From contig NZ_FNAR01000024.1 in NCBI RefSeq assembly GCF_900101985.1, positions 1 through 37,999 on the forward strand: a stretch of 37,999 nucleotides of DNA, in the 5' to 3' direction. Shown piece by piece: positions 1 through 37,999 of this stretch. The notes beneath the pieces were generated by a model. That model did no database searches. It was not told where the DNA came from and saw only the letters and a list, made by a program, of their open reading frames with translations. A program made the translations under genes and the position numbers. The stretch's first letter is position 1, and every line of letters starts with the position of its first letter. This DNA comes from Bhargavaea beijingensis (GTDB lineage: Bacteria; Bacillota; Bacilli; Bacillales_A; Planococcaceae).

Positions 1-63
1 AGCTGGGAGAGCATCTGCCTTACAAGCAGAGGGTCGGCGGTTCGAACCCGTCATCCTCCACCA
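1..63 (+). tRNA. tRNA-Val (TAC), 5' end missing
   Basis: The window starts inside the D arm. The anticodon loop CTTACAA (anticodon TAC), the T arm GGTTCGAACCC, the 3' acceptor strand ATCCTCC, discriminator A and encoded CCA are all present. The first ~13 bases lie outside the window. It is the first visible member of a 13-gene tRNA cluster in the usual Bacillales order. Confidence 0.95.
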
Positions 64-81
64 TGTAATATTTGTAGTGTG

Positions 82-97
82 ATCGCGGAGTGGAGCA
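82..97 (+). repeat. Orphan copy of the tRNA-fMet 5' end
   Basis: The 16 bases ATCGCGGAGTGGAGCA recur exactly at 194-209, where they span the 5' end and D-arm start of the initiator tRNA gene. At 82-97 no anticodon or T arm follows. This looks like a truncated duplicate tRNA start, or the scar of a small insertion or deletion (98-193 is unassigned). Confidence 0.7.
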
Positions 98-195
98 ACG
101 AGCAGTGCAATGGCTGCGAGTTACACCGACAGCGAAGCGTAAGGTGTCAATGCATCAAGCGCGCAGAAATACCAGTGAGCAATCTATATGATTAT

Positions 196-270
196 CGCGG
201 AGTGGAGCAGTGGCAGCTCGTCGGGCTCATAACCCGAAGGTCGCAGGTTCGAATCCTGCCTCCGCAACCA
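196..270 (+). tRNA. tRNA-fMet (CAT), initiator
   Basis: Anticodon CAT in loop CTCATAA. Initiator hallmarks are visible: C1 opposite A72 (unpaired acceptor end) and three consecutive G-C pairs in the anticodon stem (GGG/CCC). The CCA is encoded. Confidence 0.97.
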
Positions 271-272
271 AT

Positions 273-348
273 GGTCCCGTGGTGTAGCGGTTAACATGCC
301 TGCCTGTCACGCAGGAGATCGCGGGTTCGATTCCCGTCGGGACCGCCA
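273..348 (+). tRNA. tRNA-Asp (GTC)
   Basis: Acceptor GGTCCCG/CGGGACC, anticodon GTC in CTGTCAC, discriminator G and encoded CCA. A GUN anticodon, so a substrate for queuosine at position 34 (see queG). Confidence 0.97.
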
Positions 349-358
349 TTTTTTATAC

Positions 359-434
359 GGCTTGGTAGCTCAGTCGGTAGAGCAAAGGACTGAAAATCCT
401 TGTGTCGGCGGTTCGATTCCGTCCCAAGCCACCA
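359..434 (+). tRNA. tRNA-Phe (GAA)
   Basis: Acceptor GGCTTGG/CCAAGCC, anticodon GAA in CTGAAAA, discriminator A and encoded CCA. Confidence 0.97.
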
Positions 435-437
435 TCT

Positions 438-513
<76 letters not shown>

Positions 514-518
514 CCCAT

Positions 519-602
519 GGAGGGGTAGCGAAGTGGCTAAACGCGGCGGACTGTAAATCCGCTCCTTCGGGTTCGGCAGTTCGAATCTGCCCCCCTCCAC
601 CA
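519..602 (+). tRNA. tRNA-Tyr (GTA)
   Basis: Class II tRNA (84 nt) with a long variable arm. Acceptor GGAGGGG/CCCCTCC, anticodon GTA in CTGTAAA, encoded CCA. Expected queuosine substrate. Confidence 0.97.
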
Positions 603-607
603 TGCAT

Positions 608-681
608 AGGGGCATAGTTTAACGGTAAAACAGAGGTCTCCAAAACCTCCGTTGTGGGTTCGATTCCTACTGCCCCTGCCA
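608..681 (+). tRNA. tRNA-Trp (CCA)
   Basis: Acceptor AGGGGCA/TGCCCCT, anticodon CCA in CTCCAAA, discriminator G and encoded CCA. Confidence 0.97.
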
Positions 682-692
682 TTATTGACTGC

Positions 693-769
693 GGCGATTG
701 TGGCGAAGTGGTTAACGCATCGGATTGTGGTTCCGACACTCGTGGGTTCGATTCCCATCAGTCGCCCCA
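693..769 (+). tRNA. tRNA-His (GTG), copy 1
   Basis: The extra G(-1) at 693 faces C73, the mark of tRNA-His. Acceptor GCGATTG/CAGTCGC, anticodon GTG, encoded CCA. A second copy follows at 819-895; the two differ by paired changes in the acceptor (A-T versus G-C) and anticodon stems (T-A versus C-G). Confidence 0.96.
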
Positions 770-818
770 TTTCATCGTGAACCTCAAGGTCTCCGGGGGT
801 CAATCAATTTTATACTGT

Positions 819-895
819 GGCGGTTGTGGCGAAGTGGTTAACGCACCGGATTGTGGTTCCGGCATTCGTGGGTTCGATTCCCATCAGCCGCCCCA
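819..895 (+). tRNA. tRNA-His (GTG), copy 2
   Basis: G(-1) at 819. Acceptor GCGGTTG/CAGCCGC, anticodon GTG, encoded CCA. Separated from copy 1 by a 49-bp spacer (770-818). Having two adjacent tRNA-His genes departs from the usual single copy at this place in Bacillus clusters. Confidence 0.96.
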
Positions 896-896
896 T

Positions 897-968
897 TGGG
901 GTATAGCCAAGCGGTAAGGCAACGGACTTTGACTCCGTCATTCGTTGGTTCGAATCCAGCTACCCCAG
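897..968 (+). tRNA. tRNA-Gln (TTG), CCA not encoded
   Basis: Acceptor TGGGGTA/TACCCCA, anticodon TTG in CTTTGAC. The gene ends at discriminator G968 and is followed by TTT, so CCA must be added after transcription. All complete neighbours encode CCA. Confidence 0.95.
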
Positions 969-973
969 TTTTT

Positions 974-1049
974 GCGGAAGTAGTTCAGTGGCTAGAATAC
1001 CACCTTGCCAAGGTGGGGGTCGCGGGTTCGAATCCCGTCTTCCGCTCCA
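974..1049 (+). tRNA. tRNA-Gly (GCC)
   Basis: Acceptor GCGGAAG/CTTCCGC, anticodon GCC in TTGCCAA, discriminator T and encoded CCA. Confidence 0.97.
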
Positions 1050-1058
1050 TTTTTTTTC

Positions 1059-1132
1059 GGCGGCATAGCCAAGCGGTAAGGCAAGGGACTGCAACTCCCT
1101 TATCACCGGTTCGATTCCGGTTGCCGCCTCCA
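1059..1132 (+). tRNA. tRNA-Cys (GCA)
   Basis: Acceptor GGCGGCA/TGCCGCC, anticodon GCA in CTGCAAC, discriminator T and encoded CCA. Confidence 0.97.
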
Positions 1133-1163
1133 TTTTTTTATTTCTGCCTGATATTTCAATCAT

Positions 1164-1248
1164 GCCGGTGTGGCGGAATTGGCAGACGCGCACGACTCAA
1201 AATCGTGTTCCTTACGGAGTGTCGGTTCGATCCCGACCACCGGTACCA
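1164..1248 (+). tRNA. tRNA-Leu (CAA)
   Basis: Class II tRNA with a long variable arm. Anticodon CAA in loop CTCAAAA, acceptor GCCGGTG/CACCGGT (G1-T72 wobble), encoded CCA. Last gene of the cluster. Leu(CAA) is a known target of the 2'-O-methyltransferase TrmL, encoded at 11421-11891. Confidence 0.96.
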
Positions 1249-1266
1249 ACGACTATACTTATGACA

Positions 1267-1295
1267 CGGCACCTGCTTCTGCAGGTGCCGTTTTT
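1267..1295 (+). terminator. Terminator of the tRNA cluster
   Basis: Ten-base perfect stem CGGCACCTGC/GCAGGTGCCG with a TTCT loop and a T5 tract, 18 bases after tRNA-Leu. Confidence 0.92.
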
Positions 1296-1343
1296 CTATA
1301 CGTTTTTGGCTTGTCCTTTTCTGTCTGTTCCGAGCACCAAAGC

Positions 1344-1385
1344 AAAACCGCTTTCCCTCTGTGTACAGGGGGGAAGCGGTTTTTT
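1344..1385. terminator. Bidirectional terminator, tRNA cluster / DUF6143-like gene
   Basis: Stem AAAACCGCTT.../...AAGCGGTTTT with A and T runs on both sides. It lies just past the 3' end of the minus-strand gene at 1405-1968 and also backs up the tRNA terminator. Confidence 0.8.
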
Positions 1386-1404
1386 CGTTGATCTGCGATT
1401 TGAA

Positions 1405-1968
1405 TCACTGCCATTTGTCCGTTCGGCGATTCTTTTTTATCTTTTCTTCAAACCAGCCGAATGCAATTTCGGCCCGTATGATTCCGTTAGCAGGTGCAAT
1501 AAGAACAATCGTAAAGGAACCGTTGGGCGGAAAAATAAACTTTCCGTCCTCATCACTGGCTAACGTACTCTTTGGGGGAACAATCCTCCTAAATGCCATG
1601 ACTCCTTTTTCCGGTATACCTCGGACTCCCTCTGCGTAAGCGATCTTTACTTCAGGTTCGGGAAGCGGGAAAAGTGCCGTGTTTGCAGGCGTCACTTTTC
1701 TTGAGATTTTTGACTCTCCAAAGGGAAGAGCATTAAACCAAATCTCTGCTTCAACGGACAGGTCGGAATGATTGGTAATGGTGAATGCATTTACAAAGAG
1801 ATCGATACCGGATTTAAAGGGGTTGATTAACCCGCCCCACGCATTTTTTCCTTTTCCCACACTAATGCGCTCCGTTTGACCGACGAAATACCGTCCCTCC
1901 AGCGATTGATATAAGGGATTGGGGATGTTCACCGTTTTGCTCAATGGTTCCTGATCAGACCGTTCCAT
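1405..1968 (-). CDS. DUF6143-like conserved protein
   Basis: 187 residues with no signal peptide or membrane segment visible. Its sequence pattern (YFVGQTE, KNAWGGL near residues 40-47, a VTPANTAL block, IVPPKSTL, EDGKFIFPP, a final AFGWFEE) matches what I remember of the DUF6143 family of Bacillales, whose function is unknown. The repeated beta-rich segments and ITNHSD-type motif suggest a small beta-sandwich, which is inference. A good ribosome binding site (AGAGGAGG) sits 7-8 bases before the ATG. The gene stands alone, convergent with the tRNA cluster and ending at the bidirectional terminator. Confidence 0.75.
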   Translation of the reverse strand: MERSDQEPLSKTVNIPNPLYQSLEGRYFVGQTERISVGKGKNAWGGLINPFKSGIDLFVNAFTITNHSDLSVEAEIWFNALPFGESKISRKVTPANTALFPLPEPEVKIAYAEGVRGIPEKGVMAFRRIVPPKSTLASDEDGKFIFPPNGSFTIVLIAPANGIIRAEIAFGWFEEKIKKNRRTDKWQ

Positions 1969-2347
1969 ACCATATTCCTCCTCTCTAAAGGATATGAAAC
2001 AGAAATGAAGAGGATTGGACGAGTGTCTTCATTCAACAACTCGCCTAGCCTTATAAGAAATGACAAGTTCTATGTATCCAGAATGTAACAGACGAGGTTT
2101 GTGCAAGGTTACAGTGTGGCTGGCCGTGTATCTCCGGGTACCGTTTCCTCTCGACTTCTCTGTGGATGTGCCGGAAGTGTCCGGAAATTCCTGAACCGCT
2201 TGAAACACCATAGAAGACCAGGCATTATAAAGTTTTGGAGTGGGTCAGCAAAGTCAGTGGAAACCGGCTTTCTGTGCCCATTTCCTGTGACCTCAAAAGA
2301 CTTAAAATGATATTGCTGAATTAGAGATGTTAAAGGGGCAATAAACA
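1969..2347. other. Intergenic region without a convincing gene
   Basis: Both strands hold only short open frames without ribosome binding sites. It should contain the promoter of the minus-strand gene ending at 1405; a weak candidate is GATACA-N17-TATAAG on the minus strand near 2050-2085. Nothing else is recognisable. Confidence 0.5.
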
Positions 2348-2374
2348 GGGCGCTCCCGTTTAGCGGGAACGCCC
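2348..2374 (-). terminator. Hairpin terminator after ddh
   Basis: Stem GGGCG-C-TCCCG / CGGGA-A-CGCCC (one internal mismatch) with loop TTTAG, followed on the minus strand by a T-rich TGTTTATTG. It lies 34 bases past the ddh stop. Confidence 0.65.
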
Positions 2375-2408
2375 TTTGATGATAAATGTCGGTAAGGCTT
2401 CTTCTATC

Positions 2409-3395
2409 TTACAAGAAGTCTTTTCTCAGCTCTTCTGCAGAACGAGGCGAAATGTAGCCCGGTGCGATATCATAGACGGTTTTGGCGCCGTACTGCTTGT
2501 CCAGGCTCATCCGGTGTGCGGCCCTTGCGTAGGCGACGAGGACGCTTGCCGTGAACTCCGGATTGCTGTCGAGTTTCAGGGAGAACTCATAGATCTGCTT
2601 GTTGCCGTCCCCGGTGTTGCCGCCACGGATCACGAATCCGCCGTGAGGGGCTTTGGAGTGGTCACGCTTTAGTTCTTCTTCGTTGATGAAGTTGACTTCC
2701 GTGTCATAATCGGCAAAGTAGTTCGGCATCGTCTTGATCTCGTTTTCGATCGCTGCCTGGTCGGCACCTTCTTCGGGGACGATGTAGCAGACGCGGCGGT
2801 GCTTTTCTGCTGTCGATAATTCAGGGTTTTCCCCGCTGCGCACTTTTTCCATTGCCGCATCTGCGGGGATGGTGTACTGCACGCCGTTTTTAACGCCGCT
2901 CACACGGCGCACAGCGTCGGAGTGGCCTTGGCTGAGGCCCTTGCCCCAGAATGTGTAGTTCTCACCGTTAGGCAGGATGGCATCGGCCATGACGCGGTTG
3001 ATGGAGAAGAGGCCCGGATCCCAGCCGACGGAGATAATGGCAGTCGTGTTGTTTTTTGCGGCCGCCTCATTGACGCTTTGATAGAACTCGGGGATCTTCG
3101 CATGGGTATCAAAGCTGTCTACTGTGTTGAACATGCTGGCAAAATGCGGCGTCTGTTCCGGCAGGTCATGTGCCGAGCCGCCGCAAAGCACCATCACATC
3201 GATTTTATCCTGATAGCCGGCTGCCTCGGATATGTGGGCAACATGAATGGATGGATCATCCGGATTCAGGGATTCCGGTTCTCTTCTCGTGAAGATGGCG
3301 ACAAGCTCCATATCCGGCGACTGCCGGATGGCTGCGACTGCACCTTTTCCGAGATTTCCGTACCCGACGATGCCGATTCTGATTTTCGATTCCAT
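2409..3395 (-). CDS. ddh: meso-diaminopimelate D-dehydrogenase
   Basis: 328 residues, the usual length for Ddh (320-326 in Corynebacterium and Lysinibacillus). The enzyme makes meso-2,6-diaminopimelate from tetrahydrodipicolinate, ammonia and NADPH in one step, bypassing the acylated DapD/DapE route to lysine and peptidoglycan precursors. Seen: an N-terminal Rossmann motif IGIVGYGNLGKG, a SVGWDPGLFS block near the middle, FWGKGLSQGHSDAVRR, and a C-terminal HGGFVIRGGNTG block, all typical of the family. An ATG 15 bases upstream is in frame, but the ribosome binding site GGGAGA lies between the two, so the start at 3395 is preferred. Monocistronic, with its own terminator. It fits a cell wall with diaminopimelate or lysine. 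Confidence 0.95.
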   Translation of the reverse strand: MESKIRIGIVGYGNLGKGAVAAIRQSPDMELVAIFTRREPESLNPDDPSIHVAHISEAAGYQDKIDVMVLCGGSAHDLPEQTPHFASMFNTVDSFDTHAKIPEFYQSVNEAAAKNNTTAIISVGWDPGLFSINRVMADAILPNGENYTFWGKGLSQGHSDAVRRVSGVKNGVQYTIPADAAMEKVRSGENPELSTAEKHRRVCYIVPEEGADQAAIENEIKTMPNYFADYDTEVNFINEEELKRDHSKAPHGGFVIRGGNTGDGNKQIYEFSLKLDSNPEFTASVLVAYARAAHRMSLDKQYGAKTVYDIAPGYISPRSAEELRKDFL

Positions 3396-3641
3396 ATTCT
3401 CATCTCCCAATACCTAAAGTTGTTCGCTTCATTCTCAATCGACCCGGACTTCATTGTTCGAAGCTTTTCGGAATTCAGGGTTTTCCTATTATAGCATTAG
3501 CGGAATGGTGTGATAAATAAAGATGGCCAAAAAGCTTCCGAGAATAGGAGGGGATCTTCTCTTGGGCAGGAACCGATTCTTGGCGGACTCGTGCCGGACC
3601 GTATACACTATAATCAACAACAAGTTGAACGGAGCAATCTA

Positions 3642-3881
3642 ATGGAACCGAATGTCATCATCTATACGAACACCCTTTGTCCGGTATGTGCAATGGTCCG
3701 GAATTTTCTCGATGATCACGACATCCCGTATTCGGAAGTGAATGTCGACTTGCATCCGATCGAGATGCTGAAACTGATCGGCAAAACCCGCCGGCTGACC
3801 GTGCCGCAGACATCCGTCAATGGCACATTCATATCCGGATTCGATCCTGTCGGCATCCTTAAGCTGATTCACCCGACCTGA
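3642..3881 (+). CDS. Glutaredoxin-family protein
   Basis: 79 residues forming one thioredoxin-fold glutaredoxin domain. The redox motif is CPVC (C13 and C16) and the cis-proline motif is TVPQT (P55), followed by the GGFD-like ISGFDP. This NrdH/glutaredoxin type reduces disulfides or mixed disulfides in the cytoplasm; the exact partner is not evident. The start is chosen at the ATG preceded by ACGGAG; the frame is open further upstream but without a better site. A TATAAT hexamer at 3609-3614 could be its -10 box, though no good -35 is visible at the right distance. Confidence 0.85.
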   Translation: MEPNVIIYTNTLCPVCAMVRNFLDDHDIPYSEVNVDLHPIEMLKLIGKTRRLTVPQTSVNGTFISGFDPVGILKLIHPT

Positions 3882-3959
3882 GCACCCGCTTATTGTTTAG
3901 CTTTCTGCCCGAATGGGTAGAAGTTATGTATTGGAAGGAAAGAAGGCAGGTGAACGCTA

Positions 3960-4082
3960 TTGACACGTCAATGGAACTTTATCATCGAAAATAAACTCAT
4001 CACCGTTTACGGGAAGGATTCCCGCCAGGCGGAAGAGCAGGCGAGAGAACTATTTAGCGAATTACAAGAAACTGAGCAGTGA
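3960..4082 (+). CDS. Small hypothetical protein, TTG start
   Basis: 40 residues starting MTRQWNFIIE and ending in a charged helix (RQAEEQARELFSELQE). The TTG start is preceded by GGCAGGTGA at normal spacing, and the gene is followed three bases later by a clean intrinsic terminator. Both support a real gene. Not recognised. It lies between the glutaredoxin and SDR genes on the same strand. The first ten residues look like a beta strand pair and the rest a helix (inference). Confidence 0.6.
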   Translation: MTRQWNFIIENKLITVYGKDSRQAEEQARELFSELQETEQ

Positions 4083-4084
4083 GG

Positions 4085-4111
4085 CACTGTCCATGATGGG
4101 CGGTGTTTTTT
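4085..4111 (+). terminator. Terminator of the small gene at 3960
   Basis: Stem CACTGTCC/GGGCGGTG with loop ATGAT and six T residues. Confidence 0.85.
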
Positions 4112-4129
4112 ACATTTTGGTGAAATGGA

Positions 4130-4157
4130 GGTTTCCCGCTCGCTTAAGCGGGAAACC
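4130..4157. other. Inverted repeat upstream of the SDR gene
   Basis: Eleven-base perfect arms GGTTTCCCGCT (4130-4140) and AGCGGGAAACC (4147-4157) around a 6-base spacer. No T run follows, so it is a candidate operator or mRNA leader hairpin rather than a terminator. It is 44 bases before the SDR start. Confidence 0.6.
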
Positions 4158-4200
4158 CTGTATATCCTTAAAGAGAACAGAATCAATGGAGGGATACATG

Positions 4201-4935
4201 ATGAACAAGTTGGAAGGAAAAGTTGCAATTGTAACAGGCGGTGCACGGGGCATGGGCGAATCCCATGTACGGAAATTCGTGGATGAGGGCGCGAAGGTGG
4301 TCCTGACAGATTTGAATGAAGAAGGCGGCCGCGCACTGGCTGAAGAACTGGGCGAGTCCGTCCGGTTTGTCAGGCAGGATGTAACAAAGGCAGAGGACTG
4401 GCAGGCTGTGATCGAGGAAGCGGAAGCGGCGTTCGGCCCGGTTCAGATTCTCGTCAATAATGCCGGCATCAGCATGGCAAAGACGATTTTTGACCTGACG
4501 GAGGAAGAGTATCGCAAAATTGTGGACATCAACCAGATATCCGTCTTCCTTGGCATCAAAGCGGTTATCCCGTCGATGCAGAAAGCCGGCGGCGGTTCGA
4601 TCGTCAACATTTCCTCAATGAACGGACTGGTCGGAGGCGCGCCGGGTTATACGGATACGAAGTTTGCCGTTCGTGGTCTCACCAAGGCAGCTGCACTTCA
4701 GCTGGCTGGACTTGGAATCCGCGTCAACTCGGTCCACCCTGGCGTGATCGAGACGCCGATGGTGACAAAGGGGGATGCGGTCGACCAGATCAAAGAATTT
4801 GCCAAGCATATTCCGCTCAAACGTGTCGCGAAATCGGAAGAAGTCTCGAACATGGTGCTGTTCCTTGCGTCGGATGACTCCAGCTACTCTACAGGATCGG
4901 AATTTGTCATCGACGGCGGCTTGACCGCAATGTAA
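4201..4935 (+). CDS. Short-chain dehydrogenase/reductase
   Basis: 244 residues, a classical SDR. Seen: cofactor motif TGGARGMG (12-19), NNAG (86-89), catalytic S139, Y150 and K154 (YTDTK), and a C-terminal SEFVIDGG. The D37 after strand 2 (VLTDLNE) suggests preference for NAD(H). The closest named groups are glucose 1-dehydrogenase, 3-oxoacyl-ACP reductase-like and 3-alpha/20-beta hydroxysteroid dehydrogenase-like SDRs; the substrate cannot be told from sequence. Of two adjacent ATGs, the second (4201) is seven bases from GGAGGG and is chosen. A leader inverted repeat lies upstream and a bidirectional terminator downstream. Confidence 0.9.
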   Translation: MNKLEGKVAIVTGGARGMGESHVRKFVDEGAKVVLTDLNEEGGRALAEELGESVRFVRQDVTKAEDWQAVIEEAEAAFGPVQILVNNAGISMAKTIFDLTEEEYRKIVDINQISVFLGIKAVIPSMQKAGGGSIVNISSMNGLVGGAPGYTDTKFAVRGLTKAAALQLAGLGIRVNSVHPGVIETPMVTKGDAVDQIKEFAKHIPLKRVAKSEEVSNMVLFLASDDSSYSTGSEFVIDGGLTAM

Positions 4936-4945
4936 ATCATGAAAG

Positions 4946-4976
4946 AAGCTGCCTGCAACCGCGGGCAGCTTTTTTC
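4946..4976. terminator. Bidirectional terminator, SDR / cupin
   Basis: Eleven-base stem AAGCTGCCTGC/GCGGGCAGCTT (one T-G pair) with loop AACC and a T7 tract on the plus strand. Between convergent genes. Confidence 0.9.
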
Positions 4977-4987
4977 TGTTAATTGGG

Positions 4988-5515
4988 TTACTTGGCTTCC
5001 TTGGCATCCGCTTTTGTCGGATGGACGGTGCCGGCCGGATGCTGCGGTGGGGCATAGATGGAATAGAGTTTGATCGGAACCGGGCCTGTATTGGTGAAGT
5101 TATGATAATAGCCGGCAGGGATGATGAATGCATCATCTTCTGTGATATGCCGGGTGAACTCCGGCCGGTCCGGAGTACGGCCCATTTGGACGATGCCCTG
5201 ACCTTGCTCGACTCTCACGAACTGGTCGGTACCCGGGTGGATTTCCTGGCCGATGTCTCCTCCGGGAGGAATGCTCATCAATGTTACCTGCAAGTGTTTG
5301 CCGGTCCATATTGTTGTCCGGAAGTTCGGGTTGGCGAGAGCGGCTTCATAAGTATCAACGACGTAAGGGCGTTTGCCGTGATCACGGAATAAGGTCGGAG
5401 TGCCTGGGTGCCGGTACCCGGCAGCAGGATCCATTCCGGTCATCCAAGGGCCGGAAACAGGCATCGGTGTCCACATTCCGCAAGAACAGGGAGAAGGAAA
5501 CGGCGGGTGTCCCAT
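4988..5515 (-). CDS. Cupin-domain protein
   Basis: 175 residues from the ATG at 5515. A TTG two codons upstream (5521) is better placed from AAGGAAG and may be the true start. The first ~30 residues are rich in Pro, Met, Cys and Gly (GHPPFPSPCSCGMWTPMP). The cupin core follows: HLQVTLMSIPPGGDIGQEIHPGTDQF supplies the first motif with its Glu and His, and IIPAGYYHNFTNTG the second with His. This small single-domain cupin is common in Firmicutes and is often labelled mannose-6-phosphate isomerase-like, although function is not established. Convergent with the SDR gene and divergent from the drug exporter. Confidence 0.85.
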   Translation of the reverse strand: MGHPPFPSPCSCGMWTPMPVSGPWMTGMDPAAGYRHPGTPTLFRDHGKRPYVVDTYEAALANPNFRTTIWTGKHLQVTLMSIPPGGDIGQEIHPGTDQFVRVEQGQGIVQMGRTPDRPEFTRHITEDDAFIIPAGYYHNFTNTGPVPIKLYSIYAPPQHPAGTVHPTKADAKEAK

Positions 5516-5585
5516 AAACAAACCATTCACTTCCTTTTTCTGATGTCCCGATAGCCTATGCGCGAAAGCCGGAATTTGTCCGGAA

Positions 5586-5614
5586 TGGGCAGAGGATTGT
5601 TTTTCACTTATACT
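5586..5614 (+). promoter_or_regulatory. Candidate promoter of the DHA2 exporter
   Basis: TGGGCA-N17-TATACT, ending 37 bases before the ATG at 5652. Confidence 0.4.
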
Positions 5615-5651
5615 GACGGTATCACCATGCTGAAGAAAAGAGGAAATCCCC

Positions 5652-7079
5652 ATGCAGCAATCTGAACAGTCTGCGGGTCTTCCCGCATACAACCGGACGG
5701 TCATTTTAATCGTCCTGATCACGGGGGCGTTTGTGGCCCTGCTGAATCAGACGCTGCTGATTGTGGCGCTGCCGCCTATCATGAACGATTTCTCCATTGA
5801 CGCCAATCTGGCACAATGGGTGACAACCGCTTACCTGCTGACCAACGGAATCCTGATTCCGGTCACTGCGTTTCTGATTGAACGTTTTTCAAGCAGGCGG
5901 CTGCTGTTGGCCGCAAGCGCCCTGTTTGCTGCAGGTACGCTCGTCGCGTCCGTTGCCCCGAGCTTTTTCTTTTTGCTGGTCGCGCGTGTGATCCAAGCGG
6001 CCGGAGCGGGGATGATGATGCCGCTTATGCAGACGATCCTTCTGACGATTTTCCCGGTAAACCGGCGCGGCTCCGTTATGGGTCTTGTCGGGCTGGCCAT
6101 CGGATTCGCCCCGGCCATCGGACCGACGCTGGGCGGCTGGGTGCTGAGCTTCGGTTCCTGGCGGATGCTCTTTACTATCGTCTTGCCTCTGGCCGTGCTG
6201 CATCTGATTGCCGTGGTCTTTTTCATGAAGAATGTCACCCGGCAGCGTCCGGTCAGGATTGACCATCTGTCCGTCGTTCTCTCGACGCTCGGCTTCGGCG
6301 GCCTGCTGTATGCCTTCAGCAGTATCGGCGGGGAAGGGTGGCTAAGCCTGACCGTGCTGATTTCCACGGCGGTCGGTGCCGCGGCACTGTTCTTGTTTAT
6401 CCGCCGGCAGTTGTCACTGGAGACACCGATCCTGAATTTCAGCGTATTCCGGTCGCGTGTTTACCGGCTGATCATACCGATGGGCATGATCACTTTCGCG
6501 CTCCTGATCGGCACTGAGACGCTGCTTCCGCTTTATATCCAGAATGTCCGCGGCGGGACGGCGTTCGAGTCCGGACTGCTGCTGTTGCCTGGCGCCATTG
6601 CCATGGGGGCGATGTCTCCGTTTTCCGGCCGGATTTTCGACCGGTTCGGAGCAGGGTGGCTCGTCGTCACCGGGTTTGCCCTCCAGGTCGTGACGACGGT
6701 GCCGTTCGTCCTCATGACGCCGGACACACCGCTCGTCCTCCTGGGGCTCGTTTTCGGCCTCCGGATGCTCGGCCTGTCGATGCTGATGATGCCGCTCAGT
6801 ACGGCGGGAATCAACTCGCTGCCCGGCAAGCTCATTCCCCACGGCACCGCAATGGACAATACGTTCCGGCAGATCGGGGGATCGATCGGAACGGCTCTTC
6901 TCGTTTCCATCATGACGGGTACGGCAGTTGCCATACAGCCGATGCCGGACCCTCCGCCGAGTGCGCTCATGACCGGAGTCCGTGTGGCTTTCCTCATGGG
7001 TGGCATCCTGGCTGTGGCCGGATTCATCCTGGCACTCCGGCTGAAAAAACTTCCCGCCGCATCCGTGCCCGGAGAATAA
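5652..7079 (+). CDS. MFS drug exporter, DHA2 (EmrB/QacA) family
   Basis: 475 residues and about 14 hydrophobic segments, the size of the DHA2 drug:proton antiporters such as Bacillus LmrB. Seen: LNQTLLIVALPPI in the first segment; the D-(x)-WVTTAYLLTNGILIP stretch of helix 2 typical of DHA2; antiporter motif C in helix 5 (GLAIGFAPAIGPTLGGW); and MPLSTAGINSLP and GTAMDNTFRQIGGSIGTALLV in the C-terminal half. It sits in the cytoplasmic membrane and likely expels hydrophobic drugs; the substrate is unknown. Ribosome binding site AGAGGAAA. No regulator is adjacent. A strong terminator follows. Confidence 0.92.
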   Translation: MQQSEQSAGLPAYNRTVILIVLITGAFVALLNQTLLIVALPPIMNDFSIDANLAQWVTTAYLLTNGILIPVTAFLIERFSSRRLLLAASALFAAGTLVASVAPSFFFLLVARVIQAAGAGMMMPLMQTILLTIFPVNRRGSVMGLVGLAIGFAPAIGPTLGGWVLSFGSWRMLFTIVLPLAVLHLIAVVFFMKNVTRQRPVRIDHLSVVLSTLGFGGLLYAFSSIGGEGWLSLTVLISTAVGAAALFLFIRRQLSLETPILNFSVFRSRVYRLIIPMGMITFALLIGTETLLPLYIQNVRGGTAFESGLLLLPGAIAMGAMSPFSGRIFDRFGAGWLVVTGFALQVVTTVPFVLMTPDTPLVLLGLVFGLRMLGLSMLMMPLSTAGINSLPGKLIPHGTAMDNTFRQIGGSIGTALLVSIMTGTAVAIQPMPDPPPSALMTGVRVAFLMGGILAVAGFILALRLKKLPAASVPGE

Positions 7080-7130
7080 GCGCCCCGTGCCTGTGGAAAT
7101 GGACCAAGCATACCGGCCGGGTTAACCCAC

Positions 7131-7166
7131 CGGCCTCTTCCCTGCTAACAGGGAGGAGGCCGTTTT
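7131..7166 (+). terminator. Terminator of the DHA2 exporter gene
   Basis: Fourteen-base stem CGGCCTCTTCCCTG/CAGGGAGGAGGCCG with loop CTAA, then TTTT. Confidence 0.88.
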
Positions 7167-7251
7167 GTCGTTCGTGTGGCGTTCCTTGTCATTGATCCGA
7201 TACAGCATCGGCCATATTAGAAAACAGACCGTTCCCATTCATCGAAAGATA

Positions 7252-7279
7252 TTGAGTTATCTGTCTCGAGTGATAAAAT
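7252..7279 (+). promoter_or_regulatory. Candidate promoter of the CstA-family gene
   Basis: TTGAGT-N16-TAAAAT, 34 bases before the ATG. Confidence 0.4.
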
Positions 7280-7312
7280 TGGGCCATACAACAGAGAGAA
7301 GGGGATGGACAG

Positions 7313-8770
7313 ATGATCACGTTTTTGCTGAGTATCTTGCTGCTGATTGTTGGCTATTTTACATATGGGAAATATGTTGAAAAAGTGTTCGGCCCAAAGA
7401 ACGAACGGCCGACGCCTGCTTATGTCAATGCGGATGGTGTGGATTATGTGCCGATGTCGACTCCTAAAAATTCGTTGATCCAGCTGCTGAACATCGCCGG
7501 CACCGGGCCGGTGTTCGGTCCTATTGCAGGCGCGCTGTACGGGCCGGTTGCGTTTATCTGGATTGTCATCGGTTGTATTTTTGCGGGAGCGGTCCATGAT
7601 TATTTGACGGGGATGATTTCAATCCGTAATAGGGGGGCGCATCTTCCGGAGCTGGCGTCCAAGTTCTTGGGGAATTTCATGAAGCATGTCGTCAACCTCT
7701 TTGCGCTTCTTTTGCTGATCCTGGTCGGAACGGTGTTTGTCACTTCCCCGGCGATGTTGATCAATGTCATCCTTGACGGTAAAGTGGCTATCGGCATTCT
7801 GGTTGCAATCATTTTCTTGTACTATGTTTTGGCGACTTTGCTTCCGATCGATAAAATTATCGGACGGTTTTATCCTTGGTTCGGCGCACTGCTTGTGATT
7901 TCGGCATTGGGCGTCGGAATCGGCCTTGTGGTGACGGGGGCGCCGATCCCGGAGCTGTCGTTTACCAATATGCATCCGGGTGACCTTCCGATCTTCCCGC
8001 TGCTTTTCTTCACCATCACTTGCGGTGCACTGTCCGGATTCCACGCGACACAGACGCCGATCATTTCCAGAACGACCAAGCAGGAAAAGGAAGGACGCAA
8101 GATTTTCTATGGCATGATGATTGCTGAAGGGATCATCGCCATGATCTGGGCGGCTGCCGCCATGAGCCTGTTCGGCGGCTACGGCGGCCTGAATGGACTG
8201 CTTGCTGCAGGCGGGCCAGCGGCGGTGGTCAGCGATGTCTCTGTCATGATGTTGGGTGCTTTCGGGGGAACCCTTGCAGTTCTCGGCGTGATCATCCTTC
8301 CGATCACTTCGGGGGATACCGCATTCCGTGCGGCCCGTATGATCATTGCCGATTACTTTAAAATCGGGCAGGCCAAGATTCTGAGCCGCCTCTGGATCGC
8401 GATACCGCTTTTCGTGATTTCTTTCGTTCTGACGAAGATCGATTTTGACTTGCTCTGGCGCTATTTTTCGTGGGCAAACGGCGTGACCGCCATGATCGCC
8501 CTCTGGGTCGGCGCGATGTATCTGTTCCTGCAGCATAAAAACCATTGGATTTCGACGATTCCGGCGATCTTTATGACGTCGATGGTGTTCGTGTATATCC
8601 TGTTCGAGCCGACGATGGGCTTCGGGCTCGACTTGACCGTCTCTTATATCGGCGGGATCATGGCGACCCTGATTGTGACGGCATCGTTCTTCATCTCCGC
8701 AAACAGGAAGCGGGGGACGGAGCTGTTGTTGGACGAGGATGTATCCGGGTTTAATCGGGCTGCAATCTGA
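7313..8770 (+). CDS. CstA-family transporter (carbon starvation protein)
   Basis: 485 residues with many membrane segments. Seen: the CstA N-terminal block (YVPMSTPKN, LLNIAGTGPVFGPIAGALYGP, AVHDYLTGMISIRNRG), SGFHATQTPIISRTTKQEKEGRKIFYGMM, and the late ITSGDTAFRAARMIIADYF block. E. coli CstA has about 700 residues; this is the shorter form found in many Firmicutes. Family members import peptides or pyruvate when carbon is scarce, so the substrate here is uncertain. Good ribosome binding site (GAAGGGGAT). Monocistronic, with its own promoter candidate and terminator. No LytS/LytT-type regulator is visible nearby. Confidence 0.92.
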   Translation: MITFLLSILLLIVGYFTYGKYVEKVFGPKNERPTPAYVNADGVDYVPMSTPKNSLIQLLNIAGTGPVFGPIAGALYGPVAFIWIVIGCIFAGAVHDYLTGMISIRNRGAHLPELASKFLGNFMKHVVNLFALLLLILVGTVFVTSPAMLINVILDGKVAIGILVAIIFLYYVLATLLPIDKIIGRFYPWFGALLVISALGVGIGLVVTGAPIPELSFTNMHPGDLPIFPLLFFTITCGALSGFHATQTPIISRTTKQEKEGRKIFYGMMIAEGIIAMIWAAAAMSLFGGYGGLNGLLAAGGPAAVVSDVSVMMLGAFGGTLAVLGVIILPITSGDTAFRAARMIIADYFKIGQAKILSRLWIAIPLFVISFVLTKIDFDLLWRYFSWANGVTAMIALWVGAMYLFLQHKNHWISTIPAIFMTSMVFVYILFEPTMGFGLDLTVSYIGGIMATLIVTASFFISANRKRGTELLLDEDVSGFNRAAI

Positions 8771-8794
8771 CTTGATAGTATTCAAAGACATATG

Positions 8795-8831
8795 AAAACG
8801 CCCCGTTCCGCCAAAGCGGAAGGGGCGTTTT
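8795..8831 (+). terminator. Terminator of the CstA-family gene
   Basis: AAAACGCCCC-(G)-TTCCGC / GCGGAAGGGGCGTTTT with loop CAAA and a single bulged base. Near symmetric, so it may act both ways. Confidence 0.9.
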
Positions 8832-8961
8832 ACATGGCCGGACGCCTGCAATTCGATGGGAGGCCATTGCGTTTGCCGTGGTTGGTCATGGGTGATGGGT
8901 CACAGCGTAACGGGTGACCGGTCATCGGTTTCACTAAAGTTAATGGCGTCCGGGCCATGCC

Positions 8962-8986
8962 CCGGAAAGGACTCTCACCTTTCCGG
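8962..8986 (-). other. Hairpin just past the coiled-coil gene
   Basis: Perfect nine-base arms CCGGAAAGG/CCTTTCCGG with a 7-base loop, four bases beyond the stop codon of the minus-strand gene. No T run, so a weak terminator or a 3' stabilising hairpin. Confidence 0.5.
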
Positions 8987-8990
8987 AGGA

Positions 8991-9506
8991 TCAATAGTAG
9001 GCGCTGTCGTCAAAGTCGAGGGTGACGGTGTAGTTCTTCGCGTTGATGGCATTGGAGAGCTTGTGCGCCCGCCGCTCGGCTTCCTCGGCTTTTTTGCGGT
9101 AGTCCTCAGGATCGAACATGGCCACGCGGTAGACGACCGTTCCTTCCGCATAGCCAAACTGGATCTCTTCCTTTTGGGCATGGGAGAACGACTTGTATAC
9201 CGATGACTGGGCCCGCAGCTGGGTCGCAAGTTCGATCGCCTCGACGATCGGCATGGTGCCGCCTTCAAATTCCACTTCATTTTCAATGTTGGCCTGGTAC
9301 ACGAGCCGGTCGAGTGTTCGGCTGTCTTTTCTCACCTGTTCCAGTTCCTGTTCGATTTCGGTCATCGTCCTGCGGCCGGTATCGGGCTGCTGGCCCTTTT
9401 CCACTAGCACGAATGCGCTTCGCTCCAGTTCATCATTTAATTCGAGAATGCGGCGGCCAAGGACACTTTTCAGCTTGATGGCCTCCGCCAGATTAATCTT
9501 GCCCAT
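8991..9506 (-). CDS. Coiled-coil protein, DIP1984/septicolysin-like
   Basis: 171 residues, strongly helical and charged, with no signal peptide or membrane segment. The layout (NLAEAIKLKSVLGRRI at the N-terminus, a long heptad-rich helix with EIEQELEQVRKD around residues 50-62, PIVEAIELATQLRAQ, and a C-terminal KLSNAINAKNYTVTLDF) resembles the DIP1984 (septicolysin) family as I remember it, whose cellular role is poorly defined. This assignment is tentative. Ribosome binding site GGGGGAA. It starts 12 bases after the stop of the B3/B4 protein on the same strand, so the two are probably one operon. Confidence 0.7.
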   Translation of the reverse strand: MGKINLAEAIKLKSVLGRRILELNDELERSAFVLVEKGQQPDTGRRTMTEIEQELEQVRKDSRTLDRLVYQANIENEVEFEGGTMPIVEAIELATQLRAQSSVYKSFSHAQKEEIQFGYAEGTVVYRVAMFDPEDYRKKAEEAERRAHKLSNAINAKNYTVTLDFDDSAYY

Positions 9507-9518
9507 CAGGATTCCCCC

Positions 9519-10208
9519 TTAGATTTCAGCTGATCGGTTGCCCGCGTGCAGAATCTCCCCCGTGAATGTTCCGCCGGCTGCGGAAGTAAAGAAGATGCCG
9601 GTCTCCTCCAGAAGACCTTCCGCTTCTTCAACGGTCATGGACGGCTGGAGGTAAAGGACATGGAGCGCCCCGGTCGTCTGCCCGGTGACGGCGGTCCTCT
9701 TCGAGTCGACAAACGGGCTGCCGAACGGTCCCTGTTCATCGGAGGTCAGCAGGAAATTTTCGAGATTGTTGAGCCTGCCGTTCAGGCCCTCGTATTCGTC
9801 CTCCGCGGAACCTTTGCGTATCATGATGTTGCCGCAGATAGCCGAGAGGTCATACAAGCCGTACGGAATGCCTTCACGGATGGAGAAGAAGTTGTTCAGA
9901 TCCACGCCTAGATTGATGACGCCCGGCATCTGGCCTTTTTTCACCCGTCGGATCAGCGCTTCCGCGGAAGGGCGGTAACGGCCAGGATCCTTGCCGAATA
10001 CCTTCCATACGCTGCGCCATTCGGCAACACCCGGGATGTCGGTCACATTTTTGTCTTCCAGGTCGATCTGCATCTCCTGGTAAAAGTAGCCGATTCGCCC
10101 CTTCAGCATTCCGGGAGCGTCAGCGGTACTGATTCTGTTATAATGAAGGATGCCGAATTTCAGATCCGGCACTTTTTCGAACAGGGTTTGGTCTACTTGA
10201 ATGTTCAC
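9519..10208 (-). CDS. B3/B4 (tRNA-editing-like) domain protein
   Basis: 229 residues from a GTG start at 10208, chosen because AGGTGATC lies six bases upstream; the frame is open further but runs into the divergent queG leader. Seen: ILHYNRI near the N-terminus, PSAEALIRRVKKGQMPGVINLGVDLNNFFSIRE in the middle, PYGLYDLSAICGNIMIRKG and a TGQTTGALHVLYL block. This matches stand-alone B3/B4 domains, named after the editing domain of the phenylalanyl-tRNA synthetase beta chain. Such proteins are usually annotated only by domain; a role in hydrolysing mischarged aminoacyl-tRNA is possible but unproven. Divergent from queG-trmL, which also concern tRNA. Confidence 0.82.
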   Translation of the reverse strand: MNIQVDQTLFEKVPDLKFGILHYNRISTADAPGMLKGRIGYFYQEMQIDLEDKNVTDIPGVAEWRSVWKVFGKDPGRYRPSAEALIRRVKKGQMPGVINLGVDLNNFFSIREGIPYGLYDLSAICGNIMIRKGSAEDEYEGLNGRLNNLENFLLTSDEQGPFGSPFVDSKRTAVTGQTTGALHVLYLQPSMTVEEAEGLLEETGIFFTSAAGGTFTGEILHAGNRSAEI

Positions 10209-10224
10209 GGCGATCACCTGTAAT
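10197..10224 (+). promoter_or_regulatory. Candidate promoter of queG-trmL
   Basis: TTGAAT-N16-TGTAAT in the divergent region, 45 bases before the queG start. It overlaps the start of the B3/B4 gene on the other strand. Confidence 0.35.
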
Positions 10225-10269
10225 TGTGACTTTTCATATATCGTACCACAACAGAAAGGAGCAGTCCCA

Positions 10270-11424
10270 ATGGATACCGTCACCCTGCAGCAGGAGCTCC
10301 GGGCATTTGCGCGGGAAGCGGGCATCGACAAGATCGGCTTCACGACTGCCGATCCTTTCCGCGAGATGAAGAACCGGCTGCGCCGCCAGCAGGAAGCGGG
10401 CTTCCAGTCCGGCTTCGAAAAAGGATCTCTTGAGGAACGGACGGACCCCGCGCTGCTCCTGGAAGAGCCGGAAAGCATCATCGCCATCGCGGTCGCCTAT
10501 CCGTCGAAGCTGGACGGCGCGCCGAAGGGCAGTAAAGGAGCGAGGCGGGGAATGTTCTGCCGTGCTTCCTGGGGCCAAGACTACCATGACGTCCTCAAGG
10601 AAAAGCTGGCACTGCTAGAGGCTTTTATCCTGGAGCGGGTGCCCGGCGCCCGTCTCCGGTCCATGGTCGACACGGGAGAACTTGTTGACCGTGCGGTGGC
10701 GGAACGGGCCGGGATCGGCTGGTCGGGGAAAAACTGCTCGATCATCACGCCGGAATTCGGGTCATATGTCTATCTGGGAGAAATGATCACGAACATCCCT
10801 TTCGAACCGGACGAACCGATTGAAGACGGGTGCGGCGACTGTACGCTCTGCCTCGACATTTGCCCGACGGGCGCTTTGATCGAAGGGGGCAGGCTGAACG
10901 CCCAGCGCTGTATCGCTTTCCTCACACAGACCAAGGGCAGCCTGCCGGAAGAATTCCGGACCGAGATCGGCAATCGGGTGTACGGCTGTGACACCTGCCA
11001 GACAATCTGCCCGAAAAACAAAGGCATGCATAACCGGATCCAGGAAGCGTTCCGTCCCGATCCGGAGCTGGTGAAGCCGCTTCTCGAACCGCTCCTGAAC
11101 TTGTCGAACCGAGAGTTCAAAGAAACATTCGGCCACATGTCGGGCTCCTGGCGCGGGAAGAATCCGATCCAGCGCAATGCGATCTATGCACTCGGCCACT
11201 TCAGGGAGGAATCGGCAATGCCGGAGCTGTCCCATATCCTCCGTGAGGATGTCCGGCCATATATGCGGGGTGCCTCTGCCTATGCGCTCGGCAAAATCGG
11301 CACGGAGGAAGCGGAGACCGTCCTCCGGCATGCCGAATCCCGCGAGCGGGAAGAGGAAGTCCTGGAAGAGATCCGGGCTGCGCTGCGCCGCATCGAAGAC
11401 CAGAAAAAGGAAGTGCGCGAATGA
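10270..11424 (+). CDS. queG: Epoxyqueuosine reductase QueG
   Basis: 384 residues, matching B. subtilis YhbA/QueG (386). It is the cobalamin- and iron-sulfur-dependent enzyme that reduces epoxyqueuosine to queuosine at position 34 of tRNAs Asp, Asn, His and Tyr. Seen: the substrate/cofactor domain (residues 1-170, with YPSKLD, VDTGELVDRAVAERAGIGW); a bis-[4Fe-4S] ferredoxin module with C188, C191, C194, C198 and C214, C240, C243, C247 (each set ending CP); and C-terminal HEAT-like repeats (NAIYALGHF, ASAYALGKIG). The start follows AAAGGAG. Its stop overlaps the trmL start (ATGA), implying translational coupling. The queuosine substrate tRNAs Asp, Tyr and His are encoded at 273-895. Confidence 0.95.
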   Translation: MDTVTLQQELRAFAREAGIDKIGFTTADPFREMKNRLRRQQEAGFQSGFEKGSLEERTDPALLLEEPESIIAIAVAYPSKLDGAPKGSKGARRGMFCRASWGQDYHDVLKEKLALLEAFILERVPGARLRSMVDTGELVDRAVAERAGIGWSGKNCSIITPEFGSYVYLGEMITNIPFEPDEPIEDGCGDCTLCLDICPTGALIEGGRLNAQRCIAFLTQTKGSLPEEFRTEIGNRVYGCDTCQTICPKNKGMHNRIQEAFRPDPELVKPLLEPLLNLSNREFKETFGHMSGSWRGKNPIQRNAIYALGHFREESAMPELSHILREDVRPYMRGASAYALGKIGTEEAETVLRHAESREREEEVLEEIRAALRRIEDQKKEVRE

Positions 11425-11891
11425 TTCACGTCGTTTTACATGAACCGCTGATCCCGGCAAATACCGGGAACATTTCCCGCACCTGCGCGGGCACCGGGAC
11501 CCGGCTTCACCTTGTCCGTCCGCTCGGATTTTCGACCGATGACCGGATGCTGAAGCGGGCCGGCCTGGATTATTGGGAACACGTCGACCTGGAGTACCAT
11601 GACCGGATCGAGGACGTATTCTCCGCCTATCCGGACGGTGATTTCTATTATCTGACGAAATTCGGGGAAGGGAACTATGCCGACCGGGACTTTTCGGATT
11701 CCGATCGTGACATTTTCTTCGTTTTCGGCAAAGAGACGAGCGGCCTGCCGAAGGACCTGCTTGCCGCCCATCCGGAGCGCTGCCTGCGCATTCCGATGAA
11801 TGACCATATCCGTTCGCTCAACCTGTCGAACACGGCGGCGGTCCTCGTATTTGAGGCGTTGCGCCAACAAGGATTCCCGGGCCTCCATTGA
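11421..11891 (+). CDS. trmL: tRNA (cytidine/uridine-34 2'-O)-methyltransferase TrmL
   Basis: 156 residues, one SPOUT (alpha/beta knot) domain as in B. subtilis CspR and E. coli TrmL. It methylates the 2'-OH of the wobble base of tRNA-Leu(CAA) and tRNA-Leu(UAA) using S-adenosylmethionine. Seen: NTGNISRTCAGTGTRLHLVRPLGF (knot motif 1 with N and R), FGKETSGLPKDLL (motif 2) and IPMNDHIRSLNLSNTAAV (motif 3). Its ATG overlaps the queG stop. In B. subtilis yhbA (queG), yhbB and cspR (trmL) are also neighbours; yhbB is missing here. Confidence 0.95.
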   Translation: MIHVVLHEPLIPANTGNISRTCAGTGTRLHLVRPLGFSTDDRMLKRAGLDYWEHVDLEYHDRIEDVFSAYPDGDFYYLTKFGEGNYADRDFSDSDRDIFFVFGKETSGLPKDLLAAHPERCLRIPMNDHIRSLNLSNTAAVLVFEALRQQGFPGLH

Positions 11892-11907
11892 GGGGAAATG
11901 GGCATAC

Positions 11908-11940
11908 AAAAAGGGACTGCCTGAGCGGCAGCCCCTTTTT
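11908..11940. terminator. Bidirectional terminator, trmL / small gene
   Basis: AAAAAGGGACTGCC TGAGC GGCAGCCCCTTTTT, with one A/C mismatch and A5/T5 ends, between convergent genes. Confidence 0.9.
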
Positions 11941-11941
11941 C

Positions 11942-12052
11942 TCAGCGGCTTGTCGTGTTATCTTTCGCAGTGCCCGGCTTGTCCTCGTAACCGCCTGTGA
12001 AGATCGCGGAAAGGAAAGCGAAGCACACGCCTAGGATCAAGAGAGTGTTCAT
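11942..12052 (-). CDS. Small membrane peptide
   Basis: 36 residues: an N-terminal hydrophobic helix (NTLLILGVCFAFLSAIF, residues 2-18), then a short polar tail (GGYEDKPGTAKDNTTSR). The ribosome binding site AGGAGGT is perfect and seven bases from the ATG, and the shared terminator begins right after the stop. These two facts make it a likely real gene despite its size. Not recognised. One cysteine lies inside the helix but there is no lipobox. It would be anchored in the membrane by its N-terminus. Confidence 0.7.
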   Translation of the reverse strand: MNTLLILGVCFAFLSAIFTGGYEDKPGTAKDNTTSR

Positions 12053-12249
12053 GACGTTACCTCCTGGTTCGAAGTTCGATCTTCAACCAGTATAACGCAT
12101 CCCGCATAAAAAGAAAATGGGGCGCGGATGTACAATCACACAGTCCCCCGGAATCGCCAAAAATCCGACAAGGAATCACAGCAGAAAATGAAACTTTCGG
12201 CCTGTCCGTCCGTATAACAGTCAAGACTAAACGAAAGCAGGGATTACTC

Positions 12250-12552
12250 ATGAGAGCATCCACCATCATGCGCTGGGTCACGGGACTGGGAGAAGCCTTT
12301 CTCGCCATTCCGTTCCTGGGCGGCCTATATGTCATCAGTTCGGGCTACTCATTGCTCGGTGTCATGTTTGTCCTCCACATCATCACGCTCATCCTCGCCA
12401 TCCGGGACTATTCCGCAAAGTCCGGCTCCGTTGTCGGCCTCGTGACAAGCGCGATTGCCTGGATTCCGGTCATCGGTTGGTTCATGCACGCAGTGTCCGC
12501 GGTGCTGCTCATCATCCAGGCCGTCATCTCGCATCCGAAGCGGCACTATTGA
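12250..12552 (+). CDS. Small membrane protein, 100 residues
   Basis: Three predicted membrane segments (about residues 15-33, 36-50 and 59-92, the last probably two short helices) and a basic tail HPKRHY. Start at the ATG after GCAGGGA. Not recognised. It is followed 34 bases later by another small membrane protein on the same strand, and the two probably share a transcript that ends at 12909. Confidence 0.72.
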   Translation: MRASTIMRWVTGLGEAFLAIPFLGGLYVISSGYSLLGVMFVLHIITLILAIRDYSAKSGSVVGLVTSAIAWIPVIGWFMHAVSAVLLIIQAVISHPKRHY

Positions 12553-12586
12553 TGGCTGATTATAAAATAGGGAGACCCGTACACGT

Positions 12587-12865
12587 ATGAACTCTTCGAT
12601 TCCGCTGATGCTCCTCGGCATGGCGCTCGTCTCGGGCGGCCTGTTCGGGGTCATCTTTATGACGCTGTATCAGAAAAACAGAAAAGCCGGACTGGCCATG
12701 CTGGCCACTGCATTGCTCGCCGCGCTTTTTCAGCTTTATCTGCTCTTTACCCTGTCGCCATGGCTCACGGCTGCCGTCTTCGTGATCTATGCAGTCATTG
12801 GGGCAATCGTCGCCATGACACTCAAGAAAAAGCGTCAAGTGTCGCCAGGCAGACCCCATAAATAA
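12587..12865 (+). CDS. Small membrane protein, 92 residues
   Basis: Three hydrophobic segments (about residues 5-26, 34-53 and 58-77) and a lysine-rich C-terminus (LKKKRQ...), which by the positive-inside rule should be cytoplasmic. The ribosome binding site GGGAGA is a little far (11 bases) from the ATG. Family not recognised. The terminator starts within the stop region. Confidence 0.72.
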   Translation: MNSSIPLMLLGMALVSGGLFGVIFMTLYQKNRKAGLAMLATALLAALFQLYLLFTLSPWLTAAVFVIYAVIGAIVAMTLKKKRQVSPGRPHK

Positions 12866-12909
12866 TAAACGGTCCGGTACCTCTCGCGAGGCGCCGGACC
12901 GTTTATTTT
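12864..12909 (+). terminator. Terminator of the small membrane-protein pair
   Basis: Fourteen-base stem AATAAACGGTCCGG/CCGGACCGTTTATT with an inner CTC/GAG hairpin, then TTTT. Confidence 0.9.
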
Positions 12910-12974
12910 GGTTAATGTCAATGTTTCAATTCGCCCAGCTTATGCGATGTCCTCGATGCGACTGAGGAAGCCCC

Positions 12975-13083
12975 TTAAGGTGATGGCTTTGAAATCGATG
13001 CTGAGTGCATCCAAACTTGGCGTGGGTGAATCCAATTCCACCGTGAGTGCTTTCAAATGCGGGGGCGTGTCCGAGGGTGTCCC
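12975..13083. repeat. Degenerate 21-bp tandem repeat
   Basis: On the minus strand, directly after the pbuO stop, successive ~21-base units share the pattern TTTGRAWGCACTCA (for example GCATTTGAAAGCACTCACGG, then AATTGGATTCACCCACGCC, then GTTTGGATGCACTCAGCAT, then GATTTCAAAGCCATCACC). Four to five imperfect units are visible. Confidence 0.55.
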
Positions 13084-14385
13084 TCAGTGCGGCAGGAACA
13101 GCAGCTGATAGGCGAACATGACCGCAAACAGATAGAGGAGCGGATGGACGTCGCGCCATCTGCCCTTGACGATCTTGATGATCGGGTACGAGATGAAGCC
13201 GAGCGCAATCCCGGTGGCGATGCTCGAAGTAAGCGGCATCGTAAGGATGATCAGAAACGCGGGGAAGGCTTCGTCAAATGATTCCCATTCAATCTCTTTT
13301 ACAACGCCGATCATAAGACTTCCGACAATAATCAGTGCCGGAGCGGTAATTGCCGCAACTCCGGACAGCGAACCGACAAGCGGTCCGAAAAACGAGGCGA
13401 TGATAAACAGAATGCCGACGGTCAGGGTCGTGAGCCCGGTACGTCCGCCGACTGCCACACCGGAAGACGATTCCACGTAGGCTGAGGTCGGGCTCGTCCC
13501 GAACATCGCACCGGCCGTCGCTGCAATGGAGTCGGCCAGGAGGGCGGGGCGGACTCTTGGCATCTTGCCGTCTTTCATCAGTCCGGCCTGGCGGGCAACG
13601 CCGAGCATCGTACCTGTCGTATCAAAAAGCGTCACCATGAGGAAAGCGAACACAACGCCGTACAAGCCATGGGAGATCACATCACCGAAAGCATCAATCG
13701 GATTCCAGACGATGAGCCCTTCCGGCAGATGCGGCATTCTCAAGAACCCGTCCGTGAATCGGAGCTGGCCGGTCAGGTAAGCAACAACGCCGGTGACGGC
13801 CATACCGATGAAAATCGCTCCGTATACGTTGCGCGCCATCAGGATGACCGTGATGAACAGCCCGAATAGAGACAGCAGGACAGGAGGGGAAGTCAGGTCG
13901 CCAAGCTTCACCAGGTTGGTCTCGTGGTGGGCGACGATCCCGGACAGCCGGAGGCCGATAAAAGCGATGAAGAGACCGATTCCGGCGGTTATGCCGTGCT
14001 TCAGGTTTTCCGGAATGGCGTCGATCAGTTTTTCACGGATCGGTGTGAGCGAAAGAATGACAAAGATGATGCCTGCGACGAACACGGCGGAAAACGCTGC
14101 TGCGTAGTCAAGCGCGCCGTCTGAAGCGATGATGACCGAAGTGAAATACGCATTCAGACCCATGCCGGGCGCGATGGCAATCGGGTAGTTGGCGAAAAGT
14201 GCCATCCAGAGCGTCCCGATTACTGAGGCGATGATGGTCGCCATAAACACCTGGTCGAACGGGACACCGGCATCAGCCAGGATGATCGGGTTGACGATGA
14301 TGATATAGGCCATTGTCAGGAATGTCGTCATGCCGGCCAGAACTTCAGTTTTTACGGATGTATCATGCTGTTTCAGTTGAAACAT
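13084..14385 (-). CDS. pbuO: Purine permease, PbuO/AzgA-type
   Basis: 433 residues of the AzgA branch of the NCS2 transporters, about 12-14 membrane segments. Very similar to B. subtilis PbuO (YtiP) as I remember it, including MTTFLTMAYIIIVNPIILADAGVPFDQVF, YPIAIAPGMGLNAYF, LFDTTGTMLGVARQAGLMKDG and FGTSPTSAYVESSSGVAVGGRTGL. It imports guanine and hypoxanthine by proton symport. Ribosome binding site GGAGG, seven bases from the ATG. A good sigma-A promoter lies upstream. Only ~47 bases lie between the -10 box and the ATG, too few for a purine riboswitch, so control by that means is excluded here. Confidence 0.92.
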   Translation of the reverse strand: MFQLKQHDTSVKTEVLAGMTTFLTMAYIIIVNPIILADAGVPFDQVFMATIIASVIGTLWMALFANYPIAIAPGMGLNAYFTSVIIASDGALDYAAAFSAVFVAGIIFVILSLTPIREKLIDAIPENLKHGITAGIGLFIAFIGLRLSGIVAHHETNLVKLGDLTSPPVLLSLFGLFITVILMARNVYGAIFIGMAVTGVVAYLTGQLRFTDGFLRMPHLPEGLIVWNPIDAFGDVISHGLYGVVFAFLMVTLFDTTGTMLGVARQAGLMKDGKMPRVRPALLADSIAATAGAMFGTSPTSAYVESSSGVAVGGRTGLTTLTVGILFIIASFFGPLVGSLSGVAAITAPALIIVGSLMIGVVKEIEWESFDEAFPAFLIILTMPLTSSIATGIALGFISYPIIKIVKGRWRDVHPLLYLFAVMFAYQLLFLPH

Positions 14386-14432
14386 TCATTTTCCTCCTTC
14401 GGAAACACGAACGATAAAAGGGACCATCAATC

Positions 14433-14461
14433 ATAATATTCGTTTTGATTGCAGATTTCAA
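14433..14461 (-). promoter_or_regulatory. pbuO promoter
   Basis: Minus-strand TTGAAA-N17-TATTAT, 48 bases before the start codon. Confidence 0.7.
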
Positions 14462-14541
14462 CTGAAACTTTAAAAATCAAATGGGTCGATTTCATGTTCT
14501 TGCTCCGATAAAATGAAAGAGAATCAGAAGGAGGGAATGGC

Positions 14542-15372
14542 ATGGAACTGAATCTGCAATCGAAGAAAACGCTTGCCAACGGTGTGGAAATGCCGCGGCT
14601 CGGCCTTGGCGTGTACAAGATGACCGAACCGGCCGAGGCGGTCGAAGCGATGACGGCGGCGCTTGAAGCGGGCTATCTTGCCATCGATACGGCTTCCCTG
14701 TACGGCAATGAAGTTCAGGTAGGAGAAGCCGTCCGTGCATCCGGGGTGAAGCGGGAAAACCTCTTTATCACCTCGAAGGTCTGGAACACCGATCAGGGTT
14801 ACGATGAAACCTTGCGCGCGTTCGAAAAGACGCTTGAAAATCTGAAGGTGGAATATCTTGACCTGTACCTCACGCACTGGCCGGTGGAAGGGAAGTTCAC
14901 GGATACATACCGGGCCATCGAGCGGCTCTATGAAGAAAAGCTGATCCGTGTGCCGGGTGTCTCGAATCACCATCGCCACCACCTGGAGGCCGTGTTTGCA
15001 AAGGCCAATGTGAAGCCGATGGTCAACCAGATCGAGCTTCATCCATACTTGAGCCAGGAGCCGCTCCGCGAATTCTGCCAGGAAGAAAATATTGCCGTGA
15101 CGGCCTGGTCGCCCCTCGCGCGCGGGAAACTCCTTGAGGAACCGGTCGTCAAACGCATCGCGGAAGCGCACGGCAAGGCTCCTGCCCAAGTCGTCATCCG
15201 CTGGCACCTCCAGCACGACATTATCGTCATCCCGAAATCTGTCCGTCCGGATCGCGTGCGCTCAAATGCGGACGTGTTCAATTTCACGCTTACGGGTGAG
15301 GAAATGCAGCAGCTTGATGCGCTGAACCGCAACGAACGCACAGGCAAAGACCCCGACAACATGGATTTCTGA
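14542..15372 (+). CDS. Aldo/keto reductase (AKR5-like, YtbE/YvgN type)
   Basis: 276 residues, a single TIM barrel. The full catalytic tetrad is visible: D49, Y54, K79 (FITSKVWN) and H112 (LTHWP). NADP(H)-binding IPKSVRPDRVRSN lies near the C-terminus. These enzymes reduce aldehydes, methylglyoxal and some ketones in the cytoplasm. The usual SNF after strand 7 is SNH here, followed by an unusual His-rich stretch (NHHRHH). Ribosome binding site AAGGAGGGA. Divergent from pbuO and followed by a bidirectional terminator. Confidence 0.92.
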   Translation: MELNLQSKKTLANGVEMPRLGLGVYKMTEPAEAVEAMTAALEAGYLAIDTASLYGNEVQVGEAVRASGVKRENLFITSKVWNTDQGYDETLRAFEKTLENLKVEYLDLYLTHWPVEGKFTDTYRAIERLYEEKLIRVPGVSNHHRHHLEAVFAKANVKPMVNQIELHPYLSQEPLREFCQEENIAVTAWSPLARGKLLEEPVVKRIAEAHGKAPAQVVIRWHLQHDIIVIPKSVRPDRVRSNADVFNFTLTGEEMQQLDALNRNERTGKDPDNMDF

Positions 15373-15377
15373 ACAAT

Positions 15378-15417
15378 AAAAGACAGGTCCCGGATGCAAT
15401 GCCGGGACCTGTCTTTT
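15378..15417. terminator. Bidirectional terminator, AKR / RluA-type
   Basis: Sixteen-base perfect stem AAAAGACAGGTCCCGG/CCGGGACCTGTCTTTT with an 8-base loop, between convergent genes. Confidence 0.93.
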
Positions 15418-15423
15418 GTAAGG

Positions 15424-16269
15424 TTACGGAAGCCATTCCGGACGGACGGGATCTCCGATGTCCAGTAGTTTGCCGGTGAACGGATGAATGAAAGAGAGCC
15501 TTGCGGCATGGAGCCTGTACGATTCGCCGTCAGAAGGAAGCCCTCCATACAGCTTATCCCCGATAATCGGATGGCCGAGGTGCGCCAGGTGGACACGGAT
15601 CTGATGGGTTCGGCCGGTGTCGAGTTCAAGCTTCACGATTGCACGGTCGCCTTTTTCCCGGATCACTTCGTAATGGGTGACCGCGTGCTGGCCGGAAGGA
15701 GAGACCCGCCTGCGGGTGGCATGATGGCGGTCACGGCCGATCGGAGCGGACACGGTTCCGCTCCGTTTTTTGAAAGCTCCCGCCGTCTCTGCGACATAGG
15801 TGCGCCGGATCGCCTTTTCCTCGAGCATCCTATCAAACACGGCTTTCGCCACCGGATGCCGGGCAATCAGTACCAGCCCGGAAGTGCCCATGTCGAGACG
15901 GTGGACATGTTCCGCGTATGGCCCGAACCGGGCAATGACCCGGTTCATCAGCGTACCGGTCCCGCCCGGTCCATTCGGGTGGACGGCGAGGGCTGCCGGC
16001 TTATGGACGATCAGGCAGTGGGGGTCTTCATGAACCACGTCCAACTCACGGCTATTCGGGATATAATCCGACTGGGCATCAGACAGCCGGATGGAAAGGG
16101 CCAAGCCTGCGGGGAGCGGTTCGTTCCAACGGAGCCGTCCGCCGTCCGAAGCTTTCACGGCATCCTGCATTCTCAATTCATGGACGAGCTTGCGGCCGAG
16201 TCTCCACCGGTCTTTTAAAAGGGTTTCGACAGGCAGCCCTTCTTCTTCAATCACAAAAGTGAATTCCAT
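15424..16269 (-). CDS. RluA-family pseudouridine synthase
   Basis: 281 residues. The catalytic motif HRLDMGTSG (D126) is intact, preceded by VHKPAALAVHPNG and followed by RTHQIRVHLAHLGHPIIGDKLYGG and a C-terminal LHAARLSFIHPF, all diagnostic of RluA/RluD enzymes, which turn specific uridines of rRNA or tRNA into pseudouridine. The N-terminal ~70 residues look like a reduced S4-like region. The nearest Bacillus relative is likely YhcT; the target base is unknown. Ribosome binding site AGAGGTG. The terminator of the redox pair upstream ends only 15 bases before the start codon, so this gene needs its own promoter or read-through. Confidence 0.9.
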   Translation of the reverse strand: MEFTFVIEEEGLPVETLLKDRWRLGRKLVHELRMQDAVKASDGGRLRWNEPLPAGLALSIRLSDAQSDYIPNSRELDVVHEDPHCLIVHKPAALAVHPNGPGGTGTLMNRVIARFGPYAEHVHRLDMGTSGLVLIARHPVAKAVFDRMLEEKAIRRTYVAETAGAFKKRSGTVSAPIGRDRHHATRRRVSPSGQHAVTHYEVIREKGDRAIVKLELDTGRTHQIRVHLAHLGHPIIGDKLYGGLPSDGESYRLHAARLSFIHPFTGKLLDIGDPVRPEWLP

Positions 16270-16283
16270 TTTTTCACCTCTTG

Positions 16284-16307
16284 AAAAAAACCGCGCTTGC
16301 CGCGCGG
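16284..16307 (-). terminator. Terminator of the bdbC-thioredoxin operon
   Basis: Minus-strand stem CCGCGC/GCGCGG with a 5-base loop and a T7 tract, eight bases after the stop. Confidence 0.88.
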
Positions 16308-16314
16308 CTTTGGG

Positions 16315-16782
16315 TTATTTGGCGTATTCGTTCAGGAAGGCTTCGATGTTCTCGTCCGGTTGCGCACCGACAATGCGGCCGACTTCCACGCCGTCTTCAA
16401 AGTGGATCAAGGTCGGGGTGGCTTCAATCTGGTACTGGATAAAGCCGTCCTCATACTCAAGCAGATTAAGCTGATCGATCTGGACGCCCATGTCCTCGGC
16501 GATCGGCATGAGCCGGGGGGTCATTTCCTGGCAGTGCGGGCAGGTCGGGCTGAAGAAATAAGCGGTGACCGCTTTGCCGGACTCGATCTTCTTTTCCAGT
16601 TCGTCAGGGAGGATGATGTTCTGGTAGTTCTCGTCATCCAGCTGGTCGATGGTCGCCTGGTCCAGTTTTTTATCGCCGTAGGGGCTGTTTTCCAGTTTGG
16701 ACTGATTGGATTGGTTTGTGAGGAAGACGATCAACGCAAAAACGACGATGACCGCCCCTCCGATGATCAGCAGTTTTTTCAT
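16315..16782 (-). CDS. Membrane-anchored thioredoxin-like protein (CPHC)
   Basis: 155 residues: an N-terminal signal anchor (residues 3-22) and an extracytoplasmic thioredoxin fold from about 60. The active site is CPHC (C81, C84) in SPTCPHCQEM; the cis-proline is P124 (ATPTL). CPHC is the active site of the oxidant DsbA, not of typical thioredoxins (CGPC). It starts six bases after bdbC, so it is most simply the partner thiol oxidase re-oxidised by BdbC. B. subtilis BdbC pairs with the larger BdbD, which this protein does not resemble in length. Sequence alone cannot exclude a reductase role. Confidence 0.87.
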   Translation of the reverse strand: MKKLLIIGGAVIVVFALIVFLTNQSNQSKLENSPYGDKKLDQATIDQLDDENYQNIILPDELEKKIESGKAVTAYFFSPTCPHCQEMTPRLMPIAEDMGVQIDQLNLLEYEDGFIQYQIEATPTLIHFEDGVEVGRIVGAQPDENIEAFLNEYAK

Positions 16783-16788
16783 GGGAAA

Positions 16789-17214
16789 TTAGTTCGTCTC
16801 CTTTTGCCGTTTCAGCATGAGCAGGCTGAGGACGGCGATAATGATGAATGCGGTAAGGGCCAGAAACGGAATCGTCACAAACCCGATCCAGTTGATGTAG
16901 GCACCGGTGCAGCTCACCTGGCCGCAGGACGGTGCGGAGTCCTGGAGGGCGGGAAGCTTCTGAATTCCGTAATGGTAAAGAGAGATCAGGCCTCCGATGA
17001 CCGACAGCGCCAGTGTATAAACGGCCACTCGGAAGTCCTTGCGGAAAATAGCGACTGCCCCGATGACGACCATCGGATACATCAGAATTCTCTGATACCA
17101 GCACAACTCGCAAGGGATGTATCCGCGGACCTCCGAGAAGTATAGTGATCCTGCCGTCGCGACAAGTGATACAGTCCAGACGGCGAGCAACATATTTTCA
17201 AGGCGTTTTTCCAT
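16789..17214 (-). CDS. bdbC: Disulfide bond formation protein BdbC (DsbB family)
   Basis: 141 residues with four membrane helices and the two DsbB cysteine pairs: C35/C38 (CELCWYQR) in the first extracytoplasmic loop and C97/C102 (SCGQVSC) in the second. It passes electrons from the partner thiol oxidase to quinone. Start chosen at 17214: the ATG six codons upstream would place AGGAG inside the coding region, whereas AGGAG is eight bases before 17214. First gene of a two-gene operon with the CPHC thioredoxin-like protein. Confidence 0.93.
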   Translation of the reverse strand: MEKRLENMLLAVWTVSLVATAGSLYFSEVRGYIPCELCWYQRILMYPMVVIGAVAIFRKDFRVAVYTLALSVIGGLISLYHYGIQKLPALQDSAPSCGQVSCTGAYINWIGFVTIPFLALTAFIIIAVLSLLMLKRQKETN

Positions 17215-17376
17215 AGATGTCGCTCCTGACATTTGAATTCATACTGATTATAGGAGGAGTGTTCCGGGCTTGACAATGATTTTGTCCCGGAACCGGCTGG
17301 ACCAAAGACAATCCGATAGGTTGTCCGGCGGCCAAAATGGTTTGGCTATCAAGCCTGCGGGGAAAAGAATTAGAGT

Positions 17377-17405
17377 TTTCCAGAGAGGCCCTGACATCGT
17401 ATAAT
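17377..17405 (+). promoter_or_regulatory. Promoter of the GNAT-nitrilase gene
   Basis: TTTCCA-N17-TATAAT, 31 bases before the ATG. Confidence 0.65.
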
Positions 17406-17436
17406 GGGCTCATTGCAATGAAAAGGGGGCTCTGCC

Positions 17437-18981
17437 ATGTCGGAACAATTTGATCTGTCATCATTCGAAAAAAGCATGGTCATCCGGGAGATGACCCATG
17501 ACGATATTGACTCGATTCTGCGGATGCAGGACGAGTGCTTTCCCGGAATGGATCCATGGGAAAGGGCGCATCTTGAAAGCCACCTGAACATATTCCCGGA
17601 AGGCCAATTCGTGGCGGAGCTCGACGGCAAGATCATCGGATCCTGCTCAAGCCTCATCATCAACTTTGATGAATACGATGACCGGCATACATGGGATGAT
17701 GTGACCGACGAGGGCTACATCACCAACCACAACCCGGATGGCTACAACCTGTACGGAATCGAAGTGATGGTGCACCCGGACTACCGGCGGATGCGCGTCG
17801 GCCAGCGTCTGTATGAAGCACGCAAGGATCTTGCCCGCGCGCTTAACCTGAAGTCGATCGTCATCGGCGGCCGAATCCCGAACTATTATAAACACGAGAA
17901 AGAAATGACGCCGCGCGAATATGTTGATGCCGTATCCCGCCACAAGATCTATGATCCGGTGCTGTCATTCCAGCTCATGAACGATTTTACGCTCATGCGG
18001 GTCAATCCGGACTATTTGCCAGATGACATGGCTTCACGCAAATACGCAACGCTCATGGAATGGAACAACATCGACTACAAGCCGCAGTCCAAACGCCACT
18101 TCAAGACCAGTTATCCGGTCCGGATCTGCGTGGTCCAGTACCAGATGCGCCAGATCTCCAGCTTCGGGGATCTGGCTGGCCAGGTGGAGTATTTCGTGGA
18201 TGTGGCGTCGGATGCTTATTCCGACTTTGTCGTCTTCCCGGAAATCTTCACGACCCAGCTGATGTCCTTCCTCGACGAGCCGGTTCCGAGCATCGCCGTA
18301 CGCAAGATGACCGGCTTCACGGAACAGTACATCGAGCTTTTCACGGATCTCGCCGTGCGCTACAACGTCAACATCATCGGCGGTTCCCATTTCGTCATGG
18401 AAGAGGATGAGGAGATCTACAACATCGCCTACCTGTTCCGCCGTGACGGATCCATCGAGAAACAGTACAAAATCCACATCACGCCGAACGAGCGGAAATG
18501 GTGGGGGATTTCCGCGGGGGATGCGGTCCGTGTGTTCGATACCGACTGCGGCAAGATCGCGATCCAGATCTGCTACGATATCGAATTCCCGGAACTGGCA
18601 CGCATCGCGACCGATATGGGCGCAAACATCATCTTCACGCCATTCAACACAGAAGACCGCCAAGGGTACCTGCGAGTCCGGTACTGCGCGCAGGCCCGTG
18701 CCGTTGAAAACCAGGTGTATACCGTCATCTCGGGGACGGTCGGCAACCTGCCGCAAACCGAGAACATGGACATCCAATACGCCCAGTCGGCCATTTTTGC
18801 GCCATCCGATTTTGAATTTGCCCGGGACGGCATTGTCGGTGAAACTAACGCCAACGTCGAGATGGTGATGATCGGGGACGTCGACCTGGAGATTCTCCGC
18901 CGCCAGCGCCAGGACGGCACCGTCAAACAATTAAAAGACCGGAGACATGATGTATACCGGGTGGAATATAAAAAAAGCTGA
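17437..18981 (+). CDS. GNAT acetyltransferase-nitrilase fusion (YhcX-like)
   Basis: 514 residues, the length of B. subtilis YhcX. Residues ~14-200 are a GNAT N-acetyltransferase domain; the acetyl-CoA motif is IEVMVHPDYRRMRVGQRLYEA. Residues ~228-500 are a carbon-nitrogen hydrolase with the complete Glu-Lys-Cys triad E269 (VFPEIFTT), K345 (QYKIHITP) and C379 (IQICYDIEFPE). The fusion occurs widely in Firmicutes and other phyla; its substrate is not established. It may couple acetylation with amide hydrolysis in metabolite repair, which is inference. Ribosome binding site AAGGGGG. Own promoter and terminator. Confidence 0.93.
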   Translation: MSEQFDLSSFEKSMVIREMTHDDIDSILRMQDECFPGMDPWERAHLESHLNIFPEGQFVAELDGKIIGSCSSLIINFDEYDDRHTWDDVTDEGYITNHNPDGYNLYGIEVMVHPDYRRMRVGQRLYEARKDLARALNLKSIVIGGRIPNYYKHEKEMTPREYVDAVSRHKIYDPVLSFQLMNDFTLMRVNPDYLPDDMASRKYATLMEWNNIDYKPQSKRHFKTSYPVRICVVQYQMRQISSFGDLAGQVEYFVDVASDAYSDFVVFPEIFTTQLMSFLDEPVPSIAVRKMTGFTEQYIELFTDLAVRYNVNIIGGSHFVMEEDEEIYNIAYLFRRDGSIEKQYKIHITPNERKWWGISAGDAVRVFDTDCGKIAIQICYDIEFPELARIATDMGANIIFTPFNTEDRQGYLRVRYCAQARAVENQVYTVISGTVGNLPQTENMDIQYAQSAIFAPSDFEFARDGIVGETNANVEMVMIGDVDLEILRRQRQDGTVKQLKDRRHDVYRVEYKKS

Positions 18982-19022
18982 ACAGCAAAAGAGCCCCCGG
19001 ATCGGAGGCTCTTTTGCTGTTT
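18982..19022 (+). terminator. Terminator of the GNAT-nitrilase gene
   Basis: Fourteen-base stem ACAGCAAAAGAGCC/GGCTCTTTTGCTGT, starting right after the stop. Confidence 0.9.
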
Positions 19023-19111
19023 GCAACGTACTACGGAAGAAAAAGGGTTATCCCACCCCCATTCGGGTAAGGATGGATAGGCACAGCACAGTTCACAAGG
19101 AGGAATTCATC

Positions 19112-19426
19112 ATGGAAACCAGCAAGTGGCTGAAACTCAGTGCGGCGGCTTTTCTGTCTGCAGGCATGCTCGCTGCATGCGGCGGGGATAACGACGATGA
19201 CAACCTGGACGAAAAGGATCCTGTTGAAGAGCAGGCACCTGCCGGCAATGGAGGCACCGACGGCGAGGATACCAATGGAAATGAGGATATGGATTCGGAA
19301 ACCGATACTGAAACGGATACCGACACCGATTCAACCGATGGAGACAAAAACGACGCCGATACGGATGACACGACAGATGACGAAGACATGCTGAATGAAA
19401 CCGACGAGGAAAACGACAATTCCTGA
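19112..19426 (+). CDS. Asp/Glu/Thr-rich small lipoprotein
   Basis: 104 residues. Signal peptide with lipobox MLAAC (C23), then a low-complexity acidic chain: Asp-rich runs (GGDNDDDN) and a TD/SD repeat (SETDTETDTDTDSTDG) up to the end, with no folded domain. It would be lipid-anchored outside the membrane as an acidic, disordered tether in or under the wall; cation binding is possible but unproven. Ribosome binding site AAGGAGG, seven bases from the ATG. The open frame further upstream lacks a site and overlaps the previous terminator. Confidence 0.85.
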   Translation: METSKWLKLSAAAFLSAGMLAACGGDNDDDNLDEKDPVEEQAPAGNGGTDGEDTNGNEDMDSETDTETDTDTDSTDGDKNDADTDDTTDDEDMLNETDEENDNS

Positions 19427-19437
19427 TGATCTGTAAT

Positions 19438-19469
19438 GGAAAGCCCGGGGGCTCATCCCCGGGCTTTCC
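19438..19469. terminator. Hairpin between lipoprotein and membrane-protein genes
   Basis: Thirteen-base perfect stem GGAAAGCCCGGGG/CCCCGGGCTTTCC with a 6-base loop. No long T run, but it lies between convergent genes. Confidence 0.75.
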
Positions 19470-19486
19470 GGTGTTCCGGGAAAGAT

Positions 19487-20092
19487 TCATTCCCCGTTGC
19501 GGATATGCTTGCCGCCGCTTGCCGTGACAGCACTGACGATTGGCTGATACTGCTGGAGCATCCTGCCGCGGTCAAAGTGATAAGTCTTTCCGTCTTTCAT
19601 TTTAAACTCCAGGGATTGGACGAACAACGTGCTGCCTTTTTTGCTCAGGTTCTCGTTGACACTTTCAAAATCCGTCCACTCATAGGCCTGACTCGTCAAA
19701 GTGAACGGCCCATTGAATACGAAATGCTCAGACGTGTAGTAATAATAATCTTTCAAGGTAAGCAGGATGCCCGCAACGCCGATGGCAAACAGGACGAATG
19801 AAATCGTCCATTTTTTCATTTTGTCTTCCATGGCGGCAAACAGGACGAAAACGGCGGCTAGCGCGAGAAAACCGACCCCTCCCGTGATCAGGGACCAGCC
19901 GCTGGTGCCGATCAATTGTGCTTCCCTGGTGATGAAGCCGGTCTTCAGCGGAAGAAGAATCGCTGCGGGCCCCAGAAAGGCAAGAATGAACAGGATAATG
20001 GCGATGGTGAAGGAAATGACCCTGCGCTGATCCACTACATCATACAGAATGAAAACCCCCTTTTGTATCTGCTGAGGAAATACCTGAATCAT
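19487..20092 (-). CDS. Hypothetical membrane protein
   Basis: About 200 residues with three membrane segments in the first 110 (around residues 27-48, 64-86 and 94-112 of the longest frame), then an extracytoplasmic or cytoplasmic domain with SEHFVFNGPFTLTSQAYEWTD and SLEFKMKDGKTYHFD. Family not recognised. The start is uncertain: the ATG at 20092 has no convincing ribosome binding site, while AAAAGGGGG lies ten codons downstream and is followed by ATT and CTG, so a rare start codon near residue 15 is possible. Confidence 0.65.
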   Translation of the reverse strand: MIQVFPQQIQKGVFILYDVVDQRRVISFTIAIILFILAFLGPAAILLPLKTGFITREAQLIGTSGWSLITGGVGFLALAAVFVLFAAMEDKMKKWTISFVLFAIGVAGILLTLKDYYYYTSEHFVFNGPFTLTSQAYEWTDFESVNENLSKKGSTLFVQSLEFKMKDGKTYHFDRGRMLQQYQPIVSAVTASGGKHIRNGE

Positions 20093-20237
20093 TTGGTTCA
20101 GAATGTTCCCGACTTTAATACGGCGACATGCAGGAAAGGTTTCAAATTATTTGAAGAAAAGCTGCCTGTGTTCTTTTCCCGCACATGAACGGGTAATCGG
20201 CAAGCATAGGATGGAAGACAAAAAGGGGGAGTTCGTC

Positions 20238-20327
20238 TTGTCAAAAAGGAGGCTTTGCCTGTACGGAGTCACCGTGTTGGCCGGCTTGGTGATCGGAGTC
20301 ATCATCACCTACCTCTCGGCTTTATAA
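20238..20327 (+). CDS. Small single-helix membrane peptide, TTG start
   Basis: 29 residues: basic start MSKRRL and one hydrophobic helix (GVTVLAGLVIGVIITYL). The TTG start lies six to seven bases after AAAGGGGGAG. An ATG nine codons upstream (20211) is in frame but has only a weak site. Not recognised; single-helix peptides of this form are frequent in Bacillales. No clear terminator follows directly. Confidence 0.5.
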   Translation: MSKRRLCLYGVTVLAGLVIGVIITYLSAL

Positions 20328-20429
20328 GATGAAATCCGTGAGAACACCGGATAAACCTCATCCGGCCGGTTGTTAACTCTTTCGGAAAGCGCTGGTCCAG
20401 GGGTTGCAATCGGCATATCCATTACACCC

Positions 20430-20462
20430 AAAAAGCCATGAACCCTCAGGAGTTCATGGCTT
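20430..20462 (-). terminator. Terminator overlapping the CDF gene end
   Basis: Minus-strand stem AAGCCATGAA/TTCATGGCTT followed by T5. The upstream arm contains the stop codon of the CDF gene. Confidence 0.85.
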
Positions 20463-21332
20463 CTTCGGAATGTCCGGCTCGATATGCACGAGCACGGTGG
20501 AGAACGGTTTGGCTTTCTGCAACCGCCTCTCAATTTGCTCGGTGATGCGATGGCTTTCAATGACGTTCAATGAAGGATCAACGGTGACCGTCAAATCGAT
20601 GAACATCATATTGCCGTGCATCCGCCCCTTAAAGTCCTTGAGACGGATGACGCCCGGGACGGAAGCAGCAAGGTGGGCCAGCGCTTCCCCTTCATCTTCG
20701 TCAAACCCGTCCGTAAGCGTGTAGACGGCTTCCTTGAAGATCGAGCCTGCAGCATGCAGAATCAGCAAGGCGATGATGAGCGCCGTGATCGTGTCGATCA
20801 CCGGGAAGCCGAAGATGGCTCCGGCAATCCCGGCAGCCGCACCAAAGCTCACGAGAGCATCGGAGCGGTTGTCGAGTGCGGCCGCCCGCAGTGCGGAACT
20901 ACCGATCTTTTCGGCCAGGCGCAGGTTATACAAATAGACCCCATACATGACGAGCCCGCTTGCAAGTGCGACAAAACCGGTAAATGCGGAAGGCGTTTGT
21001 GCGTCCTCGCTAAATATGGAACCGATGGCGTCCGCCAGCACTTGCAGCCCGACAACCGCCATGATGAAGGAGGCGATGAGCGAAGCGATTGTTTCGGCGC
21101 GGAGATGGCCATAACGGTGATTGTGATCCGGCGGCTTTTGGGAAATCCGGAGTCCGATCAGGACGGCAATGGATGCAACGACGTCTGTCGTGTTGTTCAG
21201 TGCATCCGCCTTCAGTGCCTCGGAGGACCCTGCCACCCCTGCGATAAACTTCACGGTGCTCAGCATAATATAGCTGAAAATGCTGACCCAAGCGCCGCGC
21301 TCTCCCTGTTTCAGATTTGAGTAAAGGTCCAT
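20454..21332 (-). CDS. Cation diffusion facilitator, Mn-type (MneP/MneS-like)
   Basis: 292 residues, six membrane helices and a C-terminal cytoplasmic domain. The metal-site residues point to manganese: in helix 2 ADALNNTTD gives N46 and D50 in place of the Zn-type HxxxD, and in helix 5 ALDNRSD gives D154 and D158 (DxxxD). The block VLIGLRISQKPPD and YGHLRAETIASLIASFIM match B. subtilis MneP/MneS as I remember them. It likely exports excess Mn(II) by proton exchange. Start at the ATG after GGAGGTG, eleven codons inside the longest frame. No MntR-type operator recognised. Confidence 0.9.
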   Translation of the reverse strand: MDLYSNLKQGERGAWVSIFSYIMLSTVKFIAGVAGSSEALKADALNNTTDVVASIAVLIGLRISQKPPDHNHRYGHLRAETIASLIASFIMAVVGLQVLADAIGSIFSEDAQTPSAFTGFVALASGLVMYGVYLYNLRLAEKIGSSALRAAALDNRSDALVSFGAAAGIAGAIFGFPVIDTITALIIALLILHAAGSIFKEAVYTLTDGFDEDEGEALAHLAASVPGVIRLKDFKGRMHGNMMFIDLTVTVDPSLNVIESHRITEQIERRLQKAKPFSTVLVHIEPDIPKKP

Positions 21333-21412
21333 GTTCCCACCTCCGGATTGTTCAGTATACCCCAATTTTCAAATGGATGTTTTCCTGTGGGAAACTTCAA
21401 AGATGGCAAAAC

Positions 21413-21440
21413 AAAAACCCCCGGAAGCAAGGCTTCCGGG
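21413..21440 (-). terminator. Terminator of mpfA
   Basis: Minus-strand stem CCCGGAAGC/GCTTCCGGG with a 3-base loop and T5 after GG. Confidence 0.9.
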
Positions 21441-21446
21441 AGCAAA

Positions 21447-22793
21447 TCAGGATTCTGCGGCGGTGGCATCTTCGGCGGTCAGGAGTTCGGTTTCCTCTTT
21501 GATTTTCTGGACTTCGATGTACAGGATATGATGGCCTTCCATGTCCTTGACAAGGAACTCATAGCCCTGTTCAATCATCTTTTCGCCTTTGACGATGTCG
21601 AACCGTTTGGCCATGAACCAGCCGCCGATTGTATCGATGTCTTCTTCGTCGATGTGGATGCCGAGGATGTCGTTGACATCCTCGATCAGCATTTTTGCAT
21701 CAAAGATGTAATGGCCTTCGCCGATTGCCTGAACATCGGGCACTTCATCGACGTCGAACTCATCCTGGATGTCGCCGACAATTTCTTCGAGGATGTCTTC
21801 AATCGTGACGAGTCCGCTCGTGCCGCCGTACTCATCCATGAGCACGGCCATATGGATCCGTTCGCGCTGGATTTTCAGGAGCAGGTCACCGATCGGGATG
21901 GACTCGATCACACGGATGATCGGCTGCAAAAAGTCAGACACCGGCCGGTCGCCGGACGAGGGATCTTTGATATAGGCGGTGAGAAGATGCTTCATGTTGA
22001 CGAGACCGATGATGTGGTCCTTATCGCCGTCAGTGATCGGGTAGCGGGTGTACTGCTCCACACCCATGACATCGAACACTTCCCTGAGCGTCATGTCCTG
22101 CTCGACCGTCATCATTTCAGTCCGGGGAACCATGATCTCCCTGGCGATGCGGTCGTCAAACTCGAAAATCTTGTTTACATATTTATATTCGGACTGGTTG
22201 ATCTCACCGCTTTTCAGACTGTCGGAGAGAATCATGCGCAATTCCTCTTCGGAGTGGGCCGCTTCCGATTCCGACATCGGCTTGAAGCCGAACAGCCGGA
22301 TCAGTCCCTGCGCTGCACCGTTCATCGTATGTATGAACGGGTACATGAGCTGGTAAAATGCGATAAGCGGACCGGAAAAGCTCAGGGTGATCGCTTCCGC
22401 CTTCTGGATGGCCATCGATTTCGGGGCGAGCTCGCCGACGACGACGTGGAGGAATGTCACGACAGAAAAGGCGATGACAAAGGAAAGAAACGAAGCGACG
22501 TTGCCCTCGATCTCAAACCGCTCGAATAGGGGACGGAGCATCCGCTCGACGGTCGGCTCGCCAAGCCAGCCGAGGCCGAGTGCCGTAATGGTGATGCCAA
22601 GCTGGCAGGCCGAAAGGTATTCATCCAAGTTGGTGATGACCTTTTTTGCCCGGATTGCTTTCCGGTTTCCTTCAGCGATCAGCTGATCGATGCGTGTCGT
22701 CCTGACTTTCACAATTGCGAATTCACTCGCGACAAAAAACGCGGTGAGGGCGATTAAGGCAGCAAACGCTGCCAATCGTATGGCAATGTCCAA
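21447..22793 (-). CDS. mpfA: MpfA-like magnesium exporter (CNNM/CorC family)
   Basis: 448 residues: DUF21 membrane domain (1-~180), two CBS domains (~200-330) and a CorC/HlyC C-terminal domain (~345-430). Close to B. subtilis MpfA (YhdP, 444), including ALTAFFVASEFAIVKVRTTRIDQLI, CQLGITITALGLGWLGE and FLHVVVGELAPKSMAIQKAEA. The family exports Mg(II) from the cytoplasm. The start is a TTG with only AAAGG upstream. It is overlapped by an upstream ORF with a much stronger site and preceded by an 8-base hairpin whose arm contains this AAAG (see 22723-22833), suggesting translational control. Confidence 0.9.
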   Translation of the reverse strand: MDIAIRLAAFAALIALTAFFVASEFAIVKVRTTRIDQLIAEGNRKAIRAKKVITNLDEYLSACQLGITITALGLGWLGEPTVERMLRPLFERFEIEGNVASFLSFVIAFSVVTFLHVVVGELAPKSMAIQKAEAITLSFSGPLIAFYQLMYPFIHTMNGAAQGLIRLFGFKPMSESEAAHSEEELRMILSDSLKSGEINQSEYKYVNKIFEFDDRIAREIMVPRTEMMTVEQDMTLREVFDVMGVEQYTRYPITDGDKDHIIGLVNMKHLLTAYIKDPSSGDRPVSDFLQPIIRVIESIPIGDLLLKIQRERIHMAVLMDEYGGTSGLVTIEDILEEIVGDIQDEFDVDEVPDVQAIGEGHYIFDAKMLIEDVNDILGIHIDEEDIDTIGGWFMAKRFDIVKGEKMIEQGYEFLVKDMEGHHILYIEVQKIKEETELLTAEDATAAES

Positions 22794-22833
22794 ATAAAGC
22801 CTTTGTCCATGACCCGAATGAGGGGGAGGACAA
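22723..22833 (-). CDS. Upstream ORF overlapping the mpfA start
   Basis: A 36-codon frame starting TTG at 22833 after AGGAGGT (plus-strand 22841-22847), the strongest ribosome binding site in the leader. It ends 71 bases inside mpfA in another frame. Its predicted peptide (start MSSPSFGSWTKALFG) is not recognised. It may be a regulatory leader ORF whose translation opens the hairpin CTTTGTCC/GGACAAAG (plus 22801-22808 and 22828-22835), which otherwise covers the mpfA ribosome binding site. Alternatively it is a chance frame; the hairpin and site are seen, the function is inferred. Confidence 0.4.
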   Translation of the reverse strand: MSSPSFGSWTKALFGHCHTIGSVCCLNRPHRVFCRE

Positions 22834-22877
22834 AGTGTACACCTCCTGTGAATGTAAAAAATAGTGAGTTACTACTA

Positions 22878-22906
22878 ATGATAATTCCGTGTCCTCAAAA
22901 AGACAA
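22878..22906 (-). promoter_or_regulatory. mpfA promoter
   Basis: Minus-strand TTGTCT-N17-TATCAT; implies a ~75-base leader carrying the upstream ORF start and hairpin. Confidence 0.55.
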
Positions 22907-22954
22907 TCATAAAATCCTTCCATAAGGCGCAAATTCGTCTATTTTGTGCAGTCG

Positions 22955-22963
22955 TGCGATAAT
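22955..22963 (+). promoter_or_regulatory. Extended -10 promoter of the methyltransferase gene
   Basis: TGC-GATAAT, 29 bases before the ATG; no good -35 box. Confidence 0.4.
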
Positions 22964-22992
22964 GGGAAAAACTGAAACCTGGAGTTGGAATC

Positions 22993-24186
22993 ATGAACAC
23001 AATCCATTTAAAAGTTGATGCAAAAACAGCAGAGGCAATCAGGGCGGGCCAGCCGGTTATCCCAAAGGATGCCGTACAGAACCCATCTTTATTCGGGAAT
23101 GAAGGGACATTGCTCCGATTGCAGGACCCTTCAGGGAATTATGTGGGAACCGGCTATCATGGCCTGCAGAACAAAGGTGCGGGCTGGGTGCTCTCGCGTA
23201 ATGAGCAGGAAACCATCGACAAGGCATTTTTCTCACGGAAAATCCGTGAGGCGGCCGGCCGGCGGAAGCCGTTTTTCGAAAACCCGGAAACGACGGCGTT
23301 CCGCGTGTTCAACGGAGAGGGGGACGGCATCGGCGGGATGACGATCGACCATTATGCCGGCCACTGGATGGTCAGCTGGTACAGCGAGGGCATATATTCG
23401 ATGCGGCAGTTTGTCTATGAGTCGTTGAAGGAAATGCCGGAGGTCCTCTCCGTCCACGAGAAAAAACGATTTGATCCGAAAGGCCAATACATGGAGCAGG
23501 ACGATTTTGTCATGGGTGAGCAGCCTTCCTTTCCTCTGCTCGTCAGGGAAAACGGGATGAATTTTGCGGTCGATCTGAATGACGGGGCGATGACCGGCAT
23601 TTTCCTGGACCAGCGGGATGTGCGGAAGGCCATCAGGGACGACTATGCAGCCGGCCGCCGGGTGCTCAATACATTTTCCTATACAGGGGCATTCTCGGTA
23701 GCAGCGGTCCTTGGAGGGGCGAAGGGGACGGTGAGCGTCGACCTTGCAAAGCGGAGCCTGCCGAAGACGATTGAGCAGTTTGCCGTCAATGGCATCGACT
23801 ATGAGGCTCAGGATATCGTGGTGATGGATGTGTTTGATTATTTCCGGTATGCCGGGCGCAAGGGGCTTGAGTTCGACCTGGTCGTCTTGGATCCGCCGAG
23901 TTTTGCCCGGTCCAAAAAACGCACGTTCAGCGCGGCGAAAGACTATGCCGCTCTGCTGGAGGACGTGCTTGCGGTCACGGCAAAGGGCGGCATCGTGATC
24001 GCCTCGACGAACCATGCCGGATTCGGGATGAAGAAGTTTAAGACGTTCATCGACAAGGCGTTCCGTTCAGCCGGCAGGAAGTACAGCATCGTGAAGGAAT
24101 ACCGTCTGCCGGACGATTTCCGCACGCCGAGAAATTCCCCGGAATCCGATTATCTGAAAGTGGCGGTGATCCGGGCGGACCGATAA
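22993..24186 (+). CDS. Class I rRNA methyltransferase (RlmI/YwbD-like)
   Basis: 397 residues: N-terminal PUA-type RNA-binding domain (~1-75), a middle EEHEE-like domain, and a Rossmann methyltransferase. Seen: GIFLDQRDVRKAI, NTFSYTGAFSVAAVLGGA (AdoMet motif I), SVDLAKRSL, LDPPSFARSKK (catalytic motif IV) and a C-terminal STNHAGF. E. coli RlmI makes m5C1962 of 23S rRNA; the Bacillus relative is YwbD. The exact base is unproven here. Ribosome binding site TGGAG. Monocistronic, divergent from mpfA. Confidence 0.9.
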   Translation: MNTIHLKVDAKTAEAIRAGQPVIPKDAVQNPSLFGNEGTLLRLQDPSGNYVGTGYHGLQNKGAGWVLSRNEQETIDKAFFSRKIREAAGRRKPFFENPETTAFRVFNGEGDGIGGMTIDHYAGHWMVSWYSEGIYSMRQFVYESLKEMPEVLSVHEKKRFDPKGQYMEQDDFVMGEQPSFPLLVRENGMNFAVDLNDGAMTGIFLDQRDVRKAIRDDYAAGRRVLNTFSYTGAFSVAAVLGGAKGTVSVDLAKRSLPKTIEQFAVNGIDYEAQDIVVMDVFDYFRYAGRKGLEFDLVVLDPPSFARSKKRTFSAAKDYAALLEDVLAVTAKGGIVIASTNHAGFGMKKFKTFIDKAFRSAGRKYSIVKEYRLPDDFRTPRNSPESDYLKVAVIRADR

Positions 24187-24214
24187 AGCCGTTTGTTAAG
24201 AGTTTGTAAAGAGG

Positions 24215-24253
24215 GTCCACCTCCGGTCCGGAGTCCGTTAGGATAGGGTGGAC
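24215..24253. promoter_or_regulatory. Nested inverted repeats upstream of chrA
   Basis: Outer arms GTCCACC (24215-24221) and GGTGGAC (24247-24253) enclose the perfect palindrome CTCCGG-T-CCGGAG (24221-24233). Candidate operator or terminator of the methyltransferase gene; no T run follows. Confidence 0.4.
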
Positions 24254-24277
24254 ATCTTTTTGCGGAGGAGTTTTTGA

Positions 24278-25471
24278 ATGGAAAAGAAGGAAAGAGGGCG
24301 GTATGGCGAAATTTTGTCGGCGTCGCTCAAGTTGGGCATGACGTCGTTCGGGGGGCCTGCCGCCCATCTCGGTTATTTCAGGGATGAATATGTGAAAAAG
24401 CGACAGTGGCTTGATGACCGGGCATACGCAGACCTGGTGGCCCTGTGCCAGTTTCTTCCGGGTCCTGCGAGTTCTCAGGTCGGCATCGGAGTCGGCCTGA
24501 TCCGAGGCGGCATAGGAGGCGCGATGCTGTCCTGGTTCGGTTTCACGATGCCGTCCGTCATCATTCTCATGCTGTTTGCATATCTTGTTGCTGGTGATGT
24601 GCCATTTGATACCGGCTGGATCCGCGGCCTCAAAATTGTCGCGGTCGCAATCATTCTTCACGCATTGATCGGCATGGGGAAAAACCTGACTCCTGATGCA
24701 CCAAGAATTGCGCTTGCAGTTTTGGCGGGAGCGGGCGTGTTACTTGTGCCGACTGCCTGGGGCCAGATCGGCGTCATCGTCCTTGCCGGGCTCGTCGGTT
24801 ATATCTTATACAGGAACAGGCAGGCCGGGAACGGCGGGGACGATGCAACGATTCCGATGCCGATCGGGAAAAAAGCGGGTGCCCTGGCTTGGGTGCTGTT
24901 CTTCGGGCTGCTTGCGCTGCTGCCGGTGGTCCGCCAGGCAGCGGATCATATCCTCGTCTCGATCACCGATAGTTTCTACCGGGTCGGTTCGATCGTTTTC
25001 GGCGGCGGCCACGTCGTCCTGCCGATGCTGGAGCGGGAAGTGGTGCCGCAAGGTTACATGGATGCGGAAACCTTTATTGCGGGCTATGGCGCCGCACAGG
25101 CAGTGCCGGGTCCCCTGTTTACGCTGTCCGCATACATCGGCATGATCATGGACAATGTACCGGGAGCGCTTGTCGCGGTTGTCGCGATGTTCCTGCCGTC
25201 GTTCCTCCTCGTGGTCGGAACGCTTCCGTTCTGGTCGGTTCTCCGCAAGAAAACCTGGCTGAGGGCGGCACTGACCGGCGTCAATGCCGCAGTTGTGGGG
25301 ATTCTCGCGGCGGCCTTGATCAACCCGGTCATCCCGAGCTCGATCTTCTCGGTTTGGGACGTCGCGGTTGCGGCGCTTTGTTTTTGGCTGCTCCAGTTCA
25401 GGAAAACACCGCCATGGGGCGTCGTGGCGGTCGCGGGTGTGCTCGGCGCCTTGCTCCATGCATTTCTTTGA
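24278..25471 (+). CDS. chrA: Chromate transporter ChrA (long-chain CHR family)
   Basis: 397 residues, two homologous CHR halves with about 10-12 membrane segments, the usual length of bidomain ChrA. Seen in the first half: GGPAAHLGYFRDEYV (25-39) and QFLPGPASSQ (58-67); in the second half: FGGGHVVLPMLEREVV and GYGAAQAVPGPLFT, the paired motifs of both halves. It exports chromate, or possibly other oxyanions, by a proton-linked mechanism. Ribosome binding site GGAGGAG. No ChrB/ChrI regulator is adjacent. Confidence 0.93.
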   Translation: MEKKERGRYGEILSASLKLGMTSFGGPAAHLGYFRDEYVKKRQWLDDRAYADLVALCQFLPGPASSQVGIGVGLIRGGIGGAMLSWFGFTMPSVIILMLFAYLVAGDVPFDTGWIRGLKIVAVAIILHALIGMGKNLTPDAPRIALAVLAGAGVLLVPTAWGQIGVIVLAGLVGYILYRNRQAGNGGDDATIPMPIGKKAGALAWVLFFGLLALLPVVRQAADHILVSITDSFYRVGSIVFGGGHVVLPMLEREVVPQGYMDAETFIAGYGAAQAVPGPLFTLSAYIGMIMDNVPGALVAVVAMFLPSFLLVVGTLPFWSVLRKKTWLRAALTGVNAAVVGILAAALINPVIPSSIFSVWDVAVAALCFWLLQFRKTPPWGVVAVAGVLGALLHAFL

Positions 25472-25566
25472 AGTTCATCCACAAATATAGAACCCGGTTT
25501 GACTGCGGCCATTCTTAGGCGGTATTAATAAGTCAAGTGCAAATTGAGAAATTTCTCTGAAAACGG

Positions 25567-25596
25567 TTGACACAGGCTGATCCTCAAGGGTAGTCT
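25567..25596 (+). promoter_or_regulatory. Promoter of the exporter operon leader
   Basis: Consensus TTGACA at 25567-25572, then N18 and a weak TAGTCT. Transcription would start about 30 bases before the leader peptide. Confidence 0.6.
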
Positions 25597-25635
25597 GTTA
25601 AGGCAAACAAACTTACGGAAAGGGAGGTGTGGACG

Positions 25636-25710
25636 ATGCACAACATGATCATTCCAATCGGACTCGACAACAGCTGCATATCGCCATGCCTCCCCGGACT
25701 GAGGCCGTAA
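25636..25710 (+). CDS. Leader peptide of the BmrCD-like operon
   Basis: 24 codons beginning MHNMIIPIGL and ending CLPGLRP. The ribosome binding site AGGGAGGTG, eight bases before the ATG, is among the best in the window. No resemblance to a folded protein. The last third of the frame (25684-25699) nearly repeats the loop and descending arm of the terminator 26 bases downstream, so its RNA can pair with the ascending arm. That is the expected design of a ribosome-mediated attenuator, and B. subtilis bmrCD is preceded by the leader peptide BmrB acting this way. The peptide is seen; the mechanism is inferred by analogy. Confidence 0.72.
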   Translation: MHNMIIPIGLDNSCISPCLPGLRP

Positions 25711-25735
25711 TCACACGGCACCAGTGTCTTTTCAG

Positions 25736-25764
25736 GGGTCCGGCATGCCTGCCGGACCCTTTTT
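25736..25764 (+). terminator. Attenuator terminator T1
   Basis: Ten-base perfect stem GGGTCCGGCA/TGCCGGACCC with loop TGCC and T5. It lies inside the leader, ~190 bases before the first exporter gene, so it should stop most transcripts unless the antiterminator forms (25694-25699 CCGGAC with 25738-25743 GTCCGG, and 25685-25688 CATG with 25744-25747 CATG). Confidence 0.9.
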
Positions 25765-25771
25765 CATTGAG

Positions 25772-25800
25772 CGCGCCTCCATGACCGGGGGCGCGTTTTT
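25772..25800 (+). terminator. Second leader terminator T2
   Basis: Stem CGCGCC (25772-25777) / GGCGCG (25790-25795), followed by T5. Its downstream arm is shared with T3. Confidence 0.7.
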
Positions 25801-25810
25801 GCGCCTTTTT
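25790..25810 (+). terminator. Third leader terminator T3, overlapping T2
   Basis: Stem GGCGC (25790-25794) / GCGCC (25801-25805) and T5 (25806-25810). T2 and T3 cannot form together. A further hairpin CGCGC-ATTT-GCGCG follows at 25821-25834. Confidence 0.6.
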
Positions 25811-25872
25811 CGGGTATCACCGCGCATTTGCGCGCTGAATACAAAAGCAAAAAAACGGAAGGAGAAATGGTG

Positions 25873-25929
25873 ATGTGCATTACAAAAGAACGCAAGATCC
25901 TCGTCAAGGAATCAAAAGAAGGCGGGTAG
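25873..25929 (+). CDS. Second mini-ORF before the exporter genes
   Basis: 18 codons, MCITKERKILVKESKEGG, after GGAAGGAG at eight bases; an ATG two codons upstream is too close to the site. Its stop codon lies in the loop of a hairpin (GGCGGG 25921-25926 / CCCGCC 25932-25937) just before the ribosome binding site of the first exporter gene, 28 bases from its ATG. It could couple translation to the exporter or act as a second sensing peptide. Existence is supported by the site and position only. Confidence 0.5.
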   Translation: MCITKERKILVKESKEGG

Positions 25930-25957
25930 TTCCCGCCAGGGAGAGAAGGGATAACCA

Positions 25958-27706
25958 ATGTTCTCAGTCTTGTTTAAACTGAACTGGTTCTTCAAGGAGA
26001 ACTGGAAGCGGTATACGTTGGCGCTGATATTACTTACGTTCACCAACATCCTCGTCGTTGTTCCGCCGTGGCTGATCGGCCGGGCGATCGACACGATGTA
26101 CCGCGGCGATATGACGGAAGGGCTGCTCATGGCCTTTGTCGGCGTGATGGTCCTCCTCATGGCAGTCAATTACGCATCGAACTTTATCTGGCAGTACCAG
26201 CTGTTCGGCGGGGCGAATGTGATCGAGCGTGTTCTCAGGAGCCGGCTCATGCGGCATTTCCTGAAGATGACACCGACATTCTACGAAAAAAACCGGACGG
26301 GCGACCTGATGGCGCGCTCGACAAACGACCTGCGCGCAATTTCCGAAACAGCCGGATTCGGCATCATGACACTGATCGACTCGACGCTCTACCTGGCGAC
26401 GATCTTGCTGACGGCCGGCTTCCTCGTTTCATGGAAGCTGACACTGGCCGCCATCCTGCCGCTGCCGATCCTGGCGGTCATCATGCAGGTGCTCGGCAAG
26501 AAAATCCACGAGCGATACGTCGTGGCACAGGACGCCTTCGGTGAACTCAATGATGACGTGCTTGAGGCGGTTGCCGGTGTCCGCGTTGTCCGGGCCTATG
26601 TCCAAGAGCGCGCCACGGAAGAGAAGTTCAGAAAGAAAACGGAAGAGGTCTATGAGAAAAATATGGCGGTCGAGCGGATCGATGCGCTGTTCGCGCCGAC
26701 ATCAAAAGTGCTCACCGCGGCCAGCTACGCAATCGGCCTCGGCTACGGTGCCTTCCTTGTCTCGACCGGCGAGATGACGCTCGGCAACCTCGTCACATTT
26801 AACGTCTATCTCGGGATGGCCGTCTGGCCGATGATCGCGATCGGCGAGCTGATCAACGTCATGCAGCGGGGGAACGCCTCCCTCGACCGGGTCCACGAGA
26901 CGCTGTCCTATCTGGAAGACGTGCGGGATCCGGACCAGCCGAAACGGGCCGGACAGCCGGATGACGTCACGTTCGATGACGTGACATTCCGCTACCCGCA
27001 ATCGTCGTCGGTCAACTTGGACCGGGTCAAAGTGCGCCTCGAGCGCGGCGGGACGCTCGGCATCGTCGGAAAAACGGGCAGCGGCAAGACGACCTTCATC
27101 CGCCAGCTGCTCCGGGAATATCCGGCAGGTGACGGGGAACTCCGTTTTTCCGGTGTCTCTGTCAGTGATCTGACAAAAGACGAAGTGCGGGACTGGATCG
27201 GCTATGTGCCGCAGGACCATGTGTTGTTCTCGCGGTCGATCCGCGACAACATCCTGTTCGGCAAGCCGGACGCGACCGATGCGGAAATCGACGAAGCGAT
27301 CCGCCTGTCACATTTCCGCAAGGACCTCGCGATGCTGCCGCAGGGACTTGAAACGCTCGTCGGCGAAAAGGGAGTCGCGCTTTCCGGAGGCCAGAAGCAG
27401 CGGATCTCGATTGCCCGTGCACTGATCAAGGACCCGGACATCCTGATCCTTGATGATTCGCTGTCTGCGGTCGACGCCAAGACCGAGACGGCGATCATCG
27501 AAAACATCCGGCAGGGCCGGGAAGGCAAGACGACGATCATCACGACACACCGGCTGTCGGCGATCGAGCATGCCGACTGGATCATCGTCCTCGAAGACGG
27601 CAAAGTCACCGAGGAAGGGACGCATGGGTCCTTGATCGAAGCGGGCGGCTGGTACCGCGAACAATTCGACCGGCAGCAGATCGGGGAGGTGGAGCACCAT
27701 GAATAA
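25958..27706 (+). CDS. Heterodimeric ABC exporter subunit, BmrC-like (degenerate site)
   Basis: 582 residues (B. subtilis BmrC/YheI has 585): six-helix membrane domain (~1-310), then an ATPase domain. Seen: Walker A GKTGSGKT, Q-loop VPQDHVLF, signature LSGGQKQR, Walker B ILILDD and switch THRL. The residue that should be the catalytic Glu is D500 (DD instead of DE), the same substitution and number known for BmrC, so this subunit contributes the degenerate nucleotide site. It forms a multidrug exporter with the next gene, which overlaps it by eight bases. Ribosome binding site GAAGGG. Expression is expected to depend on the leader at 25567-25957. Confidence 0.92.
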   Translation: MFSVLFKLNWFFKENWKRYTLALILLTFTNILVVVPPWLIGRAIDTMYRGDMTEGLLMAFVGVMVLLMAVNYASNFIWQYQLFGGANVIERVLRSRLMRHFLKMTPTFYEKNRTGDLMARSTNDLRAISETAGFGIMTLIDSTLYLATILLTAGFLVSWKLTLAAILPLPILAVIMQVLGKKIHERYVVAQDAFGELNDDVLEAVAGVRVVRAYVQERATEEKFRKKTEEVYEKNMAVERIDALFAPTSKVLTAASYAIGLGYGAFLVSTGEMTLGNLVTFNVYLGMAVWPMIAIGELINVMQRGNASLDRVHETLSYLEDVRDPDQPKRAGQPDDVTFDDVTFRYPQSSSVNLDRVKVRLERGGTLGIVGKTGSGKTTFIRQLLREYPAGDGELRFSGVSVSDLTKDEVRDWIGYVPQDHVLFSRSIRDNILFGKPDATDAEIDEAIRLSHFRKDLAMLPQGLETLVGEKGVALSGGQKQRISIARALIKDPDILILDDSLSAVDAKTETAIIENIRQGREGKTTIITTHRLSAIEHADWIIVLEDGKVTEEGTHGSLIEAGGWYREQFDRQQIGEVEHHE

Positions 27707-29456
27707 GGGGAAACGGCTGGTCCGCTACGCGACGGATCAGAAACGATACGTCATTCCCGGCGTGATCTGCCTGGCGCTTGCCGTAGCGGCTGACCTCGCC
27801 GGGCCGCTGATCGCGAAGCGGATTATCGATGACCATATCGCGGGCAGTGAAGGAGGCGGGATGGAATTCGCCCCGATCCTGATGCTGCTTGCGGTCTTTA
27901 TGGGCCTGGCGGTGGTCACGGCGGTGTTCCGCTACGCGGAATACCTGCTCCTCCAGAAAGGCGCGAACCGCATCATCCAGAAGATGCGGAACGAAGTGTA
28001 CGGCAAGATCCAGACGCTTCCGGTCCGCTACTTCGACAACCTGCCGGCGGGCAAGGTGGTCGCACGCATCACCAATGACACGGAAGCGATCCGCGACATG
28101 TATGTCACGGTACTGTCCCAGTTTGCGACAAGCGGCATGTACATGATCGGGATCTTTGCTGCGCTGCTTTATCTCGAACCGGCGATGGGCGCGATCACGC
28201 TACTGCTCATCCCGGTGCTTTACATCTGGATGCTCTCCTACCGGAAGTACGCCTCCAAGTACAACCGGATCATCCGCGGGAAAGTCAGTGACCTGAATGC
28301 GATGATCAACGAAGCCATCCAGGGCATGACGATCATCCAGGCGTTCCGCCGGGAAAAGCAGATGGAACAGGAATTCAATGAACTGAACGACGAACACTTC
28401 AAGTACAACAACAAGCTGCTGTTTCTCGATTCGGCGACGTCGTTCAACCTGGTCGACGTCCTCCGGTCGATGACGTTCATCGCGTTCATCCTGTACTTCG
28501 GCAATGTGGCGCTTTCCGCGCCGGCCGCGATCTCTGTCGGGGCGCTGTACGCCTTCGTCGACTACATCACGCGCCTCTTCAACCCGATCACGGGCATCGT
28601 CAACCAGTTTTCCCGCCTCGAGCACTCGCTCGTCGCGGCGGAGCGGGTGTTCGAGCTGCTCGATCAGGAAGGTGAGGACGTGAGCGACGAGAAGATCGCG
28701 CGCTACCGCGGGAACGTCCGGTTCGAGAACGTCTGGTTTGCCTACAAGGACGAGGAGTATGTCCTGAAAGGCATCGACTTCGAGGCGAAACAAGGCGAGA
28801 CGGTGGCACTCGTCGGCCACACCGGATCCGGCAAAAGTTCGATCATGAACCTGCTGTTCCGGTTCTATGACCCGTCCGAAGGCCGGATCGTCATCGACGG
28901 GACCGACATCACCAAACTGTCCCGCCAGACGGTGCGCGACCATATGGGCATCGTCCTGCAGGATCCGTACCTGTTCACCGGGACGATTCTGTCAAACATC
29001 AGCTTGGACGATCCGCGGATCTCCCGCGAAGACGTGGAGCGCGCCCTTGAGGCAGTCGGCGGCGACCGTGTGCTGAAAAACCTTCCGGGCGGCATCGACG
29101 CACCGGTCGTGGAAAAGGGCGTCACCCTGTCTGCCGGCCAGCGGCAGCTCGTCTCATTCGCCCGCGCGCTCGCGTTCGACCCGGCGATCCTGATCCTGGA
29201 TGAAGCGACGTCGAACATCGACACCGAAACGGAAGAAATCATCCAGCATGCCATGGACGTCCTGAAAAAAGGACGTACCACCTTCGTCATCGCCCACCGG
29301 CTCTCGACGATCAAAAATGCCGACCGCATCCTCGTCCTCGACAAAGGCGAGATCGTCGAATCCGGCAGCCATGACCAACTGCTTGCGTACGGCGGTCAGT
29401 ATGCCCAGATGTATAAGCTGCAGGCGGGAACGCAGGCAACGGGGAAGATCGGTTGA
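27699..29456 (+). CDS. Heterodimeric ABC exporter subunit, BmrD-like
   Basis: 585 residues: six-helix membrane domain and ATPase domain with Walker A GHTGSGKS, Q-loop LQDPYLF, signature LSAGQRQL, Walker B ILILDE with catalytic E502, and AHRL switch. It supplies the competent Walker B of the consensus site, matched by the canonical LSGGQ of the partner, while its own LSAGQ faces the partner's D500: a proper asymmetric pair. B. subtilis BmrD has 673 residues, so this one lacks an extra segment of ~90; it may belong to a related pair rather than strict BmrD. The ATG overlaps the previous stop and follows GGGGAGGT. A terminator lies 26 bases after the stop. Confidence 0.92.
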   Translation: MNKGKRLVRYATDQKRYVIPGVICLALAVAADLAGPLIAKRIIDDHIAGSEGGGMEFAPILMLLAVFMGLAVVTAVFRYAEYLLLQKGANRIIQKMRNEVYGKIQTLPVRYFDNLPAGKVVARITNDTEAIRDMYVTVLSQFATSGMYMIGIFAALLYLEPAMGAITLLLIPVLYIWMLSYRKYASKYNRIIRGKVSDLNAMINEAIQGMTIIQAFRREKQMEQEFNELNDEHFKYNNKLLFLDSATSFNLVDVLRSMTFIAFILYFGNVALSAPAAISVGALYAFVDYITRLFNPITGIVNQFSRLEHSLVAAERVFELLDQEGEDVSDEKIARYRGNVRFENVWFAYKDEEYVLKGIDFEAKQGETVALVGHTGSGKSSIMNLLFRFYDPSEGRIVIDGTDITKLSRQTVRDHMGIVLQDPYLFTGTILSNISLDDPRISREDVERALEAVGGDRVLKNLPGGIDAPVVEKGVTLSAGQRQLVSFARALAFDPAILILDEATSNIDTETEEIIQHAMDVLKKGRTTFVIAHRLSTIKNADRILVLDKGEIVESGSHDQLLAYGGQYAQMYKLQAGTQATGKIG

Positions 29457-29467
29457 AGATAAGAATC

Positions 29468-29481
29468 TGTATAAGAGACAG
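29468..29481 (+). other. Tn5 mosaic-end-like sequence
   Basis: TGTATAAGAGACAG equals the last 14 bases of the 19-base Tn5 mosaic end, the sequence used in tagmentation library adapters; 16 of 19 positions match overall. It lies between the BmrD-like stop and its terminator, next to the AT-rich island. Either coincidence or a sequencing/assembly trace. Confidence 0.45.
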
Positions 29482-29513
29482 CTCCGGCGAATGGGTTCGT
29501 CGGGGTTGTTTTT
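29482..29513 (+). terminator. Terminator of the exporter operon
   Basis: Ten-base stem CTCCGGCGAA/TTCGTCGGGG (two G-T pairs), loop TGGG, then TTGTTTTT. Confidence 0.85.
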
Positions 29514-29684
29514 GGGGAGGGGGTGGGTGTGGAAGGAAAGAGCGTCAAGTATATTCTGTGGATGCCCGAGCACATTTGGAATAAGGTCGTTGTACAAAAA
29601 TGATCTATTATCATACAAAATGATGGAATTGTACTAAGATTGAGCGACTTTTATAAAATTTATTGTCTTTTCTCCTTCTTTTTA

Positions 29685-29713
29685 TTTACAATCACTATTT
29701 TTTAAGCTATTCT
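29685..29713 (+). promoter_or_regulatory. Promoter of the island operon
   Basis: TTTACA-N17-TATTCT. The predicted start near 29720 places the left inverted-repeat arm in the 5' untranslated region. Confidence 0.6.
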
Positions 29714-29738
29714 TTAAAAAAAGGGATTATTTTCCTCT

Positions 29739-29754
29739 AATAATCGGGTAGATT
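29739..29754 (+). repeat. Left arm of 16-bp inverted repeat
   Basis: AATAATCGGGTAGATT; its exact reverse complement is at 30197-30212. AATAATC also pairs locally with GATTATT at 29725-29731. Confidence 0.85.
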
Positions 29755-29780
29755 TTATCGAAAATTGAAGGAGAGATGAA

Positions 29781-30173
29781 ATGACAATTAATCGAAAAGT
29801 AGCAACTAGCCTGCTTTCATTAGGGCTATTCTCTATCGGAACAGGAATTGCTACTGCCGCCACGTATTATGACTACGATGCAAGAGTCCCGGCTATTGCT
29901 GATTTTGAAACTACTAACAAAACTAAGCAAACGACTGGTTCGGCCTATAATAATGTAACTTATCTTGCGAAGGGTGCATCTTTGGTATCATGGGTTGAAA
30001 ATACAAGTGGTACCAACATTACAAGCAAGGTGACATACTCTTCTACAGGAAAAAAGACAATGGATTATAAAGCGGCAAGTACCTATAAAGGAAAATCAGT
30101 GCATTTAAACATTTCCACGCCGTTTGGTGAGAATGAAGCTGTTTCAACGAAAGGAAATTGGACACCAAACTGA
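29781..30173 (+). CDS. Secreted small protein of the AT-rich island
   Basis: 130 residues. Signal peptide MTINRKVATSLLSLGLF...ATA with likely cleavage near residue 26, then a ~100-residue mature part rich in Thr, Ser, Asn, Lys and Tyr, without cysteine, ending GNWTPN. The mature region looks like an all-beta fold. It resembles DUF2712-type or lactococcin-972-like small secreted proteins, which are often next to ABC transporter genes, but I cannot assign it firmly. Ribosome binding site GAAGGAGAG. It is flanked by the 16-bp inverted repeat and is first in an operon with three membrane proteins and an ATPase, suggesting it is exported, sensed or countered by that transporter. Confidence 0.82.
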   Translation: MTINRKVATSLLSLGLFSIGTGIATAATYYDYDARVPAIADFETTNKTKQTTGSAYNNVTYLAKGASLVSWVENTSGTNITSKVTYSSTGKKTMDYKAASTYKGKSVHLNISTPFGENEAVSTKGNWTPN

Positions 30174-30196
30174 TAAGCCTTGACTAGTCAAATGGT

Positions 30197-30212
30197 AATC
30201 TACCCGATTATT
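30197..30212 (-). repeat. Right arm of 16-bp inverted repeat
   Basis: AATCTACCCGATTATT, exact reverse complement of 29739-29754, lying between the secreted-protein gene and the first permease start. A 12-base palindrome TTGACTAGTCAA is at 30180-30191. Confidence 0.85.
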
Positions 30213-30236
30213 TCATTTTTCTTAGGCGGTGATTTA

Positions 30237-31010
30237 TTGTCATACATTTTCGAAGAGCTGAAGAGGGCATTTTGGTCTCCGGCTATGTTGATTGCATCAT
30301 TATTATCCATTTTCATGTTTATCGGGGGATTCATTGAATATATCAGCTGGCTGCCAAGTGGTCAGTTATCATTACTTTATCTATTTCTATCCGGATACAA
30401 TTCAGGAACCGCCAATACACTTGCTCTTGCTTTCCCTATTTTGGCCTGTCTTCCTTTTGTCGCGAGCTATGTGCAGGATGAAAATAACCATCTGACGAAT
30501 TATATATCTATCCGCACTTCTGAGCGGACATATAAAACGATAAAATTCTTCATAACTGGTTTAACGGGCGGAGTCGCGGTGGCGATTGGACCGGTGGTTG
30601 GTTTTATGATTCTTTCTGTTTTAAGCTTCGTTTTTCAACTTCCTTTGGAAGGTGAGGGCCTGGAAACAGCTGAAATGTTCCATTCCATGGGTATTGCTTC
30701 CCCGCATCTCATGATCCTTTTGATCATCCTTACGATTTTTGGCTGCGGATTCACACTGGCATCATTTGGGCTTGGGTTATCTGTTTTTGTGAAAAACACT
30801 TATTTGGCAGTCTTGATGCCTTTCGTTTTTTATCTCATAACCAGTACAGTTTTTATTGACATTAACCCTCTATTAAATGCACAAATTTTATACGATATTA
30901 ATAAAACAGGTATGGGAAGTTGGCCGAGAGTTGCTTATGCCGCAATCCTGATCATTATCGGGGCAGTAAGTTTTTTTGGCGGTGGGAGAAAAATTGAATA
31001 TACGAGATAA
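30237..31010 (+). CDS. ABC-2-like permease 1 of the island
   Basis: About 257 residues and six hydrophobic helices. Start chosen at TTG 30237 (LSYIFEELKRAFWSP...), five bases after GGCGGTG. A TTG at 30180 is in frame but has no site and lies in the palindrome. The N-terminal amphipathic ELKRAFWSPAMLI followed by a hydrophobic helix is typical of ABC-2 permeases. Other landmarks: YVQDENNHLTNYISIR after helix 2, a cytoplasmic loop-like segment of such permeases. Exact family not recognised (DUF2705-like is possible). It overlaps the next gene by 17 bases. Confidence 0.78.
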   Translation: MSYIFEELKRAFWSPAMLIASLLSIFMFIGGFIEYISWLPSGQLSLLYLFLSGYNSGTANTLALAFPILACLPFVASYVQDENNHLTNYISIRTSERTYKTIKFFITGLTGGVAVAIGPVVGFMILSVLSFVFQLPLEGEGLETAEMFHSMGIASPHLMILLIILTIFGCGFTLASFGLGLSVFVKNTYLAVLMPFVFYLITSTVFIDINPLLNAQILYDINKTGMGSWPRVAYAAILIIIGAVSFFGGGRKIEYTR

Positions 31011-31803
31011 GATAGAGTTGCTGCGTACGATCGGCATACGGTCTGCACTGGCAGCTTTTGGTCTAATAATCGTCTTTACATCCAATCATTTATTTGATGT
31101 GTTGGAACTGTCCAAAAATGTGAATGGTTACGATCACTTCTTACAAGTATTTGGGTTTTTATCGATCTCGTACTCGATTGTACCCATATTTTTAATGGTA
31201 TTGTTAGTTTACTTTTCGAAAATGCAGATAAGACCCTATATTAGTTTACGCTATGGAAGCACGACAGCATGGGTTTCATCTGAAATGATGCTGATCGGAT
31301 TGCTGAGTGTTGCCACTGTGCTGGCGTTCGTTTGTATCTGTTTTTTGCAGTCTTTACTCACCCTTGGCTTTAAAGGTGGTTGGAGCGAACACGCGAAAAA
31401 TTATTATGAGTACTTTGAGGTGTTTTTAAATCTCCATCATCCGGTTCAATACATCATCGTTACGGTCATTTGTACGGCATTCCTTCTTTTTGTGTTAGGT
31501 TTGATTTTTTTCATCTGTTTTCTGAAATTGAGGAACATCATAGCGTCATTGGTAATTGTCGTTCTCTGTTGGATGTTCAATAACTTAGTAACGATAGGGA
31601 AAATCGGAGTGCTTTCTCCCTGGTTGTTTACGGATCATGTAGATCTCTTCACTTACATGTATAGACATAAAATTTCTCAATCATCTTTTCCGTATCAAAT
31701 AATAATCTACTGGTTGATTTTAACTGGGGTGCTCATCGCTATTTGCATTCGCATAGCGAAAACGGAGGACTTGATATTCGGAAAGGAAAACGTTCATGGG
31801 TAA
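30994..31803 (+). CDS. ABC-2-like permease 2 of the island
   Basis: 269 residues from TTG 30994, four bases after GGTGGGAGA; an upstream in-frame TTG at 30976 would put this site inside the gene. About six membrane helices. It shares the layout of its neighbours: a basic N-terminal helix, IRPYISLRYGSTTAWVSSEM after helix 2, then four more helices. No family recognised. It overlaps permease 1 at its start and permease 3 by eight bases at its end, so translation of the whole set is coupled. Confidence 0.78.
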   Translation: MNIRDKIELLRTIGIRSALAAFGLIIVFTSNHLFDVLELSKNVNGYDHFLQVFGFLSISYSIVPIFLMVLLVYFSKMQIRPYISLRYGSTTAWVSSEMMLIGLLSVATVLAFVCICFLQSLLTLGFKGGWSEHAKNYYEYFEVFLNLHHPVQYIIVTVICTAFLLFVLGLIFFICFLKLRNIIASLVIVVLCWMFNNLVTIGKIGVLSPWLFTDHVDLFTYMYRHKISQSSFPYQIIIYWLILTGVLIAICIRIAKTEDLIFGKENVHG

Positions 31804-32593
31804 TTTACTCCGATATCACTATCGTTTATTAATTTGCACTCCAACTCTTTTGGTAGTGCCGGCTGCATTTTTGCTGAATGCTGTGATTGCTGGCATTTCG
31901 AATGATTGGAAACTACCGTACAGCGGTCTGAAGTCCGTTGCTTTTCTGCTCTATTTGCCGACTAACCCGTCGTTTGATTTGGTCCGTTGGTTGCTAATAT
32001 TGACTCCCTATTTATTAATAACGGGCCTGTATCTTCATGATGAATTTACGGGACGTTTCGTTAATGTGTCCATTCAATCCAAGAGGTCAACTTTATGGTT
32101 GGATTCCTTTTTGATCGTAATGACCTTATTTATTACTGTTGGAACAATACTGGGGTTCTGTATTAATATGATGGCCGGATTTTTAATCAATGATGGCGGA
32201 GAAGCGGTTTGGATGGAAGGCTCAATGTTTGAAAAAGTGAATGCAGTCAATTTATTAGTAAGAGAGTTTATTCTAATGAATGGATCTGCAATGATTGCTG
32301 TGCTGACAAATATCTTATTGACACTGCTGTTTAGAAATATGGGCGTAGCCACACTTCTTACTGTGACCAGTATCATTGTCTCATTTGCAGTTGCCCGATT
32401 AGCAACCCCTCTCATCCCTTGGCTGCCAATCAATATGGGGTTGACTGCCTTCAATGAAATTCAGCCTTTTTCTCTTTTCCATGGAACAACAGTGAGTGTT
32501 GCAATGATTGTAATCTTGATCGCATTGATCCGATTAGTATTCCGATATCGGCTGGAAAGTTTATTTATTGAAGGACTTAAGCAGGAAGGGTGA
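31796..32593 (+). CDS. ABC-2-like permease 3 of the island
   Basis: 265 residues, six membrane helices. LLRYHYRLLICTPTLLVVPAAFL at the N-terminus, then YLHDEFTGRFVNVSIQSKRSTLWLDSFLI in the equivalent place to the loop of the other two permeases, which suggests the three are distant paralogues. Start at the ATG after AAAGGA. It ends three bases before the ATPase start codon. Function as export or immunity channel is inferred from the ATPase next door. Confidence 0.78.
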   Translation: MGNLLRYHYRLLICTPTLLVVPAAFLLNAVIAGISNDWKLPYSGLKSVAFLLYLPTNPSFDLVRWLLILTPYLLITGLYLHDEFTGRFVNVSIQSKRSTLWLDSFLIVMTLFITVGTILGFCINMMAGFLINDGGEAVWMEGSMFEKVNAVNLLVREFILMNGSAMIAVLTNILLTLLFRNMGVATLLTVTSIIVSFAVARLATPLIPWLPINMGLTAFNEIQPFSLFHGTTVSVAMIVILIALIRLVFRYRLESLFIEGLKQEG

Positions 32594-32596
32594 AGT

Positions 32597-33250
32597 GTGC
32601 CAATGATCATTGAAATCAATCATGTTACGAAGACTGTAAAGGGCAATGATTTATTGAAAGATATCGACTTGAGGATAACGAAACCGGGAGTCTATGGAGT
32701 GATCGGACGGAACGGCTCGGGGAAAAGCGTTCTATTTAAGACAATTGCAGGTCTGTTGCGACCAACGACGGGAGAAGTGAAAGTTTTCGGCGAGAAAGTA
32801 GGCAATGGCAGGTTCCCTAAACACTTTGGTGCTTTATTTGATCTCCCGGGCTTTGTCCCGCGGTATACTGCTTTTAATAACCTAAAGCTTCTTGCCTCAA
32901 TACGGGGGATAATCAGTACAGAGGATATACGGCAGGTGATCAGCAAAGTTGGATTGGACCCTGATGATCGGCGCCCGGTTAAAAAATATTCTTACGGCAT
33001 GCGACAACGGCTGGGCATAGCGCAGGCCATCATGGAAAATCCAAGCCTTCTGATTTTGGACGAACCCATGAATGGCCTTGATGAAACAGGTGTAGAAGAA
33101 ATTAGGGGAATGATCTTGGAGTTTAAAAAACAAGGCATGACCGTTCTCATTGCCAGTCATAACTCCGAGGATATCAAACTGCTGTGCGATCAAGTTTACC
33201 GAATGGATCAGGGCAAGCTAACACTTCATCAAACTGAGACAGTATCCTAA
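32597..33250 (+). CDS. ABC transporter ATPase of the island
   Basis: 217 residues, one complete ATP-binding domain: Walker A GRNGSGKS (37-44), a Q-loop region shortened to ALFDLPGFVP, signature YSYGMRQRLG (the usual LSGG is replaced, as in many drug and bacteriocin ABC-2 ATPases), Walker B LLILDEPMNGLD, and the switch histidine in ASHNSED. A GTG start at 32597, six bases after GGAAGGG, is preferred over the ATG at 32603. It is the only ATPase for three permeases, so it likely energises one complex of mixed permeases. Followed by a terminator. Confidence 0.9.
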   Translation: MPMIIEINHVTKTVKGNDLLKDIDLRITKPGVYGVIGRNGSGKSVLFKTIAGLLRPTTGEVKVFGEKVGNGRFPKHFGALFDLPGFVPRYTAFNNLKLLASIRGIISTEDIRQVISKVGLDPDDRRPVKKYSYGMRQRLGIAQAIMENPSLLILDEPMNGLDETGVEEIRGMILEFKKQGMTVLIASHNSEDIKLLCDQVYRMDQGKLTLHQTETVS

Positions 33251-33276
33251 AGCAAATAGAAAGTAAAATGGTTGGG

Positions 33277-33311
33277 ACAGCCCGTGCGTCGGATCGCAGG
33301 GGTTGTTTTTT
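33277..33311 (+). terminator. Terminator of the island operon
   Basis: Twelve-base stem with one G/G mismatch (ACAGCCCGTGCG/CGCAGGGGTTGT) and a T6 tract. Its last 13 bases repeat the end of the exporter terminator at 29502-29513. Confidence 0.85.
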
Positions 33312-33312
33312 G

Positions 33313-33387
33313 TTAAAAGGGCCGGGTGAGGGCGAGGTTGATCAGATAGATGGTGAGTGCCATCAGATTGAGACCGGGGGTCAGAGC
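33313..33387 (-). pseudogene. Possible C-terminal remnant of a membrane-protein gene
   Basis: A minus-strand frame of 25 codons reads ALTPGLNLMALTIYLINLAL and ends TRPF-stop. It is G+C-rich like the host genome, hydrophobic, and lacks a start or ribosome binding site; a stop codon lies three codons upstream. It could be the tail of a gene truncated when the island arrived, but it is short and could be chance. Confidence 0.3.
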
Positions 33388-33407
33388 TGGAAAAGATCAT
33401 TAGCTTG

Positions 33408-33436
33408 TTGCTTTTCCCCTTCCATTCTCGTATAAT
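33408..33436 (+). promoter_or_regulatory. Promoter of the MFS gene at 33478
   Basis: TTGCTT-N17-TATAAT, 41 bases before the ATG. Confidence 0.75.
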
Positions 33437-33477
33437 TCGAATGTCGAAATAAACGGAAAACGAAGGAGCTCCCTCCA

Positions 33478-34755
33478 ATGATGGCCTGGCTCAAAGACTG
33501 GAAAACCAAAATTTCGGGGTTCAGCCGCAACGTCCGGCTGTTCATGCTGGCGAATATCCTTATCCAAATCGGGATGGGGGTATTCGCGGTTATGTACAAC
33601 CTGTATATCAAGGCGCTCGGCATGCCGGAGACCGTGAACGGGAACGTCATCTCGATGACCGCGCTTGCAACGGCGATCATTCTCGTGCCGGCCGGACTGC
33701 TCAGTGACCGGTTCGGCAGGAAGTGGCTGCTCATCGGCGGGTCGGCGCTCACGATGCTGACCCTGTTCTACCGGGCTGTGGAAACAGCGGAAGGCACGCT
33801 CGTGGCCGCCGCGTTCGTCACCGGCCTGACGATGGCGTTCGTCCAGGTGTCGGGCGTGCCGTTCCTCGCGGAAAACTCCACCGCCTCGGAACGGGTCCAT
33901 CTGTTCAGCATTTATTTCTCGCTCGTCACCGTTGCGGGTGTGATTGGAAGCCTCGGCGGCGGCGTGATCGCGGATCTGCTTGAGAAAACATTCGGCCTGC
34001 CCGTCGTGGAATCGATCCGCTGGTCGCTCATCGCCGGAGCGGCGATCTTTGCTGCGGGCATCGGGCCGCTGTTTTTCCTGAGTTCCGGAAAAGCGGTGCA
34101 AGAAGACAAAGAGGCGACGCCCGCAAGGATTCCCGAGCCGCCTTCCGAAGAGGACCCGGCGGATGCCGCGCTCGGCCGGAATGCCCGGCTCATCTTCCAT
34201 CTGGGGATCGCCAATCTGCTCATCGGCTTCGGTTCGGGTCTCGTCATTCCGTATCTGAACCTATACTTCGCGAACCGGTTCGGTGCATCGAACGCCTACA
34301 TCGGCCTCATCCTGTCGCTCGGATCCGCCATGACGGCCGTCGCGATGATGATCGGCCCGGCGCTCGTCAAGCGCGTCGGCAAGGTGAAAGCGCTCATCTT
34401 CTTCCAGCTCGCGTCGATCCCGTTCCTGTTCCTCACCGCCTACACAATGTCGCTCGGCCTCGCCTCGCTCGGATTCCTCATGCGCCAGGCACTCATGAAC
34501 GCAGGCAACCCGATCCAGAGCGCCATCTCGATGGAAATCGTCCACGACAAATACAAAGGCCTCGCCAACTCCGTCAATCAGACCGTCTTCCAGGCCGGCT
34601 GGGCCGCGATGGGACCGGTATCCGCAGGCCTGGTCGTCGCCTATGGCTCCTATTGGGGATACGCATGGGCGTTCACGATCACGGGTGTGCTGTATATGAT
34701 TTCGTCAACGTACTATTATCTGGTGTTCGGCAGGAGGAAGCTGGCGGGGGAGTAA
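33478..34755 (+). CDS. MFS transporter
   Basis: 425 residues, 12 membrane helices with a charged central loop (residues ~205-235, KEATPARIPEPPSEEDPAD). Motif A in loop 2-3 is GLLSDRFGRKWL, typical of MFS; the second half has a weaker copy (LVKRVGKVKAL). No drug-family-specific motif recognised, so the substrate is unknown; DHA1-like or sugar/metabolite export are options. Ribosome binding site AAGGAG. Composition returns to the G+C-rich host type here. It ends 19 bases from the convergent anti-sigma gene, and no clear terminator is seen between them. Confidence 0.88.
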   Translation: MMAWLKDWKTKISGFSRNVRLFMLANILIQIGMGVFAVMYNLYIKALGMPETVNGNVISMTALATAIILVPAGLLSDRFGRKWLLIGGSALTMLTLFYRAVETAEGTLVAAAFVTGLTMAFVQVSGVPFLAENSTASERVHLFSIYFSLVTVAGVIGSLGGGVIADLLEKTFGLPVVESIRWSLIAGAAIFAAGIGPLFFLSSGKAVQEDKEATPARIPEPPSEEDPADAALGRNARLIFHLGIANLLIGFGSGLVIPYLNLYFANRFGASNAYIGLILSLGSAMTAVAMMIGPALVKRVGKVKALIFFQLASIPFLFLTAYTMSLGLASLGFLMRQALMNAGNPIQSAISMEIVHDKYKGLANSVNQTVFQAGWAAMGPVSAGLVVAYGSYWGYAWAFTITGVLYMISSTYYYLVFGRRKLAGE

Positions 34756-34774
34756 TTCGGGCAGACGGCCTTCC

Positions 34775-35500
34775 TTAACCTGTCCCCGCCACTTTTTTCC
34801 CGCGCGGCTGGCGGCTGGTGTCATCGGGTTCTACGGTGATTCCGATTTGATCAAACCGGATGTCTTTTTTTAGGCTGAATGATAATGTGCCTGTACCTTT
34901 TCGATCCGGCTTGAAAATGCCGGCGTTTTCCCGTTCTCCGTCCTTCAGCAACCAGACCTGATAAACTTCCGAGCCTTTTAATGCCGGCATGTTCCTCATT
35001 TGAACAATCAATTTCTTTGACTTATCTTCCTGGATCACCGCGGCGATTCCGGTTAACTCTCTCTGATTGATATCTGTGCCTTCAAAAGACCAGGTATTGA
35101 GCGTTTGGGTGGCGATTTGATCTGTTTGTAAGGCTGCTTTGAACTCCTGGAAGTAGGGGCTGTTCAAGCCGAGAAAACAGATCACTGCCGCCATGGCCAG
35201 CACAAGTCCGCTCGTCAGCGGGGTGAACTGTTTTTTTAATGAATCCAGCCAGGAGGCGGGACGGGAAGAAGGGCGTTCAGATTCTGTGGCCAGGACATAT
35301 TCCATGACCTCTTTCTTTAGGGCGGCAGGCACTTCTTTTTCCTTAAAGTCATATTGAAGGAAATTCCAGGCGCCGCTCATGTCAGAGTACTCTTCAGAAC
35401 AGGTTTTACATTGATCCAGATGATGTTTGAATTGTTTTTCCTCCTTTTCGGTCAGTTCGCCTGCAATATACGGAATCAGCTGTTTGCATGGGCCGTCCAT
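34775..35500 (-). CDS. Anti-sigma factor, zinc-finger RskA-like
   Basis: 241 residues: an N-terminal anti-sigma zinc domain with H27-x3-C31-x2-C34 (HLDQCKTC) and an additional C5, one membrane helix (~95-113, LTSGLVLAMAAVICFLG), and an extracytoplasmic RskA C-terminal domain (VQMRNMPALKGSEVYQVWLLKDG, SFSLKKDIRFDQIGITVEPDD). It should hold the ECF sigma factor of the preceding gene at the membrane until an outside signal leads to its cleavage or release. The start follows GGGGGAG and lies one base after the sigma stop: same operon, coupled translation. Confidence 0.92.
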   Translation of the reverse strand: MDGPCKQLIPYIAGELTEKEEKQFKHHLDQCKTCSEEYSDMSGAWNFLQYDFKEKEVPAALKKEVMEYVLATESERPSSRPASWLDSLKKQFTPLTSGLVLAMAAVICFLGLNSPYFQEFKAALQTDQIATQTLNTWSFEGTDINQRELTGIAAVIQEDKSKKLIVQMRNMPALKGSEVYQVWLLKDGERENAGIFKPDRKGTGTLSFSLKKDIRFDQIGITVEPDDTSRQPRGKKVAGTG

Positions 35501-35501
35501 C

Positions 35502-36056
35502 TTATCTCTCCCCCAGTTCCAAATGTCTTTTTAATCGCTTCAGCGATTGATGAAGCCTGCTTTTGATGGTTCCGACGGGTTCATTTTCAATCTGGGCGAT
35601 CTCCGTCAGGGAGTAGCCTTGCCAATACAGGAGATGGATCAGCCGATACTGGGCGGAACTGAGCCTGCTTTTTGCAGCAGACAACTCATCCTGAAGCAAG
35701 CCGGCTGCAGCCTCATCTGACACCGCGGAGGATTCCTGAGGGGAGGGATTCATCATGTTGATCTGCTTCTCGCGATGGATCCGTTCCTTCCGGATATAAT
35801 CAATGCAAATGTTCCGATTGATCGTGAGGATCCAGTTTACGAAGCTTCCTTTTTCGGAGTCATAGCCGCTCTTTGTTGTCCATAGTCTCAAAAACACGAG
35901 TTGAACCACTTCTTTCGTACTTTCTTCATTTCCGTTCATGAACTTAAAGGTGAATCCATAAATCAGTTTAATGTACCGATCGTAAATTTCTTCAAGAGCA
36001 GATGATTTCTTTTCCTTGATTAATTTCATTAGTTCTTCATCGCTTTTGTCAGTCAA
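35502..36056 (-). CDS. ECF RNA polymerase sigma factor
   Basis: 184 residues. Region 2 (~22-90, YDRYIKLIYGFTFKFM ... FVNWILTINRNICIDYIRKER) and region 4 (~125-180) with the helix-turn-helix YSLTEIAQIENEPVGTIKSRL. It pairs with the RskA-like anti-sigma factor directly downstream. The start is TTG at 36056; a two-codon frame ATG-ACT-TGA, better placed from GGGGG, overlaps it (see findings). Target promoters are not known; the two lipoprotein genes upstream on the same strand are plausible members of its regulon. Confidence 0.93.
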   Translation of the reverse strand: MTDKSDEELMKLIKEKKSSALEEIYDRYIKLIYGFTFKFMNGNEESTKEVVQLVFLRLWTTKSGYDSEKGSFVNWILTINRNICIDYIRKERIHREKQINMMNPSPQESSAVSDEAAAGLLQDELSAAKSRLSSAQYRLIHLLYWQGYSLTEIAQIENEPVGTIKSRLHQSLKRLKRHLELGER

Positions 36057-36093
36057 GTCATGGTTGCCCCCTTCGTTCTGAAAACAAGGAGGA

Positions 36094-36115
36094 ACTGTTG
36101 TGTAAACACAACAGT
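36094..36115 (-). other. Hairpin between the Yx(FWY)xxD lipoprotein and sigma genes
   Basis: ACTGTTGTGT/ACACAACAGT with an AA spacer. No T run directly after it on the minus strand; a weak terminator or processing hairpin that could lower sigma expression. Confidence 0.55.
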
Positions 36116-36125
36116 CCCGTTCAGA

Positions 36126-36647
36126 TTACTTGAATTCCGTATCTTTAGTAACGATGTACCAGGCGTCTTTGGCTCCCTGCCCGTTTACATCTCCCTGTTC
36201 TTGATCTTTCTTGAAGTAATAAAGCGGGTAGTCTTTATAAGTGACCTGTGTTTCGCCGGTGTCCTGTCTCGTCACGGTTCCAAAGTCTTTTTCATCATAG
36301 CCCTCGGGAACACCTGTGACGTCCTCGTTGAACGGCGGCCAATTTTCCAGACAATCTTCCGTGCAATTGCTTTTTCCGGGCTCATCATTTGTGAAGTAAT
36401 AGAGTGTCATGCCTTCTGAATCGGCAAGATATTCTCCGTGCTGATCGTCGCTGAGAAGCTGCAGGCCCATGGTTCCATTTTGTGCCTCGCTGTTTTCCTC
36501 TGATGTATTCCCATCTCCTGTATTCTCGGCAACGTTTCCTTGGTCGGCCTCTTTTGCTTGATCTTCATTGTCGTTGCCGGAGCTTCCGCAAGCACCCAGT
36601 AAAACGGCTATCCCGAGAAGGGCCAAGAACTGCATCATTTTGTTCAT
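36126..36647 (-). CDS. Lipoprotein with Yx(FWY)xxD repeats (COG4315-like)
   Basis: 173 residues. Lipobox LLGAC (C20), then a disordered acidic linker (~22-60, NDNEDQAKEADQ...), then two secreted-repeat motifs: EGMTLYYFTNDEPGKSNC and KDYPLYYFKKDQEQGD, with the associated CTEDCLENWPPF cysteine pair. This is the family of predicted lipoproteins with the conserved Yx(FWY)xxD motif; its function is unknown. Such genes frequently neighbour ECF sigma/anti-sigma genes. Ribosome binding site GGGAGTGA. It follows the AcfC-like gene by 18 bases, so the two form an operon. Confidence 0.9.
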   Translation of the reverse strand: MNKMMQFLALLGIAVLLGACGSSGNDNEDQAKEADQGNVAENTGDGNTSEENSEAQNGTMGLQLLSDDQHGEYLADSEGMTLYYFTNDEPGKSNCTEDCLENWPPFNEDVTGVPEGYDEKDFGTVTRQDTGETQVTYKDYPLYYFKKDQEQGDVNGQGAKDAWYIVTKDTEFK

Positions 36648-36665
36648 ATTAGATCACTCCCGTTT

Positions 36666-37454
36666 TTATTTCCATCCCCATTTCTGAAACACTTGATGGG
36701 ACGGATCCGTTTTTAGAAATTCGATGAATTGCTTTGCGTCTTTTTTCTGGTCGGAATCTGCTGCAATGGCGATCGGTGTACCCCGGTAGAGTTTTTCCTC
36801 TTCAGGAAGCTCGACCAGATCCGTAACGTCTTTTAACCGGTGATGCCACGATTCGTATGTGATCCAGGCATCGTGTTTGTTATGTTTTTTCCACAACTCG
36901 ATGGCTTTCGCACTGTTGGGCACGGATAGGTCGATATTGTTGCTGATGCCGGGAATCAGCCCTTTCCGGCCCGCCAAGTCTTCCCAGAGCCCCAGCTGGC
37001 CGGCACCATTGACATCCAGTATTTTGACGCCTTCTTTAGTCAAATCCTCAAGTGATCGGATGTTTTTCGGATTGCCTTTTCTGACCAATATTCCTGCAGC
37101 CCGTGGATATAGTTCTTCGATTGTCTTTTCATCGATTAGTTCCGGATGTTCAAGCATCGTGTTGCGAAGCATATAGTGTGACCCTCCATACACAAGGTCA
37201 GCTTGCTGCTTTGCTTCTTTGATCCACTTGGATTCGGGGCCGGCGGTGACCTTTACCGGTATGCCGGTCTCCTCCGTGAATTTTTCTGCCAGCTCTTCCA
37301 TAGGCCCCAAAGGCCCTCCAGGTCCGTATACATACAAGGTGTTTTCGGCCTCTCCGGATGATTGTGCTTCCGGTGTTTCCGTTCTGCCGCATCCCCACAA
37401 AAACAATGGAATGAGAAGAAGCAGGATGATCCATGATTGGGTCTTTTTCAACAA
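36666..37454 (-). CDS. AcfC-like extracytoplasmic binding lipoprotein
   Basis: 262 residues. Lipoprotein signal with LFLWGC (C22). Mature part: YVYGPGGPLGPMEELAEKF, VTAGPESKWIKEAKQQADL, YPRAAGILVRKGNPKNI, DVNGAGQLGLWEDLAGR and DAWITYESW, the pattern of AcfC (accessory colonization factor) and molybdate/sulfate-type binding proteins. It likely binds an oxyanion or small carboxylate outside the membrane; no permease is adjacent, so it may serve a distant transporter or act as a sensor. Start chosen at TTG 37454, eight bases after AAGGAG; neighbouring TTGs are worse placed and the long N-terminal frame would bury the signal peptide. Confidence 0.87.
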   Translation of the reverse strand: MLKKTQSWIILLLLIPLFLWGCGRTETPEAQSSGEAENTLYVYGPGGPLGPMEELAEKFTEETGIPVKVTAGPESKWIKEAKQQADLVYGGSHYMLRNTMLEHPELIDEKTIEELYPRAAGILVRKGNPKNIRSLEDLTKEGVKILDVNGAGQLGLWEDLAGRKGLIPGISNNIDLSVPNSAKAIELWKKHNKHDAWITYESWHHRLKDVTDLVELPEEEKLYRGTPIAIAADSDQKKDAKQFIEFLKTDPSHQVFQKWGWK

Positions 37455-37487
37455 TTCCAACTCTCCTTTCCGAGAAAATTCGGTCTT

Positions 37488-37515
37488 ATTATAAGAAACG
37501 GACGGGGTGTCTGAA
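37488..37515 (-). promoter_or_regulatory. Promoter of the acfC-like operon
   Basis: Minus-strand TTCAGA-N16-TATAAT, 33 bases before the start codon. Confidence 0.55.
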
Positions 37516-37563
37516 TGGTTTGATTTTTTAAAATTAGATATTGCCACTGTCGGGCTGAGCGGG

Positions 37564-37601
37564 AAAAACCTCCACGCCCGATTCGGACGTGGAGGTTTTT
37601 T
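37564..37601. terminator. Bidirectional terminator
   Basis: Thirteen-base stem AAAAACCTCCACG/CGTGGAGGTTTTT. It closes the small gene at 37607-37756 and insulates the acfC promoter. Confidence 0.92.
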
Positions 37602-37606
37602 AGCAC

Positions 37607-37756
37607 TTATCGTTTCTGATTGTCAGCAGTATTGATCATACGGTTCTGCTCGTTCGGCTCGCGGGCCTTGTCCTTCATCGCTTCCTGCTCGCGCCGCTGC
37701 TGTTCGTTCAGTTTATCTTTCTCTTCGAAGTTGTTCTGCGATTTACTGTCTGCCAT
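37607..37756 (-). CDS. Small hydrophilic protein, 49 residues
   Basis: MADSKSQNNFEEKDKLNEQQ followed by RREQEAMKDKAREPNEQNRM and a short tail; rich in Glu, Lys, Gln, Arg and Asn, with no hydrophobic core, so probably disordered or one charged helix. The ribosome binding site AAGGAGG is perfect. The frame is open upstream through the repeat array, but that is by chance. Similar short charged proteins in Bacillales include spore or stress proteins; no family is recognised. Ends just before a strong terminator. Confidence 0.75.
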   Translation of the reverse strand: MADSKSQNNFEEKDKLNEQQRREQEAMKDKAREPNEQNRMINTADNQKR

Positions 37757-37820
37757 CGGGAATTCCTCCTTCCGGTGATACTTGGAGTATTCCCGGCAGA
37801 TGACGATATCAAACGGTCTG

Positions 37821-37999
37821 CCCGTTTTTAACAAGGCTATCTGATTTGAAACAAGGAGCTCTAATTTGCACGAAGGGTGCCAGATTTGAACTAAGGAGCT
37901 CCGATTTGCACTAAGGGTGTCTGATTTAAAATATGGCCATCCGATTTGCACTAAGGCCGTCTGATTTGAAACAAGGAGCTCCGATTTGCACTAAGGCTG
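37821..37999. repeat. Tandem 20-bp repeat array, continues past the window
   Basis: Nine consecutive units of exactly 20 bases (the first degenerate, the last cut by the window edge). Two alternating types: CTGATTTGAAACAAGGAGCT (37841-37860, identical at 37961-37980) and CCGATTTGCACTAAGGGTGT (37901-37920), giving a 40-bp higher-order unit. No hairpin symmetry inside the unit and no spacers, so it is not a CRISPR. Confidence 0.9.

Follow-up and report, generated by a model that had tools for sequence, protein, structure and literature searches.

A probable ribosome-mediated attenuator with two leader open reading frames ahead of bmrCD in Bhargavaea beijingensis and its relatives

The leader that precedes the bmrCD exporter genes in Bhargavaea beijingensis is read here as a trp-type ribosome-mediated transcription attenuator, with a probability of about 0.85, and through its RNA switch a ribosome slowed by a drug would probably induce the exporter. 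We observed the anatomy of this leader, its conservation, two competing pairings across relatives, near-neutral change in the first leader peptide (uORF1) and constraint on a second one (uORF2). A short leader ORF with a ribosome binding site and an intrinsic terminator between this ORF and the exporter gene were both found.

The window studied is a stretch of 37,999 nucleotides, and the leader and exporter features given below all lie on its + strand. A putative promoter is composed of TTGACA (25567-25572), an 18-nt spacer and a weak -10 element, TAGTCT (25591-25596). The first-pass annotation had named the TTGACA promoter; TTGACA, the 18-nt spacer and TAG(T/G)CT are retained in 8 of 8 Bhargavaea and Edaphobacillus rows, window included, but a promoter consensus scan called none and no consensus -10 was found. 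uORF1 has 24 codons (MHNMIIPIGLDNSCISPCLPGLRP, 25636-25710) and the Shine-Dalgarno sequence (SD) GGGAGGT at 25622-25628. Segment 1, which comprises this SD and the start codon (25622-25640), is the 5′ strand of the 1:2 hairpin and pairs with 25675-25678 and 25681-25694. At the 3′ end of uORF1 lies the ORF-end segment CCATGCCTCCCCGGAC (25684-25699). The switch itself, segment 2, was placed by folding, pairing tests and alignment at CAUGCC (25685-25690) and CCCC (25692-25695). Its antiterminator partner, segment 3, is the ascending arm of terminator T1 (25735-25747, with GGGG at 25735-25738 and GGCAUG at 25742-25747). T1 (segments 3:4, 25735-25764) was recovered by the terminator scan, by our own script and in the alignment; it consists of a stem (25735-25760) followed by five U, and its loop and descending arm carry the string GCATGCCTGCCGGACC (25743-25758). 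With the uORF1 stop at 25710 and the start of T1 at 25735, the terminator lies outside the leader ORF, 24 nt past it. A second terminator-like hairpin, T2 (25769-25803; hairpin 25769-25798 of -21.8 kcal/mol, then U), was found by our own script and is absent from the list of the consensus terminator scan. uORF2, of 18 codons (MCITKERKILVKESKEGG, 25873-25929, stop TAG), has the SD AGGAG at 25860-25864 and an internal AAGGA at 25906-25910, and ends 28 nt before bmrC.

The two genes that follow are orthologues of bmrC (yheI, an ABC exporter half-transporter, 25958-27706) and bmrD (yheH, the partner half-transporter, 27699-29456), with YheI (817 bits) and YheH (733 bits) as best PDB matches, in line with the BmrCD-like exporter of the first-pass annotation. 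TTGACA, the 24-codon ORF with its strong SD, the terminator and the exporter genes were all found where that annotation had put them.

For the 176-nt leader the folding energy was -72.7 kcal/mol, compared with -49.4 ± 4.0 in 200 shuffles (z -5.8), and the window scan gave 3 terminator-like sites versus 1.2 ± 1.4 in shuffles. Rfam at gathering score found only tRNAs in the window and no leader family; 13 tRNA matches form a run on the + strand at 1-1245, the first being truncated by the window edge. On the 3′ side of bmrD, four ORFs at 29781-33250 (130, 276, 275 and 265 aa) had no Pfam or NCBIfam match at 1e-3. Next comes a 217-aa ABC ATPase, for which the lantibiotic-protection subfamily is the top NCBIfam model, below cut-off; these ORFs and the ATPase possibly form a peptide-antibiotic immunity transporter.

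BmrC orthologues were collected from 151 family genomes (150 matched), 299 class genomes (133 matched), 44 genomes of the B. subtilis genus (43 matched) and 80 named contigs (best 80 of 257 relatives). Among those best 80, the nearest named genomes with the exporter are Bhargavaea and Edaphobacillus, with BmrC 87-97% identical. We retrieved 30 loci from the family search, 60 hand-picked loci and the best 30 each from the class and genus searches. The family and named-contig loci gave 171 upstream regions, of which 140 were distinct and long enough; with 28 and 26 further regions, the set comprised 194 non-identical upstream regions. In 192 of them an SD-equipped uORF1 is followed by at least one terminator-like hairpin (tandem T1-T2 in 137, a single hairpin in 55), an automatic assignment made without shuffle control and including some wrong hairpins or ORFs (e.g. 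L043, L168, L221 and L222). The leader sequence had no match in plasmids.

In the free leader of the window, the 3′ end of uORF1 is folded onto the SD and start codon of uORF1. This 1:2 pairing of the ORF tail with its own SD is predicted at -30.1 kcal/mol, which 0 of 60 shuffles reached, and across 192 loci it was at p ≤ 0.05 in 66%, with a median shuffle p of 0.017. Nine segment pairs were tested alike against dinucleotide shuffles, at the 137 tandem loci and also with one locus for each of 37 sequence clusters. The tail with the SD was enriched (66% of loci, 62% of clusters), and so was the tail with the T1 ascending arm, the 2:3 pairing (41% of both), while seven control pairings stayed at 1-8% of loci and 0-11% of clusters. 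The controls were the tail with the T2 ascending, T2 descending or T1 descending arm, the T1 descending with the T2 ascending arm, the ORF head with the T1 arm or the SD, and the upstream sequence with the T1 arm (n = 135). Of the nine tested, then, segment 2 favours two pairings that compete with each other. An antiterminator strand that lies in the ORF and excludes the terminator is thus seen across relatives (41% versus 0-11%, 37 clusters), which supports the earlier proposal of a ribosome-mediated attenuator with the ORF 3′ end as this strand, and the 1:2 tests and the alignment described below reveal an anti-antiterminator competing for segment 2. The observation of the first-pass annotation is confirmed and its attenuator interpretation partly supported; it is incomplete in that the 1:2 pairing with the ORF's own SD, T2 and uORF2 are absent from it.

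In the GC-rich window alone, 2:3 showed no excess over its own shuffles (p 0.19 and 0.23 in two tests), so the evidence beyond chance for 2:3 comes from the comparison across relatives. Set against arms swapped in from dissimilar loci, 2:3 ranked below 0.05 at 21% of 132 loci, with a mean z of -0.95 (5 of the 137 tandem loci fell outside the limits).

Through the 8-row alignment of Bhargavaea and Edaphobacillus, 92% of the cells of the 1:2 helix were found paired, with one GC to AU exchange; 2 of its 18 pairs are altered on both sides, which 12 of 500 shuffles reach. Jointly, 1:2 and T1 have 95% of cells paired, and 31-49% when slid by 1-3 columns. For 2:3, two registers fit this alignment equally. 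The one given in the first-pass annotation, CCGGAC with GTCCGG plus CATG with CATG, has 7 of 10 pairs invariant, one pair broken in 6 of 8 rows (6 of 7 close relatives) and 90.0% of cells paired; the register to which the energy model gives preference in the window, CAUGCC with GGCAUG plus CCC with GGG, reaches 90.3% of cells paired, 8 of its 9 pairs being invariant and one pair being broken in 7 of 8 rows. 2:3 is nearly invariant in this close group and therefore has no covariation there. The further claim that the end of the ORF nearly copies the terminator held for 6 of 7 close relatives, where the longest common string is 8 nt (p 0.00-0.04), but in the window it is 6 nt (p 0.15). Exact-repeat mimicry as a general feature was rejected, as only 12% of the 137 loci were at p ≤ 0.05. 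Across 192 loci the start of segment 2 falls at codon 15 (IQR 14.3-16.3), a spread narrowed by restricting the search to the final 45 nt of the ORF.

The upstream neighbour of the leader is the chromate transporter gene chrA, which ends at 25471, 263 nt before T1, and T1 has the look of an ordinary terminator. T1 and T2 could then be plain tandem terminators of chrA and uORF1 a chance ORF. We give this hardly any credence: a ChrA match was found at just 40 loci (several genomes being included twice, and many other loci having too little flank to show absence) against a leader in 192 of 194 regions, the pairing enrichment is specific beside seven flat controls, and the leader is copied elsewhere as one unit.

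The peptide of uORF1 changes almost freely. Its pN/pS was 0.88 (152 pairs) and 0.96 over the last nine codons, equal to the 0.96 of the +1 frame control, as estimated by a simple method on non-independent pairs. Purifying selection on this peptide was thus not seen (0.88 versus 0.96), and its near-neutrality indicates that the ORF is read as RNA. A sequence-specific, drug-dependent arrest peptide like ErmCL, with the RNA merely following, is therefore an improbable description of uORF1. NxI..P.LP-like endings do recur in several genera, but besides the pN/pS values, in B. cecembensis T14 (one assembly) an extra base shifts the 3′ frame of uORF1 while the RNA is kept, frame shifts with the RNA retained also occur within the B. 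subtilis group, the stop codons are mixed (76 TGA, 74 TAA and 42 TAG in 192), and the PCLP codons of the window belong to the SD-pairing strand.

From this anatomy we infer the order of events, the drug response, the passage of T2 and any role of uORF2. If uORF1 carries no ribosome, segment 2 would pair with the SD and start codon (1:2), T1 (3:4) would form and transcription would stop. A ribosome at the end of uORF1 would cover segment 2, so that T1 would again form and the exporter would stay off. A ribosome held by a drug within about the first 8-12 codons would cover segment 1 and leave segment 2 free for 2:3, and the polymerase would pass T1. Any slowing of early elongation would be enough, and the peptide sequence would not be the signal. 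With the ribosome masked, its leading edge assumed at P-site +14 nt and the polymerase at 25748, folding produced 2:3 together with an inner hairpin at each P-site codon examined between 1 and 12 (whole stretch, -29.6 to -31.7 kcal/mol); 2:3 was partial at codon 14 (-19.9) and lost at codon 16. By arithmetic from an assumed 17-nt trailing edge, segment 1 would be covered only for about codons 1-8, and it is from these codon ranges that the off/off/on rule is drawn. With the polymerase at 25764, T1 was the minimum-energy form under all conditions tried; the antiterminator therefore has to prevail kinetically, by forming first. The read-through RNA would carry uORF2, and a second, translation-level step ahead of bmrC is suggested by the conservation of the uORF2 peptide.

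T2-like hairpins (window 25769-25803) recur among relatives. No disabling partner for T2 was found at the 137 loci, where the tail with the T2 ascending arm (7%) and the T1 descending with the T2 ascending arm (8%) showed no enrichment. Control of T2 by the uORF1 switch or by the T1 descending arm was rejected by this test, the pairings being at control level; T2 may be leaky or governed otherwise.

uORF2 lies just 5′ of bmrC and was found in 156 or more of the 194 regions; it has mostly 17-20 codons (up to 34) and ends in [DE]-x-[GDE]-stop. The counts use this C-terminal pattern: 167 of 194 regions have a candidate ORF, 150 fit and 17 do not, and 6 of these 17, the B. subtilis-group EGG-TGA ORFs, were set by hand to give 156. 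The script did not detect uORF2 in 38 of 194 regions, two of which (L068 and L098) do carry it. Among the class loci it was detected in 12 of 28, or 8 of 24 without the four B. subtilis-genus loci (L172-L175). The C-terminus is often K-E-x-L-E/D-x-G-stop, and in 104 of 156 an SD-like AAGGA begins precisely 21 nt 5′ of the stop (other offsets from -60 to +29 have at most 9 each). In the window this SD-like AAGGA of the tiny ORF is at 25906-25910, and it is preserved through codon choice, AAG for Lys. The Lys codon at -7 is AAG in 101 of 110 cases, the corresponding counts being 73 of 363 elsewhere in uORF2 and 146 of 471 in bmrC codons 1-20. For Gly at the last position all four codons are used. 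A stop that is always TAG proved wrong (129 TAG, 17 TGA and 10 TAA in 156). The stop codon of the window lies in the loop of a GGCGGG-TAGTT-CCCGCC hairpin (25921-25937), which, judged by eye, is present in the Bhargavaea rows and uncommon elsewhere.

Could uORF2 be a mere translational coupler or a chance remnant, of no regulatory use? It ends about 15-44 nt 5′ of bmrC across relatives, its script detection fails in the 38 regions mentioned, and its pairing with its own SD or with the bmrC SD is at chance level (0-6%), by which an RNA element pairing with an SD was rejected. We consider this reading rather unlikely, since the peptide is under purifying selection, with a pN/pS, by the same simple method, of 0.45 (1103 likewise non-independent pairs) versus 1.47 out of frame (+1), and such conservation makes coupling alone an insufficient explanation. 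Since the three C-terminal residues served to select the loci, the last-codon values (0.40-0.45) carry a bias; codons 2-9 lie outside this selection and gave 0.49. The fixed offset of AAGGA, the AAG bias at codon -7 and the fact that uORF2 travels together with the leader also argue against it.

This last point comes from second leader cassettes. A degenerate uORF2-end pattern matched in 42 of 151 family genomes, and its reversed control in 0 of the genomes listed. Seven matches are away from bmrC, each after a complete second leader uORF1-T1-T2-uORF2. The second leaders are followed, after a gap of 85-87 nt, by two ORFs, the first of 40 codons (31 in one copy) and the second of ~52-65 codons. 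A protein search with the latter found it in 9 of 151 family genomes, with a second leader including uORF2 in 9 of 9. uORF2 thus moves with the leader and not with the exporter. That uORF2, adjoining bmrC and conserved as a peptide, might be a micropeptide partner of the BmrCD protein is consequently very improbable, as all nine second cassettes contain it, and those copies that were read continue directly into small ORFs and not into an exporter gene. The tail paired with the SD at p 0.007-0.05 in the six copies parsed correctly (in L258 a wrong ATG start was used in the analysis), and with the T1 arm at p 0.14-0.27 in the five tested. Behind the duplicated leader in L258-L264 (e.g. L258 at about 1650-2500), the 40-codon ORF ends in ...VLATP, and the basic ~52-65-codon ORF has its SD inside a TTCTCCTTAAGGAGAA palindrome, an arrangement that looks like a further translational attenuator. 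Pfam and NCBIfam gave nothing near cut-off for these small ORFs; there were two weak NCBIfam matches, the better at E 0.0047 and 16.8 bits against a cut-off of 73.3.

For B. subtilis itself, the available text of Reilman et al. (2014, PMC4191407) reports that bmrCD is induced by ribosome-targeting drugs in dependence on leader translation, and that bmrCD also needs the terminator and a ribosome to which the drug can bind. The published BmrB (yheJ) has 53 codons from GTG, with the terminator within the ORF (PMC4191407). In locus L202, BmrC and the PDB YheI chain are 100% identical over 577 aa. The leader of this locus has a 53-codon GTG ORF, with the size and start codon of the published BmrB, but the strong SD, GGAAGGAGGG, belongs to a 23-codon ORF that starts with ATG in a different frame and encloses the GTG. 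Here the uORF1 SD-tail pairing was -21.9 kcal/mol, a value attained by none of 200 shuffles, and uORF2 ends in KEKIEGG.

We compared 17 loci of the B. subtilis group with the most similar BmrC (80-100%). The SD-ATG ORF (23-32 codons) is present in 17 of 17, and the BmrB-like frame, 52-61 codons long and beginning at a GTG or TTG that lies 10-29 nt inside the SD-ATG ORF, is open in 8 of 17. In all 11 loci tested the tail paired with the SD at p 0-0.015; in 11 loci of the group, the stretch between uORF1 and the terminator paired with the terminator arm at p 0.23-0.63, and the tail paired with that stretch at p 0.025-0.305. As described in PMC4191407, the BmrB start mutant had GTG changed and a stop inserted, with alternative starts or RBSs also altered; recoding of five rare codons in the BmrB frame lowered expression and left the two-fold lincomycin induction intact; and a BmrB-GFP fusion gave a signal on a plasmid and none on the chromosome. 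The mutant and fusion data, as that text presents them, are compatible with either frame. Judged by the reading frames, the annotated BmrB (yheJ) is possibly a mis-framed leader annotation, and regulation in B. subtilis may depend on a frame other than the one studied there. The uORF1 peptide of the window gave no local alignment with the annotated BmrB at E up to 100. The BmrB-type control named in the first-pass annotation is accordingly retained in part: bmrCD orthologues follow the leader, but peptide homology to BmrB, whose own frame is doubtful, and a terminator inside the ORF were not found.

We tentatively propose, as an idea with the odds somewhat against it, a portable two-stage device, in which the RNA-read uORF1 would decide transcription, and the peptide-read uORF2 would hold the terminating ribosome and so determine how well the read-through message is translated or how stable it is. 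In that case uORF2 would represent a new class of very short, termination-linked regulatory peptides, and BmrB a mis-framed annotation; among the matches listed from the open PMC literature, none reported uORF2 or a mis-framed BmrB. Studies of bmrCD expression should consider this peptide-conserved uORF2. The one-species model of drug-inducible efflux (bmrBCD) becomes a comparative rule, the RNA switch being kept while the leader peptide drifts, and this would explain how one sensor answers different ribosome drugs. The class of mechanism is already known, and new here are the SD-hiding arm, the two ORFs with opposite constraint and the portable cassette.

The E. coli trp attenuator, also described in PMC4191407, has four segments that pair as 1:2, 2:3 and 3:4, with the ribosome position as the switch. 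The Bhargavaea leader follows the same four-segment logic. Unlike in E. coli trp, there are no evident amino-acid control codons here, and segment 1 is the SD itself.

The vmlR leader of B. subtilis has a uORF with an anti-antiterminator, an antiterminator and a terminator, and some sequence variants of this uORF work (PMC9226507). Both leaders share the uORF inside the anti-antiterminator, the antiterminator, the intrinsic terminator and a dependence on initiation or an early stall (PMC9226507), the last being our reading for Bhargavaea. As far as the available text of PMC9226507 describes it, vmlR has of its own a 3-codon uORF, a single-stranded SD, an SD-hiding hairpin before vmlR and an ABC-F gene, whereas in Bhargavaea the anti-antiterminator hides the SD of the uORF itself and a peptide-constrained second ORF precedes the gene. 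The closest system is bmrB-bmrCD of B. subtilis, which has in common with the present leader the orthologous exporter, a ribosome-read leader, a terminator, an antiterminator and an anti-antiterminator (compare PMC4191407). It differs in that here T1 is located 24 nt past the 24-codon ORF and a second hairpin follows.
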